Source: a virus. Taken from it: 49,325 nucleotides of DNA. Positions 1-49,325 of this stretch are shown one piece after another. The DNA lies in the IMG/VR virus record IMGVR_UViG_3300046472_000159, positions 1-49,325 of that record, one strand, 5' to 3'. The notes beneath the pieces were generated by a model that was given only the letters and a program-made list of their open reading frames with translations, was not told the DNA's origin and did no database searches. Made by a program: the position numbers and the translations under genes. Each line of letters starts with the position of its first letter. Positions within the stretch are counted from its first letter, which is position 1.

Positions 1-9
1 GGGCACCGT

Positions 10-23
10 GGCCCGGGAGGCGC
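10..23. terminator. Left arm of a hairpin whose right arm is the last 14 bases of the window
   Basis: These 14 bases are the exact reverse complement of the last 14 bases of the window (49312-49325). If the two ends are joined, they form a perfect 14-bp stem with a 9-base loop (bases 1-9). It would lie between the plus-strand gene ending at 49290 and the minus-strand gene ending at 70, where a bidirectional terminator is expected. No U-tract follows, which is common in actinobacterial terminators. An inverted terminal repeat of a linear molecule is the alternative. Confidence 0.6.
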
Positions 24-30
24 TTGCAGG

Positions 31-51
31 CCCGGAGATCGACGCTCCGGG
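31..51 (-). terminator. Hairpin after the leftmost minus-strand gene
   Basis: A perfect 7-bp stem (CCCGGAG / CTCCGGG) with a 7-base loop lies 19 bases beyond the stop codon of the minus-strand gene ending at 70. There is no U-tract. It probably helps end transcription of that gene, together with the larger hairpin formed by the window ends. Confidence 0.4.
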
Positions 52-69
52 GTTCCTACGTCGAACGTA

Positions 70-1056
70 TCAGGCGACGATCGACGCTTTCGTCGGCCGC
101 TTGATGAAGCCAAAGGTCGGGTCGGGGTCGCGCTGGCCGAGTTCGACCTTCGCGGCGAAGGTGACGCGGACCGGCGTCCCGGCCTCGCGCAGGCGCCGGA
201 TCGTTGTCGCGTAGAGGCCGTCGTCCTCGTCGGTCGCCAGGCCGACCAGCGCGTCGGAGATCGCCTCGGGGCAGGTGCCCCAGACCTTGAAGTTCCGGTC
301 ATCGCGAACCAGCATCTTCATCGCGCCGCCGAAGTCGCTTTCCTGCCACTTCGTCGCGAGCAGTTGGCCGGTGATCTGGACGCGCTCGCCGAGCAGGTCG
401 GCCGGGATCGGCCGCGCTTCGGCGTCCTCGGCTGCGCGCCGGGCCTGCTCGGCCTGCCGAGCGGCGTCCTCGCGGCGCAGCTTGTCGACCAGCCGGACCT
501 GCTTGTCGGAGATCCGGGCGGTCCGGTTGAAGCGGGCCAACAGGTCGGCGGCGAAGGTGGCGGGGAAGCCGCCGTCGGCGAAGAGGCCGTCGTCGGTGGC
601 GAAGTGCGTCCCCGGGTCGATCAGGTCGGCGTCGAGGCGCTCCATGACCGAGAGCGCCCAGTCGAGCGCCGAGCGGGCGGCCGGGTCGCCGAAGAGGCGC
701 TCGGCCCGGACCTGCGCCATGCGGCGGCCTTCGTAGGCGCGGACCTCTTCCAGCGCGGCGCGATCGGCGAGGCCGACCTTGTGCGCGCAGACCGAGCCGA
801 CCTGGATCACATCGCCGCTCGGCTCATGGCGGAAGAATCCCCAGTACCGGTTGCCCTTGTTCTGGCCGCAGAGGCGGCAGATCCCGGGGTCACCGTCGAG
901 GGCCTCGCTGATCGCCTCGGCATCGTCGTAGCGGTCATCTTCGATGTCGAAGCTGCCGTCCTCATGGTGTTCGTCGAGCAGGGCGACGAGCGTGTAGTCG
1001 GCCGGATCGAGGACGGCGTAGCGGTGAACGTCCTCGCGGGCGGCGGTGCTGGTCAT
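70..1056 (-). CDS. Hypothetical protein with an N-terminal zinc-finger-like CxxC...C-H motif
   Basis: This 328-residue protein was not assigned to a family. It has a CRLCG motif followed about 25 residues later by CAHK, which looks like a small zinc-binding fold. A basic, Ala/Arg-rich helix and a C-terminal domain with predicted beta content (GERVQITGQL..) follow. The ATG at 1056 is chosen because AGAAAGG lies 10 bases upstream. An in-frame ATG at 1089, six bases downstream of the -10 of its own promoter, could start a leaderless form 11 residues longer. The gene stands alone behind an early-type promoter at the end of the late tail operon, so it is probably expressed independently of the tail genes. 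Confidence 0.8.
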   Translation of the reverse strand: MTSTAAREDVHRYAVLDPADYTLVALLDEHHEDGSFDIEDDRYDDAEAISEALDGDPGICRLCGQNKGNRYWGFFRHEPSGDVIQVGSVCAHKVGLADRAALEEVRAYEGRRMAQVRAERLFGDPAARSALDWALSVMERLDADLIDPGTHFATDDGLFADGGFPATFAADLLARFNRTARISDKQVRLVDKLRREDAARQAEQARRAAEDAEARPIPADLLGERVQITGQLLATKWQESDFGGAMKMLVRDDRNFKVWGTCPEAISDALVGLATDEDDGLYATTIRRLREAGTPVRVTFAAKVELGQRDPDPTFGFIKRPTKASIVA

Positions 1057-1095
1057 CTCGGGGCTGCCTTTCTGAGTGGGATAGAGCATGCCCTT

Positions 1096-1124
1096 ACGGT
1101 ACTACCGAGCTAGTCCGGTGTCAA
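1096..1124 (-). promoter_or_regulatory. Early-type promoter with shared box
   Basis: On the minus strand, TTGACA (1119-1124) is followed by a 17-base spacer and TACCGT (1096-1101). Six bases later comes ATGCTCTATCCCACTCAG and an AGAAAGG ribosome site. The spacer starts CCGGACTAG, matching the box found at five or more other promoters in this window. It drives the gene at 70-1056. Confidence 0.8.
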
Positions 1125-1127
1125 GGG

Positions 1128-1754
1128 CTATTCGGAAGTCCGGGCAGCGAACCAAGTCGGGTATTTTTCGCGCACCTTCAGCCAGGTGTTCGACGCTGAC
1201 CGTTCGCGGAGTTCTTTCCAGGTGATCGCATTGTGCCGGTTGAAGAAGAGGAGAATCCCGATCGGCTTCTGTTCGGCCCGGATCTCGGCTTCGGTCACGG
1301 CCGGTTCGGGTGTCTCGGCTTCCAGCGTCGAGATTTGCAGCTTCCAGGCCGATTCGACGTACCGCTCGGTGATGACGACGGCTTTCGTGCCGGTCAGCCG
1401 CCGCTGGGCAACCTGCCGGATCGCTTCGATCGTGCCGCGCTTGAACGCCTCGGGCGATTTGATCGCGTTGCGCTCATCTTCCTCGGTCATGTCGGGCCGC
1501 AGCGTCGCCCCGCCGAACTGGGCCTGCCAGGGGAGCAGGACGGCGGGCGCCCGGTCGGGGTCGAGGATCAACTGCCAGCCCGGCCGATCTTCGTGGTCGA
1601 TCACGTATTCGTAGAGCGCGTCGAGGACACCGACGCTGAGCGACATGACGAGCTTGAGCGCGACCCAGTCGTTTTCTTCGTCGTTGGCCGTGAAGGCCGG
1701 GTCGAGGACGGCGTAAATGGCCTCGGCGGCGGCGCTGGCTTCCGGCCGCGCCAC
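1128..1754 (-). CDS. Tail protein I-like baseplate/tail-fibre attachment protein
   Basis: This 208-residue protein follows baseplate J, the position of gpI in P2-like tails. Like gpI relatives, it has a DPDRAPAVLLPWQAQFGG stretch (roughly residues 67-84) followed by a charged helical segment where KR precedes an amphipathic helix. The start is GTG, sharing one base with the TAG of the baseplate J gene, so the two are translationally coupled. It probably connects baseplate wedges to fibres. Sequence similarity to gpI is judged by eye and is limited to the central motif. It is the last gene of the tail operon. Confidence 0.65.
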   Translation of the reverse strand: MARPEASAAAEAIYAVLDPAFTANDEENDWVALKLVMSLSVGVLDALYEYVIDHEDRPGWQLILDPDRAPAVLLPWQAQFGGATLRPDMTEEDERNAIKSPEAFKRGTIEAIRQVAQRRLTGTKAVVITERYVESAWKLQISTLEAETPEPAVTEAEIRAEQKPIGILLFFNRHNAITWKELRERSASNTWLKVREKYPTWFAARTSE

Positions 1755-2920
1755 TAGGTCACCGTCAGCGTATTGACTTTCGGCAGCGGCGCTTTTCCGC
1801 TGAGGGTGATATCGACGACGCCGTAGCTGCCCGAGTGTTTGCGCGATTCAAGCAGCGTGTAATGCTCGACGCCCTCGACGCTGTTGACGACGGTGACGAG
1901 ATCCTGGTAACGCAGCGTCGGCGAGTTGACCCAGGTCTGCGGTTCGCCCGGGACGCGAAGGCCGTAGTTGGCCGGGCTGAGGAATTCTTCCAGCGCCTTT
2001 TTCACGGCGGCGACGACGGCGGCGTGTTCGTAGCCTTCGCGCTCGACGATCGTCGTTTTCACATCGACTTCGGTGTAGGTCGCGTCGCGGACGAAGAAGA
2101 GGAAGTTCGCCTCGCGTTTGCTCTGGAGGTCGGCGAGGACGACCGCTTTGACTTCGGCCGAGGTCGCCAGGCCCGAGGAGTCGGTGACGTAGACCGAGGT
2201 CGTCTTTTCCTGTTCGCCCGCTTCGGTTTCGGCGTTCCAGTTGTCGATCGCCACGGCCCGCCCGACGCCTGCGATGTTGCGGGCGATGATCTCTACGTCG
2301 CGGGCGATCACCGGGCGCGGGCTGAGGGTCCGCATCGTTTCGGCCAGGCGCGAGAGGTAGGCGGCCGGTTCCTCGGCATCTTCGCCGCCGTGCGTGGCTT
2401 CGGCGAGTTTCACCGTCGACACGTAGCCGATCGCGTTGACCAACGAGCAGACGGTTCCCGCCGTGCCGATCGCGGCGGCTGCGGCGCCGGGGTTGATCGC
2501 TTCCATCAGCACTTCGCCCGCAGCGGTCGCCGATTTCCCAGGCGGAATGACGACATCGCTGACCACTCGGAAGCCCTGCGATTCGTCGCCGGTGACCGGC
2601 ACATCGACTTCCCAGCCCTGTTTGATCGTGTACCCGGCCGTGTCCTGCACGGTCCAGGTCGTCGACACGGTCGCCGGGGTCGCGGTGTGCGGCGGCAGGT
2701 TGACGAGGTCGGTCCCCCAGACGTTGAAGATTTCGTCGGGAACGTCGGCGGCCAGTTCGGCGGCCGGGGCGATGACCGCGTAGATGATGCCCCGGATCAG
2801 CACGACCTCGGGGTTGCCCGGCTCGGGTTTCCAGCCCGGGAACTGTTCTTCCAGGAAGGCGTAGGCGGCCTCGACCAGCGCCTCGCGGTCGGTCTGGAGC
2901 GGGAACTTAACCAGGCTCAT
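1754..2920 (-). CDS. Baseplate J-like protein (gp47 family)
   Basis: This 388-residue protein forms the wedges of the contractile baseplate and triggers sheath contraction. Typical features are the N-terminal VLIRGIIYAVIAPAAELA helix, a central beta domain, the SPRPVIARDVEIIARNIAGV segment (here exactly 20 residues), and a C-terminal beta domain with a long helix. The start at 2920 gives a 4-base ATGA overlap with the upstream gp25-like gene; the longer reading frame upstream would overlap that gene by 80 bases and is rejected. The order gp25, J, I is that of P2- and Mu-type tails. Confidence 0.9.
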   Translation of the reverse strand: MSLVKFPLQTDREALVEAAYAFLEEQFPGWKPEPGNPEVVLIRGIIYAVIAPAAELAADVPDEIFNVWGTDLVNLPPHTATPATVSTTWTVQDTAGYTIKQGWEVDVPVTGDESQGFRVVSDVVIPPGKSATAAGEVLMEAINPGAAAAAIGTAGTVCSLVNAIGYVSTVKLAEATHGGEDAEEPAAYLSRLAETMRTLSPRPVIARDVEIIARNIAGVGRAVAIDNWNAETEAGEQEKTTSVYVTDSSGLATSAEVKAVVLADLQSKREANFLFFVRDATYTEVDVKTTIVEREGYEHAAVVAAVKKALEEFLSPANYGLRVPGEPQTWVNSPTLRYQDLVTVVNSVEGVEHYTLLESRKHSGSYGVVDITLSGKAPLPKVNTLTVT

Positions 2921-3663
2921 AGCGACACCTTGACGCCGACCTTCGTCAGCAAATCTTCGATCTCCTGGTCGGTGTCGACCGAGGCGCGCGGCTCCCATTC
3001 GCGGATCGCCGTCCGCCAGTCGTCGAGGTCGAGGGGGGCCTGGTCGAAGGTGACTTCCTCGACGCCGAAGTCAGGCTCGTCGAGGCGCGAGCCGCGCGGC
3101 GTTCCCAGGATCGCGTAGACGCACTGGGCGATCTCGTCGACGCTGCCCTGCGGGACCGTGGCGAAGCTCGACGGGGCCGGACCGCGAACGTGAGCATCTT
3201 CGACCCAGTAGGTGTAGGCGTGTGTCCCCTGCGTGACGACGGCGATGCCGGTTTCGCCCGAGAGGGTCGGCGTGTAGATCACTTCGACCAACTGCCAATT
3301 TCCGGTCGCGGTGAAGCCCTTGATCGCGGTCCCGATCGTGCCGTCGCCCACGAAGAGGTCGAGCAACTCGCCGCCCGCTTTCCCCTTGACCCAGGCCATG
3401 CAGGGATATTCGACCCCGGCCTCGACGGCGAAGGCGCCGTTACCCGAGTCGGCTCCCTCCTGCGCTTTCGCGCCCGGGGTGCTGACTTCGGTGCCGGGGC
3501 TGTCGCCGTGGAAGATCGTCACATCGGGGGCCAACGTCGCCCCAGCCGCCGTGCGGTAGGTATTGGCGGCGCCGGTCCAGGTTCCGTCGAAAAGCTCTGG
3601 CGGGGCCTGCCCGTTGGGCTGAATACGCAGCGGCACGGCGAGCTTCGGGATCAGCGGCGGCAT
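2917..3663 (-). CDS. gp25/gpW-like baseplate wedge protein with an inserted carbohydrate-binding-like domain
   Basis: This protein has 248 residues, whereas gp25-like proteins are usually about 110-140. The gp25 fold is split. Residues 1-19 (PLRIQPNGQ) and about 166-248 (VPQGSVDEIAQCVYAILGTP, GSRLDEPDFG, and IREWEPRA) are the two halves. Between them, residues about 23-160 form a beta-rich segment resembling CBM4/9 jelly rolls, with the GNWQLVEVIYTP and YWVEDAHV strands typical of that class. The insertion falls in the loop that normally joins PNG to the QGS segment. It could expose a glycan-binding domain on the baseplate. The CBM assignment is by eye. Confidence 0.8.
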   Translation of the reverse strand: MPPLIPKLAVPLRIQPNGQAPPELFDGTWTGAANTYRTAAGATLAPDVTIFHGDSPGTEVSTPGAKAQEGADSGNGAFAVEAGVEYPCMAWVKGKAGGELLDLFVGDGTIGTAIKGFTATGNWQLVEVIYTPTLSGETGIAVVTQGTHAYTYWVEDAHVRGPAPSSFATVPQGSVDEIAQCVYAILGTPRGSRLDEPDFGVEEVTFDQAPLDLDDWRTAIREWEPRASVDTDQEIEDLLTKVGVKVSL

Positions 3664-3694
3664 GGGTTCCAGTCTACGGTCGGCGTCGTGGCCC

Positions 3695-3943
3695 TCATTC
3701 GGGCCACCAGGCGATTACCCACGGCTCGCTGACATCGTCGACGAGGACCAGGACGCGGTCGCCGAGGCTGGGCAGCGTCGCCCCGCGCGGCATCCAGTAG
3801 CGGATCTGGAATACGTGGTCCTCGCCGAAGCTCGGGATCGCGACCGTCATCGGTTCGGTGCTGGAGCCAGGCGCACTCTTGACGAAGCCATGCTCGGCCG
3901 ACGGCGGGATCGGGGTCGACGGGCGACTGAGGGAGGCGGGCAT
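3695..3943 (-). CDS. Small OB-fold-like baseplate protein (gpV/gp5 OB relative)
   Basis: This 82-residue protein lies between the tail hub and the gp25-like wedge, where gpV or spike-type OB-fold proteins are found. Its second half, FQIRYWMPRGATLPSLGDRV followed by LVLVDDVSEPWVIAWWP, reads like the beta strands of an OB barrel. The first 30 residues are Pro/Ser-rich and probably disordered. Its ATG shares one base with the end of the hub gene. A role as a central hub or spike component is inferred from position and fold. Confidence 0.6.
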   Translation of the reverse strand: MPASLSRPSTPIPPSAEHGFVKSAPGSSTEPMTVAIPSFGEDHVFQIRYWMPRGATLPSLGDRVLVLVDDVSEPWVIAWWPE

Positions 3944-5847
3944 CAGGTGCCTTTCGGGTGCCGGGCGACGAATCCCGTCTTAGGGTGCGACCCGGCCGCC
4001 AGGAACCCGGCGCGCGAGCCGAGGACCCCGCCCTCTTCCCACTCCCGCCAGCCCGACTTCGTTTTGATTTCGCAGAAAACGTGTTCGGCGTTCGCGTAGA
4101 GGACGAACCAGTCGCCGCGCCCGGCCTCAAACATGCTCATCATCGCCGGGCTGGCGGCCGGGGCATTGAGGAAGCCGCCCGCATGCAGGACCAGGCTCAT
4201 CGCGCCCGAGCAGTCGAGCTTCGGCGGGCTGGTTTCAAAGGTCGAGCCGTGGCCCGCGCCGTAGAGGTACGGGGTGCCGGTCAGCTTTTCCATCTCGGCG
4301 AGCATCGCGTCGATCGCGGCCGGGGCGCCGGACGGGGTCTGCGAAGAGTTGCCGGTCGAGCCGCTGAAGCCGCCGATCGACTTGGTCGAGGTCTGCGCGG
4401 CAGGCTCCAGCAGCGGCACGGTCGGCCGGTTGAGCGTGATCTTGCAGAGCGAGTTGCGGCGGGCCAGCGGCGCTTCGATCTTCTCGACGATGTAGATGCC
4501 GTCGCCGGGACCGTGGTCGAGGACGTTGACGACCGACCCGGGCGGCGCCTCCCATGCCGTCGCGCGCGCTTCGACGGTGATTTCCTGGACTTCCTTGCCC
4601 TCGTCGTATTTCAACTGCGTGTCCTGGACGCCCGGGGCGTAGTCGCGAATCGTCATGCGGAGCGTCGATCGCAGCAGGTCCGGCTCGGCGATGAAGTAGA
4701 TCCAGCCCGCCGACTCAAAGCAGCGCCAGTGGACTTCTTCGGCGAGGTCGACCATCTCGGTCCAGTTGTCCTTGTCGGCGGCCTGCTGGAAGGCGTATCG
4801 CTCGGTCGTTTCGACGGTTTCCGAGGCCGACCCGCCGTAGGCTTCGACCCATTCGACGGCTTCGGCTTCGACCGCGCCGTAGTTGTCGCGCCCGTTGGAG
4901 GCTTCCCCGGCACCCGACGCCTGCACGGCCTGCGCGATTTCGTAGGGCTTCGCCGTCGGGTTGGCCTTGAAGTATCCGATCGCCCCGCCCGCCTGCGAGG
5001 TCCAGCCCTTGCCGGTCAGGAATCCCGTTATGTCGTGCTGGACCCCCTTCGCTTTGCCTGCGGTCCCCTGCAAGATGTTCGACGAGGCGCGGCCCATTTC
5101 CGACTCGGCGATCAGAGCGGCGAAGAGGGCGACCATGACCCGAAACGGTGCGTTCTCAGACTCGGCGATCTTGCCCGCTTCGTTGCCGAGGGTGACCTGC
5201 GCGCTGGTCGCGGCGCTGCCCTTGACCTTCAGGTGCAGGTTGTGTTTCGACACGCCTTTTTCGCGACGTTCTTCGGCGTCGAGGATCACTTCCTTCGCCT
5301 GCTTCGGGGATTCGATCTTCTCGATCGTGTGAAGCTGCGGGCAGACGAAGGTCGGCTGCGGGGTGACCATGAAGGCGAGGCGCTTGGCGAACTCGGCGCG
5401 GGTCATCAGGTCGCGGAATGCCTTGTGTGGGCCGAGGATTTCGCGCAGCTTGGCGACGACCAGCGGTTCGTAGGTGAACTCGTCGGGGCCGTTCATCGAC
5501 GGCGAGTTGACGGCGACGAAGCGGAAGGCGAGGCCGTCGAGGTTGACGACATGTTTTTCGAGCATCAGCGGCGACTTGAGCAGCGCCCGCTTGTCGCCGA
5601 TCGTCAGTTTCAGGACGCTGGCGCCTTTCGTCGTGCGGGTCAGGGTGCCGTTGAGCAGCGAGTCGCCGAGCGCCGCCTTCCAGTTGAAGCCGCGCACGAA
5701 GAGGTCATTCAGGTCCGAGGAGATCCCGCGCACTCGGCGCAGCGGTGCGATCGCCGTCGCCGCCCCGCCGTCGGGCTGCCCCTTCTGCTCGCCGCCGTCG
5801 GCCCCCGGCTTCGTCGGGTTGGAGAGGTAGGTCAGGCCCGGCGTCAT
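3943..5847 (-). CDS. Tail hub/tail-associated lysin with two peptidoglycan hydrolase domains
   Basis: This 634-residue protein combines a gpD-like hub with cell wall hydrolases. Residues about 40-135 look like the start of the hub fold. Residues about 235-340 resemble the transglycosylase domain of actinophage tail lysins (ALIAESEMGRASSN, with Glu248 or Glu250 as candidate catalytic acid, then IGYFKANP, PYEIAQAVQASGAG and AEAVEWVEAYG). Residues 345-475 return to the hub. Residues about 505-634 are NlpC/P60-like: YLYGAGH, DCSGAM with Cys546 and EHVFCEI with His589. Two enzymes cutting glycan and peptide bonds would help the tail tube through a thick wall. Confidence 0.85.
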   Translation of the reverse strand: MTPGLTYLSNPTKPGADGGEQKGQPDGGAATAIAPLRRVRGISSDLNDLFVRGFNWKAALGDSLLNGTLTRTTKGASVLKLTIGDKRALLKSPLMLEKHVVNLDGLAFRFVAVNSPSMNGPDEFTYEPLVVAKLREILGPHKAFRDLMTRAEFAKRLAFMVTPQPTFVCPQLHTIEKIESPKQAKEVILDAEERREKGVSKHNLHLKVKGSAATSAQVTLGNEAGKIAESENAPFRVMVALFAALIAESEMGRASSNILQGTAGKAKGVQHDITGFLTGKGWTSQAGGAIGYFKANPTAKPYEIAQAVQASGAGEASNGRDNYGAVEAEAVEWVEAYGGSASETVETTERYAFQQAADKDNWTEMVDLAEEVHWRCFESAGWIYFIAEPDLLRSTLRMTIRDYAPGVQDTQLKYDEGKEVQEITVEARATAWEAPPGSVVNVLDHGPGDGIYIVEKIEAPLARRNSLCKITLNRPTVPLLEPAAQTSTKSIGGFSGSTGNSSQTPSGAPAAIDAMLAEMEKLTGTPYLYGAGHGSTFETSPPKLDCSGAMSLVLHAGGFLNAPAASPAMMSMFEAGRGDWFVLYANAEHVFCEIKTKSGWREWEEGGVLGSRAGFLAAGSHPKTGFVARHPKGT

Positions 5848-6566
5848 CAGGCGGGCGGCAGGTTGAGCTTCGTACCCGCCTTGAGCGGCTTGCGAATGTC
5901 GCGGATTCCGTTGAGGTCGCCGATTTCCTTCGCGTGAGTCGTGTCGCCGTAGACCCGGTTGGAGACATGCAGCAGCGACTCGCCGCCTTTCGTGACCGTG
6001 ACGTTGCCCCCAGCGACCGAGGCATCGCCGACGGCGGCGTGGTATCGGCGCTTGCGAACGTCGAGGGTGTCGGGATCTTCAAACTGGACCAGCTTCAGCG
6101 TCATCGCGAGCCGGTGCAGGGTTCCCGAGGGGCCGTTGCCCGACCGTCCCCAGCCCTCACCGTATTCGGGCAGTTCCATCTGGAAGCGCATGCCCGAGTA
6201 GGGGAACGGGCCGGTCGCCTTGAAGTCGGGCGGCGGGGTGCCGGGCTTCGTGCCGCCCGAGGCGATCGAGAGGATTTTTTCCACGGTCGGCATGACATCG
6301 CGGCGCTCGCGCCAGCCCTCCAGCAGGATCGGAACGTCGAGCTTGACCAGGGCGTCGCCGGTGTAGACGGTCAGCGCCGAGCGCCCGGGCCGGGGCTGTT
6401 CTTCATACGTCGCCCCGCCGCCTGAAACGGTCGGGTTGCCGCCGCCCAGCAGCAGGTAGAAGTCGAAGGTCTGACCGTGCAGCCGAATCGACGGGCGGCT
6501 CGGGGCCGTCGGCGTATCGACGGGGTTCCCGCCAATCGCCCTTCCTCTGCCGAGCTTGGTCGTCAT
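5847..6566 (-). CDS. LysM-domain baseplate protein (gp53-like)
   Basis: This 239-residue protein lies between the tape measure and hub genes, the usual place for LysM baseplate proteins of contractile tails (T4 gp53, Afp7 type). Residues about 185-239 form a LysM domain (VTVTKGGESLLHVSNRVYGD, then GIRDIRKPLKAGTKLNLP). The N-terminal part contains IRLHGQTFDFYLLLGGG and ALVKLDVPILLEGW strands. It probably joins the tail tube to the hub. It overlaps the tape measure by ATGA. Confidence 0.85.
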   Translation of the reverse strand: MTTKLGRGRAIGGNPVDTPTAPSRPSIRLHGQTFDFYLLLGGGNPTVSGGGATYEEQPRPGRSALTVYTGDALVKLDVPILLEGWRERRDVMPTVEKILSIASGGTKPGTPPPDFKATGPFPYSGMRFQMELPEYGEGWGRSGNGPSGTLHRLAMTLKLVQFEDPDTLDVRKRRYHAAVGDASVAGGNVTVTKGGESLLHVSNRVYGDTTHAKEIGDLNGIRDIRKPLKAGTKLNLPPA

Positions 6567-8620
6567 CGCCTTGCCTCGTCATCTTCCTGCACTTCGACGA
6601 CGCCCTCGGCGAGGACGCGCTTGTCGACGACGAACTGGACGGGTACCTGCGTCCGTGTGCGACCGCCTGAGCCGCTCATGTTGCTCAGTCGGTTGGACGG
6701 CCTCACTTCGCCCGGGCGGCGCTTACGCGGGCGCGGAGACAGCGGTGTGACTTCAAAGCCGTGGCCCGGACCGGCGATCCCTGAGCCGGGATGGTGGACC
6801 GTCGAATGCGGGGCGCCGGGGACGCCGGGCGTACCGGGCGTGACCAGGCTCGGGTCGGCTTTCGTCGGCGGCCCGGTCGAGCCTTCGATGCTTTCGATGA
6901 TCGACTTGACCTTTTCGTACCCTTCGATCAGGTGCCGGATCACGAAGAGGGTCGCCCGCAGCGGCGCCGTCAGCACCTTCCCCAGGGTCGAGTTCTGGAA
7001 CCAGTCGAGGACGTTGGACGCCGCCGTCTTGATCCATCCCCAGGCTTCCTTCAGGTGGCCGAGGTTGGCGATGATGACCAGGATCGGGCCGATGATCGGG
7101 GCGAAGGGGATCAGCAGCAGGCGCCAGTGTTCCTTGACGAAGTTGAACACGGCGTCGACGGCATTGTGGAACCACGTTACGTGCTTATAGGCGTAGATGA
7201 ACCCGGCCGCCAGGGCCGCGAGGCCGACGACGATCAGCGTGACCGGACCCAGCGCGATCGCCTCGCTGACGCCGAGCGCGGCGAAGGCCGCGGCCAGCGA
7301 GCCGACCATGACCAGCAGCGGCCCGGCGACGACGAGCAGCCCGGTCAGGATCTCGACGAACAACTTGACCGGACCCGGCAGGGCGGTGAAGCCGTGCAGC
7401 ATCGTCGTCAGCCCTTGCGCGGCATCCTTCAGCATCGGGATTATCACCGGCGCCAGCACTTCGCCGAGTTCGACGAGCGCGTTGTTTAGCTGGCTCCAGG
7501 TGTGCTTCAGCTTTTCCTCGCCGGTGCCTTCCGCTTTCCTGATGTCGGCGCCGATTTTGCCGGTGTTGTTGTGGACCTCGGCGGTCGTTTCGCGCAGCTT
7601 TTGCATGTTGCCGATGATCTGGAGGATCGTGCCGCCCGATTTCGCCCCGCCGAAGGCACCGGCGAGGATCTGATTCGCTTCGGTTTTGCCGATTTTCGTC
7701 GTCAGGTCAACGTGTTCGGACAGGTGTTTGCGGAGCAGTTCAAAGGCTTTTACGGCGCCGTTGGGACCGCGCATTTTCTGCGCGAGGTCGGTCTGAGAGA
7801 GGCCGATTCCTTCCAGTGCTTTGACCGCCTTTTCCGTCGGGTTCGCGATCAGGGAGAAGGCCATGCGAAGGCGCGTTGCCGCCGCCGTCGCCGGGGTGCC
7901 TTCGCGGGTCAGGAAGGCGAGTGAGCCGCCGACCTCGGTCAGGTTCAACCCGAGCGCCTTCGCGGTGCCGAGGAAGCCGGTCGAGATCGCCGAGTTGAGT
8001 TCGCCCATGTGCATCTGCCCGGCGCCGATCACGGCGTTGAGGGTTCCCATCTCTTCGTGCAGGTGTTTCGTCCCCTTGATCCCCGAGTTCTGCGCCGATA
8101 CCAGGGCTTTCGTCGTTTCGGCGAGGCCCGCCTGCCCGACCTCGGCGAAGTCGGACGCCGCGCGCAGGGTGTCGAGCGCCCGGGCGCCTTTGATCCCCGC
8201 CGAGCGGACCGCGTACAGCCCTTCGGCTAGCTCGTTGTCGGTGAAGCCGGTTTTGCCCGACGCCGCGAGTTCCTGCACACCCTTTTTCAGGAAGCTGAGT
8301 TCCTTCGCCGAGGCCCCGGCCTGCGTCTGGATCAGGGCCATCGACTGATTGAAGTCGAGCGACGCCTTGATCGAATAGGCGCTGATCGCGAGCAGCGGCA
8401 GGGAGATGTAGCGGCTCATCGTGCCGCCTGTCTCCTTCATAATCGACGACTGTTTCTTCAGGCTCGACGCGATCGCCGAGGACCCGGCAACCGTGCTTTT
8501 GCTCGCGGTCGCGGCGGCGGCGGCGGTCGACTCGACCGAGGCGCTGATGCCTTTCGCCTCGGTTGCGACCTGCGAGCCGCCCGAGAGAATCGCGCGGATC
8601 TCGACGAGGTCAATCGCCAC
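6563..8620 (-). CDS. Tail tape measure protein
   Basis: This 685-residue protein sets tail length and is ejected ahead of the DNA. The N-terminal half matches the TP901-type tape measure core (SLDFNQSMALIQTQAGAS, FTDNELAEGLYAVRSAGIKG, TAAATRLRMAFSLIANP). Hydrophobic segments at about 430-490 and 510-535 are typical membrane-inserting regions. At about 1.5 angstrom per residue the tail would be near 100 nm. The start is GTG, three bases after the frameshifted chaperone stop. A Pro/Arg-rich C-terminus probably contacts the hub. Confidence 0.92.
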   Translation of the reverse strand: MAIDLVEIRAILSGGSQVATEAKGISASVESTAAAAATASKSTVAGSSAIASSLKKQSSIMKETGGTMSRYISLPLLAISAYSIKASLDFNQSMALIQTQAGASAKELSFLKKGVQELAASGKTGFTDNELAEGLYAVRSAGIKGARALDTLRAASDFAEVGQAGLAETTKALVSAQNSGIKGTKHLHEEMGTLNAVIGAGQMHMGELNSAISTGFLGTAKALGLNLTEVGGSLAFLTREGTPATAAATRLRMAFSLIANPTEKAVKALEGIGLSQTDLAQKMRGPNGAVKAFELLRKHLSEHVDLTTKIGKTEANQILAGAFGGAKSGGTILQIIGNMQKLRETTAEVHNNTGKIGADIRKAEGTGEEKLKHTWSQLNNALVELGEVLAPVIIPMLKDAAQGLTTMLHGFTALPGPVKLFVEILTGLLVVAGPLLVMVGSLAAAFAALGVSEAIALGPVTLIVVGLAALAAGFIYAYKHVTWFHNAVDAVFNFVKEHWRLLLIPFAPIIGPILVIIANLGHLKEAWGWIKTAASNVLDWFQNSTLGKVLTAPLRATLFVIRHLIEGYEKVKSIIESIEGSTGPPTKADPSLVTPGTPGVPGAPHSTVHHPGSGIAGPGHGFEVTPLSPRPRKRRPGEVRPSNRLSNMSGSGGRTRTQVPVQFVVDKRVLAEGVVEVQEDDEARR

Positions 8621-8623
8621 GGT

Positions 8624-8860
8624 TCACCCGTCGAGCATTTTGCTGACCGCGTTGGCGGTCGCCGTCGCCTGCTCTTTCCGCTCGACATCGCGGAGTGCCT
8701 CGCTGGCCTCGATCAGGGCGAAGAGGATCGCCCGGTCGTCGGGCCAGCGGGTGTCGAGGTCGCCCCCGAGGAACTGCGGGCCGACGCCCGCCGCAAACGC
8801 GCGGGCGCCGACCTCGATCTGCGGATCGTCCTCGCCGAACGGTCCGCCTATGTAGGGCTG
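8624..8860 (-). CDS. Tail assembly chaperone, C-terminal extension reached by frameshift
   Basis: A 78-codon reading frame (PYIGGPFGEDDPQIEVGARA at its start, ending TANAVSKMLDG) fills the gap between the chaperone and the tape measure. It is in the -1 frame relative to the chaperone and has no ATG, GTG or TTG near its beginning; a TGA bounds it just upstream. This is the known G/GT arrangement of tailed phages, in which some ribosomes shift frame before the chaperone stop. The shift must occur between about 8851 and 8866. The sequence there, GAC AGC CCT ACA TAG, is not a classic X-XXY-YYZ site; slippage of CCT to CCC is the simplest reading. Confidence 0.75.
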   Translation of the reverse strand, partial: QPYIGGPFGEDDPQIEVGARAFAAGVGPQFLGGDLDTRWPDDRAILFALIEASEALRDVERKEQATATANAVSKMLDG

Positions 8861-9450
8861 TCTGCGTCATCCTCCTCATCCCCGGTCACGGCCTCGCGCT
8901 GGAAGGCGTCGAGTTCCGCGTAATGCTGGTTGAGGGCCTGCGGATTCTTGAACACCAGCCGCACGATCGCCTTCGCGTCGAGGTCCTCGCCGTCGATCCC
9001 CAGGGCCGTGCATAGGCGCTGGTCGTAGCGCACCGGCTCGCCGCCCTTGAACTGGGCGACCTCGGTGTGCATGGGCAGCAGCGGGCGCCCGTCGGCGGTG
9101 CGAATCAGGATTTCCTCGCATGCCTCGGCGATCAACTCGGCGCCGTAATTCAACTCGGCCTCGGCGCTGTCGCCCTGTTTGGCGGCCTGCCGGATCTTGC
9201 GGCGCTGGTCGTCCCAGGGGACCGGCCGGTAGCGGGCCGCCAGGCGGGCGTCGAAGCGCCCGGGGACGATCATCAGGGTCGTGCGCCGCTCGCCGTCGGC
9301 CTCGGCGTACTGCTTGCGGAGAGCGTCGAGGACCGAGGGGGCGACGAGGCCGTTCTCGGGCGCCTCGCTGCCGGGTGCGTCGATGCCGTGGTCGGGCGTG
9401 TCGTGGACCTCGGACAGTGCGGCTGCGGGGGCTTGATCTTGTTCTGGCAT
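8848..9450 (-). CDS. Tail assembly chaperone (gpG-like)
   Basis: This 200-residue protein sits just before the tape measure and is followed by a -1 frame extension, the hallmark of G/GT chaperones. It starts with a 35-residue acidic, Pro/Ala-rich tail; the rest is helical and includes a KAIVRLVFKNPQALNQHYAE segment, and it ends in the acidic EEDDADSP just before the stop. It is expected to keep the tape measure soluble while the tube assembles. GAAAGGAAT upstream of the ATG is a good ribosome site. About 95 untranslated bases separate it from the tail tube gene. Confidence 0.85.
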   Translation of the reverse strand: MPEQDQAPAAALSEVHDTPDHGIDAPGSEAPENGLVAPSVLDALRKQYAEADGERRTTLMIVPGRFDARLAARYRPVPWDDQRRKIRQAAKQGDSAEAELNYGAELIAEACEEILIRTADGRPLLPMHTEVAQFKGGEPVRYDQRLCTALGIDGEDLDAKAIVRLVFKNPQALNQHYAELDAFQREAVTGDEEDDADSPT

Positions 9451-9545
9451 TCGGTATTCCTTTCAGACGGGCGACGGTGCGTGAACCTCGCCCTGGTTAG
9501 GGACGGTGGGCAGTATCTATCGCGGGTCGGGTGGAAACCGACGTA

Positions 9546-9965
9546 CTAGGAGATGGCCTCGTTGGCCGAGACTTCCAGGGTGAATTCGGCGCGGGCGGCA
9601 GCGTTGGAGTCGGTGTCGGGGGCCGACACTTTCATCAGCGTCCCGGTGTAGGTGATCGGGTCGCCGACCGGGTTGCGCTTGCGGTCGAGTTTCTGGCGGA
9701 CGACCGTGATCTGGCCCTCCCCGCAGAGCGCGTCCCAGAGCTTGAACTTCGGGTGATCGCGTTCCAGGTCGTAGACCCGGCCGATCGTGAAGGCGTCGCG
9801 GGATTTCGGGGCGCCGAGGCTTTCCTCGTCGCCCATGTTGCCCGGCCGGTTCTTCGTGTCGGTGGACGTAACCGCGCCGCCCGAGAAGGTCTGGAAGATC
9901 CCTATATCTTCACCGTCGAGTTCGCCGGTGATTCGCTCCATGTCGACGCGCGATCCGTAGGGCAT
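9546..9965 (-). CDS. Tail tube protein
   Basis: This 139-residue protein directly follows the sheath, the usual position of the inner tube subunit of contractile tails. It is beta-rich, with an N-terminal PYGSRVDMERITGELDGEDI strand pair and a C-terminal YTGTLMKVSAPDTDSNAAAR plus FTLEVSANEA pattern typical of tube subunits. Its ATG shares an A with the TGA of the sheath gene, so sheath and tube synthesis are coupled. Assignment rests mainly on order and size. Confidence 0.85.
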   Translation of the reverse strand: MPYGSRVDMERITGELDGEDIGIFQTFSGGAVTSTDTKNRPGNMGDEESLGAPKSRDAFTIGRVYDLERDHPKFKLWDALCGEGQITVVRQKLDRKRNPVGDPITYTGTLMKVSAPDTDSNAAARAEFTLEVSANEAIS

Positions 9966-11419
9966 CAGGCGATCAATCCTTCAGTGGTCGGGACCTTGAC
10001 GATTTCGACGGTGAGGACCTCGCCCGTCGGTGAAACGCGAAGCGCGATCTGCGCCTTGATTTCTTCGGCTGCGATCGAGGCCGTGGTGTTGACATCGGGG
10101 CCGGTGTTGATCTGGAAGGCTTCGGCCGGGGTCTGACCGTAGAGGCTGTTGGCGCGATAGAACGGCATGCAGGCCGTGCCGCTGAGCGCGCCCTGGAGAT
10201 CCTTGAACACGTAGCCATGCCCGTCGATCTGTTCAAACTCGAAATTCTCCAGCACTCCCGCAGCGAGGGCGGCGACCGCCATGACCAGGCGCGAGGCACT
10301 GAAGCTGCGCCAGTTGGGATCGGTCGTCGGGTTGGTCAGCGTCCGGTTGCCGAACGTGGTCGGGAAGCCGCGCACCGATTTCGCGGCGATGACGCCCGCG
10401 TTGTTGAGCGTTTCCAGGCTCGCGGCCGAGTAGTTCTGCGTCAGGCTGAGCGCCCAGCGGCAGACGCCGCGCTTGGCACCGGCTGCCGCCTGGTTGGGGC
10501 TGTTGCCTTCGCCCTCTGAGCGGGCGATCTGCCCGGCGTAGATCGCCGAGTAAGGGATCGTGCGGACGGTCGCGGTCGAGAGGCCCGGGATCGTCGCCCA
10601 GGGCGCGACCATCGTGCAGAACCGCTGAGCGTTGCCGGTCAGGGTCCGCAGGGCGCTCGCATGCCCGGCGATCGTCACGGCTTCGGCGGTGTCGGTGTCG
10701 TCCATGATCGCGCGGCGGTTGTTCGCCAGCGCGTGTGCGGCCATCGCTTTGTGGACGGCTTCCGTGACGATGCCCGGGATCAGGAGTTGCCCGGGGCCGA
10801 GGTCGATGCCAAACAGGTTCATCGCCGTTTCGACCTGTTCGGTCGTCGGCGAAGAGGTCGAGTACGTGCCGCCCGAGAGGGTGACTTCCTGGGTTTTCGG
10901 GATCAAGGACGATTCCGCTTCCGTCGCGATGACGACGTAGTTGGAATTCAGCGCGGCCCAGGCGATCGCTTCGGCGATGGTCGAGAATTCGGGCGAGGAC
11001 TCGACGACGGTGCCTTCGTACTTGACGACGAAGGTGAAGATCGACGACGTTTTCGTGATCGCGACTTTGATGTTGTTGCCCCATGAGCCGCGCCACTTCG
11101 CGCTGAATTTGGCGTCTTTTTTCGATTCGGTGTCGACGACTTCTTTACTCGCGCGTTCGGCGCCGGGGTTGATCCGGCCGAAGTAGAGGATCGAGCCGCC
11201 CTCGCGGAAGAAGGCTTCGATCGAGTCGTAGGCGATCGGTTCGCCGGTGAGCCGGTTGCCGAGCTTGTTGACGGCGTCGGCCGGGCTGTAGATCGCCGTC
11301 GGCACCGTGACCGATCCGCGCTCTGAGAACCCGACCATGAACGCAGCCGAGGTCGTCGGTGCGGGCACGTTGGAGGCGGGTCGTTCGCCAATCGTGACGG
11401 TATATCCGGGCGCGCTCAT
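9965..11419 (-). CDS. Tail sheath protein
   Basis: This 484-residue protein has the typical beginning of sheath proteins: APGYTVTIGERPASNVPAPT, then AAFMVGFSERGSVTVPTAIY and AYDSIEAFFREGGSILYFGR. The C-terminus has the conserved RTLTNPTTDPNWRSFSASRL segment and a closing domain with AEEIKAQIALRVSPTGEVL. It polymerises around the tube and contracts on infection, which fixes the morphotype as myovirus. A G-rich element shared with the scaffold start lies just upstream. ATG 11419 is preceded by AGGGG. Confidence 0.95.
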   Translation of the reverse strand: MSAPGYTVTIGERPASNVPAPTTSAAFMVGFSERGSVTVPTAIYSPADAVNKLGNRLTGEPIAYDSIEAFFREGGSILYFGRINPGAERASKEVVDTESKKDAKFSAKWRGSWGNNIKVAITKTSSIFTFVVKYEGTVVESSPEFSTIAEAIAWAALNSNYVVIATEAESSLIPKTQEVTLSGGTYSTSSPTTEQVETAMNLFGIDLGPGQLLIPGIVTEAVHKAMAAHALANNRRAIMDDTDTAEAVTIAGHASALRTLTGNAQRFCTMVAPWATIPGLSTATVRTIPYSAIYAGQIARSEGEGNSPNQAAAGAKRGVCRWALSLTQNYSAASLETLNNAGVIAAKSVRGFPTTFGNRTLTNPTTDPNWRSFSASRLVMAVAALAAGVLENFEFEQIDGHGYVFKDLQGALSGTACMPFYRANSLYGQTPAEAFQINTGPDVNTTASIAAEEIKAQIALRVSPTGEVLTVEIVKVPTTEGLIA

Positions 11420-11428
11420 CTGCCCCTA

Positions 11429-11460
11429 GAAAGCTACCGGGGGCTTTTGCCCCCCCTGCC
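11429..11460 (-). promoter_or_regulatory. Candidate late control element before the sheath gene
   Basis: On the minus strand GGCAGGGGGGGCAAAA is followed after 5 bases by CGGTAGCTTTC and then by the sheath ATG. The same arrangement with the same 5-base gap occurs at 20584-20616 before the scaffold start. TAGCTT fits a TANNNT -10 box, but there is no normal -35, so an activated promoter is possible. At this copy GGGGGC-AAAA-GCCCCC also forms a hairpin, so a terminator or mRNA-stabilising role is an alternative. Confidence 0.5.
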
Positions 11461-11461
11461 C

Positions 11462-12160
11462 TTACTCCTCGAAAAAGCTGCCGCCATCGCGCAGTAGCGC
11501 AACCTTGTCGGCGCCCTGGTCGACGGCGATATGCGTCGTTTTGCCGACATGCGGGTCGGCCGGTTCCTTCGTCGGGTCGGGAAGCGGCTCGGCCGGGCCG
11601 CCCCAGACGCTCATCATGGCCTGCACGACGACCGCGAAGCGGATCGACACGACGGCAAGCGAGCGTTCGGCTTCCACGCCGCGTGTCAGCGGGGCGTTTT
11701 CTTCGGCGCCCATGCCGGTATGTGAGGCGAACCCGTCGGGGAAGGCGTCCGAGGCGAGGTCGGGGTGCTGCATGATCGCCTCGGCGGCGGCGCGGCCGTA
11801 CAGGCGCGACAGCAGCTTGGAATCCTCTTCGTCGATGCCCTCGGCGATCGCGAAAAGGGTCAGGCCGAAGGTCCCGTCGACCGAGCCGTCGCCGTTGACA
11901 TCGGGGTCGGCGATCATCCCCGGCGAGCGGACGATGATGCACGGCAACTGGTCCTCGGGCCACTTCTCGGTCGCCAGGTGGGTAACCCGGTAGCTGCGCG
12001 GTGGTTCGATCGCGTCGAGCGCCCAGCGTTTCGCCTCGGGGTCCTTACGGCGGCGCTGCCGTTCGACGTAGGTCGGCATCCACTTCGGCAGGAAGGCGAG
12101 CATCGCGGCCTCGACATCGCTGGAGTCGATCGACGGCCCGAATACGGCGAGATCGGTCAT
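11462..12160 (-). CDS. Tail terminator/neck protein candidate
   Basis: This 232-residue protein lies between the virion morphogenesis protein and the sheath, where tail terminators of contractile tails are usually encoded. The pattern of an N-terminal helix (SSDVEAAMLAFLPKWMPTYV) followed by a strand-rich part (DQLPCIIVRSPGMIADPD, GTFGLTLFAIAEG) and a long helix fits terminator folds. The acidic C-terminal 40 residues are extra. The call is from position and general fold, not from a strong motif. Confidence 0.6.
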   Translation of the reverse strand: MTDLAVFGPSIDSSDVEAAMLAFLPKWMPTYVERQRRRKDPEAKRWALDAIEPPRSYRVTHLATEKWPEDQLPCIIVRSPGMIADPDVNGDGSVDGTFGLTLFAIAEGIDEEDSKLLSRLYGRAAAEAIMQHPDLASDAFPDGFASHTGMGAEENAPLTRGVEAERSLAVVSIRFAVVVQAMMSVWGGPAEPLPDPTKEPADPHVGKTTHIAVDQGADKVALLRDGGSFFEE

Positions 12161-12170
12161 GGCGGGGAGC

Positions 12171-12683
12171 CTACGCGCCGAAGGGGACGGTCATCCCGCC
12201 GCCGAAGCTGCCGACGCCGAACTCGGCTCGCTCGGCGCCGACGAGCCACGCCTGGACGGCCTTGCTGAAGCGACGAAGATCCTGCTCCTGGAAGATCAGC
12301 GGGTCGCGGGCGGGCATGTTCTTCGTCCCCGATCGCAGCAGGCCCGGGTAGTAGGTGCCATCGTCGCTGGTCAGGTTGGTCCCGAAAAGTAGCTCGTTGC
12401 CGATGATCTCCTCCAGGTGGCCTTCGGCATGCTCATCGACGAGCGACTTCTCCAGAGCGCCGGAATCGACGAGGATCGTGTCGTGCCCCTTGCGTTCGAT
12501 CGTCGAGGCGGCCAGCGGCGGCCACTTCCCGCCGCCCTGGGCGTCGAAGAGATCCTGCTCCATCTGCCGCAACTCGGCCGCGAACGCCTCCAGGATCGGT
12601 CGCGGCTCCAGCGCCCGCTCGGCCATCCCGAGCATGTCATGCTCGACCTTGCCGATGCCCTCGACCTCATAGGTGAGGCGCAT
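12171..12683 (-). CDS. Phage virion morphogenesis protein (tail completion, gpS-like)
   Basis: This 170-residue protein shows the pattern of the virion morphogenesis family: GKWPPLAASTIERKGHDTIL, VDSGALEKSL, then YYPGLLRSGTKNMPARDPLI. Members act at the neck, completing the tail so that it can join the head. The ATG overlaps the TAA of the upstream connector gene (TAATG). Ten bases separate it from the tail terminator candidate. Confidence 0.8.
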   Translation of the reverse strand: MRLTYEVEGIGKVEHDMLGMAERALEPRPILEAFAAELRQMEQDLFDAQGGGKWPPLAASTIERKGHDTILVDSGALEKSLVDEHAEGHLEEIIGNELLFGTNLTSDDGTYYPGLLRSGTKNMPARDPLIFQEQDLRRFSKAVQAWLVGAERAEFGVGSFGGGMTVPFGA

Positions 12684-13414
12684 TACCAGTCGCCGCTCGG
12701 CGGGTTGTCGCGCCCGTAGAGCGGAATCCCGTCGTCGAAGCTGCCTCGCGGAAGGGCGGCGCCGGGGATTTCATCGGCGCCGACGGCGCACTTCGCCTTG
12801 ACATCGGCCGCCAGCGCGGCGATTTTCTGTTCCCAGCGGCGCTCCAGGTTGGCGTAGGAGGACCCGGCCGCCGTCGTCTGCTCGGGCCAGTAGGCGGCCT
12901 CGATCAGCATGGCGGCGTAGATGGCGGCGGCGGCCTTCGCGTCATCGCGCAGGTCATCGGTACAGGGTTCGGCGGCAAGCTGGCTAGAGACTTCGCGGAC
13001 CGCTTCGTCGATCAGCCGCCGCGCCTGCTCGCCCTTGACGCGCGTTTCGTCGTTGAAGGTGCCGACCTCTTTCCCGCCCGGCACCTTCGTCCGCGCCCAG
13101 ATATAGGCGGCGACATCGGCCTCGGTGGGCGCCCAGCGCCGGACCAGCCGGACCGGGTTCATCGTGTAGACGCCTTCGACTTCGTCGTGCAGGGTCAGTC
13201 GATACCAGCCCGCCGCCAGCGCCGCGTTCGACGAGGAGAAGTTGCGGGCCTTCGGGTGTTTCGGGTCGGCGTCGGGATCGCCGATCGTGACTGTCTCGAT
13301 GACCGCCCATTCGCCGTCCAGCGCCTCGGACTCTTCGATCAGGACCGAGGTCCACGGACGCCCGTCCTGCCGGGCGGGCGGCGTCGCATCCTCAAGGGAG
13401 ATCAGGTAACCCAC
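12683..13414 (-). CDS. Head-tail connector (adaptor) protein with an N-terminal beta domain
   Basis: This protein has 243 residues. The C-terminal 140 residues are helical and resemble gp6/gp15-type adaptors: EADVAAYIWARTKVPGG, EQARRLIDEAVREVSSQLAA, then AAAAIYAAMLIEAAYWPEQT and LERRWEQKIAAL. The first 95 residues are strand-rich (YLISLEDATPP, GWYRLTLHDEVEGVYTMNPV) and look like a fibronectin-type or similar extra domain. The gene starts with GTG and overlaps the repeat protein gene by 13 bases. It probably forms the ring below the portal. Confidence 0.7.
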   Translation of the reverse strand: MGYLISLEDATPPARQDGRPWTSVLIEESEALDGEWAVIETVTIGDPDADPKHPKARNFSSSNAALAAGWYRLTLHDEVEGVYTMNPVRLVRRWAPTEADVAAYIWARTKVPGGKEVGTFNDETRVKGEQARRLIDEAVREVSSQLAAEPCTDDLRDDAKAAAAIYAAMLIEAAYWPEQTTAAGSSYANLERRWEQKIAALAADVKAKCAVGADEIPGAALPRGSFDDGIPLYGRDNPPSGDW

Positions 13415-14574
13415 GATGGATCTCCGATTCTGCCACGGTGGGCGGCCCCTACGTGACCGGCGTCGACGAGCGGGTCGCGGCCCTCGTCGATCAGTTCCAT
13501 GCCTCGGAAGATCGCGCCGGTGAGCGTCGCGCTGCTGACCGCGTTGGATTCCAGCGCACCGACTTCGACGACGACTTCCAGGCCCATCGACGCGCCGCCG
13601 TGAGCGTCGGACGGCTGGAGGACGACCGGGACCGGGTAGCTGACCGTCATCGTCGCTTCGCTCTGGGCGGCGCTCGTCAGCGCCCCGAGGCCCGTCTGGG
13701 CGGTGATCGCGAGGGCCGCCGTGGTCTGCGCGGCCCCCGGCTGGAGGATGAGGGCGCCGGTGCCGGTCACGGCCAGCGACGCGCTCGTCGTAGCCGCCGA
13801 CGGCGTCAGGCCGACGAACGTAGGCGCTGAGAGGCCCAGGGACGCGCTGGAGGCCGCCGCAGACGTTCCGAGGGGTAGATAGACCGTCACGGCGATCGCG
13901 GCCAGGGACGCGCCGCTCTGAGCCGCTGAGGGATTCGGGAGGATCTGCGCGGCCCGGACGATCTGCCCGAGGCTGGCGCCGGTGGTCGCCGTCGAAGGTT
14001 GCAGGCCGACGCCGGTTTCGGCCGTCGCGCCCAGCGTCGCGCCCGACTGCGCCGCCGAGGGCTGGAGCGTTACCTGCGTCGGAGCGTGAATCCGCAGGAA
14101 GGTATTGGGCGCACCGAACAGGATTTCAGGGCCGAAGAGGGCTTCTTCGCTGAAGAGGAGCGGGGCGCCGAGCGAGCCGCCTTCGGCGTGTGAGGGTTGC
14201 AGCCCGACTTCGCGCGGGAAGTTGATCGTGCCGAGCGAGGCCGTGGTCTGGGCCGCCGACGCGCCGAGGGCGACTTTCGTGGCCGCCGTCAGTCCCAGCG
14301 TCGCCCCGGCCTGCGCGGCGCTAGCGGCGAGGGCGATCTTCGTCTGGGCGCTAGCGGCGAGCGTTGCGCCTGTCTGCGCGGCCGAGGCAGCGAGCGGCGG
14401 GCGCGTGGCGGCGGTGACGCCAAGCGTCGCGCTGGCGGTCGCTTCGCTGGCGGCGAGCGGCGACTGGGTCGGCGCTGTTAGCCCGAGCGTCGCGCCGCTC
14501 TGGGCGGCCGAGGCGCCGAGCGGGGCCGCCGTGCGTTCGGTCTGTAGGACCGTCCGTTGACGCAGCCCGTACAT
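13402..14574 (-). CDS. Virion-associated repeat protein with about fifteen 21-residue repeats
   Basis: This 390-residue protein is almost wholly built of 21-residue repeats of the form LxPSAAQSGATLGxTAxTxVx. Most copies are exactly 21 residues. One copy near residues 115-160 carries an extra segment with LFSEEALFGPEILFGAP. The composition is Ala/Ser/Thr/Leu with few charges, which suggests a regular beta structure such as a solenoid or fibre shaft. It is encoded between the duplicated-domain protein and the neck adaptor, so it is probably a virion surface or neck/whisker protein. The C-terminal 35 residues leave the repeat. Function is unknown. Confidence 0.8.
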   Translation of the reverse strand: MYGLRQRTVLQTERTAAPLGASAAQSGATLGLTAPTQSPLAASEATASATLGVTAATRPPLAASAAQTGATLAASAQTKIALAASAAQAGATLGLTAATKVALGASAAQTTASLGTINFPREVGLQPSHAEGGSLGAPLLFSEEALFGPEILFGAPNTFLRIHAPTQVTLQPSAAQSGATLGATAETGVGLQPSTATTGASLGQIVRAAQILPNPSAAQSGASLAAIAVTVYLPLGTSAAASSASLGLSAPTFVGLTPSAATTSASLAVTGTGALILQPGAAQTTAALAITAQTGLGALTSAAQSEATMTVSYPVPVVLQPSDAHGGASMGLEVVVEVGALESNAVSSATLTGAIFRGMELIDEGRDPLVDAGHVGAAHRGRIGDPSWVT

Positions 14575-14577
14575 AGA

Positions 14578-15477
14578 TTAGGCCGCCCATAGCTCATAGG
14601 CGATCCCGCCGAAGGCATCGTTTTGAGTCGTGTTGTCGCCGCCGCCGTACTTCAGGCCGCCTTCTGATTGCACGACCTGCACGGCGTAGGAGGCGTCCCA
14701 GGTGAGTTCGGCCCCCGGCGTGAGGCCGGTGACAATGCCGGTGCCGTCGAGGCCGACCGTGGCGCTCGCCGACTGCCCGAGCGGGTTGCCGACCAGCGGC
14801 GAGGTCCGGCCGACCACCGTGGCGCCTTCCAGTATCCCGAGCAGGAGGGTCGGGAAGGTCGTCGCGCCGTGGAACTGCGCCTTGACCCGCCAGAGAACCT
14901 TGCCCGAGGCGGGCACTTTGAAGGTGAAGCGCAGGTTCGTCGTGTCGAGCGCGGTCATCGCCAGCAGCGAGGCGACGGACTTCGTGACGGACGCCGCAGG
15001 GTCGTACAGCTTGCCCTTGAGCAGGGTCGGCGCTTCCCAGACCTCTAGTGAGGTCGGCCCCCATGCGTCATTTCCCGAGGCGTCGTTGGGGCCTCCATAT
15101 TTCAGGCCGGTGGCGGCGACGGAAAGCTCGACCCCGTAGGCGGCGTCCCAGGTCAGTTCGGCGCCGGGGGTCAACCCTTCGACGACGAAGATCACTTCCT
15201 GCGGCATCTGCGAGGTCGCGGCGATTCCCTGGATCGAGCCGACGGGCGCCATGCGGCCCTTGACCGTCGCGCCTTCCATGATGCCCAGCAGGACGCGGGG
15301 GAGCGAGGTCGCACCGTGCGCCTGGGCCTTCACCCTGACCAGGACGGCGCCGTTGGGCGGCACGACGAATTTGACCCGCAGGTTGGTCGTGTCGAAGGCG
15401 GCCATTTTCGTATTGGCCGTGGTCACTTTTTCGACCGCGACGGCAGGATCGTAGGGGGCGGCGGCGAGCAGGCTCAT
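14578..15477 (-). CDS. Tandem-duplicated beta-domain virion protein
   Basis: This 299-residue protein consists of two similar halves of about 150 residues. Both halves contain YDPA, then DTTNLR, V(L/R)VKAQxHGAT, LLGI(M/L)EGATV, LTPGAELTWDA and GLKYGG in the same order. This is an internal gene duplication. The beta-rich pattern suggests a jelly-roll or Ig-like fold, as in capsid decoration or fibre proteins. It starts with ATGA overlapping the upstream gene. The precise role is unknown. Confidence 0.75.
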   Translation of the reverse strand: MSLLAAAPYDPAVAVEKVTTANTKMAAFDTTNLRVKFVVPPNGAVLVRVKAQAHGATSLPRVLLGIMEGATVKGRMAPVGSIQGIAATSQMPQEVIFVVEGLTPGAELTWDAAYGVELSVAATGLKYGGPNDASGNDAWGPTSLEVWEAPTLLKGKLYDPAASVTKSVASLLAMTALDTTNLRFTFKVPASGKVLWRVKAQFHGATTFPTLLLGILEGATVVGRTSPLVGNPLGQSASATVGLDGTGIVTGLTPGAELTWDASYAVQVVQSEGGLKYGGGDNTTQNDAFGGIAYELWAA

Positions 15478-15872
15478 CGGCCCAGCGCCTCGCGCACGAT
15501 CTCGACGCTCCGCTCGCGCTGCTCGGCGTAGCTCGGCAGGTCGGGCTTCTCCGGGAAGGCGTGAGCGATTTCGCCCCAGGCGCCGTGCAGGTAGGCGATG
15601 ATCGCGGCGTTATGCACATCGCCCTCCAGGCCGTAGCGCGCTTGCAGTTGCCCGGTGAGATGTTTGGCGGCGACTTTCAACAGGCCCCCGGCGACGCCGT
15701 CTTTCTCGGCGCCGTCGTGGATCGCCTGACGCACTTCGGCGACGACGGCCTGCACGATCTGCTCGGTCGCGTCGGGCTGGCGATAGCGCAGTTTCTTCGC
15801 TTTCTCCTGCACCATGCGCGCGGGGTTTTTCCGCGTCGCCTTGCGCTTGCTCCCGCGCCGCTTGCGGCTCAC
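15474..15872 (-). CDS. Hypothetical basic/helical protein downstream of the tailspike
   Basis: This 132-residue protein begins with a very basic stretch (SRKRRGSKRKATRKNPAR), followed by a mostly helical domain with AEVRQAIHDGAEKDGVAGGL and AAIIAYLHGAWGEIAHAF. The GTG start overlaps the tailspike stop by GTGA. The basic tail could bind nucleic acid or the inside of the head. No family was recognised. Confidence 0.7.
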   Translation of the reverse strand: MSRKRRGSKRKATRKNPARMVQEKAKKLRYRQPDATEQIVQAVVAEVRQAIHDGAEKDGVAGGLLKVAAKHLTGQLQARYGLEGDVHNAAIIAYLHGAWGEIAHAFPEKPDLPSYAEQRERSVEIVREALGR

Positions 15873-17743
15873 TTCGCTACCCAGGTCAGGGGTGAGGCTT
15901 TCACGCAGAGCCAGAACGCGGTCGGGGCGGCTTCGGTCGGCGTCCGGTTGTTCGCTTTGTCGCCGGGGGCGTAGGTGCCTTCTTTCGGCGCTTCCCCGTT
16001 GACCCAGACTTCGCGCCGTTCCCCGCGCCAGATCGCGATGCTTTCGTCGATCGTGTCGTCGATCTGCTTCCCGCTGAGGCCGTTCCACGCTTTCGAGGTC
16101 CAGCCGAGCAGCACATTCCGTTCCGAGGACACCTTCCCGGCGCCGGTCGCGGTGCTGGCGTCGATCCCGTATTTCATTTTCTTGACTTCGCGTTCGTCGC
16201 GGGCGTCGATGTCCTTGACGTAGACGTTGCCGGTACATTCGCCTTCGACGCGGACAGCGGCGACCGTGGCGTTCGTCGAGGGGTTGAAGATGCTGGTCCC
16301 GGCCTCGACCCAGATCGGGCCGAGCGCGGCCTTGACCACGACGCCGTAGCTGGCGGTAAGGGAGATTTCCGACTTCACTCTGACCCGTTTGCATTCCTGC
16401 ACCATGACGCCGATGCCCGAGCCGGTCGTGCCGGTCGCGTAGGAGATGTCGGTGTCGATCAGGCCGTCGGCGACGCGCTGGAACCACACGCCCTGCGACA
16501 CGCCGCCGTCGGCCATTTTCACGAAGCCGCCGCGCACCTTGACATGGGTAACCGTGACCGAGGCGGTCGCTCCGGTGCAGTAGATGCCGACGTTGGCGGC
16601 TGAGATGTCGTTGCTTTCCAGCAGCGAAAATGAGCCGTGGCACTGGATGCCGTTGCGGGTCGAATTGCACTGGTTGTGGATCAGGTGAATGTCGTAGAAG
16701 TTGAGCGCCGATTCGACCAGGGGCGTCGAGTCGTTTGTGACCGCCATCGCGAAGTGAGAGCCGCTATTGGCCCCCGTATAGCTGGCGTGGTTGAAGCCGA
16801 GGATGATCTCGTTCATGTGGCCCAGCGGCGCCGTCGGCGAGCCGCCCATCTCCAGGATGATCCCGCAGAACCCAGTCGTTTCGGAGATGTTGTTGGTGAT
16901 ATTGCAGCGGATCGGCTTCGTGTTGACGTAGGTATCTTCTTTCGTCAACTGGACGCAGATCGGCGCGGCCCCGCAGCCGGTCCCGATGTTGCCGGTAATG
17001 AAGATTTCCGTCGTAGGGAGTTCGTTGGAGCCTGACTGGCCCGTCCCGACGTTGATCGCGTTGAAGCCGCCCGCCTTGCAGCAGTTGACCATCGTCGTGT
17101 CCTCGACCCGAAGCCGCTGCGGGCCGCCGAAGTTGAGGATGCCAGTACCGTTTTCGGTCCCCCAGTTGGTCGCTTCCAGGTCGCGCACGACCCAGTCGTT
17201 AGTCCGGCCTGCCGTGATACAGAACTGGTTGAAGGACTCTTTCCCGGTGCCGACGAAGTGGCCCCCGAGCCAGCGGACGTTTACCGCCGTCAGGGAGGTC
17301 GTAGGCGCCTGGTTGAAGTCCTCGCCGAAGAGGGCATGGGTGCCCGTCGAGAGCGCCTGAAACTGCGCGCCATAGGCTGAGATCGTTAGGTTGTCGCCGA
17401 AGCGGACGCAGGTCGCATGACCGCCCGGGTTGGAGCCGATCGTCCACATCGCCCGTTCGCCGTTTTTGCGCTGCGGGGTGGCGATCAGCGTCCCGCCCCC
17501 GATTTCGTCCATTTTCAGGACGGCTTCGGCATAGAGGGCGGTGTCGTCGACTTTGCTGTCCCCGCCTTTGCCTTCGGCGTCGAACTCCAGGATGGTGACG
17601 ATCGGGGCGAGCTTCGGCGCCAGAATTTCGATCTGCTCGTCGACGTAGGCGCCGCCGTGCGCGACGATTTTCTCAGCGGTCGCGGCCGAGTTCGGCGTCG
17701 ACGGATCGTTGTCGTGGATGCCGAGGGGTTCGATCGGAGCCAT
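15869..17743 (-). CDS. Tailspike with right-handed parallel beta-helix (pectate-lyase-like fold)
   Basis: This protein has 624 residues. The N-terminal part contains FDAEGKGGDSKVDDTALYAE, the pattern that opens pectate-lyase-like tailspikes. Residues about 110-520 are many short strands ending in Asn, Gly, Cys or Thr turns (for example FITGNIGTGCGAAPICVQL, NFYDIHLIHNQCNSTRNGI, GIYCTGATASVTVTHVKVRG), as in a beta-helix. The C-terminus has GTYAPGDKANNRTP, seen at the end of many actinophage fibres. It probably binds or cuts a host surface polysaccharide. Its place among head genes is unusual. Confidence 0.8.
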   Translation of the reverse strand: MAPIEPLGIHDNDPSTPNSAATAEKIVAHGGAYVDEQIEILAPKLAPIVTILEFDAEGKGGDSKVDDTALYAEAVLKMDEIGGGTLIATPQRKNGERAMWTIGSNPGGHATCVRFGDNLTISAYGAQFQALSTGTHALFGEDFNQAPTTSLTAVNVRWLGGHFVGTGKESFNQFCITAGRTNDWVVRDLEATNWGTENGTGILNFGGPQRLRVEDTTMVNCCKAGGFNAINVGTGQSGSNELPTTEIFITGNIGTGCGAAPICVQLTKEDTYVNTKPIRCNITNNISETTGFCGIILEMGGSPTAPLGHMNEIILGFNHASYTGANSGSHFAMAVTNDSTPLVESALNFYDIHLIHNQCNSTRNGIQCHGSFSLLESNDISAANVGIYCTGATASVTVTHVKVRGGFVKMADGGVSQGVWFQRVADGLIDTDISYATGTTGSGIGVMVQECKRVRVKSEISLTASYGVVVKAALGPIWVEAGTSIFNPSTNATVAAVRVEGECTGNVYVKDIDARDEREVKKMKYGIDASTATGAGKVSSERNVLLGWTSKAWNGLSGKQIDDTIDESIAIWRGERREVWVNGEAPKEGTYAPGDKANNRTPTEAAPTAFWLCVKASPLTWVAK

Positions 17744-17754
17744 GCTCCGTCCTC

Positions 17755-18315
17755 TCAGTCCAGCGTCGTCGAGAGCAGGCCCGCAGCGACGGTCGCCGGG
17801 GTCTGCGTGGTCGAGATCACCGTCGAGGTCGCGGTGCCCCAGAACGTGATCCGGCCGAGGGTGAGGAGTGTGCAGAGCGCCCAGGCGATGACAGTCGAGG
17901 TTCCGGCCGTGCAGGCCGCGAAGGTCAGGGTGTTCGCGTTCGCCTGCGAGGTCGGCGAGCCGGACACGGCGGCGGCCCAGTCGGCGCCTTCGACTTTCTT
18001 GCGGGCGTACCCGGTGTAGTTGGCCTCGGTGATCGAGGTCCCCGTCGAGGCGTCGGTCGGGACGACCGTGCAGAGCGCCAGATAGACCGGCGTGACCATC
18101 GCGTTCGACGCCTTGCCGTTGATGTGTTCCAGGTAGGCGACCTCGGATTCATCCGAGAGCGAGGCGTCCATCAGCGCCATGTAGCGCCGGGCGGCGTCGC
18201 TGATGCCGTCGTCGGCGTAGTGGCGCTCAAGCTCGCGCAGTTCACGCCCGAACGGGGTGATATGGCAGGAGGTCGGGACGATCAGCGCGTCCTTCGGCTG
18301 GGCCAGGGCGCTCAT
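17755..18315 (-). CDS. Phage fibre/decoration-type protein
   Basis: This protein has 186 residues. The C-terminal two thirds follow a pattern common in phage virion proteins: VYLALCTVVPTDASTGTSI, ANYTGYARKKVEGADWAAAV, ANANTLTFAACTAGTSTVIA, then a final set of strands. Related domains are annotated as tail fibre or head proteins. The first 65 residues are helical (FGRELRELERHYADDGISDA). It is encoded between the capsid region and the tailspike and overlaps the next upstream gene by ATGA. Confidence 0.65.
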   Translation of the reverse strand: MSALAQPKDALIVPTSCHITPFGRELRELERHYADDGISDAARRYMALMDASLSDESEVAYLEHINGKASNAMVTPVYLALCTVVPTDASTGTSITEANYTGYARKKVEGADWAAAVSGSPTSQANANTLTFAACTAGTSTVIAWALCTLLTLGRITFWGTATSTVISTTQTPATVAAGLLSTTLD

Positions 18316-18620
18316 TTCTGGAGCGCCTTATATCCGGCTGCGGTCATGCGAAGGCCGAGGTCGTTGTCGAGGTAGTCCTCGTTGGCGAGGTCGACGACGA
18401 CGTTGTCGATGTCGCCGGGATCGGAAAGCGGGTTCTGCCCGTCCTCGTTGATCCGAACGATCAGCAGGTCGCGCGAGGTACGCGGCTCGTCGGGCGTCGG
18501 CAGGTGGCCCAGGACCCGGCGATGCGCGTCCGAAGCGAACACGCCGCCCGGGTCATCGACGAAAGGGTGCGCCGGGGGCGGCCCGAAGGTCGCCGGTGTG
18601 GTGGCGGCGGCCTTAGCCAT
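18312..18620 (-). CDS. Hypothetical small head-region protein
   Basis: This 102-residue protein lies immediately after the major capsid gene. It begins with an Ala/Pro/Thr-rich, probably disordered tail. A DLLIVRINEDGQNPLSDPGD segment and a helical end (LGLRMTAAGYKALQK) follow. Position suggests a head completion or capsid-associated role. No family was recognised. Confidence 0.65.
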   Translation of the reverse strand: MAKAAATTPATFGPPPAHPFVDDPGGVFASDAHRRVLGHLPTPDEPRTSRDLLIVRINEDGQNPLSDPGDIDNVVVDLANEDYLDNDLGLRMTAAGYKALQK

Positions 18621-18624
18621 GCCG

Positions 18625-19578
18625 CTAAGACCCCAGGCCGGTGAGCTTCAGGAAGGCAGTCGCGTCGAGGCCGATGAACACCGGGCGGGCCTCCATGACC
18701 GTGACGGTCGTTTTCCGCGTCGCGATCCGTTCTGTCTCCTGCGTGAGCGGCTGCTCGTAGAGGATCGGACCGATGCCCTTCTCGGCGATGAAGTAGGCCG
18801 TGCCGCTGGTCACCCGGGGGCTGACGATTAGCTCCAGTCCCCAGAAGTCGAGCAGGGCTGCCAGTGACCCGGGGGTCTGCCCGTAGTTGACCTGGAGGTT
18901 GAAGGCGTCGACCGGGTTGAGCAGGAGGTATTTCGGCAGCATCCCCGCTTCATCTTCGGCGAAAAGCTGCATGACGTAGGCGAAGTCGGTCGCGGGCAGT
19001 TTGGCCGGGTCGCTGTTGATGACGCCGGTCGAATGCGCTTCCGCCCAGTTCGTTTTGTTCGCTTTTTCGCGGCTGGCGCTGGAAGCGAAGGCGTCGAGGA
19101 CTTCGATCGCCCGTTTGTGAAAGACGTTGACGAAGGTGTTGGCGATCTGCGTCATCTGGCGCTGGATCGCGAACGCCTGATTCCGTTCTTTCGCCTCGTC
19201 GGTGATCTCCAGCGAGCCGGACCAGGACTCGGGGAAGGCGATTTTCGGTTCCCCGCGAGTCGCTCCGACCCGGGGGGCCTCGGCGCCAGGGGCGCGCGGG
19301 GCGATCGACTGTTCGGCTGGCAGGAAGAGTTCGTTCGGCAGGGTCGGTTCGTACACGACCGCGCCGCCCTGGACGGGGATGCCCGGGGAGTCGAACACCT
19401 TGTCGGCGAAGTAGCCGATGTTGGCGGCGACGAGGCTGCGAATGATCGCCGGGATGATGGTCGGGTTGTTGACCAGGCGATCGACCGTAATGGTCGTCCC
19501 GCTGATCGTCGCCGGACCGAGCGGCTGGGTGACCGGGTCCTGGACGGCGGCGGAAGCGGGGAGGCGAAGCTGTTTCAT
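18625..19578 (-). CDS. Major capsid protein (HK97 fold)
   Basis: This 317-residue protein is encoded after protease, scaffold and a decoration-like protein, as in most HK97-type phages. It has an N-terminal arm, a spine-like helix (KERNQAFAIQRQMTQIANTF and on to KRAIEVLDAF), an A-domain segment (LLNPVDAFNLQV, LDFWGLELIVSPRVTSGTAY) and a C-terminal strand pair (TERIATRKTTVTVMEARPVF). Its length is normal for a processed capsid subunit. No scaffold delta domain is fused, in line with the separate nested scaffold. Confidence 0.88.
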   Translation of the reverse strand: MKQLRLPASAAVQDPVTQPLGPATISGTTITVDRLVNNPTIIPAIIRSLVAANIGYFADKVFDSPGIPVQGGAVVYEPTLPNELFLPAEQSIAPRAPGAEAPRVGATRGEPKIAFPESWSGSLEITDEAKERNQAFAIQRQMTQIANTFVNVFHKRAIEVLDAFASSASREKANKTNWAEAHSTGVINSDPAKLPATDFAYVMQLFAEDEAGMLPKYLLLNPVDAFNLQVNYGQTPGSLAALLDFWGLELIVSPRVTSGTAYFIAEKGIGPILYEQPLTQETERIATRKTTVTVMEARPVFIGLDATAFLKLTGLGS

Positions 19579-19982
19579 TTGAGCAGGACCTCGACGTAGC
19601 CGTTTTCAGCGACCGTGTTCAAGGCCACTCCGACAGAGTTTTTTTCCGCCGCCCATTTTTTGACTTCGCCGGACCCGGAAACCTGGACCTCTTCCCCGGC
19701 CGTGATCGCAGCAGAGGCTTTCACCCGCACGACGCCCCCGGTCTGGATCTCGACGCGGCGCGTCCATGCGGTCGCGGCGTCGGTGGTCGGACCGGATTCG
19801 CGCTGGGTCGCGCCCAGGACGGTGCCCCGGGTCGCGTTGGCGCCCGCGAGTTTCGCGGAGTAGTCGCCCTGCGCCGTCTTGTCGGCGCCGATGATGACGA
19901 GGCGGCCTGCGGGGAGAAGTTCTGAGGCGAATACCGGAAGGTTCTCGCCCGGCTTGAAGCGCCCGATCTGCTCGGCGGACAT
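19575..19982 (-). CDS. Capsid decoration-like protein
   Basis: This 135-residue beta-rich protein lies between scaffold and major capsid gene. The pattern GRLVIIGADKTAQGDYSAKL, RVEIQTGGVVRVKASAAITA and GEEVQVSGSGEVK resembles DUF2190-type head decoration proteins, which bind the outside of the capsid. It starts directly after the scaffold TAA and overlaps the capsid gene by ATGA. Confidence 0.7.
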   Translation of the reverse strand: MSAEQIGRFKPGENLPVFASELLPAGRLVIIGADKTAQGDYSAKLAGANATRGTVLGATQRESGPTTDAATAWTRRVEIQTGGVVRVKASAAITAGEEVQVSGSGEVKKWAAEKNSVGVALNTVAENGYVEVLLK

Positions 19983-20579
19983 TTAGACGGCCTCCTGTCG
20001 GGCGGCGGTGGGGAACCAGTCGGCGATGACGGCCTCGGCCGACAACTGGGCGGCGCCCGAGGCCGAGATCGAGTGACCTTCCTCGGTGACCGGCACCAGG
20101 CCCTCGGGAAGCAAGTCGAGTTCGGCCTCGGCCTCGGCCGGGGTCGCGATCAGCTTGCGCTCCCATGCGGCTTTGCTGGCCGGGAGGATCTTGCCGACGC
20201 CCAGCGCGGCCGAGAGGACGGCCTCGCGATGGTCCTCGATCTGTTTGGTCCGGGCCTCGCGGCCAAGTTTGCCGTCGGCCTGGAGCGAAGCGAGAACCTC
20301 GCGGTCGACCGTGACGGTGGGTGAAGGTGCGGCGCTCGCGGCCGGTGCGTCGGCGGGCGGCGTATCGGCGGGTTTGTCCTCGCCGTCGCCGGTGTCCTCG
20401 CCATCCTCGCCGTCGCCATCCTCGGCGGGCGTGTCGGCGGGCGGCGTGGCGGGCGGATCACCCTCGGGAGTCTCGGCCTCGACAGCGATGTCCTGGGCTG
20501 CGAGTGCGGCGGCGATCTGCTCGTCGGTCGCCTCGTCGGGAAGCTCTGCCAGGGCCGCGCGAAGGGAAGAAACTTTCAT
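19983..20579 (-). CDS. Nested scaffold protein (internal start in the protease gene)
   Basis: A 198-residue product would start at the in-frame ATG at 20579 (MKVSSLRAALAELPDEATDE). It has an N-terminal helix pair, an acidic Asp/Glu/Pro linker, and a helical C-terminus (DREVLASLQADGKLGREART, then SKAAWERKLIATPAEAEAEL). This is the arrangement of lambda C/Nu3, where scaffold is made from inside the protease gene. A late-type element ends five bases upstream of this ATG, so a separate mRNA is also possible. Confidence 0.6.
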   Translation of the reverse strand: MKVSSLRAALAELPDEATDEQIAAALAAQDIAVEAETPEGDPPATPPADTPAEDGDGEDGEDTGDGEDKPADTPPADAPAASAAPSPTVTVDREVLASLQADGKLGREARTKQIEDHREAVLSAALGVGKILPASKAAWERKLIATPAEAEAELDLLPEGLVPVTEEGHSISASGAAQLSAEAVIADWFPTAARQEAV

Positions 20580-21581
20580 GGCCGAAACGCTACCGACCGA
20601 TTTTGCCCCCCCTGCCGCGACGCCTTTTTTGCGGTCGCCGAGCGGCGTGTCGGCTCGGCTGGCGAAGATGCGATCGGGGTTGGACGCGACCGGAATCCCC
20701 GACATGGCGGCGGCGGCGCGGACGGCCTGCGAGGCAGCGGCAGGCTCGGGCGCGTCGATGAAGGTCTGGAGTTTGCGCTGCGGTTCGCCGAAGGTGACTT
20801 CCTGGTTGTCGTCGGCGTAGACCTGGACGCTCCAGAGGTTGCCCTCGTCGTCGTCGGCGATGATCGTCGCTTCCTCGGCCCAGAGCGATCGCGGCCACCA
20901 CCAGTAACGCTCCCCGTCGCAGAAGTCCGAGCAGAAGGACTCGACCAGTTTGTCGATGTCGGCGGCGGCCTCGGCGGGCGGTTTCACATTCCCAATGCTG
21001 GCAGCTACCGGCTGCCCCCCTTCCGGCGCCGCCCCGGCGACGACCACGCCCTCGCCCGTCGTGAGGAACTGCTGGAGGTCGTCGAGATCCTGCACGGCGG
21101 GCCGCGAGATGCCGAGCAGCGCGACGGCGGTCAGGACGAAGCTGTATTTCTTGCCGCCCGGCGTTTCAACGTCCCAGGTGCCGATCGCCTCGCCGAGCGG
21201 ACCTTCTTCGGTCATGTAGGCGCCCTCGACCGAGCGCGAGGGGTAGGCCGACGGGGCGACCTCGGCCAGCCAGGCCGGGACGTAGGTGTAATCGCCGATC
21301 AGCGTCGCGTCGTCGTTGATGAGGCGCAGATTGTGGACCGAGCCGACGGCAGGCTCGCCGTCGTAGAACGGGTTGAACTGCTCGGCCATGACCTCCTCGG
21401 GGTTGAGCCGGGGATCGGAGTGGCCGAGCTTCAGGCGGGGGGCGACGATGTGCGGGTCGTCGTTGGCGGCGACCATCGCGTCGTGCAGGTGTTCAAAGGT
21501 GAAGGTGATCGAGCCGTTCGCCGACGGCCATTTCATGCCGACGCTCATAAGCTCGACATCGCGAATCGTGACGAGGTCCAT
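19983..21581 (-). CDS. Prohead protease with fused C-terminal scaffold region
   Basis: This protein has 532 residues. The first half resembles Mu gpI-type prohead proteases: LKLGHSDPRLNPEEVMAEQF, PSRSVEGAYMTEEGPLGEAI, and YSFVLTAVALLGISRPAVQD. The middle is long, and the last 200 residues are acidic, Pro/Asp-rich and helical, typical of scaffold. An internal ATG at 20579 probably also produces the scaffold alone. The ATG at 21581 is chosen because it begins the conserved region; only a TTG start lies further upstream. The enzyme would trim scaffold and capsid during head maturation. A serine or cysteine mechanism cannot be decided by eye. Confidence 0.8.
   Translation of the reverse strand: MDLVTIRDVELMSVGMKWPSANGSITFTFEHLHDAMVAANDDPHIVAPRLKLGHSDPRLNPEEVMAEQFNPFYDGEPAVGSVHNLRLINDDATLIGDYTYVPAWLAEVAPSAYPSRSVEGAYMTEEGPLGEAIGTWDVETPGGKKYSFVLTAVALLGISRPAVQDLDDLQQFLTTGEGVVVAGAAPEGGQPVAASIGNVKPPAEAAADIDKLVESFCSDFCDGERYWWWPRSLWAEEATIIADDDEGNLWSVQVYADDNQEVTFGEPQRKLQTFIDAPEPAAASQAVRAAAAMSGIPVASNPDRIFASRADTPLGDRKKGVAAGGAKSVGSVSAMKVSSLRAALAELPDEATDEQIAAALAAQDIAVEAETPEGDPPATPPADTPAEDGDGEDGEDTGDGEDKPADTPPADAPAASAAPSPTVTVDREVLASLQADGKLGREARTKQIEDHREAVLSAALGVGKILPASKAAWERKLIATPAEAEAELDLLPEGLVPVTEEGHSISASGAAQLSAEAVIADWFPTAARQEAV
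20584..20616 (-). promoter_or_regulatory. Second copy of the candidate late element, before the internal scaffold start
   Basis: Minus strand GGCAGGGGGGGCAAAA, 5 bases, CGGTAGCGTTTC, then the scaffold ATG. It matches the element before the sheath gene, although here it lies inside protease coding sequence, so the match cannot be due to a shared intergenic terminator. There is no hairpin in this copy. TAGCGT fits a TANNNT -10 box. A weaker relative lies at about 21002-21022. Confidence 0.5.
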
Positions 21582-21682
21582 GCCCGGAAGTCTAGGAGCG
21601 GGCCGGGTGCCCCATCTTGAGGCGACGGCGGCGGCCAAGCGAAACCGCTACCTCCCGGCCCGCGTCCGGGAGGAACGCTACA

Positions 21683-21961
21683 TCAGAACGGGCAGCCGCC
21701 GAAGTCCCGCCGCGAGCGCGTCGGCTTGAAGGTCTGCGGCGGCGGTGCGGGCGGCGGCGGCAGGACCAGCGCGGCTTCGTATGCCTGGGCGATCTGATCG
21801 TGCGCGAATTCGTTGACGCGGCGCGATCGGCCGTCGGGGTAGCGCACGACGAGGTCGGCGAACCAGTCGGGGTCGCGGCCGACCACGGCGCCGGACTTGA
21901 AGCGGACCGGCCCGGCGCGCAGGGCCTCGACCAGGCCCCGGCGCTTGGCCTCGGGGATCAT
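21683..21961 (-). CDS. Hypothetical small protein
   Basis: This 92-residue protein is the last of a run of overlapping small genes. The first 65 residues look folded (KSGAVVGRDPDWFADLVVRY followed by PDGRSRRVNEFAHDQIAQAY). The end is Pro-rich and basic. It overlaps the upstream gene by ATGA. No family was recognised. About 100 bases separate it from the protease start. Confidence 0.7.
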   Translation of the reverse strand: MIPEAKRRGLVEALRAGPVRFKSGAVVGRDPDWFADLVVRYPDGRSRRVNEFAHDQIAQAYEAALVLPPPPAPPPQTFKPTRSRRDFGGCPF

Positions 21962-22185
21962 CCCCAGCGCGGGAAGAAGAGGCGCCGGTACCAGGGCATC
22001 TCGGCACGGCGAGCTTCCCAGTCCTCACCCGCGCGAATCAGCCGATCCTGCTCGCCCGTTTCCTCGGCGCGCAGCTCCGCGTCGAGGCGCTGGCGCTGGC
22101 GCTCGTCGATGATGCCCGCGTTCGCCAGCATGGCCGTGTAGCGATGGAGGACGTAACCCGGGGTGCCCGGGCTAGGACCGCTCAT
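21958..22185 (-). CDS. Hypothetical small helical protein
   Basis: This protein has 75 residues. Most of it is a charged helix (AGIIDERQRQRLDAELRAEE and TGEQDRLIRAGEDWEARRAE), followed by an aromatic end (MPWYRRLFFPRWG) that could touch a membrane or partner. It lies in an operon of seven overlapping genes behind the promoter at 23097-23125. Function is unknown. Confidence 0.7.
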   Translation of the reverse strand: MSGPSPGTPGYVLHRYTAMLANAGIIDERQRQRLDAELRAEETGEQDRLIRAGEDWEARRAEMPWYRRLFFPRWG

Positions 22186-22340
22186 TCGTCGCCCCAGAAC
22201 ACGACCGCCATGACGGCGAGGACCGCCAGTGCGCCGCCCAGGGTGAAGAAGGCAGCCTCGACGATCCCGAAGGCGGCGGCGACCACGAAGATCGAAACCG
22301 ACACGCCTATCGGCGCCAGCGCGGCGACAGCGCGGCGCAT
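22182..22340 (-). CDS. Small membrane protein with two transmembrane segments
   Basis: This 52-residue protein starts MRRAVAALAPIG and consists almost wholly of two hydrophobic segments (about 8-25 and 28-48) separated by GIVEAAFF. Its stop overlaps the next ATG. It could change the host membrane early in infection; a holin role is less likely because the lysis genes are elsewhere. No family was recognised. Confidence 0.7.
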   Translation of the reverse strand: MRRAVAALAPIGVSVSIFVVAAAFGIVEAAFFTLGGALAVLAVMAVVFWGDE

Positions 22341-22525
22341 CAGTCGGACCTCGTCGCCCGCACGAAGGCGGCCTCGTTGATCGGTTTGACGCCGATCCCT
22401 CGCAGGCCCCGGCGAACGCTCTGATCGGCGACGAGGTCGGGCAGATCGGCCTGCCGCACGTAGTAGGCGCGTGTCGTTCTCGCCCCGTCGATCTTCGTCG
22501 TGACCGCGACTCGGAAGAAGCGCAT
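22340..22525 (-). CDS. Hypothetical 61-residue protein
   Basis: The protein begins FFRVAVTTKIDGARTTRAYY, a beta-hairpin-like pattern, and ends with a short helix (NEAAFVRATRSD). It is coupled to both neighbours by TGATG overlaps. It is one of a set of compact accessory proteins in this operon. Function is unknown. Confidence 0.7.
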   Translation of the reverse strand: MRFFRVAVTTKIDGARTTRAYYVRQADLPDLVADQSVRRGLRGIGVKPINEAAFVRATRSD

Positions 22526-22728
22526 CAGACGCCCTCGGCCTCGACGCTGGCGACCTCGACCGGCAGGGTCGGCCGCGCGTTGTCGAAGTCGATCATCGTC
22601 TGGAGTTCGCTCCGCGCGACCTCGACGATCCGCTCGCGAGGCGCGATCTCCAGGGAGGCGCCGACGCGGACGGGGAACTCGTCGCCGTCGGCGTCCTTGA
22701 AGGTGACGATCGTCCCGACGAAGGCCAT
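22525..22728 (-). CDS. Hypothetical 67-residue protein
   Basis: The protein begins AFVGTIVTFKDADGDEFPVR, a beta-hairpin resembling small barrel proteins, and continues with a helix (RERIVEVARSELQTMIDFDN). The ATG at 22728 is chosen because it overlaps the upstream TGA (TGATG). Function is unknown. Confidence 0.7.
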   Translation of the reverse strand: MAFVGTIVTFKDADGDEFPVRVGASLEIAPRERIVEVARSELQTMIDFDNARPTLPVEVASVEAEGV

Positions 22729-22886
22729 CAGACGACCCTCGCGTAGAGCGCGCGCCCGCCGCTGGCAGCGGTGCGAGACTCGGCCTCGGCCTTCGCTTCG
22801 GTCGGGGTGCAGGCCCGGACGGTGACCGTCCAGCGCCCGCCGCTCGGCCGCTCCATGCGGACCGCGTAGCCCTTGCGGCGCGGCAT
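22728..22886 (-). CDS. Hypothetical 52-residue protein
   Basis: The protein begins MPRRKGYAVRMERPSGGRWT, has a beta-beta-alpha pattern (VTVRACTPTEAKAEAESRTA), and ends in a short strand (RALYARVV). The pattern resembles small double-stranded-RNA- or DUF1508-like folds, but this is only by eye. It is coupled by TGATG on both sides. Confidence 0.7.
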   Translation of the reverse strand: MPRRKGYAVRMERPSGGRWTVTVRACTPTEAKAEAESRTAASGGRALYARVV

Positions 22887-23056
22887 CAGACCGTCGCCTT
22901 CCGGGCGGCCCTGCTGCGAAGGCCATCGTTCAAGTGGTCAGCGACGGACCGGGCGCTGCCCTCGGTCGTGTAGCGAGCGGCGACGGGACCGTCGACGCCC
23001 TTGACGACGACGAAGGGGATCGGGTCGGCAGGGCGAAAGTCGACTGTGTAGAGCAT
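22886..23056 (-). CDS. Hypothetical 56-residue protein, first gene of a small-protein operon
   Basis: The protein begins MLYTVDFRPADPIPFVVVKG and then has a helix (TEGSARSVADHLNDGLRSRA), again a beta-beta-alpha pattern. AGGAGG six bases before the ATG at 23056 fixes this start. An in-frame GTG at 23089, at the predicted transcription start, begins the conserved CTATCC leader found at other early promoters. Function is unknown. Confidence 0.75.
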   Translation of the reverse strand: MLYTVDFRPADPIPFVVVKGVDGPVAARYTTEGSARSVADHLNDGLRSRAARKATV

Positions 23057-23096
23057 CTGGGCCTCCTGGGTGAGTGGGTTGGATAGCACGACACGA

Positions 23097-23125
23097 AGTA
23101 GACCACATCGCTAGTCCGGTGTCAA
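23097..23125 (-). promoter_or_regulatory. Early-type promoter with shared box, for the operon 23056-21683
   Basis: TTGACA (23120-23125), a 17-base spacer starting CCGGACTAGC, and TCTACT (23097-23102) as a weaker -10. GCTATCC and AGGAGG follow. The 21 bases at the -35 are nearly identical to those at 1109-1130. Confidence 0.7.
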
Positions 23126-23128
23126 GGG

Positions 23129-23371
23129 CTAGCGCGAGGCGGCGAGTTTCGCGTCCTCGCGCTCTGCCGCGTCGGCCCACTGATGCGGCAGTACCTCGTC
23201 GGTCCGACGGTCCAGGCAGGGGTCGCAGCGCGTCGACAACTCGCCGGTCGCCTTGACGACGACGGCTTGGCACGGCGCCGCGCGCCCGCACTCGGCGCAG
23301 CGGAACTCATGTTCGCGCTTGACGCGGTAGTTGACGGCGCGCTGCTCGCGCTGGTCGGGCTGGTCGGTCAT
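23129..23371 (-). CDS. Small zinc-ribbon-like protein
   Basis: This 80-residue protein has two Cys pairs: FRCAECGRAAPC and TRCDPCLDRR, about 25 residues apart, a typical zinc ribbon. The rest is charged helix. It overlaps the upstream gene by ATGA and is the last gene of its operon. It may bind nucleic acid or another protein. No further function can be read. Confidence 0.7.
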   Translation of the reverse strand: MTDQPDQREQRAVNYRVKREHEFRCAECGRAAPCQAVVVKATGELSTRCDPCLDRRTDEVLPHQWADAAEREDAKLAASR

Positions 23372-23643
23372 GCGGCTCCAGTCGGCTCGGTGTAGTCGGC
23401 GTCCATCCCGCCCCGCATCCCGGCGCCCCAGTGACAGACGCAGCCGTCGGGCGGGGAGTTGGTCGCGGGGCAGTCGGGATCGTGAAGGATGAGTTCCTTC
23501 CCCAGGTTGTTGACGAGCGCGATCGAGTCTCGGGATCGCACCGGACAGGTCGGCGTCCGGCCGTGATCCTCGGGGCAGCGGTCGCCCTCGGTGTGCGGCC
23601 ACGCGAGCCGGTGATCCTCGCAGTACCGGACCATGAAGCTCAT
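23368..23643 (-). CDS. Cysteine/histidine-rich hypothetical protein
   Basis: This 91-residue protein contains seven Cys and several His (RYCEDHRLAWPHTEGDRCPE, DPDCPATNSPPDGCVCHWG), probably binding zinc. The start at 23643 gives a 4-base ATGA overlap with the gene upstream. Both neighbours are also small, and it shares their operon behind the promoter at 24769. Confidence 0.65.
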   Translation of the reverse strand: MSFMVRYCEDHRLAWPHTEGDRCPEDHGRTPTCPVRSRDSIALVNNLGKELILHDPDCPATNSPPDGCVCHWGAGMRGGMDADYTEPTGAA

Positions 23644-23918
23644 GCCATCTGCTCCAGGTACGCCCGCTTGGCCCGCTGCTCGCCCAGTTCGACCTCGGCG
23701 ATCCGGCGTTCCAGGAAGGCGATCAGTTCGTCGGCGGCGCGAATCGGCACGACGAGGTTCGCCTGGATATGTCGGGCTTCGTCGAGGCTGCGACGGTCGG
23801 CCTCGGTCGCCGGGTGCTGGCCGGGCGGGTGAAAGCGCGGGCTGCCGTCGGCGTTGCGGGCCTGCGCGAGGATCTCGTCGGCGCTCGGGCGCTCGGGGCG
23901 GTCGATGTCGACGCTCAT
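23640..23918 (-). CDS. Hypothetical helical protein
   Basis: This 92-residue protein has a charged N-terminus with PSADEILAQARNADGSPRFH, followed by two helices (TEADRRSLDEARHIQANLVV and DELIAFLERRIAEVELGEQR). It may form a coiled coil. Start 23918 gives an ATGA overlap with the upstream stop. Function is unknown. Confidence 0.7.
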   Translation of the reverse strand: MSVDIDRPERPSADEILAQARNADGSPRFHPPGQHPATEADRRSLDEARHIQANLVVPIRAADELIAFLERRIAEVELGEQRAKRAYLEQMA

Positions 23919-24226
23919 CGGTCGGCTTTCCATGCCGCCAGTGTCTCGCGGAAGCGGTCCTCGGAAGAGTCGGCCGACTTCCACCACGCGAAGTCATGCA
24001 GGCAGGAGAAGAGAGGGTCCGCGACCGCCTGTACGTCCTCGCAGCGACGACGCAGATCGCGGATCAGGGCGACCACCCCGCCGACGGCGTTGGCGAGGTC
24101 GACAGCTTCAGGCGTCGCCCGTAGGTCGGCCTCCAGGCGCTCTAGATCGGCGAGGCTCGGCCCGTAGCCGCCGACCATCGAATCGACCTGGATCAAGTGC
24201 GCGCCGTTGTATGCCTCGCCGCTCAT
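23915..24226 (-). CDS. Hypothetical helical protein
   Basis: This 103-residue protein is mostly helical (PSLADLERLEADLRATPEAV, VVALIRDLRRRCEDVQAVAD) with an aromatic end (CLHDFAWWKSADSSEDRFRE). It overlaps the HTH gene upstream by ATGA. No family was recognised. Confidence 0.7.
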   Translation of the reverse strand: MSGEAYNGAHLIQVDSMVGGYGPSLADLERLEADLRATPEAVDLANAVGGVVALIRDLRRRCEDVQAVADPLFSCLHDFAWWKSADSSEDRFRETLAAWKADR

Positions 24227-24420
24227 CCCTCGGCCCTCTTCGCCGCCTGCTTGCGCGCCCTGCCGGACCGCTTCGCCCTCTTCGGGTTGATCCAGGCCCG
24301 CACGGTGTCGCGCGGGACGTTGAGCGCCTCGGCGATCTTCTTCGCGCCGTAGTTATGCGGCGGGCCGTGAAGCTCGCGGGCCATCTCCCGGGTGCCTCGC
24401 GGGTAGCGGGTCCCGCTCAC
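24223..24420 (-). CDS. Small helix-turn-helix DNA-binding protein
   Basis: This 65-residue protein has GAKKIAEALNVPRDTVRAWI at its centre, a clear helix-turn-helix, and a C-terminal tail rich in Lys and Arg (NPKRAKRSGRARKQAAKRAE). The GTG at 24420 overlaps the upstream stop by GTGA. It may regulate early phage promoters or act with terminase-like functions. With only one HTH and a basic tail, a regulator is the simpler view. Confidence 0.75.
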   Translation of the reverse strand: MSGTRYPRGTREMARELHGPPHNYGAKKIAEALNVPRDTVRAWINPKRAKRSGRARKQAAKRAEG

Positions 24421-24578
24421 TTGTGAGCCTGAGCCTTCAGCGCGTAGAAAACCGCCCAGCCGAAACCGATCCAGGCCCAGGTCGGCGCGTCGACGAGGAC
24501 CAGCGAGGCGACAGCGACCCCGGTCAGGATCAGATCGGCGAGGAACCCGGCGAGCCGATCCGGCTTTCGCTTGCTCAC
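24417..24578 (-). CDS. Small membrane protein
   Basis: This 53-residue protein starts SKRKPDRLAGFLADLILTGV. It has two hydrophobic segments (about 9-25 and 28-47, containing WAWIGFGWAVFYAL). GTG start and stop both overlap neighbours by GTGA. The basic N-terminus should stay in the cytoplasm. No family was recognised. Confidence 0.7.
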   Translation of the reverse strand: MSKRKPDRLAGFLADLILTGVAVASLVLVDAPTWAWIGFGWAVFYALKAQAHK

Positions 24579-24736
24579 CGGCCCTCGGCCTTCCTGATCC
24601 GTTGCTGGCGGGCGGCCTCGGCACGGACGATTTCGGTGACGCGCTCGACCTCGCGGTCGGTGCGTTTCTTCAGGCGGGCGCGGCGACGGGCCTGCTTGCG
24701 GCTGCGGCGCGCTGCCTTCTCGGCGTTGCTCGGCAT
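24575..24736 (-). CDS. Very basic 53-residue helical protein, first gene of its operon
   Basis: The protein starts MPSNAEKAARRSRKQARRRA and continues with TDREVERVTEIVRAEAARQQ. It is more than one third Arg and Lys and likely a single long helix that binds nucleic acid. The ATG at 24736 follows a leader with GAAGGAAGCTATCCG and is 32 bases downstream of the -10 at 24769-24774. Confidence 0.7.
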   Translation of the reverse strand: MPSNAEKAARRSRKQARRRARLKKRTDREVERVTEIVRAEAARQQRIRKAEGR

Positions 24737-24768
24737 CGGATAGCTTCCTTCGGATCGGGTGCCCCGGC

Positions 24769-24797
24769 AACGTACCGCCCGGGTTGTCCGCTGTCAA
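24769..24797 (-). promoter_or_regulatory. Promoter between tRNA-Lys and the small-protein operon
   Basis: TTGACA (24792-24797), 17 bases, TACGTT (24769-24774). The -35 begins one base after the 3' end of the tRNA gene. The spacer starts GCGGACAACC, so it keeps only the first half of the shared box. It drives genes 24736-23129. Confidence 0.8.
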
Positions 24798-24798
24798 G

Positions 24799-24871
24799 TG
24801 CGCGCGGCGGGGATCGAACCCGCGACCCTCTGCTTAAAAGGCAGACGCTCTACCGATTGAGCTACACGCGC
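24799..24871 (-). tRNA. tRNA-Lys (anticodon UUU)
   Basis: A 73-base cloverleaf on the minus strand with all arms paired: acceptor GCGCGTG with CGCGCGC (one G-U pair), D-stem GCTC/GAGC, anticodon stem TCTGC/GCAGA with loop CTTTTAA, variable GGGTC, T-stem GCGGG/CCCGC with TTCGATC, discriminator A. CCA is not encoded. It lies 10 bases after the stop of a small gene and is probably cut from that operon transcript. It reads AAA and AAG; AAA is rare in GC-rich hosts. Confidence 0.95.
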
Positions 24872-24881
24872 CCGGTCGAGC

Positions 24882-25025
24882 CTACGGGAAGAGGCGGCCG
24901 AGTTCGCCGCGCTCGGCCATTTCCCGAAGCAGCTTCATCGCATTGATGACGGCGCCTGCCGGGGTTGTCGGCCGGGCCGGTTCCTCGGCACCCTCGACAT
25001 GCGGCGGGGGGTTAGGCCCGGCCAT
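24882..25025 (-). CDS. Hypothetical 47-residue protein
   Basis: The protein starts MAGPNPPPHVEGAEEPARPT and ends in a helix (AVINAMKLLREMAERGELGR, LFP). The ATG lies inside the end of the upstream gene, a 14-base overlap. The first half is Pro-rich and likely disordered. Function is unknown; the position suggests a head-related accessory. Confidence 0.55.
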   Translation of the reverse strand: MAGPNPPPHVEGAEEPARPTTPAGAVINAMKLLREMAERGELGRLFP

Positions 25026-25152
25026 CGGCGATCGCTCGCTTGTCGGCCCGTCGGCGTCGGCGCTTGGCCGCCTGCTTGGCGATCTGATGCGGCACCCAGC
25101 CTCGGCCCCGCGATCCGCCGCCATGCTCGGTTTTCAGCTTCGCCCAGGCCAT
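25012..25152 (-). CDS. Hypothetical 46-residue basic protein after the portal-MuF gene
   Basis: The protein starts MAWAKLKTEHGGGSRGRGWV and has a run of Arg and Lys (QAAKRRRRRADKRAIADGRA). The ATG shares one base with the portal TGA. It could bind DNA or RNA. No family was recognised. Confidence 0.6.
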   Translation of the reverse strand: MAWAKLKTEHGGGSRGRGWVPHQIAKQAAKRRRRRADKRAIADGRA

Positions 25153-27515
25153 CAGTACACGGCGACCAGGGTGCCACGACAGCGCAGGCCGCCTTCGCAG
25201 TCGACATATCCGCCAATCGGATAGTCGGATTCGGCGTCGGATACGTTCGGCCATTCGGTCCCGTCGATCGCCGAGCATGCCTCGCAGGTGTTGCCGTCGA
25301 GCAACTCGCTCGCGTAGACGGTCTGCGGTTTGTTGACGGTCATGTACTCCCGGCGCCCGGTGTTGTATGCCTGCTGCGTGGCGCCGCCCAGTTGAAGCTC
25401 AAGCTCGGCCGAGGACAGGCCGCCCAGGTAGGCGGCGACGTTGTCGGCGGCGGCGGCGGGCGGCAGCGTTGCGACGGCGCTCGCCCGCTTGCTCGCGGCG
25501 GCGGCCAGGCCCCCGGCCAGGGTCAGCGACACGGCCTCGGCGCGTTCGCGGACCTTCTTTTTGATCGTCGTGGCGGCAGGCTCGGCCATCGCCACGGCTT
25601 CGGCCCCGCCCTTCTGGGCGTCATGCTCGGCGCGGGCGCTCGCGACGCCTTCCTCGGCGATCCCTTGCAGGTGTTCGTCGATGACATCGGCGTCGACCGG
25701 CGCGACGGTCAGCTTCGCCAGGGCCTCGGCGTTGCCGTCGGCGGCTTCGACGGCCGCCTTCAGTTCGTCGATCTGGGCGCCCTGCATCGACTGCACGGCG
25801 GCGACCAGGGCCTCGCGTCCGTCGAGAAACGTCGCCTCCATCGCGGCGAAGTCGACGGCGGCCTCGACCTCAAACGGCTGCGGCTGACGGCGCAGTTCAC
25901 GGTCGGGGAGGTTGAGTGCCACGACGGGTGCCAAGCGCCCATCGGCGGCCCGCTTGAGGATGGCACCCTCGGCGATCAACTGGTCGCGGGCGCGGCGCGC
26001 GGTGCCGTCCTTGCGGTCGCGGCCGACGGCGGCGGCCAGTTCGGGCCAGGTCATCGCGCCGCTCAGCTTCGTCACCATCTCGTCGGCGAGCGCCGTCCTG
26101 CGCGGCTGTTTGGCGCCCTGTGAGGCTTCCGGTGTGGGTTCGTCCGCAGGCGGCGCGTCCGGCGCGGGAGGCGGCGCGGGAGGCGCTGGCTTGGCATCTT
26201 CAGCTTCCTTGACCTCGGCGGGGGACTGCCCGGCGATCTTGAAGCGTTCGGCGAGCGCCGCGCGAAGCTCGTCGGTCACGACGATCAGGCCCTTTTCGAC
26301 GGCGAGCGCGAAGTCGGCGATCGCGAGATCCTTCGACTCGACGCGCGTCCAGACCAGTTTCGGCGGCTGCGCGTCAGGCCCCCAGTTGATAAGCACTTCG
26401 TCGTCGATGTGCGCCTGCGTCGCCCCGGCGTACCAGTCGGCGATCGCGTCCTGCATGTTGATGTGGAAGTCGGCGAAGGTCTGCCCGAGGGCACGGTTGC
26501 CCGCTTTGGACTGGCCCAGGTCGAAGAACGGGGCGAGGAACGCCTTGCTCATCTGCTGGTCGTGGTAGTTGATCGACGCCACGGTGTCGGGGATCTGGCC
26601 TTCGGGCGCGGCGATCCGCAGGCGCCCCGGCCCGGCGCCGCCGCCCCGCGACCCGGCGCGGATTTCTTCGGCGATCCGCGCGGCGGCCTCGATCTGATCG
26701 GGGGTCGCGTTGGCGTCCATCTCAAACCAGGGGACGCCCATACCGTTGCGCTCATGCTTCGTCGCGTCGACGCGAATCAGCCGATCCTTCAGCAGCCAGT
26801 TCCGGTACAACGGCCGCAGCATCGACCGGCCGACCCAGTCGCCGTCATCTTCGGAGTTCCAGACGTAGGGCAGGAGGCGATTCGCGTCGATCGGCTGGCC
26901 GCCCATGCCCGTCGCCGCGCTCGTCAGCGACGCCTCGCGTACCCCGATGTTCTGGAGGATGCCGAGCAGTTCGCCGTGATCGCCGACGAAGAAGTTGAGG
27001 ATCGTCCGGGGCGGGCGGCTGCCCAGTTTCGCCAGGTGGGCCAGGCCGTCGTCGCCGATCCGGTAGACAGTCTCGAAATAGAAATGGCCGTACCCGATCG
27101 CCCGCAGGGCGTGAGCCATGTGCCGGTCGTGGTTGAAGCCCGAGCGCCGGTGGACCGGGTCCTCGCCGCGTACCGGCAGGCCCAGGGAGTCGGCACAATG
27201 GTCGGCCATCTTCGGGTCGCCGCCGTCGGGGTCGACCTCCCAGAGCAGGCGCCTGGTCGGCAGCGTCGTCGCCATCAGCAGCCCGGCCGCCTGCGCGTCG
27301 CCGCTCTGGATTCGGTCGAAGATGCCGACCGCACCGGTGCCGCCCGGTCCCCAGCGTAGGTCGGGCGCATACTCGCGTTCGTCGATGTACTGCGCCCAGG
27401 GCGCGATGCCGCCGCCGAAGGGAGCGCCGCCCCCGCCGATGTTATGGCTCGGCGCCGGGCTGCCGATCTCGGTCGTCGGGACGGACGGGCGGCCGGTGCC
27501 TTTGAAGTTCGCCAC
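25152..27515 (-). CDS. Portal protein fused to a MuF-like head morphogenesis domain, with a winged helix between
   Basis: This protein has 787 residues, whereas portals are usually 400-520. Residues 1 to about 430 match the DUF935/Mu gp29-type portal (SGDAQAAGLLMATTLPTRRL, GYGHFYFETVYRIGDDGLAH, LLPYVWNSEDDGDWVGRSML, DLGQSKAGNRALGQTFADFH). A Pro/Ala linker (about 437-472) leads to a winged-helix-like domain (about 473-533: ALADEMVTKLSGAMTWPELA, RRARDQLIAEGAILKRAADG). After a helical region, the end has MuF features (LLDGNTCEACSAIDG, CEGGLRCRGTLVAVY). GTG 27515 is preferred over a TTG at 27554 that overlaps the divergent promoter region. Portal-MuF fusions are known; the winged helix is unusual. 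Confidence 0.85.
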   Translation of the reverse strand: MANFKGTGRPSVPTTEIGSPAPSHNIGGGGAPFGGGIAPWAQYIDEREYAPDLRWGPGGTGAVGIFDRIQSGDAQAAGLLMATTLPTRRLLWEVDPDGGDPKMADHCADSLGLPVRGEDPVHRRSGFNHDRHMAHALRAIGYGHFYFETVYRIGDDGLAHLAKLGSRPPRTILNFFVGDHGELLGILQNIGVREASLTSAATGMGGQPIDANRLLPYVWNSEDDGDWVGRSMLRPLYRNWLLKDRLIRVDATKHERNGMGVPWFEMDANATPDQIEAAARIAEEIRAGSRGGGAGPGRLRIAAPEGQIPDTVASINYHDQQMSKAFLAPFFDLGQSKAGNRALGQTFADFHINMQDAIADWYAGATQAHIDDEVLINWGPDAQPPKLVWTRVESKDLAIADFALAVEKGLIVVTDELRAALAERFKIAGQSPAEVKEAEDAKPAPPAPPPAPDAPPADEPTPEASQGAKQPRRTALADEMVTKLSGAMTWPELAAAVGRDRKDGTARRARDQLIAEGAILKRAADGRLAPVVALNLPDRELRRQPQPFEVEAAVDFAAMEATFLDGREALVAAVQSMQGAQIDELKAAVEAADGNAEALAKLTVAPVDADVIDEHLQGIAEEGVASARAEHDAQKGGAEAVAMAEPAATTIKKKVRERAEAVSLTLAGGLAAAASKRASAVATLPPAAAADNVAAYLGGLSSAELELQLGGATQQAYNTGRREYMTVNKPQTVYASELLDGNTCEACSAIDGTEWPNVSDAESDYPIGGYVDCEGGLRCRGTLVAVY

Positions 27516-27567
27516 GCCGACAGTTTGGCACCCCGGTCGGTCCCCCGGTGCCAATCCGCATGCGCCC

Positions 27568-27596
27568 TTGACAGCGGACTAGCAGAGGCGTAGGGT
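27568..27596 (+). promoter_or_regulatory. Early-type promoter with shared box, plus strand
   Basis: TTGACA (27568-27573), a 17-base spacer starting GCGGACTAGC, TAGGGT (27591-27596), six bases, then ATGCTATCCACCACTCAG and AGAAAGG. It drives the plus-strand cassette 27633-28677, which lies inside otherwise minus-strand late genes. Confidence 0.85.
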
Positions 27597-27632
27597 TGAA
27601 CCATGCTATCCACCACTCAGAAAGGCTCCAAC

Positions 27633-27845
27633 ATGCAGCGCACCTTGACGCCCGCCGACATTCGCAACCTCTACCGCGCCCAGTTCCGCCAAGTCCTCGG
27701 CGGGCTAGAGCCGAAAGCTGGCGGCGACCGCTACAGCGGCCAGCAGCGGGCCTACGCGAAGGGCATCGCCTCGCGGCGCACCCTAGAGATCGTCGACCAG
27801 ACCCATGAGGCACCGGACCAGATCGACCGGGCGTGTGCCCGATGA
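27633..27845 (+). CDS. Hypothetical protein, first gene of a plus-strand cassette
   Basis: This 70-residue protein starts MQRTLTPADIRNLYRAQFRQ; it is helical and basic with RYSGQQRAYAKGIASRRTLE. The ATG at 27633 follows AGAAAGG by 7 bases. An in-frame ATG at 27603, at the predicted transcription start, could add 10 residues in a leaderless form. It overlaps the next gene by ATGA. Function is unknown. Confidence 0.75.
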   Translation: MQRTLTPADIRNLYRAQFRQVLGGLEPKAGGDRYSGQQRAYAKGIASRRTLEIVDQTHEAPDQIDRACAR

Positions 27846-28039
27846 GCGCCCGAGCGCAAGCGGGCCGGGCTGGGATTGACCCCGGCCAGCGTTGCTCGGC
27901 CTGCGAAGGCCACGGCCGGTACTACACCGGCGACTGGTCCCAGGGCTACCCGAAGGGGAAGTGCGCCGTCTGTAAGGGCAGCGGACGGATGGAACGCGGC
28001 CCCGATGGTCGTTGGGGACCGGCGAGGGCTGCATCGTGA
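27842..28039 (+). CDS. Small DnaJ-type zinc-finger protein
   Basis: This 65-residue protein has two CxxCxGxG motifs, CSACEGHG (Cys18, Cys21) and CAVCKGSG (Cys41, Cys44), as in the DnaJ cysteine-rich domain, separated by about 20 residues with two Tyr (RYYTGDWSQGYPKGK). It has no J-domain. Such mini zinc fingers are found as single proteins in many actinophages. It is coupled to the metalloprotease gene by a GTGA overlap. Confidence 0.8.
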   Translation: MSARAQAGRAGIDPGQRCSACEGHGRYYTGDWSQGYPKGKCAVCKGSGRMERGPDGRWGPARAAS

Positions 28040-28677
28040 GCGCCCGACAGGCCCGCCTCGTCGCGGCCCTCGGCATCCTCGCCGCCTTCGCGCTGATCCT
28101 CTGCGCGGGACGGGCGTCGGCAGCCGAAGTCCCTTTCGGGGGGAAGGAAGTGACGTACTACCGGCTGGCTCAGAACCGCTGGTCGGGGGAGCCGATGCCC
28201 GGCTGCTTCTATGTGCAGGCGCGCGTCAGCGACGACCTGCCACCGAGCGAGGTCGGCCTCTACTGGCGGCAGGGAGATACGTGCTTCATACGCCTCGCCG
28301 CCTCCAAAGCCGCCGACCCGATCGCCGCCTGCCTGATCGTCACCCATGAGGTCGGCCATATGCGCGGGCTGGCCCACTCCACCGATCCCAGCAGCGTCAT
28401 GTACCCGTCCTACTCGACGGCGTCGCTGGGCGATATGCCGATCTGCGCTGAAGCAGCCAGCCTCCCCGAAGCCGCCGTGACGGCGCCGCCGTGGCAGGCG
28501 CGGCTCGCGGCCCTTGAAGCCGCCACGGCGGAACGGCAGCGCATCAGCGCCCGCTGCGCGCATCTGGCCCGCTCGCGGCGCAAGTGCTGGGCGCGCTCAC
28601 GCGGCCTCGGGCGGCAACTGGCGAGCGAATGGCCCAGCGTGGTCGCCGAAGCCGAAGCCGAACCCGCGCTGATCTAG
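28036..28677 (+). CDS. Exported metzincin-type zinc metalloprotease
   Basis: This 213-residue protein has a signal peptide (basic start SARQAR, hydrophobic segment to about residue 24, GRASAA cut site near 30). HEVGHMRGLAH at residues 104-114 is the HExxHxxGxxH zinc site with Glu105 as catalytic base, and SVMYP (120-124) is the Met-turn, so it is a matrixin-like (M10-type) protease. A Cys-containing, Arg-rich C-terminal helix follows. It should act outside the membrane. It is expressed from an early-type promoter, so it may modify the host surface rather than build the virion. GTG start. Confidence 0.85.
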   Translation: MSARQARLVAALGILAAFALILCAGRASAAEVPFGGKEVTYYRLAQNRWSGEPMPGCFYVQARVSDDLPPSEVGLYWRQGDTCFIRLAASKAADPIAACLIVTHEVGHMRGLAHSTDPSSVMYPSYSTASLGDMPICAEAASLPEAAVTAPPWQARLAALEAATAERQRISARCAHLARSRRKCWARSRGLGRQLASEWPSVVAEAEAEPALI

Positions 28678-29183
28678 CTGGCGAACATCGCGTACAGGTA
28701 GCGCGTGTTAGCCGCCACCAGCGAGTACACGACTGATTTCGTGCTGGACTTCGCGCGCATCTTGATCGTGTTTTTTTCGGCGGGAAGCGCCAGCGCGTAG
28801 ACCTGCGGGACGGTCTGATAGACGGCGTTGGAGCCGCCGACCGTGAGGAGGCCCGTCGGCGTCTGGTCCACGCCATTGAGGCTCATCGTGCCGGAAAGGA
28901 TCGTTCCCGCCGCCGCCGTCTGGAAGTGCCAGTTCGCGACGACGAGGAGCGTACTCGCGACTGCGGGGGTGAGTTCCAGCGTCGTGCCAGGTACGTCTTT
29001 ATAGGCTTCCGGGAGTTCAAAGCCTTCGCTCGCCTGCACGACGCCGATCGTCGGCTTCAGCGACCGGCTCAGCCACTTGATCGCGTCGATCGCGTCCGCC
29101 TGCGCTTTGAACTCGGCCGGACCGTTGGGGGCGTCTTTATCTTCCGGCGACGGGATTTTGTAGACGGCGGATTCGATCGTCAC
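28674..29183 (-). CDS. Virion or fibre-like beta-domain protein
   Basis: This protein has 169 residues. The N-terminal 60 residues are helical (AEFKAQADAIDAIKWLSRSL). The rest is beta-rich with Thr, Val and Asn (GTTLELTPAVASTLLVVANW, GTILSGTMSLNGVDQTPTGL, NTIKMRAKSSTKSVVYSLVA), resembling C-terminal head domains of fibres. Its stop lies in the same CTAG as the convergent metalloprotease stop. GTG start overlaps the upstream stop by GTGA. The function is inferred. Confidence 0.65.
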   Translation of the reverse strand: MTIESAVYKIPSPEDKDAPNGPAEFKAQADAIDAIKWLSRSLKPTIGVVQASEGFELPEAYKDVPGTTLELTPAVASTLLVVANWHFQTAAAGTILSGTMSLNGVDQTPTGLLTVGGSNAVYQTVPQVYALALPAEKNTIKMRAKSSTKSVVYSLVAANTRYLYAMFAS

Positions 29184-29401
29184 GATGCCAGCCTACCGCC
29201 GTCGGCCTGCCCCGCCTCGGTCACGGATCGCCTGGAGTACCCTGACGAGCGCCTCCCAGGGGTCAGGCGCCGACGTAGCCGTCGCAGGAGGCTCGGGCGG
29301 CGGTGGACGGTTTCCGTGTCCGCCTGGAGCAGGTTCCCGTCGCTGTCGTACATCGCCCGGACGATGAAGGTCGTGTCCGGGTTGCACTTCGACCACTTCA
29401 C
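29180..29401 (-). CDS. Hypothetical 73-residue protein
   Basis: The protein starts MKWSKCNPDTTFIVRAMYDS (GTG start) and has a short beta-hairpin followed by a very basic stretch (RRPSLLRRLRRRLTPGRRSS). It overlaps both neighbours by GTGA, which supports this frame over the other open frames. Function is unknown. Confidence 0.65.
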   Translation of the reverse strand: MKWSKCNPDTTFIVRAMYDSDGNLLQADTETVHRRPSLLRRLRRRLTPGRRSSGYSRRSVTEAGQADGGRLAS

Positions 29402-29604
29402 GCGGCGAGCAGCTTGCGGTCGACGACGAGGCGGCCCGGTTCGGGCCGGTCGGGGTTGTCGGAGCGCGTCGGGCGCAGATCGCGGGCGACGCGCTCTTTC
29501 TTCGTCAGCGGGCGCAGCGGGCAGAGCTTGAACTTCGGGCCGTAGGTGTCGTCGACGCGGTGAAGCTCGCGCGGCGTCCCGCAGGATCGGCAGTAGCGGG
29601 CCAT
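29398..29604 (-). CDS. Hypothetical 68-residue protein with a CxxC pair
   Basis: The protein starts MARYCRSCGTPRELHRVDDT, a half zinc-knuckle, with one more Cys (KLCPLRPLTKKER). The remainder is basic. It overlaps the upstream gene by TGATG. It may be an RNA- or DNA-binding accessory protein. Confidence 0.65.
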   Translation of the reverse strand: MARYCRSCGTPRELHRVDDTYGPKFKLCPLRPLTKKERVARDLRPTRSDNPDRPEPGRLVVDRKLLAA

Positions 29605-29930
29605 CAGGCGGCGGACGGCGAGATGCGCCCGTCAGCGTCCGCCGTGTGCGTCGTGGTGACGGCGCCCGACAACTCATGGCCTGCCTTCTCCAACTCGCCC
29701 TCGGTCGCGCCGGGCGCCAGGGACGCCATTGGCACCGGCTGGGCGCGGATCAGGTCGTCGAGCGTGGTCTGCGCCTCGGCGTAGGCGGCCCCGGCGCTGC
29801 TCAGCATCGCGTCGTCGTCGGCCGCTGTCTCATCGCGCGGCGGCATCTTGGCGGCGTTGTCGAGGTTGCGCGCGGCGCGGTCACGGTTCTCGATCGCGAG
29901 GGCGATCTTGCGGGCGTGGTCTGCGGTCAT
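29604..29930 (-). CDS. Hypothetical helical protein
   Basis: This 108-residue protein has two long helices (DHARKIALAIENRDRAARNL and AAYAEAQTTLDDLIRAQPV) and an acidic end. The ATG at 29930 is preceded by GAGAGGACTATCCG, a leader like that of other early-type genes in this window. Function is unknown. Confidence 0.65.
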   Translation of the reverse strand: MTADHARKIALAIENRDRAARNLDNAAKMPPRDETAADDDAMLSSAGAAYAEAQTTLDDLIRAQPVPMASLAPGATEGELEKAGHELSGAVTTTHTADADGRISPSAA

Positions 29931-29973
29931 CGGATAGTCCTCTCGGTAGGCGAAATCGGTCGTCGGCGGAAGC

Positions 29974-30264
29974 CTACCCGCCCCAGGCGACGGCAACGCG
30001 CTTGCGGTTCGCCTCGGCGGTGACGGGCACGGTCAGCGGTGCCGTCGTCGCGCTGACGCTGATGCCGTCGGCGATCTCGACGCAGAAACCGCAGCGGCCA
30101 CGCTTGCGGACCCGTTCGCCGCAGTCGGGGCAGCGAGGGACGTTGGCGGCCTTGCCCTGCTGGCGGGCGCAGGTGCATTTCTTGCACTCGGGCCGAACGC
30201 TGCGCCGGTTCGGGTAGAAGTCGCTCACCGGTTTCCGGGCGCCGCAGGCGGTGCAGACGCGCAT
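29974..30264 (-). CDS. Zinc-finger protein
   Basis: This protein has 96 residues. The N-terminus RVCTACGARKPVSDFYPN followed by ECKKCTC is the zinc-binding motif often found before HNH or endonuclease VII domains in phages, but no nuclease core follows here. A second zinc site (RCPDCGERV, GRCGFCVE) comes next. The ATG at 30264 lies just after the TGA of the upstream gene. It probably binds nucleic acid. Confidence 0.75.
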   Translation of the reverse strand: MRVCTACGARKPVSDFYPNRRSVRPECKKCTCARQQGKAANVPRCPDCGERVRKRGRCGFCVEIADGISVSATTAPLTVPVTAEANRKRVAVAWGG

Positions 30265-30265
30265 C

Positions 30266-31159
30266 TCAGACGGCTCGGTAGGCAAGCTCCCCGCCTGACT
30301 TCACGGTTCTGACTTCGCCGTCGACGTAGAGGCTGCCGAGCGCCTGCATGACCTCATCGTAGTCGGCGAGCAGCTTCGTCGCGATCTCCTGCGGTTTCAG
30401 CGGCCCGAGCGCCAGCGTCGCGAGGATGCGGCCCTGGAGGGTGCCGATCTCGCGCTCGTCGTCGGTCGGCAGCGGCGGCGAGGCGACCTCTTCGCCCTGT
30501 GCATGGCCGGTGATCCCGTACCGCGTCCCGGCTCGCAGGCCCGTTTTCTCGATCCGGCCGTCGGCGAGCAGGATCGCCAGGCGGCTGCGGGCCTCGTCGC
30601 TGGTCAGTTTGAACTTGCGCGCGATCTCGCCGGTGCGGACCGTGCCGCCCTGGGCCGCGATGAAGGCGTAGATCGCCTCGGCAGTCTCGGCGATCAGGGC
30701 GCGCACCGGCGCCACTTGCCCGGTCCGGTAGCGGGTCCAGCGTCCCTCGCCTTCGCGGACGATGTGCCCGGCGTCCTCCAGCCTCTTCGCCGTGTGGTTG
30801 ACCTGCGTCGCCGTCAGGCCGGTTTCCTCGGCGACAACCATCGGCGCCAACGGCTCGCCCGCGTCGGCGATCACCTTGAACACGGCGTCGTCATGGGCCT
30901 TCTGCTGCTGCGCGCGGTCGGTGCCGGGGCCAGGCGACCCGCGACCGTTCGACGCGGGTGCGGGCGGGGGCGCAAGCTCGGGCGACGGCTCGGGGACCGG
31001 GGCGTTGCCGTTGAGCGAGGCGCTCACCGACTCGGCGGCGGCATCCAGGGCGTCAAGCTCGCGTTCGCACTGGGCGACCTCCTGCTCGGCGCTCTGCCGG
31101 GCCTCGACCAGGCGCTCACGCTCGGCGTCGATGGCAGCGATGACCGGGTGAGCATCCAC
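30266..31159 (-). CDS. Coiled-coil protein with three tandem winged-helix domains
   Basis: This protein has 297 residues. Residues about 1-48 form a coiled coil (AERERLVEARQSAEQEVAQC). A Pro/Ala linker follows. Three winged helices occupy about 90-150 (VVAEETGLTATQVNHTAKRL), 160-220 (GEIARKFKLTSDEARSRLAI) and 240-297 (PQEIATKLLADYDEVMQALG). The third begins GTLQGRIL, as does the last domain of the protein at 44540-45178, which shares this layout. GTG start. It lies directly after terminase, so a DNA-packaging or regulatory role is possible. Confidence 0.8.
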   Translation of the reverse strand: MDAHPVIAAIDAERERLVEARQSAEQEVAQCERELDALDAAAESVSASLNGNAPVPEPSPELAPPPAPASNGRGSPGPGTDRAQQQKAHDDAVFKVIADAGEPLAPMVVAEETGLTATQVNHTAKRLEDAGHIVREGEGRWTRYRTGQVAPVRALIAETAEAIYAFIAAQGGTVRTGEIARKFKLTSDEARSRLAILLADGRIEKTGLRAGTRYGITGHAQGEEVASPPLPTDDEREIGTLQGRILATLALGPLKPQEIATKLLADYDEVMQALGSLYVDGEVRTVKSGGELAYRAV

Positions 31160-31166
31160 GGCACGG

Positions 31167-31184
31167 ACACTAGCCGACCGTCAA
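31167..31184 (-). promoter_or_regulatory. Degenerate copy of the shared box before the triple winged-helix gene
   Basis: Minus strand TTGACGGTCGGCTAGTGT resembles TTGACA-SCGGRCTAG, and TAGTGT ends seven bases before the GTG start at 31159. A -10 at the normal distance is missing, so this may be an operator-like site or weak leaderless promoter rather than a full promoter. Confidence 0.35.
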
Positions 31185-31190
31185 GCGGAT

Positions 31191-32594
31191 TTACATGACC
31201 TTGTCGAGCAGGTCGCCGGTCAGCGACTCGACCGGCTTGTCGGGGGTGTGCGTCGTCATCGGCACACCGGCGTCGACGAGCAGGTCGGTTATCCCCCAGA
31301 CCAGCGCGTCCATGTGGTTCGGCGACGGCTCGCCCGGCACCCAGGTCGTCTGCTCGGACTCAAGCTCGGGGAATACCCCGGCGTGGTGGACGCGGCCCTG
31401 TTCGTAGAGCGCCGATACCGGTTCGGCTCGCGGCTGCTTGCCCTGCGTCGCCCAGACCAGGGTGACCGGCACGTTGGGATCGACCGAATGGATGACCGAG
31501 CGCGCCATTTCCCCGCCCTGGTTGGCCTCGACCACGATCCGGTCGGCGCGAAGCTCGCGGTAATCCTTGATCGCCTGCTTCGCCCACTCGGTCGGCGAGT
31601 AGATCCCTGACGAGTCGCGCAGCACGACGGCATGGTCGGCGTCGCGGCGGATCGTCGAGTCGGCTTCCCACCATTCGGCCATCAGCATCGACCCCTTCGG
31701 GATCGTCTGCGCGGTGACGATGCCTGTCTCGTCGGATTGGTCGGTCGCCGTGATCGCCGGGTCGACGGCGACGACGCAGCGGTTGCCGATCGTTTCACGT
31801 AGAACGGGGACTTCCATCGTCAGCCGGTGCGGTTCGATCATGTCCCAGCGCCAGAGCGCGCCCTCTACGTCCTCCAGGACGATGCCTTCCAACTCCTGCT
31901 TGCCGAGTCGGGTGCCGCCGTAGCGGCGTTCCCATGCCTCGACGATCGCGGGCGCCAGGTGCTTGCGGTTGGCGATCAGCGTCGGGTGCGTGAAGGTGAC
32001 CGTGCCGGGCGGTTCGGAGCGCAGCAGCTTGACGATCCCCTTGTTTCCCTTCGGGGTGCCGGTCGCGAAGATCACGGCGGGCGCCTCGCGCACGGCGAAC
32101 ATCAGCGACTCCTCCCAGGCGTCGATCCGTTTCCAGAGGCCGATCTCGTCGGCCCAGGCCCCGCGCAGCCCTTTGCCCTGGATGCGCTGCGCGCCGTCAT
32201 CGGCGCCGTCGCAGAAGATCCACGCCCCGTTGACCAGGCGTAGCTCGCCGTTGGAGCGGTTCCATTTCTCGACGGCGGACCCGAGGACACGCAGCAGGCC
32301 GGACTTTCGATGCTCGACCATCGTGTCGCGGGCGTCGCCGAAGGTCGGGCCGATCACGGCCCAGTCGCCCGCAGGGTTGGTCAGCGCCGCCTCGCCGAGC
32401 GCCTCTGACCCTGCGCGTGTCTTACCCGACCCTCTCGGCCCCTGGGCGTACCAAATCCGCGAGTCGCCCGCAGGACGACGCTGACCTGGGTTCTCTTCAG
32501 TTTCCCGCAGCCAGCGCCGGGCGCGCAGCTTGGCCTGGAGCATCGCCAACTCCGGGCCGTTCAGATCCTTCAGCTTGAGATCCTGCAAGTTCAT
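31191..32594 (-). CDS. terL: Terminase large subunit
   Basis: This 467-residue packaging motor has both expected parts. The ATPase has Walker A GPRGSGKTR (residues 52-60) and Walker B AWADEI (Asp149, Glu150), with the ATGTPKGNKG coupling motif near 178-187. The RNase H-like nuclease has VVAVDPA (Asp278), VVEANQGG (Glu356) and HMDALVW (Asp429). The length is normal. Its ATG lies inside the end of the small subunit gene, a 98-base overlap in another frame. Gene order (small then large terminase, minus strand) marks the start of the packaging/head block. Confidence 0.95.
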   Translation of the reverse strand: MNLQDLKLKDLNGPELAMLQAKLRARRWLRETEENPGQRRPAGDSRIWYAQGPRGSGKTRAGSEALGEAALTNPAGDWAVIGPTFGDARDTMVEHRKSGLLRVLGSAVEKWNRSNGELRLVNGAWIFCDGADDGAQRIQGKGLRGAWADEIGLWKRIDAWEESLMFAVREAPAVIFATGTPKGNKGIVKLLRSEPPGTVTFTHPTLIANRKHLAPAIVEAWERRYGGTRLGKQELEGIVLEDVEGALWRWDMIEPHRLTMEVPVLRETIGNRCVVAVDPAITATDQSDETGIVTAQTIPKGSMLMAEWWEADSTIRRDADHAVVLRDSSGIYSPTEWAKQAIKDYRELRADRIVVEANQGGEMARSVIHSVDPNVPVTLVWATQGKQPRAEPVSALYEQGRVHHAGVFPELESEQTTWVPGEPSPNHMDALVWGITDLLVDAGVPMTTHTPDKPVESLTGDLLDKVM

Positions 32595-32973
32595 TGACGA
32601 GCCTTTCGATTGTTCCCTCCAGGCCGACTCGGACCTCGATCTTGACGGTTCCGCCTACGTCGACGTTGAGGCCCTCGCGGTATTTCTCGGGGCGCCGCGA
32701 CTTGAGGGCGATCTCCAGGGCGCGCACGTTCCGATCCTCGATCGCGACCTCGACGAGCGTTTTCTCGATTACCTCGGTCACGGCCTCCTCGGCAGCCTCC
32801 CAGGCTTCGCGGAATCCGCCGTCGCGGCGCCGGTGCTGGTAGGCAGTCTCGCGGGCGATGCCGACGACCTTGCAGGCGGCGGTGACGGTCCCCTTCTCTT
32901 CGTAGGCGGCGATCCATTCGTCGTAGGCCCAGTTACGCGGCTCACGCGCGCGGTTGTCCGACTCGTCACTCAC
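32497..32973 (-). CDS. terS: Terminase small subunit (HTH)
   Basis: This protein has 158 residues. The N-terminal HTH is WIAAYEEKGTVTAACKVVGI followed by ARETAYQHRRRDGGFREAWE, a standard small-terminase pattern. The central helix (EAVTEVIEKTLVEVAIEDRN) is for oligomer formation, and GLNVDVGGTVKIEVRVGLEG forms a beta segment. The last 30 residues are encoded in the overlap with the large subunit. The GTG at 32973 is chosen because it overlaps the upstream TGA by GTGA. It recognises phage DNA for packaging. Confidence 0.85.
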   Translation of the reverse strand: MSDESDNRAREPRNWAYDEWIAAYEEKGTVTAACKVVGIARETAYQHRRRDGGFREAWEAAEEAVTEVIEKTLVEVAIEDRNVRALEIALKSRRPEKYREGLNVDVGGTVKIEVRVGLEGTIERLVNELAGSQAEGSERPGVGDAPGQAARPALAAGN

Positions 32974-33209
32974 TCGCGTCGTCCTTCGGCCTTGCGAATC
33001 CTGCGGGCTAGCTCCAGTTCGGCCTGCCCATCCCGGCGCAGACGCCGCAGTCTCCAGCCAGCGTATAGCTGGAAGGCGAGCAGGGTGATAACGGCCCAGG
33101 TGGTGATCGTGCGAGGCGTCCCTCCCCAGGCCCCCAGGAACACGCCCATCCATAGGCCCTGGGTGAAGCCTGCGAGGTAGCGGGAACGGGCGAGGCGATC
33201 GAGGCGCAT
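32970..33209 (-). CDS. Small membrane protein
   Basis: The ATG at 33209, two bases after the upstream TGA, gives a 79-residue protein; a GTG at 33218 would add MAD. It has two hydrophobic segments (LAGFTQGLWMGVFLGAWGG and TWAVITLLAFQLYAGW) and a basic, Arg-rich end. It lies just before terminase small subunit. Function is unknown. Confidence 0.7.
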   Translation of the reverse strand: MRLDRLARSRYLAGFTQGLWMGVFLGAWGGTPRTITTWAVITLLAFQLYAGWRLRRLRRDGQAELELARRIRKAEGRRE

Positions 33210-33210
33210 A

Positions 33211-33555
33211 TCAGCCACGCGGGTCGCTCGGGTCGCGGCACGGTTCCGTGTCGATACCGGTGACCATCGACGCTTCGCCGCTCGACAGCGAGCGTCCGGT
33301 CGCGGCGTTCGTGTCCTCGGGAGCCTTGATCGTCGATACCCGCGTGTCGTCGACCTCGACCTCGGTGCCGATCAGGCGCGCGAACGCGACCAGCCGGTCG
33401 GCCATCTCCAACGACCCGACGATCAGCACGACCTCGCCCTCGGCTGGCATCGTCGCCGACGGCACGAAGCGCGCCACGGCGCTGTCCTCGGCGTGGCCCA
33501 GGCGCAGGACCGTGTCGCCCCCGACGTAGCGGCTGACCAGGATCTTCAGCTTCAC
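33211..33555 (-). CDS. Hypothetical 114-residue protein
   Basis: The first half is beta-rich (LKILVSRYVGGDTVLRLGHA, EGEVVLIVGSLEMADRLVAF). The end is polar and probably disordered. It overlaps the upstream gene by ATGA and lies in an operon of small proteins leading into terminase. No family was recognised. Confidence 0.65.
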   Translation of the reverse strand: MKLKILVSRYVGGDTVLRLGHAEDSAVARFVPSATMPAEGEVVLIVGSLEMADRLVAFARLIGTEVEVDDTRVSTIKAPEDTNAATGRSLSSGEASMVTGIDTEPCRDPSDPRG

Positions 33556-33827
33556 GACTCGTCGGCCTCCAGATCGACGATCGGGCGCCCGATGTAGGCC
33601 CCGGCGTCCGTCCCCGACGACACCGACTCAAGCTCGTCGCAGAAGTCGTCGACCGCCCGATGCGCGTCGGCTCGACGGGTGAAGCCCTCGCCGCCGACGG
33701 CCTGGATACGGCCGTTGGCGCCACGGAAGCGCCAGCCGAAGCCGTCCGGTTCGCGCTCGCCGCCCTCTTCGACCTCGCCCGCCGCCAGCTTGGTACGCGG
33801 GTAAACCTCAAAGCGCGGCCTGTTCAT
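33552..33827 (-). CDS. DUF1508/YegP-like protein
   Basis: This protein has 91 residues. The core WRFRGANGRIQAVGGEGFTR followed by RADAHRAVDDFCDEL and IVDLEADE matches the YegP-type domain pattern (strand, NG turn, strand, helix, strand). These proteins are small dimers of unknown role in bacteria. It is coupled by ATGA on both sides. Confidence 0.7.
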   Translation of the reverse strand: MNRPRFEVYPRTKLAAGEVEEGGEREPDGFGWRFRGANGRIQAVGGEGFTRRADAHRAVDDFCDELESVSSGTDAGAYIGRPIVDLEADES

Positions 33828-33919
33828 CGTCCCCCCAGGTCCCGGGTGATCTTCGTCCCGTCGACGCTCGCCGGTGCGACGGGCTGGGCGACGGGTGCGG
33901 GTTGGGGATCATTCGCCAT
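33824..33919 (-). CDS. Hypothetical 31-residue protein
   Basis: This very short gene starts MANDPQPAPVAQPVAPASVD and ends GTKITRDLGGR. The ATGA overlap with the next gene and the lack of other coding sense in this interval support it. It is Pro/Ala-rich and likely unstructured. Confidence 0.5.
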   Translation of the reverse strand: MANDPQPAPVAQPVAPASVDGTKITRDLGGR

Positions 33920-33928
33920 GATCGAAGC

Positions 33929-34207
33929 CTAGCGCCGGTGCTGGTCGGCGTCGGGGCAGGTAGCGAAATGCGACTTGAAGCGATCGGGGGCCGGGATACC
34001 AGGCAGCGAGGCGCCCTCGCCTTTCTTCAGGACGCGCACGACCGGGGTCCAGTCGTCGTCGCCCGGGCGCCTAGTCCGATCGACGATCTCGACGTTGCCG
34101 TCGGCGACCGGCTCAACGTCGACCGGCATGCGGGCGCTGACATCGCCGTTTGGCTTCCGGGTGACGGCCCAGAAGATCGTCGCTCGACAGCTTCGGCAGA
34201 CGCTCAC
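33929..34207 (-). CDS. Zinc-finger-like phage protein
   Basis: This protein has 92 residues. It has CRSCRATIFWAVTRKPNGDV at the start, MPVDVEP in the middle and FKSHFATCPDADQHRR at the end, so the C-C...H-C ligands frame a beta core. Small proteins with this layout occur widely in actinophages, with unknown role. The GTG at 34207 lies one base after the upstream TGA. Confidence 0.7.
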   Translation of the reverse strand: MSVCRSCRATIFWAVTRKPNGDVSARMPVDVEPVADGNVEIVDRTRRPGDDDWTPVVRVLKKGEGASLPGIPAPDRFKSHFATCPDADQHRR

Positions 34208-34208
34208 T

Positions 34209-34502
34209 TCAGGCCCCAGGGTGCGCGGCGGCCCACTCCCCCAGCGCCGCGACACCGGCCTCGACGGCGATGTCGCGGTCCTCTGACAGCACGGTCGCGG
34301 CGGCGAAGAGATAGGCGATCGTGCGGAAGTCGTCGGTCGGCGACGCCACGGCGGCGGCGATCTCCCAGGGACCGAGGTCGCGGCAGTAGTCGGCGAACTG
34401 GGCCGCCACTTCCCGGCGCCGGATCGCTTCCTGCGCCGCCTCGTCGGGTCCGGCCCAGAGCAGCGAGCGGAGCTTGCGGGGGAGGCTGGATGGATCGGCC
34501 AC
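34209..34502 (-). CDS. Hypothetical 97-residue helical protein
   Basis: The protein is nearly all helical (SSLPRKLRSLLWAGPDEAAQ, RRREVAAQFADYCRDLGPWE, DDFRTIAYLFAAATVLSEDR). GTG start, after a 57-base gap with CGAAAGG and GCTATCC, as in other leaders here. Function is unknown. Confidence 0.65.
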   Translation of the reverse strand: MADPSSLPRKLRSLLWAGPDEAAQEAIRRREVAAQFADYCRDLGPWEIAAAVASPTDDFRTIAYLFAAATVLSEDRDIAVEAGVAALGEWAAAHPGA

Positions 34503-34559
34503 GCTGCGAGTTTATGACGGTTGTCGGCGGGATAGCTGCTGCCTTTCGATTCGGGATGG

Positions 34560-34769
34560 TTACTCGCCGTCCGGGGCCTGCCTCTGCCGCCAGAACTCGA
34601 CGACCTCGCCACGGTTCCAGACCGGCATCCGGCCATCGTCGAGTACGTCGACCGGTGCCGGGAAGTCGTCGGTCGCGGTGATCTGGAAGATCCGCTGCCG
34701 CGACAATGGGATGACCTGCCGCATCTCTTTACGGGTGAGCAGCGTCCCGGGGTCGGTCGGTGGTTTCAT
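34560..34769 (-). CDS. AlpA/excisionase-like MerR-type HTH protein, probably translated leaderless
   Basis: This 69-residue protein has LLTRKEMRQVIPLSRQRIFQ, then DDFPAPVDVLDDGRMPVWNR and GEVVEFWRQR, the pattern of AlpA-like HTH_17 proteins used as excision factors or small activators. The ATG is exactly six bases from the end of the -10 box, so the mRNA should begin at the A of ATG. No integrase was seen, so a transcription factor role is more likely than excision. Confidence 0.8.
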   Translation of the reverse strand: MKPPTDPGTLLTRKEMRQVIPLSRQRIFQITATDDFPAPVDVLDDGRMPVWNRGEVVEFWRQRQAPDGE

Positions 34770-34775
34770 GCCCCG

Positions 34776-34804
34776 ATACTAGGGCGCGGCTAGCCCGCTG
34801 TCAA
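34776..34804 (-). promoter_or_regulatory. Early-type promoter with shared box; leaderless transcript expected
   Basis: TTGACA (34799-34804), a 17-base spacer starting GCGGGCTAGC, TAGTAT (34776-34781), then six bases and the ATG of the AlpA-like gene. This is the best -10 in the set. It lies at the end of the mIHF-like gene. Confidence 0.85.
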
Positions 34805-35122
34805 GTTGCCGAAGCGGCTGACGGCGCCCAGGTGGTAGACGAGCGAGGCTCGCTGGCGCCTGGTCAACTCGCCGACGCGCCGGGTCGGGCTGAGGTACAT
34901 CTCGCGCAGGACCCCGCTGACCCTTCGGCTGCCGACGCCGGGCAGGCTGAGCGTCAGCGCCTCGACGGTCAGGCGCGCCGCGCGCGGGTCCGCCAGCGCC
35001 GCGACGATCGGCAGCCCGTCACGCATCTCGCGTTTTAGCTCAGCCTGTCGGGAGCGAACCCTGTTCGCCTGCTCCAATGCCTGCATCCGTTGCTGCATGT
35101 CCATCGTCATCGCCGCCGTCAT
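34790..35122 (-). CDS. mIHF-like nucleoid-associated protein
   Basis: This 110-residue protein has the core ALTLSLPGVGSRRVSGVLRE, then LSPTRRVGELTRRQRASLV, matching the actinobacterial integration host factor (the LPGVG helix-hairpin-helix and the RRV..L..RQ helix). The N-terminal helix (EQANRVRSRQAELKREMRDG) is also as expected. mIHF bends DNA in replication, recombination and transcription, and is known from Actinobacteria. The start overlaps the upstream gene by about 80 bases, so one of the later Met codons could be the true start. Confidence 0.8.
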   Translation of the reverse strand: MTAAMTMDMQQRMQALEQANRVRSRQAELKREMRDGLPIVAALADPRAARLTVEALTLSLPGVGSRRVSGVLREMYLSPTRRVGELTRRQRASLVYHLGAVSRFGNLTAG

Positions 35123-35630
35123 CGGTGCCTTTCGTCAGGGGTGCCTTGTTGCAGAACTCCTCAAACTTGTCGGGTTCGGTGGCCCGGAAGATCAGGCCCC
35201 AGCCGTCGTGCCGCTTCGTCGTGCCGTTGCGGCGCTTGGTCGTGAACGGCTCGAAAGCCGCCCCGTCGACGGCCCGCTTGCATACCTCGATCCCATGCTT
35301 TTCGAGGAAGGGACGGACCTGTTCAAAGCGGTCGGGGCTGAACGCCGACTTCGGGTGATTGCAGGTTTTCTTCCAGTATTTGAAAACGGTGACCGCGTCG
35401 GGCCAGAGGGGGTGCGCCTTCGCCTCGGCGGCTTTGTCGCGGCGCAGGTTTTCGTAGCGGAGATGCTCGGCGCGAACGTCGCGCTGAAGTCCGGCGATGT
35501 GGTCCTCTAGGCCCTGGAGAAAGGCCGCGTACTCGCCCAGCATCTCGCCGTCGGCGCTGACGACGCGCAGGCCCTCGGGAATCGTCGGCTCGCTGTCGAC
35601 GGGGCGAAGATGACGAGCAGGCTCGGTCAC
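35040..35630 (-). CDS. Replication-region protein of unknown function
   Basis: This 196-residue protein is coupled to the CHC2 protein by GTGA. A central helix (QGLEDHIAGLQRDVRAEHLR) precedes a domain with FKYWKKTCNHPKSAFSPDRF, EKHGIEVCKRAVDGAAFEPF, then KRHDGWGLIFRATEPDKFEE. This domain could bind DNA or a helicase as a loader or initiator. The assignment to replication is from its neighbour only. Confidence 0.7.
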   Translation of the reverse strand: MTEPARHLRPVDSEPTIPEGLRVVSADGEMLGEYAAFLQGLEDHIAGLQRDVRAEHLRYENLRRDKAAEAKAHPLWPDAVTVFKYWKKTCNHPKSAFSPDRFEQVRPFLEKHGIEVCKRAVDGAAFEPFTTKRRNGTTKRHDGWGLIFRATEPDKFEEFCNKAPLTKGTDDGGDDDGHAATDAGIGAGEQGSLPTG

Positions 35631-36169
35631 CGGAAAACCTCCATGAGTCGGCGGTGGATAGCAACGAAGCCGCTGCCCTTCGGGTCCAGGTCCCAGAGCG
35701 CGGCGCCGAGGTCGTAGATCGTGCCCGACTCTTGGCAGCCGTAGCATTTCCAGCCGAGGTCGCGAACGTGAAAGCTCGGGGTCCGCTCGTCGTGGTCGGG
35801 CAGCGGGCAGTTGATCTTGCGGTTGCGGCCGATCTCCTCGCCGGTCAGCTTCTCGACGTAGTCCTCGGCGGGGATCGCCTTCAGCCGCTCGACATCGACG
35901 GTCGCGACCGCTTCCCATCGCTCGCCGAAGCGTTCGGCCTCGCGTTGTCGAGCGGCGCGGGCGGCCCAGCGGCGGGTCCAGCGCACCGGGCGCGGCTGGG
36001 ACTTCCGCAACGTGATCGGCACCGGCGCCTCGGGGTCGGCGACGCTTTCACGGAAACGGGCGACGCGGACCTCCCAGTCGTTTCGCTTGCGGATCGCGGC
36101 CCAGAAGTCGGCCTGGACCGTGGAGGGCGCTCGGGCGAAGTCGACGAGCGCCTGGTGGCCGTCGTTCAT
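35627..36169 (-). CDS. CHC2 zinc-finger primase-like protein without a TOPRIM domain
   Basis: This 180-residue protein has a DnaG-type zinc-binding domain at residues about 119-165: CPLPDHDERTPSF (Cys121, His126) and WKCYGC (Cys142, Cys145), then ESGTIYDLGAALW. The first 100 residues are helical and basic. There is no room for the catalytic TOPRIM/RNA polymerase core, and none is encoded next to it. It could be an initiator or primase accessory. It is first behind the strong promoter at 36454. Confidence 0.8.
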   Translation of the reverse strand: MNDGHQALVDFARAPSTVQADFWAAIRKRNDWEVRVARFRESVADPEAPVPITLRKSQPRPVRWTRRWAARAARQREAERFGERWEAVATVDVERLKAIPAEDYVEKLTGEEIGRNRKINCPLPDHDERTPSFHVRDLGWKCYGCQESGTIYDLGAALWDLDPKGSGFVAIHRRLMEVFR

Positions 36170-36453
36170 CGCCTCGCCCTAAGTCTCTGAAACCTTGAAA
36201 CCACTAGGTAGTTCTCCGTCGCTGAGCAGTTGTCGTTGTCCCTTCAACAGCTACCAACCGGGGAGCTAATCCGGTCGAAAAACGAACATGATCTGCCGCC
36301 GTGGATCGGGTTCTGGCTCCCATCCTCTACCTCACCGTCACGCGCAGGGGCAGTTGTCGGTCAGGCCGATAGGTGAACCGCGCTGACGACGGATTAGTGG
36401 AACTCCGCCGCTCAATGTGCAAGGATTCGCGTTGTCGTCATAGCCCGTCGACA
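36170..36453 (-). other. Long untranslated leader/intergenic region, possible replication origin
   Basis: These 284 bases hold no convincing gene and are less GC-rich than the rest. They should be transcribed from the promoter at 36454. GTTGTCG recurs (about 36229, 36355 and 36431), twice inside CAGTTGTCG. TTTTTCG and GGTTTCAAGGTTTCAGAG (minus strand) are AT-richer parts. An origin with iterons, or a structured RNA, would fit its place before the primase-like gene. Nothing is proven. Confidence 0.4.
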
Positions 36454-36482
36454 AACGTAGCGCGAGGGGTCGGGTCTGTCAA
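36454..36482 (-). promoter_or_regulatory. Strong promoter for the replication genes
   Basis: TTGACA (36477-36482), 17 bases, TACGTT (36454-36459). It lacks the CGGRCTAG part of the shared box, so it is probably constitutive or controlled otherwise. It starts directly after a terminator hairpin. Confidence 0.8.
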
Positions 36483-36483
36483 C

Positions 36484-36510
36484 CCGGCCCCTTCGCATTT
36501 CAGGGGCCGG
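36484..36510 (-). terminator. Terminator hairpin between operons
   Basis: A perfect 9-bp stem (CCGGCCCCT / AGGGGCCGG) with a 9-base loop lies three bases beyond the stop codon at 36514. It separates the upstream operon from the promoter at 36454-36482. No U-tract. Confidence 0.8.
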
Positions 36511-36513
36511 TCC

Positions 36514-36927
36514 CTATTTGATCCGCTCGACGCTCACCGGCTTGAGAATGTGGCGCCGCTCGACCTCGGTCACTTCGCCGGTCTGACCGTCGCGCTTGTC
36601 GACGATGTGGACCTCGGCGACCTGCGCTTTGAGGACGAGGTCGACGATCGCGCCCTTGTCGAGGTCGCCCGAGGCAACGTCGATCTTGCCCCCGCGCAGC
36701 TTGACCGTCGCCTTCGTCGGCTTCTCGCCGCCGATGGTCAGGGTTAGTTGCCCGTCGCCGTCGATGATGAGTGGCGGGATCGCGGGCGGCGCCTGCTCGT
36801 CGGGGTCCTCGCCGTCGAGGGGTTCGCCGCCCTCATGCTCGACGGGGCCGCCGCCACCGTTGGCCTCGGCCTCGCGGCGCTTCTCGTCGAGATCGGCGGG
36901 CGGCGCGTCCGGTGTGTCTACTGGCAT
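36514..36927 (-). CDS. Hypothetical protein with acidic N-terminus and beta C-terminal domain
   Basis: This 137-residue protein starts MPVDTPDAPPADLDEKRREA. The first 60 residues are acidic and Gly-rich; the rest is beta-rich (QLTLTIGGEKPTKATVKLRG, AIVDLVLKAQVAEVHIVDKR). Domains of this kind recur in actinophage genomes without known function. GAGAGGACG lies 8 bases upstream of the ATG. A longer form from an ATG at 36975 would include a GCTATCC leader like other early genes. Confidence 0.7.
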   Translation of the reverse strand: MPVDTPDAPPADLDEKRREAEANGGGGPVEHEGGEPLDGEDPDEQAPPAIPPLIIDGDGQLTLTIGGEKPTKATVKLRGGKIDVASGDLDKGAIVDLVLKAQVAEVHIVDKRDGQTGEVTEVERRHILKPVSVERIK

Positions 36928-37247
36928 TTGGTTCGTCCTCTCGGTCGGTGTATAGTCGATCGCGGATAGCAGCATGCCGTCGGGTTTTACTCGACCGACT
37001 GGACGCCTCGGGGGAGCCTGGGGCGTTTGTCGTTGTAGGGTTGCTATTGCGCCGGGCCACCTTCCAGGCGGTTGATAGGCAGGAAGGGAAAGCTCGCGGC
37101 CTACCGACCGTCGCCAGTCCGCCGACGCCGGGGTGTCGCTGCCGTCGGGGCAGGTGAAGGCTGGGCCGGGATGCCTTTCGCCGAACGGCCCAGGCCCCGA
37201 CGGGAGCGGCGGCCGAAGTCGTCCGCGCGCCGCGCAAGGATTCGTGC
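36928..37247. other. Divergent intergenic region
   Basis: This 320-base interval lies between the minus-strand gene starting at 36927 and the plus-strand RusA gene. On the minus strand it contains ATGCTGCTATCC and GAGAGGACG, the usual leader parts, but no good TTGACA promoter. On the plus strand TAGGGT (37036-37041) could be a -10 but has no -35. An open frame at 37072-37278 (+) starts with TTG and is Arg-rich; it is not convincing. Confidence 0.4.
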
Positions 37248-37835
37248 ATGGACCCCGGCCCCGAACTGCTCCGCATGAGAATCCACGGCCAGCCTGCCGG
37301 GGCCGGGTCTAAGACGCCGGTGCCGAACGGTCGCTGGCAGGGTAAGCGGTTCATCCCCTTCACCGACGGGCGCGGTGTGCCGGTCGTCAGCCTGCGCCCG
37401 GCGTCGAAGCTGACCGAACCCTGGATGGAACTGGTCGAACGCGAGGCCGCGATCGCCTGGGCAGGCCGTGAGCCGCTGAGCGGGCCGCTGTGGGTCGATC
37501 TGACCTGTTTTGAGACTAGGCCCCAGGCTCACTACCGGACGGGCCGCTACGCGCATCTGCTGCGTCCTGACGCCCCTGCGTTCCCCGACGTAACGACGAC
37601 TCACGACTCGGGGAAGATGCGCCGGGCGATCGAGGACGCGCTGACCAATGCGAAGGTCTGGACCGACGATAAACGGATCGTCGACGGCCGCGACCGCAAG
37701 CGGTACGCCGACCCGCCCCATAAGCCCGAGCCGTGCGCGGTGATCCGCGTCGGCAGGATGATCGCCTCGACGGCGACCGAGGCGGGGCTGATCTCGCCGG
37801 ACCCAGCCGACCAGGCCGCCCTGCCGGTCGGCTAG
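37248..37835 (+). CDS. rusA: RusA-like Holliday junction resolvase
   Basis: This 195-residue protein has the RusA signature in its second half: FPDVTTTHDSGKMRRAIEDA, LTNAKVWTDDKRIVDGRDRK and RYADPP, with the conserved Asp residues that bind metal. RusA cuts four-way DNA junctions during recombination or before packaging. It is the only plus-strand gene in this region. An internal ATG at 37275 (MRIHGQPAGAGSKTPVPNGR) is an alternative start and begins the typical RusA N-terminal strand. Its stop overlaps that of the convergent gene within CTAG. Confidence 0.85.
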   Translation: MDPGPELLRMRIHGQPAGAGSKTPVPNGRWQGKRFIPFTDGRGVPVVSLRPASKLTEPWMELVEREAAIAWAGREPLSGPLWVDLTCFETRPQAHYRTGRYAHLLRPDAPAFPDVTTTHDSGKMRRAIEDALTNAKVWTDDKRIVDGRDRKRYADPPHKPEPCAVIRVGRMIASTATEAGLISPDPADQAALPVG

Positions 37836-38029
37836 CGCAGCCGGGTCCGGGAGTGCATGCTGCCCGGGGTGAGCGGCGCGTTGTCGGGCCGCGCCGCCCC
37901 CTTCTTCGCCCGTCGAGTCTTACCTTTCATCCAACCGCTGCCCTTGCCCCGAGTGTGCGGCTGACCGCCGCGTTCTGCGTTCTCGTTGCGTCTGGGCATG
38001 ATCGGCGTCCAGCCGACACGGTAAGCCAC
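37832..38029 (-). CDS. Basic hypothetical protein
   Basis: This 65-residue protein has a GTG start, with AGGGGG 8 bases upstream. It contains PRRNENAERGGQPHTRGKGS and GWMKGKTRRAKKGAARP, and is strongly basic. It may bind nucleic acid. ATG 37999 is an alternative start. Confidence 0.55.
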   Translation of the reverse strand: MAYRVGWTPIMPRRNENAERGGQPHTRGKGSGWMKGKTRRAKKGAARPDNAPLTPGSMHSRTRLR

Positions 38030-38040
38030 GGCGTCGCCCC

Positions 38041-38340
38041 CTAGCTCGGCGGGAAAACCGCGTCGAGCAGCCGGTCGCGGACCATGCGCGCGTCGGCCAG
38101 GTGATCGGCCTGCGCCCGGCTCGGCATCGGCACATCGGCACCGGCCGCGATCATCGCGACCCAGACCTCTTCGGGCAGGCGAAGAGACACCGGCGCTGAG
38201 GCCCCTGCCGCGACCTCGGTCCACTCAGGGCCATCGCCGATCGGGGTCCAGACCCGGCCTCGGGAATCGCCCCAGCCGTCCTCGACGACCCAGACGTTGA
38301 CCATCTTCGTCGCCGCTTCGCGCTCGACCTCGACCCGCAT
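38041..38340 (-). CDS. Hypothetical 99-residue protein
   Basis: The N-terminus is beta-rich (MRVEVEREAATKMVNVWVVE, DGWGDSRGRVWTPIGDGPEW). The C-terminus is helical (SLRLPEEVWVAMIAAGADVP, then ADHLADARMVRDRLLDAVF), resembling a ribbon-helix-helix or dimer helix pair. It overlaps the upstream gene by TGATG. Function is unknown. Confidence 0.65.
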   Translation of the reverse strand: MRVEVEREAATKMVNVWVVEDGWGDSRGRVWTPIGDGPEWTEVAAGASAPVSLRLPEEVWVAMIAAGADVPMPSRAQADHLADARMVRDRLLDAVFPPS

Positions 38341-38681
38341 CAGGTGTCCTCGGGGTCGGGCGCCGGTGCCTGCGCGCCCTCGATCGGGGTGATCGCCCAC
38401 TCGACTTTCGGCTCGGCGGTGCCTGCGAATTCCGACCAGCGCGAAACCGGGACCGCGACCATGCGCTGCCCCTTCTGCCCGGGGACGCCGCCGTTGATCT
38501 CGCTGTCGTCGAGCGCCATCTTCACGGCCGCCGCCGCGCTCGACGCCCGGTAGTCGTCGAGGATTACCAGGGCGGTGATCTCGCGGCCCTCGACGACCTT
38601 GCCGGGGTTGATCTCGGCACGTTCCGGGGAGGCGTGTATGTAGCCGACCCGGTAGACGGTCGCCTTCTTTTCATCGGCCAT
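38340..38681 (-). CDS. Hypothetical 113-residue protein
   Basis: It contains EITALVILDDYRASSAAAAV followed by KMALDDSEINGG and VAVPVSRWSEF, an alpha/beta pattern in which a conserved RW could bind a partner. The end is Pro-rich. The start lies 11 bases inside the upstream gene. Function is unknown. Confidence 0.65.
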   Translation of the reverse strand: MADEKKATVYRVGYIHASPERAEINPGKVVEGREITALVILDDYRASSAAAAVKMALDDSEINGGVPGQKGQRMVAVPVSRWSEFAGTAEPKVEWAITPIEGAQAPAPDPEDT

Positions 38682-39153
38682 CGGTGATTCCTTTCGTTGG
38701 GGGGATCAGGTGTTCGTCAGGGATGAAGTAGGCCGGACGACCGGTGCCGGGGTCTGCCCAGAACTCTTGCGACTTGCCCCGCTCGCCGCTGATGAAGCCG
38801 ACGATTTCAAAGGCGGGCGCGGTGCCGCGCGCCAGGTAAAAAACATGGTCGTCGCGATCCTCGGGGTGCAAGATCAGCCGACCGTTCGCGCGGTGGGTGT
38901 GCCGGACCTGGATTCCCTCGCCGATGTCGCCGTCGTAGTCGGGCCGAGGGTCGTCGGACCAGTAGCGGTCTAGCATTTTCGCTGTCGCCAACTCGGATGC
39001 TGCGGCTTCGATATGCGTACTCCAGTTGTCGGCCCCGTCGTGGCCCCATCTATGCCGCCCGCCGCTGCGAAGCCGTCGGACCCGTCGGTTGGACCCGACC
39101 GACGCCGCCAGCGATAGCTCTGCCCAGGTGAGCGTTACCTCGATCGCGCTCAC
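38671..39153 (-). CDS. PD-(D/E)XK nuclease-like protein
   Basis: This protein has 160 residues. HIEAAASELATAKMLDRYW is a conserved helix with Glu. PRPDYDGDIGEGIQVRHTHR has the Asp and a QVR that can replace the (D/E)XK. LILHPEDRDDHVFYLARGTA and FEIVGFISGERGKSQEFWAD follow as beta strands. This set fits small phage restriction-like folds, seen next to recombination genes. GTG start overlaps the exonuclease stop by GTGA. Catalysis is not certain. Confidence 0.65.
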   Translation of the reverse strand: MSAIEVTLTWAELSLAASVGSNRRVRRLRSGGRHRWGHDGADNWSTHIEAAASELATAKMLDRYWSDDPRPDYDGDIGEGIQVRHTHRANGRLILHPEDRDDHVFYLARGTAPAFEIVGFISGERGKSQEFWADPGTGRPAYFIPDEHLIPPTKGITDGR

Positions 39154-40391
39154 GACGCCGGGATCTTCCGCTTCAGGAATTCCGTGCCGACGCGCGGCTT
39201 GAAATGCTCGCCGGTGTCGATCTTCTCCCCGTAGGCGTTGCTCGCCTCGATCGCGGCCTGTAGCTCGGCCTTGTCGCGGACCTCTTCACCGTCCTTCTCG
39301 ACGAAGATGTAGGCGTTGTCGTTGCCGCACCGGACGCCGCGCACACCGTCGCCCAGGTCGAGGACGCCGGGCTGCTCGGCCTCCAGTTTGAGCGCCGCCT
39401 TCTTCAGCCGTCGCCCGAGTTTTTCGGCGCGGCGCGACATGAAATAGCGGTTCGCCGCCGCCGCCTCAAGATCCTCCAGGCTGTCGAGGCTGGCATGCTG
39501 GGATTCGGGCCGCAGCAGTCGCGGCAGCGGGCAGTCGTACTCGCAGGGACACTCGGCACAATGCGTCCCCGGCGTCGCCTGCCAGCGCCCCTCGCCCAGG
39601 TTGACCTCGCGCAGGCGCCGAAGCTGATGCTCAACGTCGAGCCGGAAGTCGAGCAACTGCTGGCGCGTGACGGTCACGCCCCGCGTCGCCAGGCCCTCCA
39701 GGCGGGCGAAGCGCGGGAAGCGCAGCGCCAGCCGGAAGCGGTCGAAGTCGGCGCCGATGCGGCCCATCTCCGTTTCGCCTTCGGCGACCCCGAGCGCGTA
39801 GAGCATCGTCTGGAAGTTCCCGGCGAAGTAGGGGCGGCCGTCGCGGGTGAAGCTCTGCTGCTTGAACTCCTCGGGGTCGGGCATCGCGAAGCTGGTTTTG
39901 TAGTCGACGACTTCGCAGGCCCCGCCGCCGAGGTTGTCGACGCGGTCGATGTGGCCCTGGATGGTGAAGTCGCCGATCTCCAGCGTGAAGGGAAGCTCGA
40001 CGCCGAGGACCCGCTCGGCGTCGATGTATTCGTACTCGCACCAGTTGCTCACCATGTAGCGCAGGGCGTCGCGCTCGACGGCGTGGACCTGAAGGTGCGG
40101 GTTCTCGTCGTAGTAGGCGAGTAGCTCATCCTTGCCCCATTCGGGCGGCACTCGCCCCTCGCCCTCGCGCAGGGCCAGCTTCGTCAGCCGCTCGACGACG
40201 GCGTGGAAGATGCTGCCCCGGTTCAACTCATGCGACCCGGCGCCCGCGCCGTATTTCAGGTACAGGAAGGCGGCTCGATCGCAGCGGTCGTGGACCTTCA
40301 GGAACGTCTGCGAGGGCCGCCAGTCGGCCGGGAGGTCGGGCTGCTCGGCCTCGTCGACCGGGGGTAGGTTGCGCCAGTCGATCTCAGGCAT
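39150..40391 (-). CDS. RecB/Cas4-like PD-(D/E)XK exonuclease with an iron-sulfur cluster
   Basis: This protein has 413 residues. Cys37 and the cluster CAECPCEYDC (Cys278, 281, 283, 287) probably hold a 4Fe-4S cluster. The nuclease core has GSIFHAVVE (His63), GHIDRVD (Asp149), CEVVDYKTS (Asp163, Lys165) and QTMLYALG, the order seen in Cas4/AddB enzymes. A C-terminal helical and beta part follows. It would resect DNA ends for RecT, encoded two genes upstream. The ATG at 40391 overlaps the upstream stop by 8 bases. Confidence 0.88.
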   Translation of the reverse strand: MPEIDWRNLPPVDEAEQPDLPADWRPSQTFLKVHDRCDRAAFLYLKYGAGAGSHELNRGSIFHAVVERLTKLALREGEGRVPPEWGKDELLAYYDENPHLQVHAVERDALRYMVSNWCEYEYIDAERVLGVELPFTLEIGDFTIQGHIDRVDNLGGGACEVVDYKTSFAMPDPEEFKQQSFTRDGRPYFAGNFQTMLYALGVAEGETEMGRIGADFDRFRLALRFPRFARLEGLATRGVTVTRQQLLDFRLDVEHQLRRLREVNLGEGRWQATPGTHCAECPCEYDCPLPRLLRPESQHASLDSLEDLEAAAANRYFMSRRAEKLGRRLKKAALKLEAEQPGVLDLGDGVRGVRCGNDNAYIFVEKDGEEVRDKAELQAAIEASNAYGEKIDTGEHFKPRVGTEFLKRKIPAS

Positions 40392-40623
40392 CGACGACCC
40401 CTTTGACCTCGATCCCGTAGGCCCAGCCGCCGCCCTCCAGCCCGGCGACGAACATTGGGCCATGCTCCCCCAACTCCAGCGCCTTGACGTTGGCGAAGTG
40501 CCTCTCGCCTGCCGGGTCGGCGGTCGGCTGTAGGCATACGTCCAGCCGCGTGACCTTGCACTCGCCCAGCCGTTCGACGATGGCGGTATCGCCGACGCTG
40601 AGGATCTGTGGGTCGCTACTCAT
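40384..40623 (-). CDS. Hypothetical 79-residue protein between RecT and exonuclease
   Basis: This is a beta-rich small protein (SVGDTAIVERLGECKVTRLD, ERHFANVKALELGEHGPMFV, GGWAYGIEVKGV). The ATG overlaps the recT-like stop by 8 bases, and its own end overlaps the exonuclease start. Position suggests a partner of the recombination pair. Confidence 0.65.
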   Translation of the reverse strand: MSSDPQILSVGDTAIVERLGECKVTRLDVCLQPTADPAGERHFANVKALELGEHGPMFVAGLEGGGWAYGIEVKGVVDA

Positions 40624-41647
40624 CGTCGCCGCCCTCCTCGGTGGCCGTGCCCTCAACCGTCACGTAGGTCTGGGCCGCCTTGATCCGGGCCGGGTTGTTG
40701 GCTTCGCGCTCGCACTTGTCGATCGCCGCCTTGACCTCGGCGTCGGAGAATCGATCCTTGATCTGGGCATAGAGGCCCTGAAGCTCGACCTCGCTGTCGC
40801 GCAGCGACTCCAGCGCCTCGATCGTGTTGTCGAGCCGGTCATGGGAATGCTCGGCCCCCTTGACCATCCGGTCGAACATCGCCGGGAGCATGCGGGAGGG
40901 GTTGGCTTCCTTCAGTTCGTCGTAGACCTCGCGGCAACGGGCGCGCTGGTCGTCGGCGCGCTTGTCGGTCAGCGCCTCGGCTTTCGGCGGCTCCAGGGCC
41001 TCGCGGATCTCGCCCGACTCCTCGCCCCATTTCTCGTCATCCAGGTAGATCGGCTGGCCGCCGATCACATCGGGGAAGTGCAGCCTGATCCCCTCGGCCA
41101 GCGCCCGCCAGGTGAGCATGACCTCGGGATAGTTGGCCCAGGTCGACTTCGACGCGAATTTCGGCACGGCCTGCCGGGCATGCTCGATCGTCCAGACGAT
41201 GTTCGGCTTCTGCTTCTCCCAGACGTAGCCGCCGTCGGTCGCCGGTTCGCGGCGCAGGAATTCGATCTCGACCTTCTCGGGCGTCCGCTTGACGACCTTG
41301 TAGTCAACGTCGGGCCGCCGCTTGACGACGGCGGCGAGCAGCTTGCCTTCGATCAGGAACACCGACTTGCCTTCGGATTCAAAGGCCGAGATGCCCTGCA
41401 TGGACGCCGACGGGCTGACGCCGAGGTCCATGCCAATCATTATCTTCACGGCCGCGCGGGCGGGGTCCTTGTCGATCCCCGAGTACAGGCCCGACTTGGC
41501 GAACACGATGCCGAGTTCGATCGCCGCGAGGTAGTTGGGCGAGGGCAGGACGCCGGGCGGCAGCGTGACCTCGGCGGACGGGGACAGTTGATCGGGCGCG
41601 ATCGGCTCGATCTCAGTCGACGGCCCGGGGGCCGGTGAGTCGGACAT
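40616..41647 (-). CDS. recT: RecT-family single-strand annealing protein
   Basis: This protein has 343 residues. PNYLAAIELGIVFAKSGLYS, then AAVKIMIGMDLGVSPSASMQ, GISAFESEGKSVFLIEGKLL, IVWTIEHARQAVPKFASKST and YPEVMLTWRALAEGIRLHFP follow the RecT pattern (G.x.GV.P..A, GK..L...L, ML..RA.....R..FP). The C-terminal 120 residues are helical. It should pair complementary strands made by the nearby exonuclease. The promoter at 41692 and leader CTATCCACTCACGAAGGG lie just upstream. Confidence 0.88.
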   Translation of the reverse strand: MSDSPAPGPSTEIEPIAPDQLSPSAEVTLPPGVLPSPNYLAAIELGIVFAKSGLYSGIDKDPARAAVKIMIGMDLGVSPSASMQGISAFESEGKSVFLIEGKLLAAVVKRRPDVDYKVVKRTPEKVEIEFLRREPATDGGYVWEKQKPNIVWTIEHARQAVPKFASKSTWANYPEVMLTWRALAEGIRLHFPDVIGGQPIYLDDEKWGEESGEIREALEPPKAEALTDKRADDQRARCREVYDELKEANPSRMLPAMFDRMVKGAEHSHDRLDNTIEALESLRDSEVELQGLYAQIKDRFSDAEVKAAIDKCEREANNPARIKAAQTYVTVEGTATEEGGDDE

Positions 41648-41691
41648 ATTCGGTTTCCCTTCGTGAGTGGATAGGCGATGCGAACAGGTGC

Positions 41692-41721
41692 AGCGTACCG
41701 GCTAGCCCGGCGTCAAGTCAA
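41692..41721 (-). promoter_or_regulatory. Promoter with an overlapping copy of the shared box
   Basis: TTGACT (41716-41721), 18 bases, TACGCT (41692-41697). An overlapping TTGACGCCGGGCTAGC (ending at 41716) matches the shared box but has no -10 at the usual 17 bases, which suggests the box is conserved as an operator in its own right. It drives the recT operon. Confidence 0.65.
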
Positions 41722-42188
41722 GAGAACGGAAAGCGACGCTCGACCTGCTCGTCGAGGCCCCAGTTGCCGACGAAGTCGAGAACGTGGCTGGGAAGGGCGA
41801 CGCGGGGCACCTTCAGCGTCGGCGTCGCGTGAGCGTCGAAGCGTCGATGATGCCCCTCGCAAGCGATCCCACCGTTGCGGGCGTCCCAGGCGGCGAGCAG
41901 GATCAGGTCGCGGGTGTCGAGGGGGAGAATCCACCATCCCGTCGTCGAGTCGACTGTTTCGTGCAGCAGCGCCGCCAGCGCATGTTCGACCCGCTGGCGG
42001 CTGATGAAGTGGAACCGCTCCAGTCGCCCCGAGCAGGGACGGCGGCGCGGGTCATGGTCGGCCAGGAAGCAGAGCGGATCAGCGCCGGGGTAGGCTGGCG
42101 GCGGCGGGCGGAAGGCGATGGCGCCGCGCTCATCGACCCCGTCGCGGAACGCCTCCCGCAGCCACTCGGGGGCCTTCGGCTTAGCCAT
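41718..42188 (-). CDS. HNH-like endonuclease (small variant)
   Basis: This protein has 156 residues. FLADHDPRRRPCSGRLERFH and FISRQRVEHALAALLHETVD are followed by LAAWDARNGGIACEGHHRRF and DAHATPTLKVPRVALPSHVL. C..GR..RFH.I..Q, D.RN, and CEGHH.R.D are the layout of a small HNH family found in phage genomes. Here Phe replaces the usual His of the first H, so activity is uncertain. It is the last gene of its operon. Confidence 0.7.
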   Translation of the reverse strand: MAKPKAPEWLREAFRDGVDERGAIAFRPPPPAYPGADPLCFLADHDPRRRPCSGRLERFHFISRQRVEHALAALLHETVDSTTGWWILPLDTRDLILLAAWDARNGGIACEGHHRRFDAHATPTLKVPRVALPSHVLDFVGNWGLDEQVERRFPFS

Positions 42189-42403
42189 CAGACCGCGACG
42201 CCGTTGACGCCGCGCTCGCGGAAGAACCGGTCGGCGACGCGAGCGGCTTCGACGCTGAACCGCCCCACGATTTCGGCGTCCGTCATCTGCCCGTAGTCGG
42301 CGTCGAGTCGGTAGCCGCGTCCGCCCCCAGCGATCGGCGGGAAGCGACGACCGATCTGCCGGTCGAGGTCGGCCCCGATCTGGCTCCAGGCCCGGTCAGC
42401 CAT
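42188..42403 (-). CDS. Hypothetical 71-residue protein
   Basis: This is a helical protein (WSQIGADLDRQIGRRFPPIA, MTDAEIVGRFSVEAARVADR). The ATG lies in an 8-base overlap with the upstream gene. It has no recognised domain. TGATG-like coupling suggests co-expression with the HNH-like gene. Confidence 0.65.
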   Translation of the reverse strand: MADRAWSQIGADLDRQIGRRFPPIAGGGRGYRLDADYGQMTDAEIVGRFSVEAARVADRFFRERGVNGVAV

Positions 42404-42656
42404 CAACGACCTCGATCTCGCTGCACTTCCAGACATAGGGGCCGCTCGGCCCTTCGCGCCGGTAGTTGCGGGCATGAGTGCTGAATGTCTCGGGCGGGTC
42501 GATGCCCGGCCACGCGACGACGACGCGAGGGTTGCCGCCTTCGTCGTCCTCTTCGATCGTCACGACTTCGCCGACGGTGCGGCCGTCGCCCCCGTCGATC
42601 TGGGCGCCCTGCTCGATCGGCTTGTTCTCGGCGTCGATGATCTCTAGCTCGGGCAT
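42396..42656 (-). CDS. Hypothetical 86-residue beta-rich protein
   Basis: GDGRTVGEVVTIEEDDEGGN and PRVVVAWPGIDPPETFSTHA, then YVWKCSEIEVVDG, read like an SH3- or KOW-like barrel. It overlaps the upstream TopoVI-A-like gene by TGATG. Function is unknown. Confidence 0.65.
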   Translation of the reverse strand: MPELEIIDAENKPIEQGAQIDGGDGRTVGEVVTIEEDDEGGNPRVVVAWPGIDPPETFSTHARNYRREGPSGPYVWKCSEIEVVDG

Positions 42657-43588
42657 CAGTCCTCCCTTCCGTCGATCAGCCGCTCCAACTCCTCGACGAT
42701 CGCGGCTCGCTCGATTTCAGACTCGGCCTCGACCTCGCGAAGCTGGTCCATGTCGGTCCATTCCTCACACGCCTGCTCGACCATAGTTTTCAGCAGGGGC
42801 GGGTCAATCGCCTCGGCCTGGGCAGTCTGGAAGCGCCCCTCATCTTCCCAGCGTTTTGAGCGCCCATCGGACTTCTTCGGGGGCGCCGTGTCGATTTCAT
42901 ACTCGTCGACTTGGTCGAGGGTCAGGGCCACGCGCTCGGCGCGGAAGAGATCCTCATAGTCGGAGATCAGGCCGCCGCCAGAACGGCCGACGTAGAAGGC
43001 CGAGGCATCTTCAAGGATCGCCGTGAAGATCGACTCGCCCGAGGGGTCGTAATCGCCAATGTGCAGCAGGACGGTCGCGTCGTCCTCGGCGAGCGCACGG
43101 CGCGCGATGTCGTGCGTCGCCGTGACCGAGAGGAAGCCTCCCGCGCTGAACACCGGGACACCGTAGGGTCGCGCCATTTTCGCCACCATTTCGGCCATGC
43201 CGCCAGCCTCGACCCATAGCTCGATCCGGTGGTCCTGACCCTCGCGGGTCGGTCTGCCGTAATACTGCCCGTCGTTCCTGACCGCCCGCCAGAACTGAGC
43301 GGGATCGTCGTAGCCGCTGCCCGCTGCATGTTCGGAGACTTTGTCGTCGCGGATCGCTGAGAACGGGATCATCTCGGCCCGCCGTGCGCGGACCAGCTTC
43401 TCGCAGAGGTTCTCGTAATCGCGCTCGGTCTTGGGGTACCCATAGCTGCCGACGAGCCGGTAGAAAACCTGCCTCGCCGTCATCGCGCCATAGGATCGGT
43501 ATTCGTCGAGGATCGCCCGCACTTGGTCGATCAGGATGAGTGTCTCTGGCTTCGGGTTCCAGTCGGCGTATCCGCGCGGGCGGGCCAT
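42656..43588 (-). CDS. Spo11/TopoVI-A-like TOPRIM protein (Mini-A type)
   Basis: This protein has 310 residues. The N-terminal winged-helix part has MTARQVFYRLVGSYGYPKTE; Tyr43 is in the position of the catalytic Tyr of the 5Y-CAP domain. RRAEMIPFSAIRDD follows. The TOPRIM domain has ELWVEAGG (Glu127), VFSAGGFLSVTATHDIA, and LLHIGDYDPSG (Asp179, Asp181). This is the organisation of TopoVI A and Spo11, and of the short Mini-A relatives of bacteria and mobile elements. No TopoVI-B-like partner was seen. It may cut DNA for recombination or relieve tangles. Confidence 0.8.
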   Translation of the reverse strand: MARPRGYADWNPKPETLILIDQVRAILDEYRSYGAMTARQVFYRLVGSYGYPKTERDYENLCEKLVRARRAEMIPFSAIRDDKVSEHAAGSGYDDPAQFWRAVRNDGQYYGRPTREGQDHRIELWVEAGGMAEMVAKMARPYGVPVFSAGGFLSVTATHDIARRALAEDDATVLLHIGDYDPSGESIFTAILEDASAFYVGRSGGGLISDYEDLFRAERVALTLDQVDEYEIDTAPPKKSDGRSKRWEDEGRFQTAQAEAIDPPLLKTMVEQACEEWTDMDQLREVEAESEIERAAIVEELERLIDGRED

Positions 43589-44508
43589 CAGGACGCCTCC
43601 TGCGTGAAGGTCACCGTCACATCGCCGGGCGCGTCGACCGGCCCGAGGATCGCTTCGACGCCCGCCTGTACCTCGTCGGCCCGAATCCCGCCGAAGTACC
43701 GGTTGCAGGCGCCCTTCGGCGGCAGGTCGTTGGCGGTCCGGTCGATGTCGGCCCGGCCCGGCCAGTACCCCTCGCGGCGGCGAAACGACAGCACTGACTC
43801 GGCGCTATCGACCGGCCCCCATTTCTTCTTCCGCGCCGTGTAATACGGGACCATCCCGGCTTCCAGAAGGAAGGCGTTGAAGTCGCCGAACTCTCGGTAT
43901 ATCTGCGACGAGGGCGGCAGGCCGTGGCCCTTCCCCTTCCCGCACTCTTCGACGCGGGGCGGGCGACCGTGCTGGTCGCGGAACCGCTGGGCCGCGCCGA
44001 GCATCTGCAAGCGTTCCCACTTGACCCGGTAACCGCCCTTCGGCGGCGGCGTGTACTTCGCATCCTCGTCGACGTTCGGCAGCGCCGCAGGCAGGACCGG
44101 TTTGGCACCGGTCAGGGCAGCGTCACCAGCCATCTCAGCGAGGCCGTCGATCGAGTCGACCCGTTCGCGGCGACCGAGCTTGATGATCCAGTGACACGAC
44201 GCTTTGTAGAGGAGGCCCATCCACGACTCCGGGGGCATCGTGAACAGATAACGCCTGCCCTCATAGACCTCCAGCAGCGCCTCCTGCACCGCTTCTTCGA
44301 TGTCGTCGTGCATACCCCGGCCCATGTAGCGGACCCCCAGCATGTAGCGGATTCGGGCTATGTGGCGCGGGTAGTCGAAGGCGACCAGCGTCGCCGCGAT
44401 CTCGTCGTCGGGCGCCGGGTGCGCGGGTGCCTCTATGTCGTATCCGACCGCTAGGTCGAACTCGGGACCTTCGATCTCTGCGAAGGCGGCGGTGAAGGTG
44501 TCAGCCAT
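43588..44508 (-). CDS. Sigma-factor region-2-like protein with C-terminal homing-endonuclease-type DNA-binding repeats
   Basis: This protein has 306 residues. Residues about 48-125 resemble region 2 of ECF-type sigma factors: DDIEEAVQEALLEVYE (68-83), ESWMGLLYKASCHWIIKLGR (94-113), RERVDSIDGLA. No region 4 HTH follows. Instead about 163-220 (RLQMLGAAQRFRDQHGRPPR, LPPSSQIYREFGDFNAFLLE) and 236-290 (VLSFRRREGYWPGRADIDRT) look like two repeats of the homing-endonuclease-associated DNA-binding type. It could bind core RNA polymerase and direct it to phage promoters. GAAAGG with TATCCCACT lies upstream. Confidence 0.65.
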   Translation of the reverse strand: MADTFTAAFAEIEGPEFDLAVGYDIEAPAHPAPDDEIAATLVAFDYPRHIARIRYMLGVRYMGRGMHDDIEEAVQEALLEVYEGRRYLFTMPPESWMGLLYKASCHWIIKLGRRERVDSIDGLAEMAGDAALTGAKPVLPAALPNVDEDAKYTPPPKGGYRVKWERLQMLGAAQRFRDQHGRPPRVEECGKGKGHGLPPSSQIYREFGDFNAFLLEAGMVPYYTARKKKWGPVDSAESVLSFRRREGYWPGRADIDRTANDLPPKGACNRYFGGIRADEVQAGVEAILGPVDAPGDVTVTFTQEAS

Positions 44509-44539
44509 GCGTTCCTTTCTACGTCGTAGTGGGATATTG

Positions 44540-45178
44540 CTACGGGGCGACGATGTACCCCGGTTGGCCTTCGCGGCGCTCCATTCGGATCTCTTCCTCG
44601 CGGATCAGCAGACCCGTAGCACGGCGCAGATCCGCCTCGCTGGCACCGGTGGATTCAAGCAGCGAAGCGTGACTCACGAACCCACCGGCCTGCACCTTGC
44701 TCAGGACGCGACCCTGCAAGGTGCCGTCATCGGGGCCAGGCGCCTTGCCGACCGCAGCGGCGGCTCGCTCAGCCAGTGGCGCGCCAGAACCGACCGCTCC
44801 GTACTCGGTCGTTTGGCGGGAACCGCGACGGCGCACTTTGCCTTCCTCTTCGAGCCGCTTGACGGCGGTACGCATCGGCTCCTTGCTGATTCCAACCGCC
44901 TCGCGGATCTCACGCGACGGGACCATGCCGCCCCGCTCGACCAGGAAGGCCAGTACCGCCTCGCGGCGCTTGGCGGCCTCTACGTGCGAGGTCGTGTTGC
45001 GTGTGCGCTTCGGCGGCGCCTTGCGGGCCGCAGGGGGTGTCGCGGCCTTCGGCTTGCCTAGAGCGGCGGCGGCGCGGTCGAGCCGCGTCATCTCCGCGTC
45101 GGCCCAGGAACGGATGCGCTCGCGCTGGTCGTCGATCGCGGCGAGGATCGCCGTCGTGGCGTCGGGTGCCTCGGGCAT
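44540..45178 (-). CDS. Coiled-coil protein with two tandem winged-helix domains
   Basis: This 212-residue protein has an N-terminal helix (LAAIDDQRERIRSWADAEMT), a basic Pro/Ala linker, then winged helices at about 65-125 (SREIREAVGISKEPMRTAVK) and 150-212 (GTLQGRVLSKVQAGGFVSHA, ASEADLRRATGLLIREEEIR). It shares layout and the GTLQGR junction with the triple winged-helix protein at 30266-31159, so the two are probably related. It may be a promoter or DNA-packaging regulator. It is 31 bases upstream of the sigma-like gene. Confidence 0.8.
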   Translation of the reverse strand: MPEAPDATTAILAAIDDQRERIRSWADAEMTRLDRAAAALGKPKAATPPAARKAPPKRTRNTTSHVEAAKRREAVLAFLVERGGMVPSREIREAVGISKEPMRTAVKRLEEEGKVRRRGSRQTTEYGAVGSGAPLAERAAAAVGKAPGPDDGTLQGRVLSKVQAGGFVSHASLLESTGASEADLRRATGLLIREEEIRMERREGQPGYIVAP

Positions 45179-45465
45179 TACCGCTCACCCCCGACGACCT
45201 GCGTGAAGGTGATTTCCCGGCCCGTTTCCTCGTCGACGTAGCGGACCGGCCAGTCGACGCCTTCCTCAACGTCGGAGATGACCTGGGCGGCCTCAACGTC
45301 GTAGAGATCCTCGATCCGGGTCGCCGCCTCGTCGAGCGTCAGCCCGTCCCATTCCTCGCAGCGGTCGCGGTAGGGGTTCTCGTCGACGACGCGGTAGAGG
45401 GTTGGCTTGCGCCTGCCGTTTGCGAAGTCGAAGTCGCGGTCTAGATCGTGGTCCTCGCGGGCCAT
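45178..45465 (-). CDS. Hypothetical 95-residue acidic protein
   Basis: It contains KPTLYRVVDENPYRDRCEEW, LDEAATRIEDLYDVEAAQVI and PVRYVDEETGREITFTQVV, an alpha/beta fold without recognised family. Strongly acidic proteins in early operons may act as DNA mimics or host-factor inhibitors; this is only a possibility. It overlaps both neighbours. Confidence 0.65.
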   Translation of the reverse strand: MAREDHDLDRDFDFANGRRKPTLYRVVDENPYRDRCEEWDGLTLDEAATRIEDLYDVEAAQVISDVEEGVDWPVRYVDEETGREITFTQVVGGER

Positions 45466-45689
45466 CAGACCGCGACCCGGGTCAGCGTGAGGCTGGGCAA
45501 AACCTGGATCGTCTGATGGTGTTTCCCGTTGTTCATCGGGAAGGTGACCGAGGTCAGGCGCCCGCTCTGGGCGTAGTCGGCGGTCGTGGCCTCCAGAACC
45601 TCGGCGAACCTCTCGCCCATCTGGATCAGGTCGCCCTGCTGAATGTCCTGGGCCTGGACCTGCTCGGTGCGCGTTGCGGTGGTGGTCAT
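45465..45689 (-). CDS. Hypothetical 74-residue protein, first of the right-hand early operon
   Basis: The protein starts MTTTATRTEQVQAQDIQQGD and continues with LIQMGERFAEVLEATTADYA and strands to the end (VTFPMNNGKHHQTIQVLPSL), probably a small beta barrel. The ATG at 45689 follows AGGAGG by 6 bases. An in-frame ATG at 45719, six bases after the -10, begins the conserved CTATCCACC leader. Confidence 0.75.
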   Translation of the reverse strand: MTTTATRTEQVQAQDIQQGDLIQMGERFAEVLEATTADYAQSGRLTSVTFPMNNGKHHQTIQVLPSLTLTRVAV

Positions 45690-45725
45690 GTCGGAACCTC
45701 CTGAGTCGGTGGATAGCATGCCCCT

Positions 45726-45754
45726 AAGCTAACGGCTCCCTAGTCCGCTGTCAA
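45726..45754 (-). promoter_or_regulatory. Early-type promoter with shared box
   Basis: TTGACA (45749-45754), a 17-base spacer starting GCGGACTAGG, TAGCTT (45726-45731), six bases, ATGCTATCCACC, AGGAGG. It drives the operon 45689-44540 and possibly genes beyond, including the sigma-like gene. Confidence 0.85.
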
Positions 45755-45767
45755 GTCCCCCCTACGC

Positions 45768-45799
45768 GAAGCGCCCCGCTATGCAGAACGGGGCGCTTC
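45768..45799 (-). terminator. Terminator after the lysis cassette
   Basis: A perfect 11-bp stem (GAAGCGCCCCG / CGGGGCGCTTC) with a 10-base loop. It lies 30 bases beyond the stop of the last lysis gene (45831) and directly before the early promoter at 45726-45754, insulating the two operons. Confidence 0.9.
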
Positions 45800-45830
45800 A
45801 CTGACCACCAACAACTCAGCAGGATCGAGT

Positions 45831-46031
45831 CTACTGCTTGACCCCCCGGCCCGCGCCGTTTCGCGCGTGACCGAGTACCCCGGCGCCTGCGGTCCCGGCG
45901 CCGAGGGCGAGGATCGCTTCCTCAAAGCTGATCGTGCCCTGGAGGTAGGCGACGATCACCAGGACGATGACGATGTCGGCGATGATCGTGGCATGGGGGA
46001 GGTCCATCAACTTTTCGAGCATTTCGTTCAC
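45831..46031 (-). CDS. Small membrane protein, holin candidate
   Basis: This 66-residue protein has a strong hydrophobic segment (HATIIADIVIVLVIVAYLQG, about 13-32) and a second, weaker Gly/Ala-rich one (FEEAILALGAGTAGAGVLG). The C-terminus is basic (HARNGAGRGVKQ). Position after the endolysin and size fit a holin or anti-holin. Another candidate lies at 47712-47984. Confidence 0.65.
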   Translation of the reverse strand: MNEMLEKLMDLPHATIIADIVIVLVIVAYLQGTISFEEAILALGAGTAGAGVLGHARNGAGRGVKQ

Positions 46032-46044
46032 GCGGGCCTTTCGG

Positions 46045-46920
46045 TTAGGAGGGGTCGTAAATCAGGCAGCGGAAATCGCCGTCGCCGAACAGATTGACGA
46101 TGCCTTCGTCGACGGGCGGGCTGCCGTGGCCGATCGTCGCTTCGCCGCCTTCGCCGACGTAAAACTCGGTGTGGTGGCCGACGCCTTCGCCGTAGACGAC
46201 GATCCCCCAGCCCTTCTTCTTCATGTGGGCCTCTGACACGAATTTCCAGCCGTTATGCTCGCCGACCAGGGTGCCGGTGTACCCGCCGCCGTAGTTTTCG
46301 CCGTTGGGATCGGGCAGCTTCGCCGCCCAGCAGACTTCGGTGACGAAGAGGGAGCAGTCAGATCGTTCGTAGGGGACCTGCCCGATGGCGCGCTGGCTGC
46401 CGCGCAGCAGCGGGTGCTTGCAGTTGAAGCCGACGCCCGTCATCGAGTAGTAGTTGGGCCGATCGCCGCTGGCGCATTTCGACGCGATGTAGCGGGCCGC
46501 GAAGATCGCCGCTTCGCCGTGGTCCTTCGCCCCGGCGACCCGGCCATCCTTGCCGATGTGCGGGGCATGCGTCGACTGCCACTTCTTCAGTTCGCCTTCG
46601 ACCTCCTGCTGCGTTGTCGCGAGGCCGTTCACGCGCTGGGTCAGCACCTTGACCCGGCCCTTCCAGACGATCGCTTCGGACTCGCGCTTGTGCGCCTGCC
46701 GGTCCAGCCGCGCCACTGTCTCGTCGCGCTGCACGGCGTTCTCGGCGCGACCTTCAGCGCGTAGGCGATCGGCCGATTTACGCGCGGCGTCGCGGGCGCG
46801 CTCGGTCTTTTTCTGGGCCTTGTGCCGGGCCTTCACCTTGCGCTGGGCGCGGGCGAGCATCTTGCGCTGTATCCCGAGGGATTTGCCGAGGGCGTCGAGT
46901 TTCGCGTGGAGCTTCGACAT
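46045..46920 (-). CDS. Endolysin: coiled coil plus NlpC/P60-type peptidase
   Basis: This protein has about 291 residues. The first 115 form a long basic coiled coil (ARAQRKVKARHKAQKKTERA, then ADRLRAEGRAENAVQRDETV), unusual in endolysins. The second half is a Cys/His peptidase: YERSDCSLFVTEVCWAAK with Cys191, then WGIVVYGEGVGHHTEFYVGE with His251 or His252 (numbered from the GTG at 46926). It should cut peptide bonds in the wall. ATG 46920 or GTG 46926 may be used. It lies between a membrane protein and a holin candidate, so host lysis is its likely role. Confidence 0.8.
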   Translation of the reverse strand: MSKLHAKLDALGKSLGIQRKMLARAQRKVKARHKAQKKTERARDAARKSADRLRAEGRAENAVQRDETVARLDRQAHKRESEAIVWKGRVKVLTQRVNGLATTQQEVEGELKKWQSTHAPHIGKDGRVAGAKDHGEAAIFAARYIASKCASGDRPNYYSMTGVGFNCKHPLLRGSQRAIGQVPYERSDCSLFVTEVCWAAKLPDPNGENYGGGYTGTLVGEHNGWKFVSEAHMKKKGWGIVVYGEGVGHHTEFYVGEGGEATIGHGSPPVDEGIVNLFGDGDFRCLIYDPS

Positions 46921-46930
46921 AGTCACCAGT

Positions 46931-47566
46931 CTAGGGGGTCGGCCCGGACCGCAAGGGGACGACCTTCGCGCAGTCGGCCCGAGGCGACCCCGGCTTGATC
47001 GCGACGCCCTTCTGCGAGTTGATCGCGCCTTCGACGGCTTCTTTCTTGTTGGCGATCCCTCGGCGCAAGTGGGAGATGTTGTCGGTGTACGCCTTCAGCA
47101 CCTTCGGGTCGGCTTTTTCCAGCGCCGCCTGTGGCGTGGTCGCCAGGACCACGGTCCAGAGGTTGAGTTGCGCTCGCAGGGTGCCGACATCGCTGCGGAG
47201 ATTCCTGACGCTCGACGCCCGCGCGTCGTTCGTGCGCTCGCAGGACTGGCGCGCCGCGATGATGCTTTCGACCTGGAGCGCCTGCACGGCCTCGGTCGTC
47301 GTCTGCGTTTCGTTGGCGGTCTGATGCGTCGAGACACTCAGCGCCAGGTTGAGCGCGAAGCTGACGACGAGGATCAGCAGCAGCGCCGACGGCAGGACCA
47401 CGCGGGCGATAAAGCCGCGCGGGCTGCGCTCGACGCCCATGCGGTCGGCATGCGCCGCCTCGGCTTCGACGAAGTTGGCGAGCGCCTGCGCCTTCTCGAC
47501 CTCGCCCTCGGCGTCGAGGTAGTCCCGCTGAGCCTCCAGCATCCGTGCAGCGGTCGAGTTGGGCAT
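46931..47566 (-). CDS. Membrane-anchored coiled-coil protein of the lysis cassette
   Basis: This protein has 211 residues. A cytoplasmic helix (RDYLDAEGEVEKAQALANFV) is followed by one transmembrane segment (ARVVLPSALLLILVVSFALN, about 54-73) and an outside part with a coiled coil (TTEAVQALQVESIIAARQSC, SVRNLRSDVGTLRAQLNLWT). This layout recalls spanin-like or other lysis helpers. Two Cys lie outside (Cys108, and one near 197) and could bond. Confidence 0.65.
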   Translation of the reverse strand: MPNSTAARMLEAQRDYLDAEGEVEKAQALANFVEAEAAHADRMGVERSPRGFIARVVLPSALLLILVVSFALNLALSVSTHQTANETQTTTEAVQALQVESIIAARQSCERTNDARASSVRNLRSDVGTLRAQLNLWTVVLATTPQAALEKADPKVLKAYTDNISHLRRGIANKKEAVEGAINSQKGVAIKPGSPRADCAKVVPLRSGPTP

Positions 47567-47715
47567 CAGCGCACGACCTGCACGACAAGAATCGCGGAAG
47601 CGAAGATGAGCAGCACCAGCACCCAGGACGGGTGACGCAGCACCCGGGTCATTTCGATGACCAACTCGCGGAGTGCTTCGCCGAATGAGTGGGCGATGCG
47701 AGCCGGGGTGTTCAC
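47566..47715 (-). CDS. Single-pass small membrane protein
   Basis: This 49-residue protein has a GTG start overlapping the upstream stop by GTGA. A short amphipathic N-terminus (IAHSFGEALRELVIEMTRVL) is followed by one hydrophobic segment at the C-terminus (PSWVLVLLIFASAILVVQVV). It is part of the lysis cassette; it may tune holin action. Confidence 0.7.
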   Translation of the reverse strand: MNTPARIAHSFGEALRELVIEMTRVLRHPSWVLVLLIFASAILVVQVVR

Positions 47716-47984
47716 GGCGCTTCTTCGCGGTCGCGGTCGCGGGGCGACGATGACGGCGGTCGGGGCGGCGGCGGGGAATCCAAATCCTCTTCCCTCTTCG
47801 ACTGGCGGTATTTGTCTGCGGTTGACGTTACCACCGGCCCCACGGCCATCGTCCCGAAAATCCCCGTCAAGATGTCGGGCAACGTGTGGCCCGTCAGATA
47901 GAAGGCCACCGACTCCATCGTCAGCGCCACCAGCCCGAAGAGGCAGATTAGGCCGCGTTGGGCGTCTACGTCGAACTTTGGCAT
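47712..47984 (-). CDS. Holin-like protein, first gene of the lysis cassette
   Basis: This 90-residue protein has two transmembrane segments (about 10-29, LICLFGLVALTMESVAFYL, and 36-54, LPDILTGIFGTMAVGPVVT) followed by a long charged, Pro/Ser-rich tail (PPPPRPPSSSPRDRDREEAP), the pattern of a two-pass holin. It should form the lesions that release the endolysin or depolarise the membrane. GAGTGAGAG lies before the ATG. Confidence 0.75.
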   Translation of the reverse strand: MPKFDVDAQRGLICLFGLVALTMESVAFYLTGHTLPDILTGIFGTMAVGPVVTSTADKYRQSKREEDLDSPPPPRPPSSSPRDRDREEAP

Positions 47985-48064
47985 CTCTCACTCTGCGTAG
48001 TTTGACGCCTGACCATCCCCCCGGCAAGGTACAGTTTCATTCCAGCGTGGACCTTGACCCAGGC

Positions 48065-48451
48065 ATGGACCGTCTAATGCTCGGCCTCGGGGCGGCCGGG
48101 GCCGGTGAGTTGACGCTTCCGGGACTCGACGAGCCGACCTGCGCGCCGCAGTACGTCCGCATGATCCTGACCGGCGCGCGTTCGCAGGGCTGGACCTTCG
48201 ACCGGGCCTGGAGCGCGGCCGTCAACCGCCTCCAGCCCTCGCCCCAGCTTGGCGTCGCCGTCGACGACGCGATCGTTACCGAGCTTCGCGAGGAACGCAG
48301 CCTGATCGAGGACTGCCGACCGCTCTGGCATGCGGCCTATGAGGACCGCGAGCCGACCGCCCGCGAGCGCGCCGAGGTCACCGTCGCGGCATGGCGGCGC
48401 TGGGATGACCCGGCAGGATTCGTCAACCCGATCGCGAAACAGGCCGCATGA
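48065..48451 (+). CDS. Hypothetical protein, first gene of the right-end plus-strand cassette
   Basis: This 128-residue protein contains APQYVRMILTGARSQGWTFD, AWSAAVNRLQP and LREERSLIEDCRPLWHAAYE, mostly helical with a basic centre. An in-frame GTG at 48047 would add six residues and lies 11 bases from a TACAGT -10-like box at 48030-48035. No family was recognised. It is translationally coupled to the next gene (ATGA). Confidence 0.7.
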   Translation: MDRLMLGLGAAGAGELTLPGLDEPTCAPQYVRMILTGARSQGWTFDRAWSAAVNRLQPSPQLGVAVDDAIVTELREERSLIEDCRPLWHAAYEDREPTARERAEVTVAAWRRWDDPAGFVNPIAKQAA

Positions 48452-48567
48452 CGACAGAAACCGCTATCCAGCTACTCACGATCGTCGAAGTCGGCGCCCT
48501 GATCCTCCTCGCGCTGACCGCCTCGCTGATCGCGCATTACTCGCTCCAGGTGCCCGACGCCGACTAG
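48448..48567 (+). CDS. 39-residue membrane protein
   Basis: This tiny gene starts MTTETAIQLLTIVEVGALIL and has one transmembrane segment up to about residue 29 (LLALTASLIAHYSLQVPDAD). The ATGA overlap with the gene before it supports it. It may modify the membrane or help export in this cassette. Confidence 0.65.
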   Translation: MTTETAIQLLTIVEVGALILLALTASLIAHYSLQVPDAD

Positions 48568-48687
48568 GTCGACGCGGCGCCCGCTACCCTTCGCCGGGAA
48601 CCTGACCAGCGAGTAAGACCCGAAAGGTCCCAGACGCCCGACTTGCGCCGCCCCTGAAGTTCGGCGGCGCTCACGACAGGAGACACG
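48568..48687 (+). promoter_or_regulatory. Structured leader before the secreted muralytic-like gene
   Basis: This stretch has two hairpins: GACC-CGAAA-GGTC (48617-48629) and a perfect 8-bp stem GCGCCGCC/GGCGGCGC with a 10-base loop (48645-48670). CAGGAG follows 7 bases before the ATG. It could be an attenuator, mRNA stabiliser or terminator of the upstream pair. I could not fit it to the c-di-AMP (ydaO) riboswitch known before bacterial rpf genes. Confidence 0.4.
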
Positions 48688-49290
48688 ATGAAGCGACTGC
48701 CCCTAGCGGCGGTCGCGGCCCTTGCGATTGCCGTTGCGCTGGCCGCGCCCGCCGCATCAGAGAACACACACGCCCACCATAGCCCGCCCGATCCCTGCGC
48801 GCACCACCGACACCCAGGCGCCGAACAACGCGCCCTCGCCCAGCAGGTGTTCGCCTACTCGCATTGGCAGCGCCCGGCCCCGGGTCCCGGCGCGGTCGCG
48901 ACCATGCGGCGGCTGCGCGGCTGCGCCCCGGCCCGGCGCCGCGACGAGATGGCGGCGGGCTGGAAGGCGGCGGCGGGCGACCTGAAGCTCCAGCATCGCT
49001 ACCGGGAGGTCGCCACGTTCCCGGGCTTCGTCGGCGAGGGCCGCTTCCTGCGCTGGCTCGTCATCCCGAGTTGGGTCGTCGAAGATGAGACAAGCGAATG
49101 CAGCCGCTACGGCGACACGCCCCAGGCGGGCGAATGCCGCTGGACGATCGCGAATCCCGAAAGCGGCGCCTGCGGCCCGTACCAGTTGCTCGATCACACT
49201 TCCTGCGATACGTCGACCCCGCAGGACAAGCTGCGCCACCACGAAGTCGCCGCCAGCCTGCCGCGCGGTAGCTGGGCGGTCGGTTACTAG
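48688..49290 (+). CDS. Exported transglycosylase/lysozyme-like protein
   Basis: This 200-residue protein has a clear signal peptide (MKRLPLAAVAALAIAVALAA, cleavage near PAASEN). The second half resembles Rpf/transglycosylase-like domains: WVVEDETSECSRYG with Glu134 or Glu137 as candidate acid, WTIANPESGACGPYQLLDH (152-170), and HHEVAASLPRGSWAV near the end, where such domains have QxxVA...W. Cys pairs may form disulfides. It should act in the host envelope. Divergence from the family is high, so it could be inactive or bind only. Confidence 0.7.
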   Translation: MKRLPLAAVAALAIAVALAAPAASENTHAHHSPPDPCAHHRHPGAEQRALAQQVFAYSHWQRPAPGPGAVATMRRLRGCAPARRRDEMAAGWKAAAGDLKLQHRYREVATFPGFVGEGRFLRWLVIPSWVVEDETSECSRYGDTPQAGECRWTIANPESGACGPYQLLDHTSCDTSTPQDKLRHHEVAASLPRGSWAVGY

Positions 49291-49311
49291 GCCGCCTGCG
49301 CCGCCCTCGCG

Positions 49312-49325
49312 GCGCCTCCCGGGCC
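49312..49325. terminator. Right arm of the hairpin completed by the window start
   Basis: GCGCCTCCCGGGCC is the reverse complement of bases 10-23. Joined end to start, this gives a 14-bp stem and 9-base loop, 21 bases after the stop codon of the last plus-strand gene. Confidence 0.6.

Follow-up and report, generated by a model that had tools for sequence, protein, structure and literature searches.

Background

In sigma factors of the ECF type, the acidic motif of region 2.2 contacts the polymerase, and EcfP, which is without this motif, is intrinsically inactive (PMC8999054). For SigH, another ECF factor, the linker between sigma2 and sigma4 is essential and reaches into the cleft of the active site (PMC6411747). 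In sigma-I, sigma2 is joined to an unrelated C-terminal domain with an HTH; this domain recognises the -35 element and binds the beta flap as well (PMC10575876). Phage phiEco32 encodes a sigma factor, gp36, without a recognisable region 4, whose promoters have no -35 element (PMC8948821).

We analysed a stretch of viral DNA of 49,325 nucleotides (IMG/VR record IMGVR_UViG_3300046472_000159; "the window" denotes this whole stretch). It belongs to a contractile-tailed phage, in which portal, terminase, tail sheath, tape measure and head protease were recognised; the portal's nearest named relatives are actinobacterial phages, Arthrobacter first. Nearly all genes run leftwards, and in the right-hand, upstream part lies a gene whose 306-aa product, judged by sequence comparison, joins an ECF-type sigma region 2 to two HNH_repeat domains, without a detectable region 4. 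The gene probably, though by no means certainly, encodes an alternative sigma factor of unusual build, with the repeats in place of region 4, that serves an early-to-late switch. It adjoins a topoisomerase-like gene and lies near RecT-like and exonuclease-like genes. The topoisomerase-like protein (42656-43588, minus strand) matches phrog_6247 with E 2.7e-41 and has distant relatives in 68 phage records from many hosts.

Layout of the gene and its product

The features of the gene, all on the minus strand, are as follows.

43588-44508, minus strand: sigma2-HNH_repeat gene, ORF of 306 aa, with Pfam matches to HNH_repeat and, weakly, Sigma70_r2; homologues in four actinobacterial genomes
44131-44376, minus strand: sigma region 2-like domain, about residues 45-126 (NCBIfam, Sigma70_r2 matches of the family, hhalign)
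44281-44304, minus strand: DIEEAVQE, residues 69-76, corresponding in alignments to the region 2.2 motif 'DAED..QE' of ECF factors
44023-44130, minus strand: linker from sigma2 to the repeats, residues 127-162 (family alignment)
43843-44022, minus strand: HNH_repeat 1, residues 163-222 (PF18780, E 8e-7), kept in all homologues
43645-43827, minus strand: HNH_repeat 2, a degenerate copy at residues 228-288 (recognised by hhalign comparison with repeat 1)

The ORF lies exactly where an earlier reading of the DNA, made from its letters alone (the sequence-only reading), had placed it, and its codon-position GC of 0.69/0.47/0.85 has coding-type periodicity. The two segments which that reading had quoted as sigma-like correspond to residues 68-83 and 94-113.

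Homologues in actinobacterial genomes

Homologues were found in four actinobacterial genomes, at 28-45% identity and with the repeats kept in all. A survey of 396 actinobacterial genomes gave one true homologue, G351 (39% identity, E 1e-54); a class-level search gave the second, G583 (47% identity and 4e-67 in that search), and an order-level profile search the third, G676 (8e-69), and a divergent fourth, G649, which is matched over its full length once the profile includes it. The architecture is thus rare among the genomes sampled, whereas proteins with repeats only occur in many others. Chromosomal proteins of about 240 aa that consist mostly of HNH repeats are widespread in the host class (L081, L083 and similar loci).

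Searches of phage, plasmid and viral-contig collections with tblastn and profiles found no relative, a result that counts against the sigma-factor explanation. Likewise, tblastn of the protein against genome contigs found none, and neither a hand-made degenerate repeat alignment nor two family alignments found anything among viral contigs. Weak tblastn matches in Gordonia, Edwardsiella and Synechococcus phages look like chance. A DNA scan for two motifs (QE[AT], then FG..AG) gave 1 viral and 31 genome matches, none with the layout of sigma2 followed by repeats; the sole clear HNH_repeat match among them, L034 from Akkermansia, has its QEAL inside a repeat.

Sigma region 2 is recognised across the family

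The first three family members, the window protein included, all match both Sigma70_r2 (best 6e-5) and HNH_repeat, and G649 lies above both Pfam curated cut-offs (Sigma70_r2 7e-7, HNH_repeat 2e-14; 29.4 and 54.4 bits). Several NCBIfam sigma factor models were matched by family members (best 1.5e-4), and for the window protein by itself an NCBIfam sigma factor model covered residues 30-129 (E 8e-4). When the PDB was searched with a three-member profile, only chains of the ECF factor SigE matched, over region 2 and with E ~0.05 (best 0.047). In shuffle controls, 0 of 2000 shuffles of each family member reached that member's sigma2 score.

Comparison of the family's N-terminal part with 21 ECF sigma2 sequences by hhalign gave a probability of 97.5-97.9%, eight of the 21 having been chosen for their likeness to the family. 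Because of that choice, we repeated the sigma2 test with 13 unselected ECF factors. The resulting profile found G649 (1e-5) and G351 (3e-5) and ranked the window ORF first among the 512 ORFs of the window, yet at E 0.09. By itself, then, the window protein is a marginal sigma2 match, its Pfam match to Sigma70_r2 (residues 59-86, E 0.15) also being below the cut-off, and this counts against the sigma-factor explanation; the assignment, made by sequence comparison, is drawn from the family rather than from the window protein on its own. Also counted against it was the structure prediction: single-sequence AlphaFold gave no usable model (pLDDT 33 for the whole protein, 45 for residues 36-132), and Foldseek on residues 36-132 was uninformative.

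All members retain the acidic motif of region 2.2, which is DIEE in the phage protein and DAED or HAED in those of the hosts. The counterparts of DIEEAVQE in the aligned homologues are DAEDAIQD, HAEDAAHD, DAEDAIQE and DAEDAVQE.

Region 4 is absent and two repeats follow the linker

Neither Pfam nor NCBIfam gave a region 4 match at E<=10 in the window protein or in the family members searched. A sigma4 profile built from the same 13 ECF factors found 9 of 9 other ECF factors, at 22 to 78 bits, and gave the sigma2-HNH_repeat family at most 0.2 bits. Beyond the sigma2 domain, Pfam instead places HNH_repeat (PF18780) at residues 168-219 of the window protein, above the cut-off (E 8e-7). The second repeat is under the Pfam threshold, and hhalign of repeat 1 against repeat 2 gave 93%, compared with 0.3% for a reversed control; both repeats are conserved across the homologues. 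These results uphold the sequence-only reading on three counts: a sigma region 2, now recognised at the family level by Pfam, NCBIfam and hhalign; the absence of region 4, for which both the domain libraries and a working sigma4 profile gave no match; and two HNH-type repeats in its stead, the first from Pfam and the second from hhalign. Profile searches, on whose outcome that reading had let its region 2 claim depend, were run and found sigma2 matches.

Four of the five members have an acidic patch in the linker (NVDEDAKY, GEPDAKF, ADGEAKY, AEEEALR). By analogy, the linker may act as that of SigH does.

HNH_repeat is a domain named from homing endonucleases. In the literature searched, a single paper mentioned PF18780, and it did so only in listing a repeat family that had been modelled; no paper used the words 'homing endonuclease associated repeat' or joined HNH_repeat with sigma factors, and with most subscription papers outside the search this absence is no proof. 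The origin of the name and the weak sigma2 score of the window protein itself would suit a decayed relative of homing endonucleases whose N-terminus resembles sigma2 by chance. We regard this as highly improbable: domain searches found a catalytic nuclease domain in no family member, and the sigma2 matches of the family reach E 7e-7, with the shuffle controls above speaking against chance.

A winged-helix partner and the genomic setting

Directly upstream of the sigma2-HNH_repeat gene lies a second gene.

44540-45178, minus strand: winged-helix protein gene (HTH_24, E 1.1e-5), with homologues upstream in G351, G583 and G676

This gene precedes the sigma2-HNH_repeat gene in the phage and in three of the four hosts (G351, G583 and G676), and the two genes therefore form a module. 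In the three hosts, a one-base overlap joins start and stop, and in the window the genes are 31 bases apart. A second winged-helix gene of the window, at 30266-31159 (minus strand), is related to that at 44540-45178 and lies downstream of the large terminase gene.

G351 and G583 share a conserved non-coding stretch ahead of the gene pair (L090 6090-6372 and L094 10946-11200, both on the minus strand), in which the blocks AATGATCGCCGAsGTT, AAGAAGTT and TACCTCGATGTArCGT are identically spaced. When searched for, the last of these was perfect only at the G351 and G583 gene-pair loci, and it did not recur in the window above chance. With three mismatches, AATGATCGCCGAsGTT has 6 matches in the window, as against 0.8 in shuffles, scattered over both strands.

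At the host sites of G351, G583 and G676 no other window gene was found, with the exception of the C-terminal domain of ORF 3943-5847, at a distance of some 7 kb in G583 and about 37 kb in G351. Of this ORF (minus strand), the last 130 to 180 residues match host contigs L092, L094 and L119 with E 3e-12 to 3e-17; these contigs also bear the sigma2-HNH_repeat gene, about 37, 7 and 14 kb from the match.

Neighbours of the host genes are AbiE genes in G351, an integrase, a Phd-type antitoxin and a SIR2-type gene in G583, an AbiEii-like gene in G676 and an integrase in G649. Because homologues occur in the chromosomes of actinobacteria, close to integrase or defence genes, the protein is not purely a phage invention. 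The proposal of a new kind of phage specificity factor in the sequence-only reading held for the build of the protein, with sigma2, repeats and no region 4, and needs correction on two points: the family is not confined to phages, and its design has precedents in principle in sigma-I and phiEco32 gp36.

This setting bears on another explanation, in which the protein is a regulator or mobile-element protein that has kept a sigma2 fold without a sigma role, only the HNH repeats mattering for DNA binding. Integrases and AbiE or SIR2-type genes near the host homologues would be in keeping with it, as would the common occurrence in the same bacterial class of repeat-only proteins without sigma2 and the standing of HNH_repeat as the sole domain above the Pfam cut-off in the window protein. 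Against this, G649, which is above the Sigma70_r2 cut-off, has the same layout, and the acidic polymerase-contact motif is kept in all members, which leaves the explanation quite unlikely in our view.

TTGACA-type promoters

Promoter-like sites with an extended core were found across the window.

45726-45754, minus strand: early-type promoter TTGACAGCGGACTAGGGAGCCGTTAGCTT (pattern search), upstream of a run of genes that begins at 45719 and to which 43588-44508 belongs
1124-, 23125-, 24797-, 27568+, 34804-, 41716- and 45754- (position and strand): TTGACA-type promoter sites, extended core TTGACA(g/c)CGGaCTAG

The site at 45754-45726 (minus strand) reads TTGACAGCGGACTAG...TTAGCTT and belongs to a set of related sites: when up to three mismatches are allowed, TTGACAGCGGACTAG has at least seven matches in the window, as against 0.7 expected. 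Several are followed by a TANNNT-type -10, and five (1124, 23125, 27568, 41716 and 45754) have a CTATCC-type leader ahead of the ribosome-binding site. A consensus promoter scan found nothing near the sigma2-HNH_repeat gene, because the -10 there is TANNNT-like and not TATAAT-like. The statement of the sequence-only reading that the gene lies downstream of an early-type promoter is confirmed by the 45754-45726 site, and this upstream TTGACA-type promoter fits a gene of the early or middle class. A tRNA-Lys gene at 24798-24871 (minus strand) is followed directly by a TTGACA-type phage promoter (stretch 24783-24871).

By its sequence, the conserved spacer core of these promoters looks like a protein-binding site, and a phage regulator could read it in at least seven TTGACA-type promoters. 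This would accord with a protein that recruits or appropriates the polymerase while bound to DNA: its sigma2-like part would dock on the polymerase or on a sigma-bound complex, its repeats would bind an operator, and promoters of the host sigma factor (e.g. those with the TTGACAGCGGACTAG core) would be activated or repressed. The winged-helix partner encoded next door and the failure to detect a sigma4-like part also favour such a recruiter. However, the acidic motif of region 2.2 and the pattern of regions 2.3/2.4 have been kept through deep divergence, as fits clamp binding and the reading or melting of a -10 element, and we consider recruitment unlikely.

A G-rich element as candidate target

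Distinct from these promoters is a G-rich element, GGCAGGGGGGGCAAAA-N6-GGTAGC, of which the window has two copies free of mismatches, its only clear ones.

11433-11460, minus strand: G-rich element (GGCAGGGGGGGCAAAA-N6-GGTAGC), copy 1, immediately ahead of the start of the tail-sheath gene (11419); candidate target
20589-20616, minus strand: G-rich element, copy 2, just before the internal in-frame ATG at 20579 of the head-protease ORF; candidate target

These positions are what a late promoter would have. From the internal start of the head-protease ORF (19983-20579, minus strand), a 198-aa product rich in Ala/Asp/Glu/Pro would be made, which looks like a nested scaffold. Of 200 shuffled genomes, 9 had a comparable repeat (16 exact bases plus 6 at equal spacing up to 20) on one strand; that an element with two clear copies has its like in about 5% of shuffled genomes counts against the sigma-factor explanation. 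The link between the protein and this element is only suggestive, its sole tie being that both occur in one phage.

Proposed mechanism

The sigma-factor explanation is favoured by the sigma2 homology of the family, its kept acidic motif, the absent region 4 and the two conserved repeats, together with the conserved winged-helix pairing, the upstream TTGACA-type promoter and the precedent of sigma-I. A further point against it is that no known part would hold the beta-flap in place of sigma4.

Under this explanation, the protein would be made early in infection from a host-type TTGACA promoter, along with its winged-helix partner, which probably modulates it or its promoter. From homology, the ECF-type sigma2 domain would use its acidic DIEE/QE motif to attach to the host RNA polymerase at the beta-prime clamp, and it would read and open a -10 element. 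Going by the family name, the two HNH_repeat domains would bind DNA further upstream, replacing sigma4, and the protein would redirect the polymerase to phage promoters that are used later. The best candidate target, weakly indicated, may be the G-rich element, whose copies precede the tail-sheath start and the putative scaffold start. The two-gene module of the host chromosomes probably does the same for a mobile element. We advance more tentatively the wider proposal of a new class of sigma factors, found in the phage and at actinobacterial sites near mobile-element genes, that carries HNH_repeat for region 4, reads GGCAGGGGGGGCAAAA in the -35 region and provides a new form of late-gene control.

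Should the protein work as proposed, it would be a second replacement of sigma region 4 by an unrelated DNA-binding module, apart from sigma-I, and the -35-reading half of sigma factors would be exchangeable. HNH_repeat, a widespread domain known by name only from homing endonucleases, would gain a role in transcription. The system would also provide a testable model of late-gene control for phages of poorly studied actinobacteria and a promoter-factor pair with modular upstream specificity. The swapped rear half suggests a new way to redirect the host RNA polymerase to phage genes.

Comparison with known systems

The protein has in common with ECF (group IV) factors, such as SigE and SigH of Mycobacterium tuberculosis, the sigma2 domain, the DAED-type motif, the 2.3/2.4 pattern and a linker between the two halves. 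It differs from them in having the two HNH repeats and no sigma4, in the GPEFD..VGY segment which three of the five members carry at the N-terminus, and in its neighbouring partner, which is a winged-helix protein rather than a membrane anti-sigma factor.

HNH homing endonucleases share the HNH_repeat and differ in their catalytic nuclease domain, which is absent here, and the repeat-only proteins of about 240 aa in the host class share the repeats (PF18780) and are without sigma2. Phage phiEco32 gp36 is likewise phage-encoded, sigma2-like and without region 4, but HNH repeats are not reported for it, and no profile match between the two was seen in PHROGs, where the window protein had no match and single family members came no closer to phage sigma PHROGs than E 0.1-0.35.

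Sigma-I (SigI of Bacilli and Clostridia) also combines sigma2 with a DNA-reading C-terminus unrelated to sigma4, and has no sigma4 (PMC10575876). Its C-terminal family differs from the HNH_repeat found here, no RsgI-type anti-sigma partner was seen, and the setting here is a phage and the vicinity of mobile-element genes. The SigIC C-terminal domain is absent, no SigI model being among the Pfam or NCBIfam matches at E<=10, and no sequence relation beyond sigma2 was found. Sigma-I is thus a precedent in design and the closest working analogue, not a relative. Since the phage protein should by homology work like a sigma factor, is without the region 4 that marks ECF factors and is not a sigma-I, we would class it as a novel variant within the sigma70 family.
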